Assembly (NCBI GenBank): GCA_016550425.1 | Contig: JABXGS010000198.1 | Location: forward strand, 1 to 19,133 | Reading direction: 5' to 3' | Origin: an archaeon | Lineage (GTDB): Archaea; Asgardarchaeota; Hermodarchaeia; Hermodarchaeales; Hermodarchaeaceae | DNA length: 19,133 nt | Part shown: positions 1 to 19,133 of the stretch, in pieces | Numbering within the stretch: the stretch's first letter is position 1 | How the letters are laid out: the number at the start of each line of letters is the position of its first letter | Program-made: the position numbers and the translations under genes | The notes under the pieces: model-generated | Seen by the model: the letters and a program-made list of their open reading frames with translations, nothing else | Told to the model about the DNA's origin: nothing | Databases searched by the model: none

Positions 1-519
1 AAAACAAGTCTTTTCAATGTATTAACGGGAGCAGAAAAGGAGGTGAGTGATCGTCCCTTTACGACGTTGGCGTCAAAGTGGTCTTTGGCTGGCAATCCTG
101 AGATGTTTTTTGTTGACACTATTGGCTTCGCCCTGGAGTTGGATCCCGAGCTGATTTCGGCGTTTCAATTGAATCTTGATGATATGCGGGGTGCGGACGT
201 TGTGTTGTTTGTCGTCGATGTTTCGGATTCGTTACAACTTATTCGGATGAAGCTGAGCAGTTCCTTGGGGATTCTCAAGGAGACGGGAATTGACATGTCA
301 CGGATATTACTTGTACTCAACAAAATTGACTTGGTGGAGCCTGAGCACGCTGAACAAGTAAGAGCGCTGGTTAATGATGCGTATGGGCGGCCTTTGGTAT
401 TTGTTTCTGCGCATACTGAAATGAATCTTGATAGTCTCCCCGATTGTATCCGCCAGTTATTCGAAAAGGAGGGTCCCAATCGCTCCTCTGATTTGAATGG
501 TTGGAAATCGAATTGTTGA
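1..519 (+). CDS. hflX: HflX-family GTPase, 3' part only
   Basis: The reading frame is open from base 1, so the gene begins left of the window and the GTG at 43 is internal. The first visible residues, KTSLFNVLTG, are the end of the P-loop (G1) and the following helix. Next come a switch I region (DRPFTTLA), G3 (DTIGF), G4 (NKID) and a G5-like SAH. The segment after G3, ending in the ADVVLFVVDVSD-type strand, is characteristic of HflX rather than Obg or Era. HflX proteins are ribosome-associated GTPases that, in bacteria, split stalled or stressed ribosomes; the archaeal role is less clear. The N-terminal glycine-rich HflX domain is outside the window. After the G domain there is only a short tail. 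The stop lies 35 bases before the lysyl-tRNA synthetase start, so the two may be co-transcribed. Confidence 0.85.
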   Translation, partial: KTSLFNVLTGAEKEVSDRPFTTLASKWSLAGNPEMFFVDTIGFALELDPELISAFQLNLDDMRGADVVLFVVDVSDSLQLIRMKLSSSLGILKETGIDMSRILLVLNKIDLVEPEHAEQVRALVNDAYGRPLVFVSAHTEMNLDSLPDCIRQLFEKEGPNRSSDLNGWKSNC

Positions 520-529
520 TAAAGTCTCA

Positions 530-542
530 CTCAATAATTGAG
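530..542. repeat. 13-bp perfect palindrome between hflX and lysS
   Basis: CTCAAT-A-ATTGAG is a perfect inverted repeat around a central A. It starts 11 bases after the hflX stop and ends 12 bases before the LysRS start. As RNA it could form only a 5-bp stem with a 3-base loop and has no following U-run, so an operator is as likely as a terminator. Function is unknown. Confidence 0.35.
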
Positions 543-554
543 CGGGTAGAATAG

Positions 555-2216
555 GTGACTTCGGTGCCAGAAGATGTGAAATATCAGCATTGGATCGATG
601 CTCTTGTTGAAGAAATAATCCAATATTGGGGCGTTGACGCTCCACAGCTATACTGTAGTTGCGGTCTCTCTGTTTCTGGTTTACAACATGTGGGTAGGCT
701 TCGAGGTGAAGTCACATTAGCGAATACAGTCATGCAGCAACTCAAAGACCGTGGCTACAAAACACGTCACACCATTGTCCGTTACACGAGTGATGAATGG
801 AAAGGGAAAGAAGAACAGCTCGCCCAATTTTCAGATATGAGTGAAGCCCGAGATCATATTGGCCGTCGGTTAATCGATGTCCCCGACCCTCAAGGTGAGT
901 TAGCAAGTTGGGTTGATCGCTATTGGTTGGACTTTGGTGACTATCTGGATTATTTCAGTCGTGATGCTCAGGTGTTTAGCACCCATGAAATTTACACTTT
1001 ACCTGAAATGCATGCTTTGGTGCGATTTACGATTAAACATCGCGAACAAGCACGAGAAACTATCAATAAATACCGGGCTCGAAATCCCTATCCGAAAAAT
1101 TGGTTCCCTATTGATGTTGTGTGTGAGCAGTGCCAGCACCTTAGCACAACGACGGTGGTGGATGTAGATTTAGATGCTTATACGGCGGACTACCAATGCG
1201 ATCATTGTGGTAACAAAGGAACCACCTCCATCATCAATGGGAAACTCTCGTGGCGACTTGAATGGGCGGCACTCTGGAAGGTACTCGCTGTTGCATTTGA
1301 GCCCTTTGGTAAAGATCATGCTACTCCTGGGGGATCCCGGGATAGTGCCAAAGAAATTGCTGAGAATTTCTATAACTTCAAACCCCCCGTGCCCTATGCG
1401 TATGAATGGGTTGGATTGATCGAAGAGGGTGTGGATAAAGGCGATATGGGAAGCTCTGACTTCAAGGGGTTCACTCCTAAGACCTGGGTCTCGGTGGCAT
1501 TAGGCGAAGCTCTCAGGTATCTGTACCTCAAAAATCGACCCATGAAACGGATTACGTTGGGCCTTGAGTATATTCCTACTTATATCGGACAATACGAACG
1601 TGCAGAGCGAGTCTATTATCAAATTGATCTTCCTAAAGCTCCAATCCAAGAAATCGCTGACATTAAACGGAGTTATGAATTAGCAAACCTTGATTCTCTC
1701 CCTGATGAAGCCCCTCTCCAAGTCCCCTATCTTCACGCGGTCCTTTTAACACAAATTATCCCAGAAGAAAACCTTCCCGAGGTAGCTATTGAAAAACTGC
1801 AAAGTAGTGATATCATTCCAGGAGCTCTAACCAAGAATCAGCAGAATGCAATTGCGGAACGACTTAGCCGGGCTAAGACATGGGTTACCCAATATGCTCC
1901 TAAATCCTATCACGTTATCACTTTATCCATTCCGCCAAAAGGATTGAACCAGTCAATTCCATCTGAACTTCGGGCCTTCTACCAGCAGCTCTATGATTTA
2001 CTTAATCCACAAGAATGGACTGAAAAGGCAATCACCAATGCGATGAAACAGTTAACCCAATCGATGTCCAAGCAAAAACAACGCGCCTTTTTCCGCTATT
2101 TATACAAAGCTTTCTTCGGTACTGATAGTGGTCCTCGGATTTCTGCATATTTTGCCTTTACAGACTCCTCACTGGTTAAGTCTCGGCTTCAATATCTTTC
2201 AAATCCCCAGATATGA
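555..2216 (+). CDS. lysS: Lysyl-tRNA synthetase, class I (archaeal type)
   Basis: This 553-residue protein is a class I LysRS, which charges tRNA-Lys in the cytoplasm and is unrelated to class II LysRS. The HIGH-like signature is SGLQHVGRLRG at residues 41-51. Other family landmarks are FEPFGKDHATPGGS in the active-site region, YEWVGL, and a C-terminal FRYLYKAFFG...GPRISAYFA block typical of the helical anticodon-binding region. Cysteines 190, 193, 215 and 218 form a CxxC...CxxC zinc site inside the catalytic domain. The KMSKS loop is unusual: DMGSSDFKG (297-305) lacks the first lysine. The GTG at 555 gives the longest form. A GTG at 564 has a better Shine-Dalgarno (AGGTGA at 553-558, 5-base spacing) and may be the true start, costing only three residues. 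Length is slightly above the usual 500-530. Confidence 0.95.
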   Translation: MTSVPEDVKYQHWIDALVEEIIQYWGVDAPQLYCSCGLSVSGLQHVGRLRGEVTLANTVMQQLKDRGYKTRHTIVRYTSDEWKGKEEQLAQFSDMSEARDHIGRRLIDVPDPQGELASWVDRYWLDFGDYLDYFSRDAQVFSTHEIYTLPEMHALVRFTIKHREQARETINKYRARNPYPKNWFPIDVVCEQCQHLSTTTVVDVDLDAYTADYQCDHCGNKGTTSIINGKLSWRLEWAALWKVLAVAFEPFGKDHATPGGSRDSAKEIAENFYNFKPPVPYAYEWVGLIEEGVDKGDMGSSDFKGFTPKTWVSVALGEALRYLYLKNRPMKRITLGLEYIPTYIGQYERAERVYYQIDLPKAPIQEIADIKRSYELANLDSLPDEAPLQVPYLHAVLLTQIIPEENLPEVAIEKLQSSDIIPGALTKNQQNAIAERLSRAKTWVTQYAPKSYHVITLSIPPKGLNQSIPSELRAFYQQLYDLLNPQEWTEKAITNAMKQLTQSMSKQKQRAFFRYLYKAFFGTDSGPRISAYFAFTDSSLVKSRLQYLSNPQI

Positions 2217-2260
2217 GAGGTCATTAAACCAAACCTTCTTTCCACAAATAAGACGCAACC

Positions 2261-2268
2261 TATATATG
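2261..2268 (+). promoter_or_regulatory. TATA-like box upstream of the 90-residue protein
   Basis: TATATATG lies about 56 bases before the ATG at 2324, after the end of lysS. It fits an archaeal promoter element with a leader of about 30 bases containing a GGAGAG Shine-Dalgarno. Only the sequence match supports it. Confidence 0.35.
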
Positions 2269-2323
2269 CTCAAATCTCCAAAGTCAGTTCTATCTCTTAC
2301 TCGGATAACGGAGAGAAGAAACC

Positions 2324-2596
2324 ATGTCAAAACCTGCAGTTAGTGCATTCCGACAAGCAGTCTACAATGAAGCGAAAGCACTTAAGATCCCAATTGTGGA
2401 TGAACGAGCCATTGACAAGCTCGGTATCAATAAAGGCTCTGTCGGTGGAACGGTTGAGATGAAGTACCGTGATGGCGAGGAAACAAAGATCAAAACCTTT
2501 CTGGCAGTAGCCAAATACCATCATGCGCTAGTGATTTACAAGGATGAGATGTTTTACATACTCGCCAGTAACACTATTTGGCGCTTGTCAACTTAG
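2324..2596 (+). CDS. Small uncharacterised protein (90 aa)
   Basis: I do not recognise this family. The ATG at 2324 is preceded by GGAGAG at good spacing, and the frame ends at a TAG. The protein is mixed charged and hydrophobic with no signal peptide or membrane helix. An N-terminal helix-like part (residues 1-35, including FRQAVYNEAKAL) precedes a beta-rich part with alternating hydrophobics (EMKYRDGEETKIKTFLAVAKYHHALVIY, given here only as positions 44-72 in composition). The end, FYILASNTIWRL, looks like a final strand. A small nucleic-acid- or ligand-binding beta fold is possible but unproven. It sits alone, with its own TATA-like box, between lysS and a convergent gene. Confidence 0.7.
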   Translation: MSKPAVSAFRQAVYNEAKALKIPIVDERAIDKLGINKGSVGGTVEMKYRDGEETKIKTFLAVAKYHHALVIYKDEMFYILASNTIWRLST

Positions 2597-2675
2597 GGTT
2601 CCATGTTTCATGTAACCCTCTCCTCTCATTTTGTTCCCCTCCTCGCATCGATGTAGTCGTGAATATCGATATAGC

Positions 2676-2714
2676 ATGGAAATAGAGTTGGCACTATGCT
2701 TTCTGAATTTCCAT
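2676..2714. repeat. Inverted repeat between convergent genes
   Basis: ATGGAAAT (2676-2683) and ATTTCCAT (2707-2714) are perfect 8-bp arms around 23 bases. A second pair, AGCAT (2673-2677) and ATGCT (2696-2700), overlaps it, so two alternative stems are possible. The location, between two converging genes, suggests a transcript-end structure, but there is no strong oligo-T next to it. Confidence 0.3.
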
Positions 2715-2741
2715 AGAGTATAACAGCGAGAATCCGGTGGT

Positions 2742-3365
2742 TTAGGTCTCGAAGATTTCTTTGATCCGCTTGATTTCTGCCATCATTTCATTCCGAAGAC
2801 CTGCAATTCCAGGAGTGGGGGCAGCCACTGCAGGGGCTGCAACAGGAGTAGCGGCAGGAGGTGGACTAGTAGTACCTGCAGGAGGTGCACTCGGTGGGGA
2901 AGTTGGTGGCGCTTTTGGTGGTCCAGCAGCTGGTGCTTTGGGGGGTCCGGTAGGTGGTCCAGTTGGTGGTGCACTTGGTGGTTCAGCTGCGGGCAGGGCT
3001 GTAGGTGGGATTTCTGCAGGGGCTTTAGGTACCGCTGCAGCTGTAACTTCACCTAAAAGAATGGATTCAGCATCACCGCCGGCTTCGGCCGTGGCAATGG
3101 AGGCTGAATCGCCTTCAAGAAAATCGAAAATTGCATCTGATGAGGGGCCGCCTGTGCTAATTTCGGCTGCCATCAATGGTGTGCTGGCTGCGCTCATAGG
3201 TGTAACTTGCGCACTCTTCAAATCGCTACGAATCTTATTGAGGCTTTTTTGAAACTCAGTAACTTGTTTAGCAACAGTGTTAAGTGCATCGGCTAAATCG
3301 TTGACGGCTTTTGATAGGAATTCAGATACACGAATCAATATGGCTTCTTTGTCTGAGCCTGACAT
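2742..3365 (-). CDS. Proline/alanine-rich coiled-coil protein (207 aa)
   Basis: I do not recognise a named family. Residues 5-52 are strongly helical with heptad-like hydrophobics (RVSEFLSKAVNDLADALN) and probably form a coiled coil. Residues 75-107 are acidic (IFDFLEGDSAS). Residues 113-185 are a low-complexity Pro/Ala/Thr segment with PPTGPPTGPPKAP-type near repeats and a PPP. Residues 187-207 form a second charged amphipathic helix (RNEMMAEIKRIKEIFE). There is no signal peptide or membrane segment. This is a plausible cytoplasmic scaffold: two helical ends joined by a stiff or disordered linker. Proline-rich linkers also serve as ligands for proline-binding domains, which is speculation here. 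It lies 80 bases downstream of the Nudix gene on the same strand. The opposite strand is also open in this GC-skewed stretch, but that frame reads as Gly/Ala repeats and is a shadow. Confidence 0.8.
   Translation of the reverse strand: MSGSDKEAILIRVSEFLSKAVNDLADALNTVAKQVTEFQKSLNKIRSDLKSAQVTPMSAASTPLMAAEISTGGPSSDAIFDFLEGDSASIATAEAGGDAESILLGEVTAAAVPKAPAEIPPTALPAAEPPSAPPTGPPTGPPKAPAAGPPKAPPTSPPSAPPAGTTSPPPAATPVAAPAVAAPTPGIAGLRNEMMAEIKRIKEIFET
2811..3029. repeat. Degenerate GGTGGT/GGTCC tract encoding the Pro-rich linker
   Basis: On the plus strand this stretch is built from repeated GGTGGT, GGTCC and GGTGC units. On the minus strand these give Pro-Pro, Gly-Pro and Ala-Pro steps. It is an internal low-complexity part of the coiled-coil protein gene rather than a separate element, and its length may vary between strains. 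Confidence 0.6.
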
Positions 3366-3423
3366 TCTTGCTACACCCCGTCATCTGCAGCGTGGGGTAC
3401 TGCAAGCTAGGATGTAATAGGCT

Positions 3424-3434
3424 TACATATAAAC
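3424..3434 (-). promoter_or_regulatory. TATA-like box upstream of the proline-rich protein gene
   Basis: Read on the minus strand this is GTTTATATGTA, about 60 bases before the ATG at 3365 and just downstream of the Nudix stop. It suggests that the proline-rich gene has its own promoter. Support is only the sequence match. Confidence 0.3.
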
Positions 3435-3445
3435 TTTGTTGAGTC

Positions 3446-3904
3446 CTATTCGTCAACTGAGCCAGTTTTGCGGTCCTCTCCACTCTGGAAGGCTCCAGAC
3501 GCTTCAAGAATTTTAAGATGATCAAAAGCTAGTTGCTTCGGGATGTCAAAAAATGATTTCACACTAAGTGCGTCGCTATTAGCATGTAAAGTGCCACTTT
3601 TAATTTGCACAAGAAAAGCGATGCTTATCACATGACCTCGGGGGTCACGTGCCGGATTAGAAAAAACTCCAATCAATTTAGTGGGTTCGACAACCAGGCC
3701 GGTCTCTTCTTCTACTTCACGAATAAGTGCTTCCTCAACGGTTTCTCCGATTTCCACCATACCTCCCGGTAATGCCCAATATCCTTGAAAGGGAGGATAT
3801 CGACGTTGGACCAACACTATGCCGTGGTCTGCTTGTTGGATGACGGCATCCACGGCTACAAGTGGTGATTCTTGACGTTTCTTCTTATCATTAGAGTTGG
3901 CCAT
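3446..3904 (-). CDS. Nudix hydrolase, ADP-ribose pyrophosphatase-like
   Basis: A complete Nudix box spans residues 48-70: G, then E54, then REVEEETGL (R62, E63, E66, E67, G69). These glutamates bind the metal that drives hydrolysis of a nucleoside diphosphate linked to another moiety. The motif LPGGMVE precedes it, and QRRYPPFQGYWALPGG matches the ADP-ribose/NADH-type branch, so an ADP-ribose or oxidised-nucleotide clean-up role is likely. Substrate cannot be assigned. At 152 residues it has typical length for a stand-alone Nudix enzyme and no membrane segment. The ATG at 3904 has an AGGAG about 11 bases upstream. It is transcribed away from the zinc-ribbon membrane protein gene and towards the proline-rich protein gene. 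Confidence 0.9.
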   Translation of the reverse strand: MANSNDKKKRQESPLVAVDAVIQQADHGIVLVQRRYPPFQGYWALPGGMVEIGETVEEALIREVEEETGLVVEPTKLIGVFSNPARDPRGHVISIAFLVQIKSGTLHANSDALSVKSFFDIPKQLAFDHLKILEASGAFQSGEDRKTGSVDE

Positions 3905-3982
3905 CTCAATTCTTCTCCTATTAAGTGAGGTGCGGCTTCGGAAGTCTTAAAAGCCTTTGTTTATAACGCCATTCGGACGACA

Positions 3983-4477
3983 ATGACCGTAGAACCATGG
4001 CAAGAACCTAAACCCACAATTGATCAGCTTCGTAGATTGGTAAATCGAATTAAGTCCTATGCGCGGACCAGTCGCTTCATGGGCTACTTCTCTACTGCCA
4101 TTCTGATTGCTTTGATGCTACAATTAGGGATTCTTGTTTATACCCAATTTCTCTTCTTTCTATGGAGCACTGAACCGCTCTTCCTTCCTAGTTGGTTCTA
4201 TTATGTCATGTTCATAACATTTGCATTATCCATGGTTGTATATGGAGTAGCGGGCACAGTGAATAGTCGTCTCAATCGATACATCCTTGAATACAAGAAG
4301 ATCGGTGTCGTGGTGCAGCTTCGATGTCAGGAATGCAACCGAACCAGAGAACGGGTCTGGGAACAAGATGACTTCATTTTCAAAAAAGAAGGTGAATGTG
4401 CCTGCGGTGGTTCGGAATACATCTCCCAAATGTATATCATGCCACTCCCGCTAAAGGATGATCAGAAGGATATCTAG
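3983..4477 (+). CDS. Two-helix membrane protein with C-terminal zinc ribbon (164 aa)
   Basis: No named family is recognised. A basic cytoplasmic-looking N-terminus (residues 1-33) is followed by two hydrophobic helices at about 36-60 and 71-92. A soluble tail after that holds CQEC at 115-118 and CAC at 139-141 (C115, C118, C139, C141), a treble-clef or zinc-ribbon-like metal site. Both ends should face the same side of the membrane, probably the cytoplasm because metal ribbons are rare outside. Such proteins may anchor or sense a partner, but the sequence does not say which. It is divergent from the Nudix gene with 78 bases between the starts, and convergent with AlaRS. Confidence 0.75.
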   Translation: MTVEPWQEPKPTIDQLRRLVNRIKSYARTSRFMGYFSTAILIALMLQLGILVYTQFLFFLWSTEPLFLPSWFYYVMFITFALSMVVYGVAGTVNSRLNRYILEYKKIGVVVQLRCQECNRTRERVWEQDDFIFKKEGECACGGSEYISQMYIMPLPLKDDQKDI

Positions 4478-4522
4478 CACGTTTTGTAACGAAAATCTCC
4501 TTTACCTAGAGAGTCATTTCAA

Positions 4523-6301
4523 TTAGGGTTCAACAATAGCCCGTAATCGAAGAGTATCAGCACCAATACGTTTTTGCTTGGTTATTGTAAATTTTCCCAG
4601 TTCGCCAGTATGAGAAACGTGGGGACCACTACAAATTTCTTTGGACACGTTTCCCACCGAATAGACCTTTACCTGTTCGCCATACTTTTCACCAAAGAAT
4701 CCCAACGCTCCCGCCTTCCGCGCCTCTTTCGGGGACATCATTTCGAAACTTATGGGTAAATCGCGCTTTATGATTTCATTAACCCATGTTTCCACTTGCT
4801 TGAGTTCTTCCGGAGTTAGTTTACGATTCAATTGCACATCAAGACGTAACCGTTCGTTAGTGATGTTGCTCCCTTTCTGGTAAACCGAAGTTCCTACAAA
4901 CTTTTGAAGTGCAGCATGGAGCAAATGGGTCGCTGTATGCAAGCGAATGACTTCGTCGGAGTGGTCTGCTAGCCCGCTCGCGAATTTTTGTTGTGTGGCA
5001 TCTCGGGAAATTTGTCTGTGCCGTTCGAACTCTTTTCGGAATTCTTCTAAATCGACTTTCTGGCCATTTTCTTCAGCGATTTGAACAGTCATTTCAGTGG
5101 GGAAACCATATGTAGCAAAGAGCGTGAACGCATCTTTTCCTGTTAACACTCCTTTCTCTTTGAGAATTTTTTCTGCGATGCGAAGCCCTCTACGAAGGGT
5201 TTTCCGGAACCGTTTTTCTTCTTTTTCAATTTGAATCAGAATATGCTTTTGATTTCGGTGAAGTTCATCGTATTCATCCGCGAGACACTCGATAACCGCA
5301 GGAATCAATTTTGTCAGAAAGAATTGATCAATTCCCAGCTGTAATCCCTTACGAATAGCGACTCGTAGTAATCGTCGAATTACGTAGCCACGTTCCACAT
5401 TAGACGGTACAAGTCCCTGGTCGTCTGCTAGGGCCATGGCTGCGGAACGGATATGGTCTGCGATGATTCTAATCGTCTTTTGCTCCTTTGCTGAAGGATT
5501 TTGAATCTGGGCGAGTTCTTTTATTTTCTCCACAATAGGTCTGAAGACATCTGTTTCATACACGCTAGGAAGTTGGTTTATAGCCTGCAAGGCACGTTCT
5601 AGGCCCATACCTGTGTCTATATTCTTCTTCTTGAGAGGTGTTAGTGTTCCATCTTCTGCACGGTCATAAGACATGAAAACAAGATTCCAAATTTCGACGT
5701 ATTTCCCGCATCCACAACCGGGACGACATGTCTTTGAACAACTTGGTTCGAGGGTATCGACAAAAATTTCGGTATCAGGTCCTTGGGGTCCGGTATCACC
5801 TAGAGCCCACCAATTCTCCTTGTAAGATAGATAGTGGATGTGGTCACGTGCAATTCCGAGATTTTCCCAAGCATGTGCTGCCTCTTCATCAGCGGAAACT
5901 TGGCTATCTCCTTCAAAGACGGTCACGTGCAAGTATTCTTTTTCGAGTCCAAGTCCCTCTTGAGGGTCAAGGAGGAATTCCGTTGCCATTTCAATGGCTC
6001 CTTGCTTCCAATAGTCACCCAATGACCAGTTACCTAACATCTCAAAGAAAGTGAGGTGAAAGGTGTCTCCGACTTCATCGATATCGTCGGTTCTGATACA
6101 TTTTTGCACATTGACGAGGCGATTGCCATCTGGGTGTCGTTGACCTAACAAATAGGGCACTAACGGTTGCATTCCCGCACTTTGGAAGAGAACAGTGGGA
6201 TCTAGTTGTGGAATCAACGAAGCGGATGGAATGATTGCATGACCTCGCTTTTGGAAAAATCGTAGGTACCGTTTTCGAAGCTCTGACGCTACCATTCGCA
6301 T
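4523..6301 (-). CDS. alaS: Alanyl-tRNA synthetase, short bacterial/CPR-like form
   Basis: It charges tRNA-Ala with alanine and carries the editing domain that clears Ser/Gly mischarging. Class II core: motif 1 region SLIPQLDPTVLFQSAGM (28-44), motif 2 FHLTFFEMLGNWSLGDY (81-97), and NIDTGMGLERAL near 230 as motif 3. A cysteine cluster (CSKTCRPGCGCGKYVEIWN) precedes it. The editing site is complete: HTATH (H455, H459) and C557-x3-H561. The protein stops right after that domain, so at 592 residues it lacks the oligomerisation/DHHA1 C-Ala region that brings other AlaRS to about 850-900. The wording of the motifs (GNWSLGDY, RPGCxCGKYVEIWN, LVNVQKCIRT) resembles Patescibacteria/CPR enzymes rather than archaeal AlaRS, suggesting horizontal transfer. 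The ATG at 6301 has GAGGAAG 6 bases upstream; M3 is an alternative start. Confidence 0.93.
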   Translation of the reverse strand: MRMVASELRKRYLRFFQKRGHAIIPSASLIPQLDPTVLFQSAGMQPLVPYLLGQRHPDGNRLVNVQKCIRTDDIDEVGDTFHLTFFEMLGNWSLGDYWKQGAIEMATEFLLDPQEGLGLEKEYLHVTVFEGDSQVSADEEAAHAWENLGIARDHIHYLSYKENWWALGDTGPQGPDTEIFVDTLEPSCSKTCRPGCGCGKYVEIWNLVFMSYDRAEDGTLTPLKKKNIDTGMGLERALQAINQLPSVYETDVFRPIVEKIKELAQIQNPSAKEQKTIRIIADHIRSAAMALADDQGLVPSNVERGYVIRRLLRVAIRKGLQLGIDQFFLTKLIPAVIECLADEYDELHRNQKHILIQIEKEEKRFRKTLRRGLRIAEKILKEKGVLTGKDAFTLFATYGFPTEMTVQIAEENGQKVDLEEFRKEFERHRQISRDATQQKFASGLADHSDEVIRLHTATHLLHAALQKFVGTSVYQKGSNITNERLRLDVQLNRKLTPEELKQVETWVNEIIKRDLPISFEMMSPKEARKAGALGFFGEKYGEQVKVYSVGNVSKEICSGPHVSHTGELGKFTITKQKRIGADTLRLRAIVEP

Positions 6302-6417
6302 AATTAACTTCCTCGGTCATTATACATGATTATGACTATTTTCTTGGAGTCAAGAATAGCCTGTTCCTTAACTTTGTAATGGTTTGAATGAGATAATCCT
6401 CTTTAATTATTTGGCTA

Positions 6418-6735
6418 TTAGCGGCGCGTCCATTTCACAGCTTCATCATAACCTGACCATCGGGTTCGACGGCTAGCAATCCAGGAAAGAACCAAGATTA
6501 CAAAAATACCAGGAAGTGCGAGCCAGATAAGTTCAAGAATTGCATCAATCGGAGATTGAATCGTTTCAGAAGCAACGATGCGGAAATCTGTGAAGCTAGT
6601 GAAAAATGGCGAAGCCGAGCCCATCATGTTGTGGACTAGGACGGGCAATAGCATAACCGTTATTCCTACACAAATACCAGCGATAAGATAGATTCCTCGT
6701 CGCCAATATCGTTTCTTGGGCTCGCGTTTGGACAC
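6418..6735 (-). CDS. Small two-helix membrane protein (105 aa)
   Basis: This protein is not recognised. A strongly basic N-terminus (SKREPKKRYWRR) leads into a hydrophobic helix at about 13-34. A polar loop of about 40 residues and a second helix at about 68-87 follow, and the C-terminus is basic (RRTRW...KWTRR). The positive ends should both sit in the cytoplasm, with the loop outside. Start is GTG at 6735 with AAGGTGA 8 bases upstream. It lies 60 bases downstream of the winged-helix membrane protein on the same strand and may be co-expressed with it, perhaps as a partner in the membrane. AlaRS begins 116 bases further on. Confidence 0.7.
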   Translation of the reverse strand: MSKREPKKRYWRRGIYLIAGICVGITVMLLPVLVHNMMGSASPFFTSFTDFRIVASETIQSPIDAILELIWLALPGIFVILVLSWIASRRTRWSGYDEAVKWTRR

Positions 6736-6795
6736 TTTATTTCACCTTTCTTAGGGGTTTACTTCCATATTAGACTACAGTTTAGAACACTCTTC

Positions 6796-7251
6796 TCATG
6801 GACGTGTTTTATACGCACGCCAGGTTTCAAACCATAACAAGGCTGAAGCACTTCCTCCAAAGAGCCAAGCTGCAAGATTTCCAAATGTCAAATGCTGCGG
6901 ATATACTATTAGGAAGATGATAAGCGCGGTTGAAAAAAATGCCGCATAGAATAGGTGCCGTGGCAGAGCTCGATGACCCACCCAGATAAACTGTTTCAGA
7001 ACGCCGACTTGCACCACCTCTTCCACCATGTACTCTCCACGCTCACGGCGTACCAATCCCAGCTCAGTTAATTTGTCTAAGTGATATGCTGCAAGGCTCG
7101 GGGAAGATAAGCTCAGCTTCCGTTGTAATTCACGGGGACCTACGGGCTCTCTCGCGGATAAAAGCTCGAAATATACGCGGAGTGTTCTTCCGCGCAGTTC
7201 AGATTCTAAATCGAGCTTTCGACTCCGTTTTTGATCTGCTTCTTGGCTCAA
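6796..7251 (-). CDS. Winged-helix regulator with C-terminal membrane helices (151 aa)
   Basis: Residues about 18-80 form an ArsR/MarR-like winged helix: LRVYFELLSAREPVGPRELQ, then the recognition-helix region SLSSPSLAAYHLDKLTELGLV, then a wing (RRERGEYMVEE). Residues about 100-117 and 122-142 are hydrophobic helices, so the DNA-binding head is probably tethered to the membrane. This layout is common in archaea and suggests a one-component sensor; the signal is unknown. Start is TTG at 7251, since an in-frame stop lies just upstream and no ATG fits; no clear Shine-Dalgarno was seen. It is divergent from the ICMT-like gene, and an inverted repeat in the shared upstream region (7344-7364) is a candidate operator. 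Confidence 0.82.
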   Translation of the reverse strand: MSQEADQKRSRKLDLESELRGRTLRVYFELLSAREPVGPRELQRKLSLSSPSLAAYHLDKLTELGLVRRERGEYMVEEVVQVGVLKQFIWVGHRALPRHLFYAAFFSTALIIFLIVYPQHLTFGNLAAWLFGGSASALLWFETWRAYKTRP

Positions 7252-7343
7252 CGCAATTCACTCTCAGTTGAATGGTTAGAGAATGTCTAACAATTATCTT
7301 CTCGAACTTGCTCATTAATAATCAGGTTTCGGCTATCAATATT

Positions 7344-7364
7344 CAGACCGTAAAATTTGGTCTG
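7344..7364. promoter_or_regulatory. Operator-like inverted repeat between divergent genes
   Basis: CAGACC (7344-7349) and GGTCTG (7359-7364) are perfect 6-bp arms around 9 A/T-rich bases, giving about one to two helical turns between half-site centres. It sits 93 bases upstream of the winged-helix start and just before a TATA-like element for the plus strand. Binding by the neighbouring regulator is inference. Confidence 0.45.
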
Positions 7365-7366
7365 TT

Positions 7367-7381
7367 CAAAAATATAGTTTT
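7367..7381 (+). promoter_or_regulatory. TATA-like element before the ICMT-like gene
   Basis: AAAAATATAGTTTTA directly follows the inverted repeat. A start site 25-27 bases downstream would fall near 7395-7400, close to the ATG at 7402 but just past the ATG at 7382, so it does not settle which start is used. It has only sequence support. Confidence 0.35.
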
Positions 7382-8089
7382 ATGAGCGCGGAGTATGCAA
7401 AATGAAGCAAAGATGTTCTACGGGAGATCAAAATTACGGTAGTCCAGAAAATTCGTACCACTTTCCTTCGCATCAGCGGATACCTCATACCACTTGTTCA
7501 ACAGATTCCAACATTGGGTATCTATACAGGTCTAATGACCCTGCCATTGTTAACGATGCTTGTAATTCTTATTACCCAGTTTCCGTGGAGTATTATTGGA
7601 GCGATTTCCGAATTTCTTCTAATGAGCCTTATGTCGGTGAGTGTTTTCATCGCCAATCTCCTAACAATCCTGGGCCTTCTCATTGCATTGTATTCACTAA
7701 TCTATTTTCAGCGCCATAAAAAAGACGGATTAGTAACCACCGGGCTCTATCGCTACATTCGCCATCCCCAATATGCTGGGTTTCTACTAATGACCCTTGG
7801 CTTTACCGCTTATTGCTACTGGTGGCTTTCCAATACTTTTGGAATGGGCTGGTTATCCAAAGAAGCTACAGTTGCCCTTTGGTTCGTTCAGTTTGCTATC
7901 TATGTGATCTTAGCACTTATTGAAGAGTCATACCTTACAAAAGAATTTGGTGATCAATACATCGCCTATAAAAAACAAGCATCCTTCCTTGTTCCACTTG
8001 GGCGATTCAATCGCTTGGACATTCCTCTTTCAATTGTAATCTTTTGCTTGGGAATGTTCTTTGTAATTCTTTTCCAATTGGTGGGGTAA
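7382..8089 (+). CDS. ICMT/PEMT-like membrane methyltransferase with in-frame UGA near the start
   Basis: The intact part (TTG 7514 to 8089, 191 aa) holds the isoprenylcysteine carboxyl methyltransferase-type signature: GLYRYIRHPQYAGF (77-90 counted from 7514), then EES at 137-139 and FGDQYIAYKK. Members methylate lipid or prenyl-cysteine groups from SAM inside the membrane; the substrate here is unknown. About five hydrophobic helices are present. The frame stays open and protein-like upstream of 7514, back to a TGA at 7403-7405 (reading ...FLRISGYLIPLVQQIPTLG). Before the TGA the same frame reads ATG at 7382 plus six codons (MSAEYAK). The natural gene therefore probably starts at 7382 and has a nonsense change, an assembly error or a nearby indel; otherwise translation starts late at TTG 7514. 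I give the full span. Confidence 0.72.
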
Positions 8090-8195
8090 TGTACACATTT
8101 ACCCGAATTAGAGAGAGCTATTTGGCTGACCATACAGACTTAAGAGCAGAACATCCTTTCCTTTTTCCGTCATACTCATAAATCATCGAATCGAT

Positions 8196-9008
8196 GTGAA
8201 CGAAATGCTTGTCAAACCTCCTGAAAATGTCACAATCGGCATGATTGGTGGAACCGGAGTATACGATCCAGAAGTGTTCACTGATATCAAAGAATACAAA
8301 ATCTATACACCCTTCGGAACGCCTTCCGATAAGATCATGGTCGGCTCCTTACAAAATCGCCGCGTTGCGTTCATCCCTCGTCATGGTCGAAGCCATAGTT
8401 ATCCGCCCCATCTGGTTAATTACAGGGCGAACATTTGGGCCCTTAAATCATTGGGCGTAACACGGCTCATCACAGTCTCTGCAGTGGGCAGTCTTCAAGA
8501 TGAAATCAAGCCGGGTGATCTTTTCATCCCAGACCAAGCCGTAGATTGGACTCGAAGCCGAAAACGAACTTTCTTTGAAGAAGGACTCGTGGCACACGTC
8601 TCCATGGCTGAACCCTTTTGTCCCGAGCTCTCCAGCTTCATCGCCAAGAAAGCTAAAGCCCTCAAACTTCCTCATCACTACAAGGGGACCATCATCACGA
8701 TTGAGGGGCCCCAATTTTCAACCATTGCTGAATCCCATTTCTATAGGGCCCAAGGTTTCGATATCATTGGAATGACTCTGCATCCGGAAGTCTATCTTGC
8801 CCGGGAAGCACAAATCTGCTTCACCAATGTTTCCATGATTACAGATTATGATGTCTATGCAGAGAAACCAGTAAGTCATGGGGAAGTCCAAAAGACAATG
8901 GCCGAAAACCTTGGGAAGGTCAAAAAACTTCTTAACGAAGTCATCCCCCATATGTCAATAAAACAAGACAAATGTCAATGCAGAAAAGCCCTTGAAGGGG
9001 CTGTATAA
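8196..9008 (+). CDS. mtnP: S-methyl-5'-thioadenosine phosphorylase
   Basis: This enzyme splits methylthioadenosine, a by-product of polyamine and SAM chemistry, into adenine and methylthioribose-1-phosphate. Family landmarks: GMIGGTGVYD near 15-24 (phosphate loop), RHGRSHSYPPHLVNYRANIW (phosphate and base contacts), IEGPQFSTIAES, and GMTLHPEVYLAREA. T216-D217-Y218-D219 carries the two aspartates expected for a 6-aminopurine, so MTA or adenosine is favoured over inosine or guanosine. The C-terminus has a CxC (C260, C262), as in Sulfolobus MTAP II where such cysteines form disulfides; this supports an archaeal origin. Start is GTG 8196 or ATG 8205, neither with a clear Shine-Dalgarno. Length (270) is normal. 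It opens a co-directional run with the toroid and phosphoribosyltransferase genes. Confidence 0.95.
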   Translation: MNEMLVKPPENVTIGMIGGTGVYDPEVFTDIKEYKIYTPFGTPSDKIMVGSLQNRRVAFIPRHGRSHSYPPHLVNYRANIWALKSLGVTRLITVSAVGSLQDEIKPGDLFIPDQAVDWTRSRKRTFFEEGLVAHVSMAEPFCPELSSFIAKKAKALKLPHHYKGTIITIEGPQFSTIAESHFYRAQGFDIIGMTLHPEVYLAREAQICFTNVSMITDYDVYAEKPVSHGEVQKTMAENLGKVKKLLNEVIPHMSIKQDKCQCRKALEGAV

Positions 9009-9058
9009 AGAACTGGAACGTCCAGACCTGTTTGCAGCATTAAAGGCTTCACCCTTTT

Positions 9059-10081
9059 ATGTTCCAGTCCCTATTCCTACTCATGAACTATCATAAGCTC
9101 GCCCGTCCAGAGGTTATCGATTGGCTCCTTGAGCCATCAAATCCTAGTGTACGGTTTTGGGCACTCCACCTTCTTCAGGATAAACTCATTTCGGATTCCG
9201 AAGTGCAAAAAACCCAGAAAGCGATCCTTCAATCCTCTCTTGTCAAAGCTTTTCTTCAAGCCCAAGCTCCTGGAGGCTACTGGGATTTACCTAATACAAT
9301 CTATGCCCACAAATACAAAGCCACCACCCACACCCTTCTCATACTCGCGGAATTAGGTGTTCCCTCTATACCGGAAATCAAACAGGGAATTGAACACCTC
9401 TTTAAATTTCAACTTAATTCCGGACACTTCAGGACCACACTTCCGAAAACCCCACGCGGGTATGCAAGTAAAATCGGAGATACCTGTTGTCTTGATGCAA
9501 ATATTCTCTATTATCTGTCTCGCTTTGGCTACCTTGATGACCCTCGGACCCAGAAAACCATCCAATTTCTTATAGACCATTATGATCCTGCTGCTAGGGG
9601 CTGGAAATGCCGCGCTTACCCAATCAACCCTGACGGCGTCTTTCCCCAGGCTTGCTATATGGGGCTTTGCAAAGTTCTCAAGGGATTCTCAGTCTTTCCA
9701 CCAGAACACCGTTCCCCTAAAATCAACAAAATCATTGACCAAATCGTTGAGGTAATTTTAGAGAATCAAATCTACAAGTATCTTCGGAATCCTGATGGAA
9801 GCCGAAAGGAAAAGACTGGGTGGAAACGCTTCGGATTTCCGATCTTTTACAATTCCGATATCTTAGATGTTCTCAGCACTTTCGTTCGATTAGGCGTCAG
9901 AGATCCTCGAATTCAAGAATCGCTTGATGTGATCATTCATGCCCAGCAACCCGATGGCAAATGGTTGTTAAAACACACATTCAATGGCAAGTTCTGGCAT
10001 GACATTGAGCAAAAGAATAACCCCTCAAAATGGATTACCCTTCGGGCATTATATGTGCTCAAGCATTTCACCAGTATCTAA
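9059..10081 (+). CDS. Alpha/alpha-toroid protein, squalene-cyclase/prenyltransferase-repeat type (340 aa)
   Basis: The protein is built from helical-hairpin repeats with terpene-cyclase/prenyltransferase features: APGGYWDLPNTIYAHKYKATTHTL (its parts near 73-96), FQLNSGHFRT, and a late QW-like motif AQQPDGKWLLKHTFNG (near 293-308). Each repeat ends in Gln/Gly-aromatic turns that brace the barrel. No DxDD motif of a class II terpene cyclase is visible, so cyclase activity is not supported; ligand binding or an orphan enzymatic role is as likely. No signal peptide or membrane helix stands out. Start ATG 9059 or ATG 9083; the second drops the hydrophobic MFQSLFLL. It lies 50 bases after MTA phosphorylase and 67 before the phosphoribosyltransferase, so co-transcription is plausible, but a shared pathway is not obvious. 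Confidence 0.8.
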   Translation: MFQSLFLLMNYHKLARPEVIDWLLEPSNPSVRFWALHLLQDKLISDSEVQKTQKAILQSSLVKAFLQAQAPGGYWDLPNTIYAHKYKATTHTLLILAELGVPSIPEIKQGIEHLFKFQLNSGHFRTTLPKTPRGYASKIGDTCCLDANILYYLSRFGYLDDPRTQKTIQFLIDHYDPAARGWKCRAYPINPDGVFPQACYMGLCKVLKGFSVFPPEHRSPKINKIIDQIVEVILENQIYKYLRNPDGSRKEKTGWKRFGFPIFYNSDILDVLSTFVRLGVRDPRIQESLDVIIHAQQPDGKWLLKHTFNGKFWHDIEQKNNPSKWITLRALYVLKHFTSI

Positions 10082-10148
10082 TAGGCTAGACACTTTTATG
10101 CAGGTGCAACCTTGTGGGCACGTGCCTGCTCATTAGGAGCTGTGTCTC

Positions 10149-10814
10149 ATGGTTGAGCCTATTAAATGTCAATTCGTCGACTTTGACGAAATCTATGATA
10201 TGTCAAAGCAGCTAGCCTTCAAAGTGACCGAATCTGGTTACGAACCTGAACTCCTTTTAGCCATTGCTAGAAGCGGCTTTGTCCCCGGTCGCTTAATGTC
10301 TGACTTCCTAGGCAACCCCAACCTCTATGCCCTGAAAGTCGAACATTGGCTAGACACCACCGCTGAACACCAAGAAGATGCTGTCATTCCAATTCAATCC
10401 CCGCTACCTGTCAAAGGAAAACGCGTTCTCATCATCGATGACATCGTTGATACCGGTCGTTCAGCTATCCAAACCCTCAACTACGTCAACAGTCTTGGTG
10501 CCAAAGAGGTCAAAAGCGCCGTAATGCTCTATTTGACGGTCTCAGAGTATGAACCCGATTACTATTCGGTAAAGCAGTCTGAATGGGTTTGGTTCATTTG
10601 GTTCTGGAACCGCTTCGAGGATCTACGGAATCTTACTATCAAACTCTTCGATGGCGATAAGAAACGGACACTTACTATCAAAGAAATTATTGCTGGATTA
10701 AAACAACATTTCACCCTCGATGTCGATCAAAAGGAACTTGAACAAGTGCTCAACACCGCAACTCGTGTTAAAAAACTTCGTATCGATGATCTAGACAACA
10801 TTCAGCTTGTCTAG
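10149..10814 (+). CDS. Purine-type phosphoribosyltransferase with C-terminal extension
   Basis: The PRPP-binding motif VLIIDDIVDTG is at residues 93-103, preceded by LLLAIARSGFVPGRLMSDFLG, the usual second loop. Type I PRTases of this kind transfer phosphoribose from PRPP to a purine base (hypoxanthine, guanine or xanthine). The base cannot be read from sequence. The aromatic run WVWFIWFWNRFEDLR (near 145-159) is typical of the Gpt-like/COG2236 group and lies by the base site. Beyond the core, about residues 170-221 add a charged helical tail that could be a small helix-turn-helix or oligomerisation unit. ATG 10149 has AGGAG about 9 bases upstream. It may salvage purines alongside the MTA phosphorylase upstream. 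Confidence 0.88.
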   Translation: MVEPIKCQFVDFDEIYDMSKQLAFKVTESGYEPELLLAIARSGFVPGRLMSDFLGNPNLYALKVEHWLDTTAEHQEDAVIPIQSPLPVKGKRVLIIDDIVDTGRSAIQTLNYVNSLGAKEVKSAVMLYLTVSEYEPDYYSVKQSEWVWFIWFWNRFEDLRNLTIKLFDGDKKRTLTIKEIIAGLKQHFTLDVDQKELEQVLNTATRVKKLRIDDLDNIQLV

Positions 10815-10845
10815 TTTTTTCACGGCACTTTCAAAAGACTGAAAG
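10815..10845 (+). terminator. Oligo-T and hairpin between convergent genes
   Basis: T6 (10815-10820) directly follows the phosphoribosyltransferase stop. After it, CTTTCA (10828-10833) and TGAAAG (10840-10845) form a 6-bp stem with a 6-base loop. The gene on the other side converges, so the 80-base gap is a likely terminator region for both. Archaeal termination mostly needs only the T-run. Confidence 0.45.
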
Positions 10846-10895
10846 CACACTTCCTATCTCTCAAAGTGCTCCTTTCATCCAGCTTGGCTGATAGT

Positions 10896-11849
10896 CTATA
10901 CAAAGCCAATTCCCAGTAGGAGTAAAAATAGTCCAATGGCTACACAGGCTCCAAGTAAACATGAGATCATATTCACCATGTGGTTGTCCAAATGCCGATT
11001 CCCACGAAGATAGGTGGCTTTTTCTCCACAATGGTTTTTCTTCTCAGTTTGTTTCCCACAGACATTGCATGTCCAATGCCCTTGGGCTGTGGCTCCTAAG
11101 ATGCTATCAATGGTGCAACCCACGATTCCACCTGCCATTGCGATCAAGATAAAAGTCACTGGGGCGATTCCTGCCAGTTCAGGCATTAATGTAGTCCCAA
11201 ACAAATTAATCCAGAACGGCGCTGCAAGGAGTGCAGCAATTCCACCGATTAACAACGTGCCCAGCACCGTGGCTAGTTCTCCCGCAACAGATACGCCCCC
11301 TGAGGTTCCTGGAGGAACAACTTCATTCAGGTTCGTAATTAAGCGTGGAGGTGCAGGATTTAATAACCCAATTTCCGTAGCCAAAGTATCAGCAGTCGCG
11401 GTGGCGACCGCCCCTAAAAACGCAACAAAGGCAAGGGCAATCACCAACGATGCAGGAAGCACCATGTGCCCAAAACCTACTTCAAGTCGACCATAGGCGT
11501 CAATCTGGCCAAAAATCAGAATGGCCAAAATACCGGCTAGCACAATGCTCAACGGTAATCCGCCATTTGCAAGAACATGCGACCAGTCTCGTGCACCTCC
11601 CTTCTCCTGTGCAGCGCCATGTCGACGTTTAATCTTGTATTTATAATGGGTAAACTGAGCAGTGACCACGAAGAAAACTAGCAGAATCAAGAACCAAGTC
11701 CATGATGTGAGCAACCAGACTATAAGACCTAGAAAGAATGCAGCGACAAGTCCGGACTTCGTAACTATTCTTCCCTTGTATGCAATAATCGCGAGGAAAG
11801 CCATAACAACCAAGGCGATTAGAATACTCAGTGAGTCAAGCATTATCAT
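10896..11849 (-). CDS. DUF92 / VTE6-like integral membrane protein (317 aa)
   Basis: It belongs to the DUF92 (TMEM19/VTE6) family by its conserved polar blocks between membrane helices: ADTLATEIG (153-161), PPGTSGGVS (180-188), GCTIDSILGATAQ (244-256) and RHLDNHMVNM (285-294). About seven to eight hydrophobic helices are present, including residues 6-25, 33-65, 100-115, 130-150, 192-212 and 296-316. Plant VTE6 phosphorylates phytyl phosphate using a nucleotide, so prenyl-phosphate kinase activity is the best guess for archaeal members. C261, C264, H273 and C274 add a compact zinc-type site before the last block. It follows the S9 peptidase gene on the same strand after a 200-base gap that holds a hairpin but no gene. 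Confidence 0.9.
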   Translation of the reverse strand: MIMLDSLSILIALVVMAFLAIIAYKGRIVTKSGLVAAFFLGLIVWLLTSWTWFLILLVFFVVTAQFTHYKYKIKRRHGAAQEKGGARDWSHVLANGGLPLSIVLAGILAILIFGQIDAYGRLEVGFGHMVLPASLVIALAFVAFLGAVATATADTLATEIGLLNPAPPRLITNLNEVVPPGTSGGVSVAGELATVLGTLLIGGIAALLAAPFWINLFGTTLMPELAGIAPVTFILIAMAGGIVGCTIDSILGATAQGHWTCNVCGKQTEKKNHCGEKATYLRGNRHLDNHMVNMISCLLGACVAIGLFLLLLGIGFV

Positions 11850-12027
11850 GGGCTGTCAACTCTGTCTGTTTACTGTCAAATAGTTACTAAAGAGCGGGTA
11901 GGGTTTCGTTGGGAATAGATCGCGATGGGTATGGTTCTAATTGCCGTTCTCGACCTTAATTCCGTTATAAAGCTTGCCGTTACTTAATGAAAAGAATCGT
12001 TAATTGTCGAACCAAAATAGGGTGAAA

Positions 12028-12044
12028 GAACCAGGTCCTGGCTC
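12028..12044 (-). terminator. Hairpin just downstream of the S9 peptidase gene
   Basis: On the minus strand the RNA reads GAGCCAG-GAC-CUGGUUC, a 7-bp stem with one G-U pair, five bases after the peptidase stop at 12050. The following bases are only mildly U-rich. It may aid termination or mark a processed 3' end. Confidence 0.3.
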
Positions 12045-12049
12045 CCTAA

Positions 12050-13996
12050 TTAGCTCATCAAATGTTTTCGGAAGAAGGCGACGATGCTCTTGTATGCTTT
12101 AATCAGGTTTGGAACTTTCCCGAACCCATGCCCCTCATCCTCGAAAACAAGGTATTCGACTTCAACACCCTGTTTTTGCAGTTTTGTCACGACATCCGCG
12201 GATTCGGCTTCGACTACTCTGGGATCATTACGACCTTGAATAATCAACATTGGTGCTTTGACTTTATTCATGTGAGTTGCTGGGGATCGCTCCGTAAGAA
12301 AGGCTTGGTCTTTTTCGGGGTGACCCACTGCTTGGTAGAAATAGGTCTGCCAAGTTTCGGGAAGGCGCTCAAGGAAGGTAAAGAGATTATAGGGTCCGAA
12401 CATGTCACAGGACGCTTTCCAATACTCGGGATAGTTTGCGGACAGCCATAATGTCATATACCCTCCATAACTTCGACCCACGACAGCCCGTCGGCTAGAA
12501 TCAATACGTTTGTCTTTCTCAAGGTGCTTTAGTCCTTCAATCTGATCCTTCGCATCATCGCCTCCCCAATCCCGGTCCACCATCTTCATGTAAGCTTGTC
12601 CATACCCTGAGCTTCCCCGCACGTTCGGGACGAAAACTGCAAATCCATTCAATGTGAAGTATTGGATGAGTGGCATGGAAAACCATGTGAAATCGGGGCG
12701 CTCTTGACCTTGGGGTCCGCCATGCACATAGAGAATCAGTGGATAGGGTTTCTTGAATCCCAGTTCATTTGATGGTAAATATAATCGTGCTGAAATCTGC
12801 AAGCCATCAAAGCTCTTGAAGCTGGCATCTTCTCCTGGTGCCAAGTATTTTTTGTCAATTCCAAGGATGCGTTCGTTTGAGAGTTGTCTTACTGGGTGAG
12901 TTTTTGACTCAACATTGATTAGAAATAATTGGGAGGGTGAAGTGGCAGTTGTAAAAGCAGTTACGTATTCTACGCTAGTTTTTCCGATTTGAGCTGAAAT
13001 TGCTTCCTCTATTCCCAATTCGACACCATTATCTAGGGGTTTATTACCGATGAGAACCGAGGTAAGTTGGAATTGTGGAGGAGTGGAACTGTCATTTAAC
13101 TCGGCTTTGTAGACCCAGCTGCAGCCATCAATATTGAATCCAATGAGGTAGAGGTTGTCTCTAATATGGCGCATCCAATCCAGTTGACCTAACCCCTTAT
13201 GTTGTGTACCGGTGACCTTTACAGGATGAATTTCGTGTGGATTCGTCAAGTCGATGAATCCAATCCCGCCTCTATCTTCGTGAAGGGTGGTCTTGAAAAT
13301 AAGTGCTGAATCGTTTCGGATGAAATAGCATCGTCCCAGTCCTAAGAGGGGATATTCTTTTCCTTCCTCTCGTGCTTCTAGCGGTGTTCCGAATAGGAGG
13401 GTGCGTTCTTTGGTGCCTTTTTTCCATATGAATAAGACGTCATCATTGGCGGTGTATGTGTCAAGGAGGAGTATCTGATTATGGTCTTTGTTATACCCGA
13501 AACAATAGTTGCCATAGATACTTTTTCCCAAGGATGTGACCTTACGAGTTGCTAAATCCACTTTAATCGTTTCTTGGTGTGGCGTTTTTCGATCATCGAT
13601 CGTGAAATAAGCAGTAGCTGTTTCATCATCATATTCGAGACATAATAGCTGTTGACCCGCATAATGGTCACCAAAGACGGGTTCTGGTATTCCGCCTGTG
13701 AGTGGGATGAAGCAGGGCTGGTAATTTTCATCACCATCCTTGTCCACCATGACCAAGATTTTTTTCAACAATGAAATAACACGAAAGTTGTATCCACCTA
13801 GAAGATGCGGATTTTGCAAAGCTAGTCCTCGGGGAAGAAGGGGTTCGGGGATGCTTCCTTGTTTATCCATCGCAAACAGACTATACATTCCGGCCATATC
13901 GCTAATGAAATAGACCCGGTCATCTACCAGTTGCGGTGTTAGAAGACGCCGCGCAGATAATAACGATTCCAAGGGAAATGATTTCAGGATGGTCAT
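12050..13996 (-). CDS. S9-family peptidase (prolyl oligopeptidase / acylaminoacyl-peptidase type)
   Basis: This is a 648-residue serine peptidase with an N-terminal seven-bladed propeller-like half (about 1-370) and a C-terminal alpha/beta hydrolase half. The catalytic triad is visible: S509 in GRSYGGY, D591 in GRNDPRV and H623 in DEGHGFG. YVHGGPQGQE (near 426-435) supplies the HGGP oxyanion region. It cleaves short peptides, either after proline or by removing acylated N-terminal residues; the sequence does not choose between the two. There is no signal peptide, so it is probably cytoplasmic. The start is ATG 13996. It lies 79 bases downstream of the EamA transporter gene on the same strand, which could couple peptide breakdown with export or import of a product, an inference only. 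Confidence 0.94.
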   Translation of the reverse strand: MTILKSFPLESLLSARRLLTPQLVDDRVYFISDMAGMYSLFAMDKQGSIPEPLLPRGLALQNPHLLGGYNFRVISLLKKILVMVDKDGDENYQPCFIPLTGGIPEPVFGDHYAGQQLLCLEYDDETATAYFTIDDRKTPHQETIKVDLATRKVTSLGKSIYGNYCFGYNKDHNQILLLDTYTANDDVLFIWKKGTKERTLLFGTPLEAREEGKEYPLLGLGRCYFIRNDSALIFKTTLHEDRGGIGFIDLTNPHEIHPVKVTGTQHKGLGQLDWMRHIRDNLYLIGFNIDGCSWVYKAELNDSSTPPQFQLTSVLIGNKPLDNGVELGIEEAISAQIGKTSVEYVTAFTTATSPSQLFLINVESKTHPVRQLSNERILGIDKKYLAPGEDASFKSFDGLQISARLYLPSNELGFKKPYPLILYVHGGPQGQERPDFTWFSMPLIQYFTLNGFAVFVPNVRGSSGYGQAYMKMVDRDWGGDDAKDQIEGLKHLEKDKRIDSSRRAVVGRSYGGYMTLWLSANYPEYWKASCDMFGPYNLFTFLERLPETWQTYFYQAVGHPEKDQAFLTERSPATHMNKVKAPMLIIQGRNDPRVVEAESADVVTKLQKQGVEVEYLVFEDEGHGFGKVPNLIKAYKSIVAFFRKHLMS

Positions 13997-14075
13997 TAAA
14001 AACCAACTCGATGCACTCTAACCCTCTGGAGGTTTTTAGGTGTGTTTATTGGTGTAATTCTTGAACATTGTGGAT

Positions 14076-14999
14076 TCAAAGCGGTTCTGGCGCATCGAGC
14101 TCGCGATGGAGACTCACTTCACGGGCAAGAAGGATCGTCGCTGCAATAACAATTATCGCTCCAATAAGCTGCCATGGCGTTGGGGGAATCTGAAATACAA
14201 AGGCATAAAGAGTAAAGGTCACTAATGGCGCAGGGGCTATCAATGCTGTTGCTTTGCCAAGGTTGATCCGACTGATGCCTTGATACCATAGACTATGCGC
14301 AAGGAGAATGACAAGGGCCTCAATTAAAATTACTACAATAAGAAGGGAGAGGTTCGCCGAATAAAGAAGTGGATAACCGAGTATTATTCCTCCTATTGCC
14401 AGAATAAGAAGCAACACTCCTCCAACGAGATTTCGATACGCCACTACCGTCCATGATGAGACGCGTTCTAATACGGGCTTAGCAAAGGTGTGACCCGCAG
14501 CCCAAGCCATGGGTGTTATCAATAGGAGAATGTCACCAATTCCTAAGGTTGTTAGCTGGTTAGAAATGACAACTAACACGACTCCAAAGACCATCAGCAC
14601 CATCCAAAGCATTTGGCGTCTAGAAATGACTTCGTTCAAAAAGAAGTAGCTAAAAATTAAGGCAAAAACGAGTTCTGATCGTAGAATAATCGCCGCGTTA
14701 TTCGAACTCGAAAATTGTAATCCGATAAACAAGCAAGTGAATGCTAAAAACGTGCCAAATACTCCTGCCATAACTAACCGACGTAAATCAGAATGTGAGA
14801 TTTCTTTTCGAGTTGATGATATGAGCTCTCGTTCAAGAATCACCGCTATCAATCCAGCGATGAGTGCTGCTATCGCAGCAAAGAAAAGTGGAGCAACCCA
14901 TAATCCACCAAATTCCACAACCACTGGGTGAATTCCATAAACAAACAGACCGATGAGGATGAAAATGGTGCCCACGGCTTCCTTGTTCATCGTCAACAT
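14076..14999 (-). CDS. EamA/DMT-superfamily transporter
   Basis: The protein has about ten hydrophobic helices arranged as two EamA repeats (about 8-140 and 150-295). Repeat ends carry the usual small-residue and polar marks (SSSNNAAIILRSELVFALIFSYF is split near 91-113; SRINLGKATALIAPAPLVT near 243-262). The family moves amino acids, nucleotide sugars or other metabolites, and exports in many cases; the substrate is not predictable. There is a short charged loop (LERELISSTRKEISHSDLRR) in the first repeat. Length (307) is normal. ATG 14999, or M4, is the likely start; a divergent TATA-rich stretch lies upstream. It may form a unit with the S9 peptidase gene downstream. Confidence 0.92.
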   Translation of the reverse strand: MLTMNKEAVGTIFILIGLFVYGIHPVVVEFGGLWVAPLFFAAIAALIAGLIAVILERELISSTRKEISHSDLRRLVMAGVFGTFLAFTCLFIGLQFSSSNNAAIILRSELVFALIFSYFFLNEVISRRQMLWMVLMVFGVVLVVISNQLTTLGIGDILLLITPMAWAAGHTFAKPVLERVSSWTVVAYRNLVGGVLLLILAIGGIILGYPLLYSANLSLLIVVILIEALVILLAHSLWYQGISRINLGKATALIAPAPLVTFTLYAFVFQIPPTPWQLIGAIIVIAATILLAREVSLHRELDAPEPL

Positions 15000-15030
15000 T
15001 TACTCCAAGAAACCTGACTGACACTACTGA

Positions 15031-15041
15031 TACATATATAT
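15031..15041. promoter_or_regulatory. TATA-rich centre of a divergent promoter
   Basis: TACATATATAT sits midway in the 104-base gap between the EamA start (14999, minus) and DUF116 start (15104, plus). Its near-symmetry could serve either gene. No other strong element was seen in the gap apart from a GGAG upstream of the DUF116 ATG. Confidence 0.4.
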
Positions 15042-15103
15042 GGTGTGCTATCACTGACTAGCTTTACCCAACACGCTTTCCCTGATGTCTGGAGTTCCTG
15101 TTA

Positions 15104-15646
15104 ATGGTTGATTCTGCAATAGAAATTGAAGTCCTATCTCGAATCAAAGCTGAAGCTTTAAAGAACGGTTGTACAGAGAAAGAAGTAATCCAGGCATACA
15201 TCCAAAAAATGAACCAGCAAAATCAAGACGAATTCCAAAAGGTCCCTCCAGAGGAACGCGTGGTGTTTGTCCCTCAATGTCTCCGCGAACCCGACTGCAA
15301 AGCTCCTCTTGGTAATCACGGTTACGTCTGTCAACGCTGCAATCCCGAATGTCAAATCTATCAAATCACCAAAGCGGCTGAAGAACTCAGCTATAAAGGG
15401 GTTTACATTCTCCCTGGTGGAAGCATGGTCCAAAAAATCATCGACTTCAGTCAGCCACATGCTATCCTCGGTATCGCTTGCGAAAAGGAAGCCTTACTCG
15501 GTGGGCTTTTACTCAAAAAACTTGGCATCGTGGGACGCGCAATTCTTCTCTTCCGAGATGGCTGCGTCAACACCATCGTAAAAATTGCTGATGTCCTCAA
15601 GGTCCTGGGAGTTAATCTCCAACGACGGCAAGAAAGCAAGCCCTAA
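15104..15646 (+). CDS. DUF116 family protein (180 aa)
   Basis: The match to DUF116 rests on the cysteine pattern and the GG segment: PQCLREPDCKAP (C59, C65), YVCQRCNPEC (C76, C79, C83), LPGGSMVQKII (103-113), and AILGIACEKE (C126). A further cysteine is at 154. Family members occur in archaea and many bacteria and have no settled function; the cysteines suggest an iron-sulfur or zinc site. The usual membrane helices found in some bacterial members are absent here, so this is a soluble version with a helical, charged N-terminus (1-50). ATG 15104 has GGAG about 10 bases upstream. It converges on the YbjN-like gene. Confidence 0.85.
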   Translation: MVDSAIEIEVLSRIKAEALKNGCTEKEVIQAYIQKMNQQNQDEFQKVPPEERVVFVPQCLREPDCKAPLGNHGYVCQRCNPECQIYQITKAAEELSYKGVYILPGGSMVQKIIDFSQPHAILGIACEKEALLGGLLLKKLGIVGRAILLFRDGCVNTIVKIADVLKVLGVNLQRRQESKP

Positions 15647-15694
15647 TTATATACTTGACTACGCAAACCATTACACAAAATCAGCCATATTCGC

Positions 15695-16126
15695 TTATTC
15701 TTTCCAAGCTTTCTTAGGAACCCAATCAAACATCTCATCAGCAGCATTTAACACCTGGCGAATATACCGAGACAACTCCTCTGCACTAATCTCCGTATCT
15801 GCCGTCTCAACCACGACAGCCAAATCTCCATCCGGATCTAAACAGAATTTAGTACCATTGAAATTCCAAGCCTCTTGGAGGAGTCTTTGATAAAATTCAG
15901 TTGTATCATTCTTAGAGAGATTAGGGAATTTCTGCCATCCTACAATGGTAAGCCAAATATCATTGGGACTGAAGATGAAGTTAATGACGAGATTCTCCCA
16001 TTTGTCTGTTTTCCATAAAGCCACGATCGTCTCGTCTTTGAGTTCATATCTGACTTCGAGTTCATCAAGGAGCTCCGTGATTTCCGTGATTCGTTTTCCC
16101 ATTTGTGTAGCCTCAGAGATTTCCAA
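15695..16126 (-). CDS. YbjN-like / type III chaperone-fold small protein (143 aa)
   Basis: The assignment is tentative. The pattern of a leading helix (ITEITELLDELEVRYELKD), then strands (TIVALWKT, NLVINFIFSPNDIWLTIVGW), a helix (EFYQRLLQEAWNFNG) and strands ending in LAVVVETADT matches the alpha/beta fold of YbjN and type III secretion chaperones. The FCLDPDGDLAVVVE segment is typical of that group. It is soluble and acidic. The role may be protein binding or chaperoning. Start is TTG 16126 or, with GAGG upstream, ATG 16102 (M9). It is divergent from the four-helix membrane protein and convergent with DUF116. Confidence 0.65.
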   Translation of the reverse strand: MEISEATQMGKRITEITELLDELEVRYELKDETIVALWKTDKWENLVINFIFSPNDIWLTIVGWQKFPNLSKNDTTEFYQRLLQEAWNFNGTKFCLDPDGDLAVVVETADTEISAEELSRYIRQVLNAADEMFDWVPKKAWKE

Positions 16127-16303
16127 GTGGTTCTCTCACTGTTAGTACGACGGTAGAAAAACCTTTTCGAGATACGCTTTCAGGTATCCTTTATTGAAAG
16201 AAATTCGAAGTGTGAGGCTTGTTTAAAAGGGTGAAGCGCTGGTAGTAAGGAAACTACATCTAAACTTGTTGGCTCTAGCAAGCATTTACTAGATGGTGGT
16301 TCT

Positions 16304-16753
16304 ATGCAGAAACGAAATATTGCGGCTTTGGTCTTTGCGCTGGTGGGCGGAATAATTCTCATCGTCACAGGGTACTACGGTACCTCCACAGGATTCTGGG
16401 GCTGGGCGATTCTTATTGCCATTAGTTTAAGCCCCAATCAAATCATTACCAATATCTTGGTTATTGTCCTTTTGCTTCTTGTCCTACTATCCTTTATGGG
16501 CGGTTGGACGGTAGTCATCGGGTGTATACTCCTATTATTGGGTCGGCATCGGACAGCCACCTATTTCATTGGAATTGGGGCGGGGATGAGTCTTATGGGG
16601 CTGATTTGGAATTTGGCTCAAATGTGGCTTTTAGGAACCCTCGATTTGGCGACCTTCTTGACAAAATATCAGGGGTTTGCCTGGGTGGCTGTTATCTTTA
16701 CTATGATAGGTCAGGAATTAGTTCGTTATGGAAAAGAAGAGACGGACGAATAG
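16304..16753 (+). CDS. Four-helix membrane protein (149 aa)
   Basis: No family was recognised. Four hydrophobic helices are seen at about 7-27, 48-65, 67-95 and 121-137, with little polar loop between them. The N-terminus is basic (MQKRN) and the C-terminus acidic (GKEETDE), which puts at least the N-terminus in the cytoplasm. An uncharacterised small membrane protein is all that can be said. A weak TTTAAAAGG lies about 80 bases upstream. The winged-helix gene follows after 83 bases on the same strand and might control it. Confidence 0.7.
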   Translation: MQKRNIAALVFALVGGIILIVTGYYGTSTGFWGWAILIAISLSPNQIITNILVIVLLLLVLLSFMGGWTVVIGCILLLLGRHRTATYFIGIGAGMSLMGLIWNLAQMWLLGTLDLATFLTKYQGFAWVAVIFTMIGQELVRYGKEETDE

Positions 16754-16836
16754 GTTTTACCAGCGCCTTTATACAAAAAAGCCCTTAATGCGAAATCTGT
16801 TAAACGCGCAACTGAATATGGTAATAAATAATAAAG

Positions 16837-17148
16837 GTGATGAAGGTGGCTCAGGAGGGTCCAAGTCTCAAAAGGACAAGATATGATATTTACGCAATGT
16901 TGATTCGAATTATCGTTATTCATGGTTACTGTCCTCTGACGCGGGCTGCGCGATCAACCAATCTTCCAGTGGACCGTGCGAAAACAACACTGCAATTTCT
17001 CGAAGATCGTGGACTAGTGGAAGTCATTGATGAAGATAATCGCCGTCTGTTTAGAGTCACGACCCGGGGTCGGCAGTTTTTAGAAATGTATAAGCGAATG
17101 ATCACTTTTGTGGGAATGCCGATGCCTGAACCCGTCACACCCTTCTAG
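16837..17148 (+). CDS. Winged-helix DNA-binding protein (103 aa)
   Basis: Residues about 12-80 form a compact winged helix of the archaeal HTH_45-like type: RYDIYAMLIRIIVIHGYCPLTRAAR, then SNLPVDRAKTTLQFLEDRGLVEVI as recognition region, and a wing (DEDNRRLFRVTTRG). A short C-terminal helix (QFLEMYKRMI) may dimerise. It is probably a transcription regulator; the ligand is unknown. The start is uncertain among GTG 16837, ATG 16840 and GTG 16846, since all lie within four codons and only AAAGG is available as a Shine-Dalgarno. Directly after the stop lies an AAGGAGG at 17153-17159, which now serves only a methyltransferase remnant. Confidence 0.8.
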   Translation: MMKVAQEGPSLKRTRYDIYAMLIRIIVIHGYCPLTRAARSTNLPVDRAKTTLQFLEDRGLVEVIDEDNRRLFRVTTRGRQFLEMYKRMITFVGMPMPEPVTPF

Positions 17149-17152
17149 ACAA

Positions 17153-17159
17153 GGAGGAC
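17153..17159 (+). promoter_or_regulatory. Strong Shine-Dalgarno with no intact gene behind it
   Basis: AAGGAGG occurs five bases after the winged-helix stop. No ATG or good GTG start with a long frame follows within 15 bases. It probably belonged to the gene whose 3' end remains at 17184-17405. Confidence 0.45.
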
Positions 17160-17183
17160 TGAAAACGCGACCTCGTGTTTTAA

Positions 17184-17405
17184 AATTTCTATCGTGTACT
17201 CAAACCCGGAGGCATCCTTTTTTTCAATACAGGGATTCACGAAATGGAAGGTACCAATTACTTCTTGGGCGTAACCATGTATTGGAGTTCCCCAGCCCCC
17301 GAAACAACACTTGCTCTCGTGAAAGCCGCAGGGTTCAAGATAATTCGTGATGAAATTCTTGTACGCGAGGGGGAAACCCAATATTGGATCTTTGCAAGGA
17401 AGTAG
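17184..17405 (+). pseudogene. 3' remnant of a SAM-dependent methyltransferase
   Basis: The frame is open for 73 codons from just after a TAA at 17181 and ends at a TAG at 17403-17405. It begins FYRVLKPGGILFFNTGI, the post-motif region of class I methyltransferases (E/RVLKPGG), and continues YFLGVTMYWSSPAPETTL..VKAAGFKII and ends YWIFARK, which is the usual C-terminus of the family. The SAM-binding motif I and roughly the first 100 residues are missing, and the winged-helix gene fills that space. The only in-frame ATG is at 17244, after the RVLKPGG block, so no working enzyme can be made. A deletion or recombination beside the winged-helix gene is the likely cause. T5 follows the stop. Confidence 0.78.
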
Positions 17406-17463
17406 TTTTTCGACAGTAAAAGTCGCTGATACTGGCTGGCTAAATCATTTCTAAACAGATATT

Positions 17464-17940
17464 TCATGATCGGCCGGGAGAATATCCAGCAGCTTTCCAA
17501 TACTTGTCATCTTTCTCATAATCAAAGGATGCAAACCGGTTGGGCGTAATTGTGATTTTAATCCAATTCGTAAGTGTTTGGACACCTTTCATCGTTTTTT
17601 CTGCTTGTTCACGGGAGAAATACCTTGAGAGCAAATCAACGGCTTCCTCATCCCATTTATCAAAATTGACCTCTGCTTCTCCGTAGACAATGACACCTCG
17701 TGTAGGGGGGCCTTCGACATCAACCAACAATGTGACATTGTTGTTTCGGAGAATATTGCGCACTTTTTGGCTTTTTTCAGGTGCAGCAATTGTGAACTGA
17801 TTATTTTCATACTTGAACCAGACGGGAACAGCATGGATTGTTCCGTTTTTATTAAAAGTACATAAACGGGCAATTTTGGCGGTTTGAAAAAAATCTTGGA
17901 TTTCTTTATCCTCAAGATGAGGTGGCTGCTTATATGACAA
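17464..17940 (-). CDS. PPOX-fold flavin/F420-binding protein (158 aa)
   Basis: The split-barrel fold of the pyridoxamine-phosphate-oxidase group is indicated by AKIARLCTFNKNGTIHAVPVWF (parts at about 21-42), then FTIAAPEKSQKVRNILRNNNVTLLV (about 49-73), VIVYGEAEV (84-92) and a late WIKITITPNRFASFDY (126-141). Such proteins bind FMN or F420 and reduce small molecules, or bind haem; the cofactor cannot be fixed from this. The length is normal. The start is TTG 17940, with GAGGGA about 6 bases upstream; a stop lies just before, so no ATG is available. It is transcribed toward the methyltransferase remnant. Confidence 0.88.
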   Translation of the reverse strand: MSYKQPPHLEDKEIQDFFQTAKIARLCTFNKNGTIHAVPVWFKYENNQFTIAAPEKSQKVRNILRNNNVTLLVDVEGPPTRGVIVYGEAEVNFDKWDEEAVDLLSRYFSREQAEKTMKGVQTLTNWIKITITPNRFASFDYEKDDKYWKAAGYSPGRS

Positions 17941-18158
17941 TTGAATCCCTCATAGAACTGCTGAAAATACAGTATATGTCATATTTCTCGTGTTAAAGAT
18001 TTTCTCTTTCAATGCATCTTAAGTTATCCAAAGTTTGGATTATGAACTTGTCATGATGGCTACAATATTTGGTACCATTATGAAGAATTACTTACATTTT
18101 GTTAACAATTGCCAAAAATGTAGAATTATTACTAGTTAGTTCGTTGAATGTTTGTAAT

Positions 18159-18173
18159 TGATGAGGATCATCA
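18159..18173. repeat. 15-bp inverted repeat (TGATGA-GGA-TCATCA)
   Basis: TGATGA (18159-18164) and TCATCA (18168-18173) are perfect 6-bp arms around GGA. It lies about 220 bases upstream of the PPOX start and 100 bases downstream of the small gene at 18275. It could be an operator half-site pair; no partner is identified. Confidence 0.35.
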
Positions 18174-18215
18174 CTGTATATTACAAGTGATATCTTGAAT
18201 ATACTTTGATTCGGG

Positions 18216-18232
18216 TTTTTTTTTTAAAAAAA
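18216..18232 (-). terminator. T10-A7 tract, likely terminator of the small gene
   Basis: Ten T (18216-18225) are followed by seven A (18226-18232). On the minus strand the A7 becomes T7, 42 bases after the stop at 18275. Oligo-T alone can end archaeal transcription, so this is a plausible terminator there; the plus strand T10 would act on rightward transcripts. Confidence 0.4.
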
Positions 18233-18274
18233 GGTGATTCCTAATCGCGAAGTTATTATCGCATCAACGAGATA

Positions 18275-18550
18275 TTATATCACAACTCTTTCGTCAGCTA
18301 ATTCTTTCAATAGTGTTAGTCCTCGATTGATTTTTTCCCTCAGGTCCGCGACATCTCCATCTTCAGCCTTTTGTTTATCAAAAAGAACTACTACCGAAAG
18401 GTGAAGCTTATTTAGGGAAAGAAAAATCTGATAACAAGTTTGGTTTTTCTCAGGGATATCAATCGAAAAGTTTACTGACCAATCCCATTCATTTGTAATT
18501 TGTAAAATGAATTGCTTCACCCATGAGGAAAGGTCTTTACTGGATACCAT
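18275..18550 (-). CDS. Small uncharacterised protein (91 aa)
   Basis: No family is recognised. The ATG at 18550 has AGGGT just upstream. Residues 5-22 (KDLSSWVKQFILQITNEW) look helical, 25-55 hold strands (WSVNFSIDI, YQIFLSLNKLHLSVVVLFD), and 66-87 is a closing helix (ADLREKINRGLTLLKELADE). There is no membrane segment. The alpha-beta-alpha layout might be a small protein-binding unit, distantly like the YbjN-type protein at 15695-16126, but I see no shared motif. It is divergent from the TrmO gene over a shared A/T-rich box. Confidence 0.65.
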   Translation of the reverse strand: MVSSKDLSSWVKQFILQITNEWDWSVNFSIDIPEKNQTCYQIFLSLNKLHLSVVVLFDKQKAEDGDVADLREKINRGLTLLKELADERVVI

Positions 18551-18583
18551 TAGTTACCCTCAATGCACTATTTGTTTAGAACG

Positions 18584-18594
18584 AATATAAAAAA
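18584..18594. promoter_or_regulatory. Shared TATA-like box of divergent genes
   Basis: AATATAAAAAA reads as TATAAAAA on the plus strand, about 70 bases before the TrmO GTG (18663). On the minus strand it reads TTTATATT, 34 bases before the ATG at 18550. The minus-strand spacing suits a short leader of about 10 bases. Confidence 0.45.
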
Positions 18595-18662
18595 TGAAGA
18601 TAGTTACATTTTGTGATCCCTAATGATAATCCTTAATTCACGCTGTATAATATCTCATTGCC

Positions 18663-19133
18663 GTGATTCATTTGAGCTGGCTTAAATCAATTCATCTCCA
18701 ACCAATAGGTTTCATAGAACGCCTATCGTCAGATGAGAGAGATTTTAGTGCCATGTCTAAAGTTGTACTAAAAGACTCTTTGGTAGACGCCCTACTAGGA
18801 ATTGAGGAGTTTTCACATATTTTCATAATCTTTTGGTTACACGAAATGCAAATCAGAGAAGATAGTTCCTGGGTTCATCCGAGCTGCTCAGATAATCAAC
18901 ATCTAGTAGGCTTTTTAGCGACTAGAGCTCCCCGTCGTCCGAATCCCATAGGACTGACTCTTGTTGAGCTTGTAAAGCATGAAAACAATGTTCTTTGGGT
19001 GAAAGGATTGGACGCAGTTGATGGAACTCCTGTTATTGATATTAAGCCATACCCTGATTGGCATACGGGAGAATGTCAGGTGATTGTTGATTACAAAATT
19101 CCTGATTGGTTGAAACAATTACTTGACTCAAGT
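18663..19133 (+). CDS. trmO: TrmO/TsaA tRNA-t6A37 methyltransferase, cut at right edge
   Basis: The frame is open from GTG 18663 to the last base (157 codons) with no stop, so the 3' end lies outside. It has QPIGFIE (about 13-19), and FLATRAPRRPNPIGLT (84-99), the hallmark SAM-binding block of the TrmO family. Further C-terminal are GLDAVDGTPVIDIKPYPD, then a charged tail. TrmO methylates N6 of t6A at position 37 in tRNA-Thr, tuning decoding of ACY codons; archaeal members are shorter than the 235-residue E. coli enzyme and lack its extra domain. An alternative start is TTG 18672; the ATG before SKVVL is too late, since it would lose the PIGFIE block. Expression probably uses the shared box at 18584-18594. 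Confidence 0.92.
   Translation, partial: MIHLSWLKSIHLQPIGFIERLSSDERDFSAMSKVVLKDSLVDALLGIEEFSHIFIIFWLHEMQIREDSSWVHPSCSDNQHLVGFLATRAPRRPNPIGLTLVELVKHENNVLWVKGLDAVDGTPVIDIKPYPDWHTGECQVIVDYKIPDWLKQLLDSS

Follow-up and report, generated by a model that had tools for sequence, protein, structure and literature searches.

A short alanyl-tRNA synthetase of the NF002436/PRK01584 family, without C-Ala and the glycine-rich barrel, in Asgard archaea

The 19,133-nucleotide stretch of contig JABXGS010000198.1 analyzed here (hereafter the window) codes for an alanyl-tRNA synthetase (AlaRS) of 592 residues, which an earlier note, made from the sequence, had taken to be a CPR-like enzyme devoid of C-Ala in an apparently archaeal genome. 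This raises the question of whether such a protein is a genuine and complete synthetase, from where it was acquired, and whether it stands in place of the archaeal AlaRS. The reading that we favor, with a probability of roughly three in four, is that it is a functional short AlaRS of the NF002436/PRK01584 family, representing an old acquisition that was shared or exchanged with DPANN and inherited within Asgard, and that it is most likely the sole AlaRS of its cell.

Architecture and family membership

The reading frame is complete from ATG to TAA (bases 6301 to 4523), confirming the 592-residue frame of the earlier note, in which the strand (minus; Table 1) is not given. The motifs quoted there were located at residues 62-71 (LVNVQKCIRT), 90-97 (GNWSLGDY) and 193-206 (RPGCGCGKYVEIWN), and the CxxxH of the editing domain lies, as claimed, at C557-H561 (CSGPH, 557-561). 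The protein does not, as had been stated, end immediately after this motif, but runs on for 31 residues past H561. Pfam recovers tRNA-synt_2c (PF01411) at residues 7-458 (profile positions 1-452 of 552, 474 bits) and tRNA_SAD (PF07973) at residues 544-586, and the AlaX-M profile of NCBIfam matches only from its position 93. The asserted lack of C-Ala was borne out, with no match to DHHA1 by Pfam in the protein and none to C-Ala by tblastn elsewhere in the window.

Table 1. Coordinates of the synthetase genes of the window and of the parts of the short AlaRS
Feature	Position	Strand	Basis
alaS, short (C-Ala-less) alanyl-tRNA synthetase, 592 aa	4523..6301 (stop codon at 4523-4525 included)	minus	ORF, Pfam, NCBIfam
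Class II catalytic domain, residues 1-240	5582..6301	minus	PF01411; Foldseek to 1riq/3hxu/5knn; boundary approximate, inferred
tRNA-recognition helical domain, residues 241-440	4982..5581	minus	Helices in model, Foldseek; boundary approximate, inferred
N301, equivalent of E. coli N303 (U70 reader), kept	5399..5401	minus	Alignment
A396, equivalent of E. coli D400 (G3 reader), Asp lost	5114..5116	minus	Alignment
Short linker, residues 441-448, at the site of the ~100-residue beta-barrel subdomain of other AlaRS	4958..4981	minus	Alignment, model (low confidence at 432-446)
AlaX-S-like editing core, residues 449-592	4526..4957	minus	PF07973; structural match to 1v7o (TM 0.82-0.86 by target)
HxxxH of editing site (H455, H459)	4925..4939	minus	Alignment, sequence
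CxxxH of editing site (C557, H561)	4619..4633	minus	Alignment, sequence
Class I lysyl-tRNA synthetase (LysK), Asgard lineage marker linked to alaS	555..2216	plus	Pfam, NCBIfam, labels of relatives

Besides C-Ala a second module is absent, which the earlier note had overlooked. An alignment of the E. coli, one archaeal-type and one Cloacimonadota full-length AlaRS with the Borreliella enzyme and one from Woesearchaeota shows that the short enzymes lack a β-barrel/glycine-rich segment, some 100 residues long, that separates the tRNA-recognition helices from HxxxH and bears FYAESGGQVGD in E. coli, together with everything beyond about E. coli residue 700. The HxxxH is at 455 in the window AlaRS as against 554-578 in full-length bacterial AlaRS; the latter continue 208-220 residues further, and in short loci the Cys of CxxxH lies 35-43 residues from the C terminus. 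Uncut genes are present at 62 of the short loci L001-L066 and code for 562-648 residues (L063 and L066, which run off contig ends, and L025 and L033, which start near one, are excluded from this set). Their HxxxH is at 424-496 where the motif search matched; this search missed eight uncut loci (L022, L023, L040, L052, L054, L059, L060 and L061), and the aligned HxxxH column is His in 67 of 67 short loci. By tblastn no convincing barrel was found elsewhere in the window (best match E=0.21). Among the Asgard relatives, 40 of the 47 sequences in the window protein's own clade have 590-620 residues, seven are shorter (410-550) and none is longer, and all 120 members of a second Asgard clade among the matches listed have 563-611.

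The structure predicted for the Asgard AlaRS, built from an alignment of 47 rows (A1), has a pLDDT of 85.9, with values under 50 only at 33-36 and 432-446. In Foldseek searches it matches the AlaRS catalytic fragments 1riq, 3hxu and 5knn (TM 0.83-0.87 by target), and its editing core resembles AlaX-S of P. horikoshii (1v7o/1wnu; TM 0.81-0.86 by target) as against 0.52 for AlaX-M (2e1b). The barrel is absent from AlaX-S too, but AlaX-S is a free protein, whereas the editing core of the window AlaRS is fused to the synthetase. The class II catalytic core and the recognition domain are present, as seen from PF01411, the structure match and invariant columns. The window protein is hence an aminoacylation half joined to an AlaX-S-like editing core with the site H455/H459/C557/H561 intact, and these four residues are kept in all 165 sequences of the two Asgard clades.

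With the NF002436/PRK01584 profile the window AlaRS scores 769.3 bits over residues 3-591 (profile 1-593 of 595; cut-off 529), above its 625 bits with the bacterial profile TIGR00344, and it obtains 265 bits with the archaeal profile TIGR03683, under the cut-off of 744.7. For E. coli AlaRS the values are 1205 bits with TIGR00344 and 566.7 with NF002436, the latter covering only 4-437 of 595. Because this full-length enzyme exceeds the NF002436 cut-off, which is passed by six of 14 control genomes, the cut-off is unspecific alone and was dropped as proof of the short form. Nine short proteins, from Borreliella, Clostridia, Spirochaetales, Kuenenbacteria, Woesearchaeota, Lentisphaeria, Methanomethylophilaceae and Asgard (P0311 and P0254), match the profile end to end with 825-1191 bits, and each scores lower on TIGR00344. 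By its end-to-end match, its higher score on NF002436 than on TIGR00344 and its stop after the editing core, the window AlaRS is a short AlaRS of this family. The family is known and curated at NCBI; the enzyme is real, complete, not specific to CPR, and old and widespread in Asgard. Among the matches listed the short form also occurs in Spirochaetes, Clostridia, Lentisphaeria, CPR, DPANN and Methanomethylophilaceae; a scan of genome contigs gave no Asgard-titled locus among the 80 loci listed.

The enzyme of Borreliella bissettiae (L041; 1191 bits with NF002436) shares with the window AlaRS its length, two-domain layout, end-to-end match and absence of both barrel and C-Ala. E. coli AlaRS is homologous in the catalytic/recognition half (38% over 1-458) and in the editing core (45% over 560-699), but has the barrel (about residues 459-559), C-Ala and D400, none of which is found in the window AlaRS. 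The archaeal AlaRS (TIGR03683; A. fulgidus 3wqy) is homologous too, best in the recognition and editing parts, but has about 900 residues and forms a separate clade on a long branch. A study of the short AlaRS in Asgard or DPANN was not found among the open-access matches listed, nor was biochemistry of any NF002436 member in the literature searched. The available text of PMC6349945 treats the split AlaRS of Nanoarchaeum and aminoacyl-tRNA synthetases of DPANN that group with those of eukaryotes, and that of PMC11580382 mentions fissed AlaRS; neither of these texts, as far as available, mentions the short form.

Phylogenetic position and source

We computed four trees, a quick one of 87 rows and careful ones of 60, 65 and 62 rows, the last with both tRNA-reading columns left out, and rooted each on three to five archaeal-type AlaRS from relatives of a Methanomethylophilaceae genome. 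The phylogeny, which the earlier note had called for, places the protein within the short group and not inside archaeal AlaRS in all four. The short sequences form one group with support of 100/99, 99/98 and 100/98 in the 60-, 65- and 62-row trees respectively; in the 87-row tree one Rickettsiales row (L058) lies outside, and this row was omitted along with 26 others, some of them divergent, from the 60-row tree and was also omitted from the later ones. The window protein's clade has support of 100/100. The second Asgard clade, around P0047, numbers 120 among the matches listed, all short, with labels of Thorarchaeota (including SMTZ1-45), Lokiarchaeota, Sifarchaeia, Hermodarchaeota and Promethearchaeota. 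P0047 itself, considered as a bacterial sister row, was rejected as such, for it falls inside this clade; P0052, which has no label, is placed with Asgard by the 62-row tree only. Organism labels are carried by six of 47 sequences in the first clade and 27 of 118 in the second, all of them Asgard, and the unlabelled rest of the 165 were counted by clade membership. In the 62-row tree the two clades are joined at 100/99, inside the short group. The horizontal gain suggested in the earlier note thus stands in the broad sense, since by profile scores and trees a C-Ala-less AlaRS of bacterial type sits in an archaeal contig; it does not stand as a local gain, because the second Asgard clade carries the short AlaRS too.

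In the 62-row tree a 34-row group (98/92) unites Asgard with 13 DPANN rows, four other rows and one CPR row, and a 34-row group of the 65-row tree (96/79) unites it with 17 DPANN and seven database rows. The link to DPANN depends on sampling, because in the 87- and 60-row trees, which hold few DPANN rows, L034, L037 and L040 fell outside the Asgard-containing group and L001 alone was inside; in the former tree these three rows group with CPR, Lentisphaeria and Clostridia. Nor do pairwise scores against the window protein separate the donors, as Caldicoprobacterales (707 bits) and the best sampled DPANN (705 bits, 56%) are nearly equal, the best CPR sequence reaching 666 bits (52%).

The same data bear on a direct horizontal gain from CPR/Patescibacteria, which we consider improbable, though better placed than the other alternatives. 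In the phylum to which the Kuenenbacteria genome G072 belongs, 370 of the 379 genomes sampled match at E<=1e-30 (the count for the phylum of the Woesearchaeota genome G001 being 157 of 371), and one CPR row (L229) adjoins the Asgard clade at 92/81 in the 62-row tree. However, the other nine CPR rows of that tree lie outside the Asgard and DPANN group (98/92), all 11 lie outside the 34-row group of the 65-row tree (96/79), and the best DPANN match is somewhat stronger than the best CPR one. Placing Asgard, P0047, P0052 and 11 CPR rows in one clade costs 32 log units, and the AU test leaves this arrangement unrejected (p=0.09). The sequence comparisons therefore favor a DPANN neighborhood for the Asgard AlaRS and disfavor kinship with CPR, which is not formally rejected. 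The wording 'CPR-like' is not supported, as the short form is also found in Spirochaetes, Clostridia, Lentisphaeria and DPANN and the best-sampled trees favor DPANN. In the old acquisition that we prefer, the short AlaRS would have been gained anciently, shared or exchanged with DPANN, and then inherited within Asgard, with the archaeal AlaRS of about 900 residues being displaced by it.

Methanomethylophilaceae appear to have a different history. Of 60 relatives of one genome of this family, 33 exceed the NF002436 cut-off, with the match spanning positions 1 to 593/594 in 31, and the row L013 groups with Clostridia (99/94, 62-row tree), so that their short AlaRS looks like a separate acquisition by archaea.

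Probable replacement of the archaeal enzyme and origin of the contig

The earlier note had left open replacement of, or coexistence with, an archaeal AlaRS. Were an archaeal AlaRS kept elsewhere in the genome, the short enzyme might do another job, and two DPANN genomes lend this some color: G145 has two short copies, and G383 has a weak 350-residue partial catalytic match beside its short enzyme. Against this, full-length AlaRS is absent from all 39 non-Asgard carrier genomes searched (10 of 10 mixed and 29 of 29 DPANN, of completeness not given), in which every full catalytic match is the short form, in open frames of 572-664 residues. TIGR03683 is matched over its cut-off in none of 20 carriers as against four of 14 controls. 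Furthermore, the Asgard sequences have retained the positions for catalysis, recognition and editing, as would be expected of an essential enzyme. Coexistence thus appears unlikely, and replacement of the archaeal AlaRS by the short form in Asgard is likely by analogy with these carriers. The two copies of G145 (C1:267867-269627 and C1:753610-755376) are divergent from each other.

We judge it equally doubtful that an AlaX-L-type protein supplies the missing C-Ala and barrel in trans. Two Methanomethylophilaceae carriers do have a protein of 404-426 residues with a barrel part, an editing core and DHHA1. However, a tRNA_SAD search of 18 carriers gave AlaX-sized extra frames in G005, G006 and G070 only, and a single match in each of the four DPANN genomes of the set; most bacteria have two matches, in AlaRS- and ThrRS-sized frames, and G072 has a third, synthetase-sized. 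In eight of the 29 DPANN carriers a match that includes the barrel lies in a frame of AlaX size, in some cases read with stops, so that some of these genomes do have AlaX. Both searches speak against supply in trans as a general rule, which we reject; with AlaX frames this few, the non-Asgard carriers searched seem as a rule to charge and edit with no C-Ala supplied in trans. The proteins of the two Methanomethylophilaceae carriers (L091:577-1857 and L092:580-1794) match about 493-900 of archaeal AlaRS and could be either AlaX-L or what remains of the displaced enzyme.

The assumption of an archaeal contig in the earlier note is well supported. The relatives of the LysK encoded beside alaS (62-99% identity), labelled Thorarchaeota, Promethearchaeota and Hermodarchaeota, form an Asgard-labelled clade. 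Eight sizes of longest contigs (232321, 170204, 21012, 18044, 14880, 13672, 13304 and 11795) are common to the lists of LysK and AlaRS relatives, indicating, by the match in size, eight contigs with both genes. The closest AlaRS relative, of 97% identity and the same length, is labelled Thorarchaeota, and Promethearchaeota, Hermodarchaeota and Hodarchaeota are the other labels in its clade; the labels of the contig's relatives mix Asgard classes. A chimeric contig, or truncation through a frameshift or misassembly, is hardly credible given this relative, the eight shared sizes, the equal GC of alaS and lysK (0.450 in both) and the absence of a C-Ala remnant from the window, and the contig looks archaeal (Asgard) and not chimeric. 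A frameshift artefact was ruled out, as none of the 47 sequences in the window protein's clade exceeds 620 residues. The window contains no tRNA genes; a 207-residue Pro/Ala-rich protein with no Pfam match lies between LysK and AlaRS (2742-3365), and the N-terminal domain of a TrmO-type tRNA methyltransferase (18663-19133) runs off the window end.

Recognition of tRNA-Ala and a possible mechanism

The Asn and Asp that read the G3:U70 pair, which we take to be N303 and D400 of E. coli AlaRS in agreement with the alignment, correspond to N301 and A396 of the window AlaRS. According to the available text of PMC10036535, the Asn contacts O4 of U70 and the Asp the 2-amino group of G3. All 47 sequences of the window protein's clade keep the Asn and have Ala (33), Ser (8), Gln (5) or Thr (1) at position 400; all 118 of the second clade keep it and have Thr (117) or Gln (1). 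The Asp is thus found in 0 of 165 sequences of the two Asgard clades, and the U70-reading Asn in every one. Elsewhere, position 400 is Asp in 17 of 18 full-length bacterial enzymes (Glu in the other), in 10 of 10 archaeal-type ones, in 36 of 67 short loci and in 48 of 74 other short database sequences, a mixed set that includes P0047, P0052, P0053 and probably more Asgard rows. Borreliella, unlike the two Asgard clades, keeps it. Its loss is not peculiar to Asgard, because many DPANN, CPR and other short sequences lack it as well: it is present in one of the 30 most similar DPANN sequences and in 11 of the 30 most similar CPR ones, and presence or absence of Asp requires eight changes on the 62-row tree (reader columns left out). 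This loss limits the label 'canonical AlaRS', not that of 'short AlaRS'.

For the tRNA, a pattern fixing C71, C72 and A73, but neither base 3 nor base 70, was run on 47 non-Asgard carrier genomes. It gave 62 rows (30 + 32), two without a locus; of the 60 with loci ARAGORN called 19 tRNA-Ala and 41 none, the latter including L276 (G100), which ends in U70 and whose 5' half is missing. The tRNA-Ala(UGC) was thereby confirmed in 19 of 47 carriers and not found with this pattern in 28; two tRNA-Ala genes of G072, found by a pattern that fixes U70, were excluded from the count. All 19 confirmed tRNA-Ala have G3:U70, and among these carriers ten have enzymes without Asp (nine Gln, one Glu) and four have Lys in place of Asn, with two in both sets. 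The signal therefore stays while its known readers change. Lys replaces the U70-reading Asn in the short AlaRS of Methanomethylophilaceae and two DPANN, and Arg does so in Lentisphaeria (altered loci L013, L018, L220, L222 and, with Arg, L030); in the four genomes with Lys the tRNA-Ala keeps G3:U70.

Based on these observations we propose that alanine activation and the charging of tRNA-Ala both fall to the N-terminal half, which would contact the acceptor stem, with N301 probably reading U70 and the usual Asp for G3 missing. The tethered AlaX-S-like core, with its complete HxxxH/CxxxH metal site, would clear mischarged serine; the tether in cis may substitute for C-Ala, the enzyme is probably monomeric, and Gly-tRNA-Ala would be cleared by another enzyme. 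As far as the available text of PMC10036535 goes, the Tupanvirus mini-AlaRS sets a precedent for an enzyme that charges with neither C-Ala nor the Asn/Asp pair and is yet specific for G3:U70; it differs in having no editing domain either, in grouping with eukaryotic AlaRS, and in having neither Asn nor Asp. According to a review (PMC11295145, available part), AlaXp-S hydrolyses only Ser-tRNA-Ala and has no tRNA specificity. Counting against the proposed mode of editing is the roughly 1000-fold drop in editing upon removal of C-Ala, reported in the available part of another review (PMC3158927).

It is conceivable, if tentative, that much of Asgard (labelled Thor-, Loki-, Hermod- and Sifarchaeia) exchanged its archaeal AlaRS at an early stage for a minimal enzyme of bacterial type with rewired reading of G3:U70. 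Alanine identity would then depend on U70 and other contacts, editing would proceed with neither C-Ala nor the glycine-rich domain, and changes in Asgard tRNA-Ala or in the editing partners (DTD2, AlaX) may have accompanied the exchange. The widespread short form contradicts the 2011 review (PMC3158927), according to whose available part every AlaRS has C-Ala joined to its editing domain. The short form offers natural enzymes that must carry out aminoacylation and editing with neither C-Ala nor the glycine-rich domain and that in many lineages lack the G3-reading Asp too. If the archaeal AlaRS is truly gone, some members of the archaeal group nearest to eukaryotes use a bacterial-type enzyme for a core step of translation. 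Eukaryotic AlaRS keeps C-Ala and would therefore be hard to derive from the short form. This retention is also implied by the available text of PMC10036535. New here is the absence of the G3 reader from every sequence examined in the two Asgard clades, in which the U70 reader is retained. The second missing module and the probable loss of the archaeal AlaRS to the short form in some Asgard lineages are of note as well.

A search of viral contigs matched 18 loci. One of them (L118), a 76% match, was dismissed as a 35-residue fragment on a contig with phage-like genes. Three others (L107, L108 and L109; match from 10001), on IMG/VR contigs of 90-411 kb, code for a 445-residue AlaRS without editing domain and C-Ala, a layout resembling that of the Tupanvirus mini-AlaRS.
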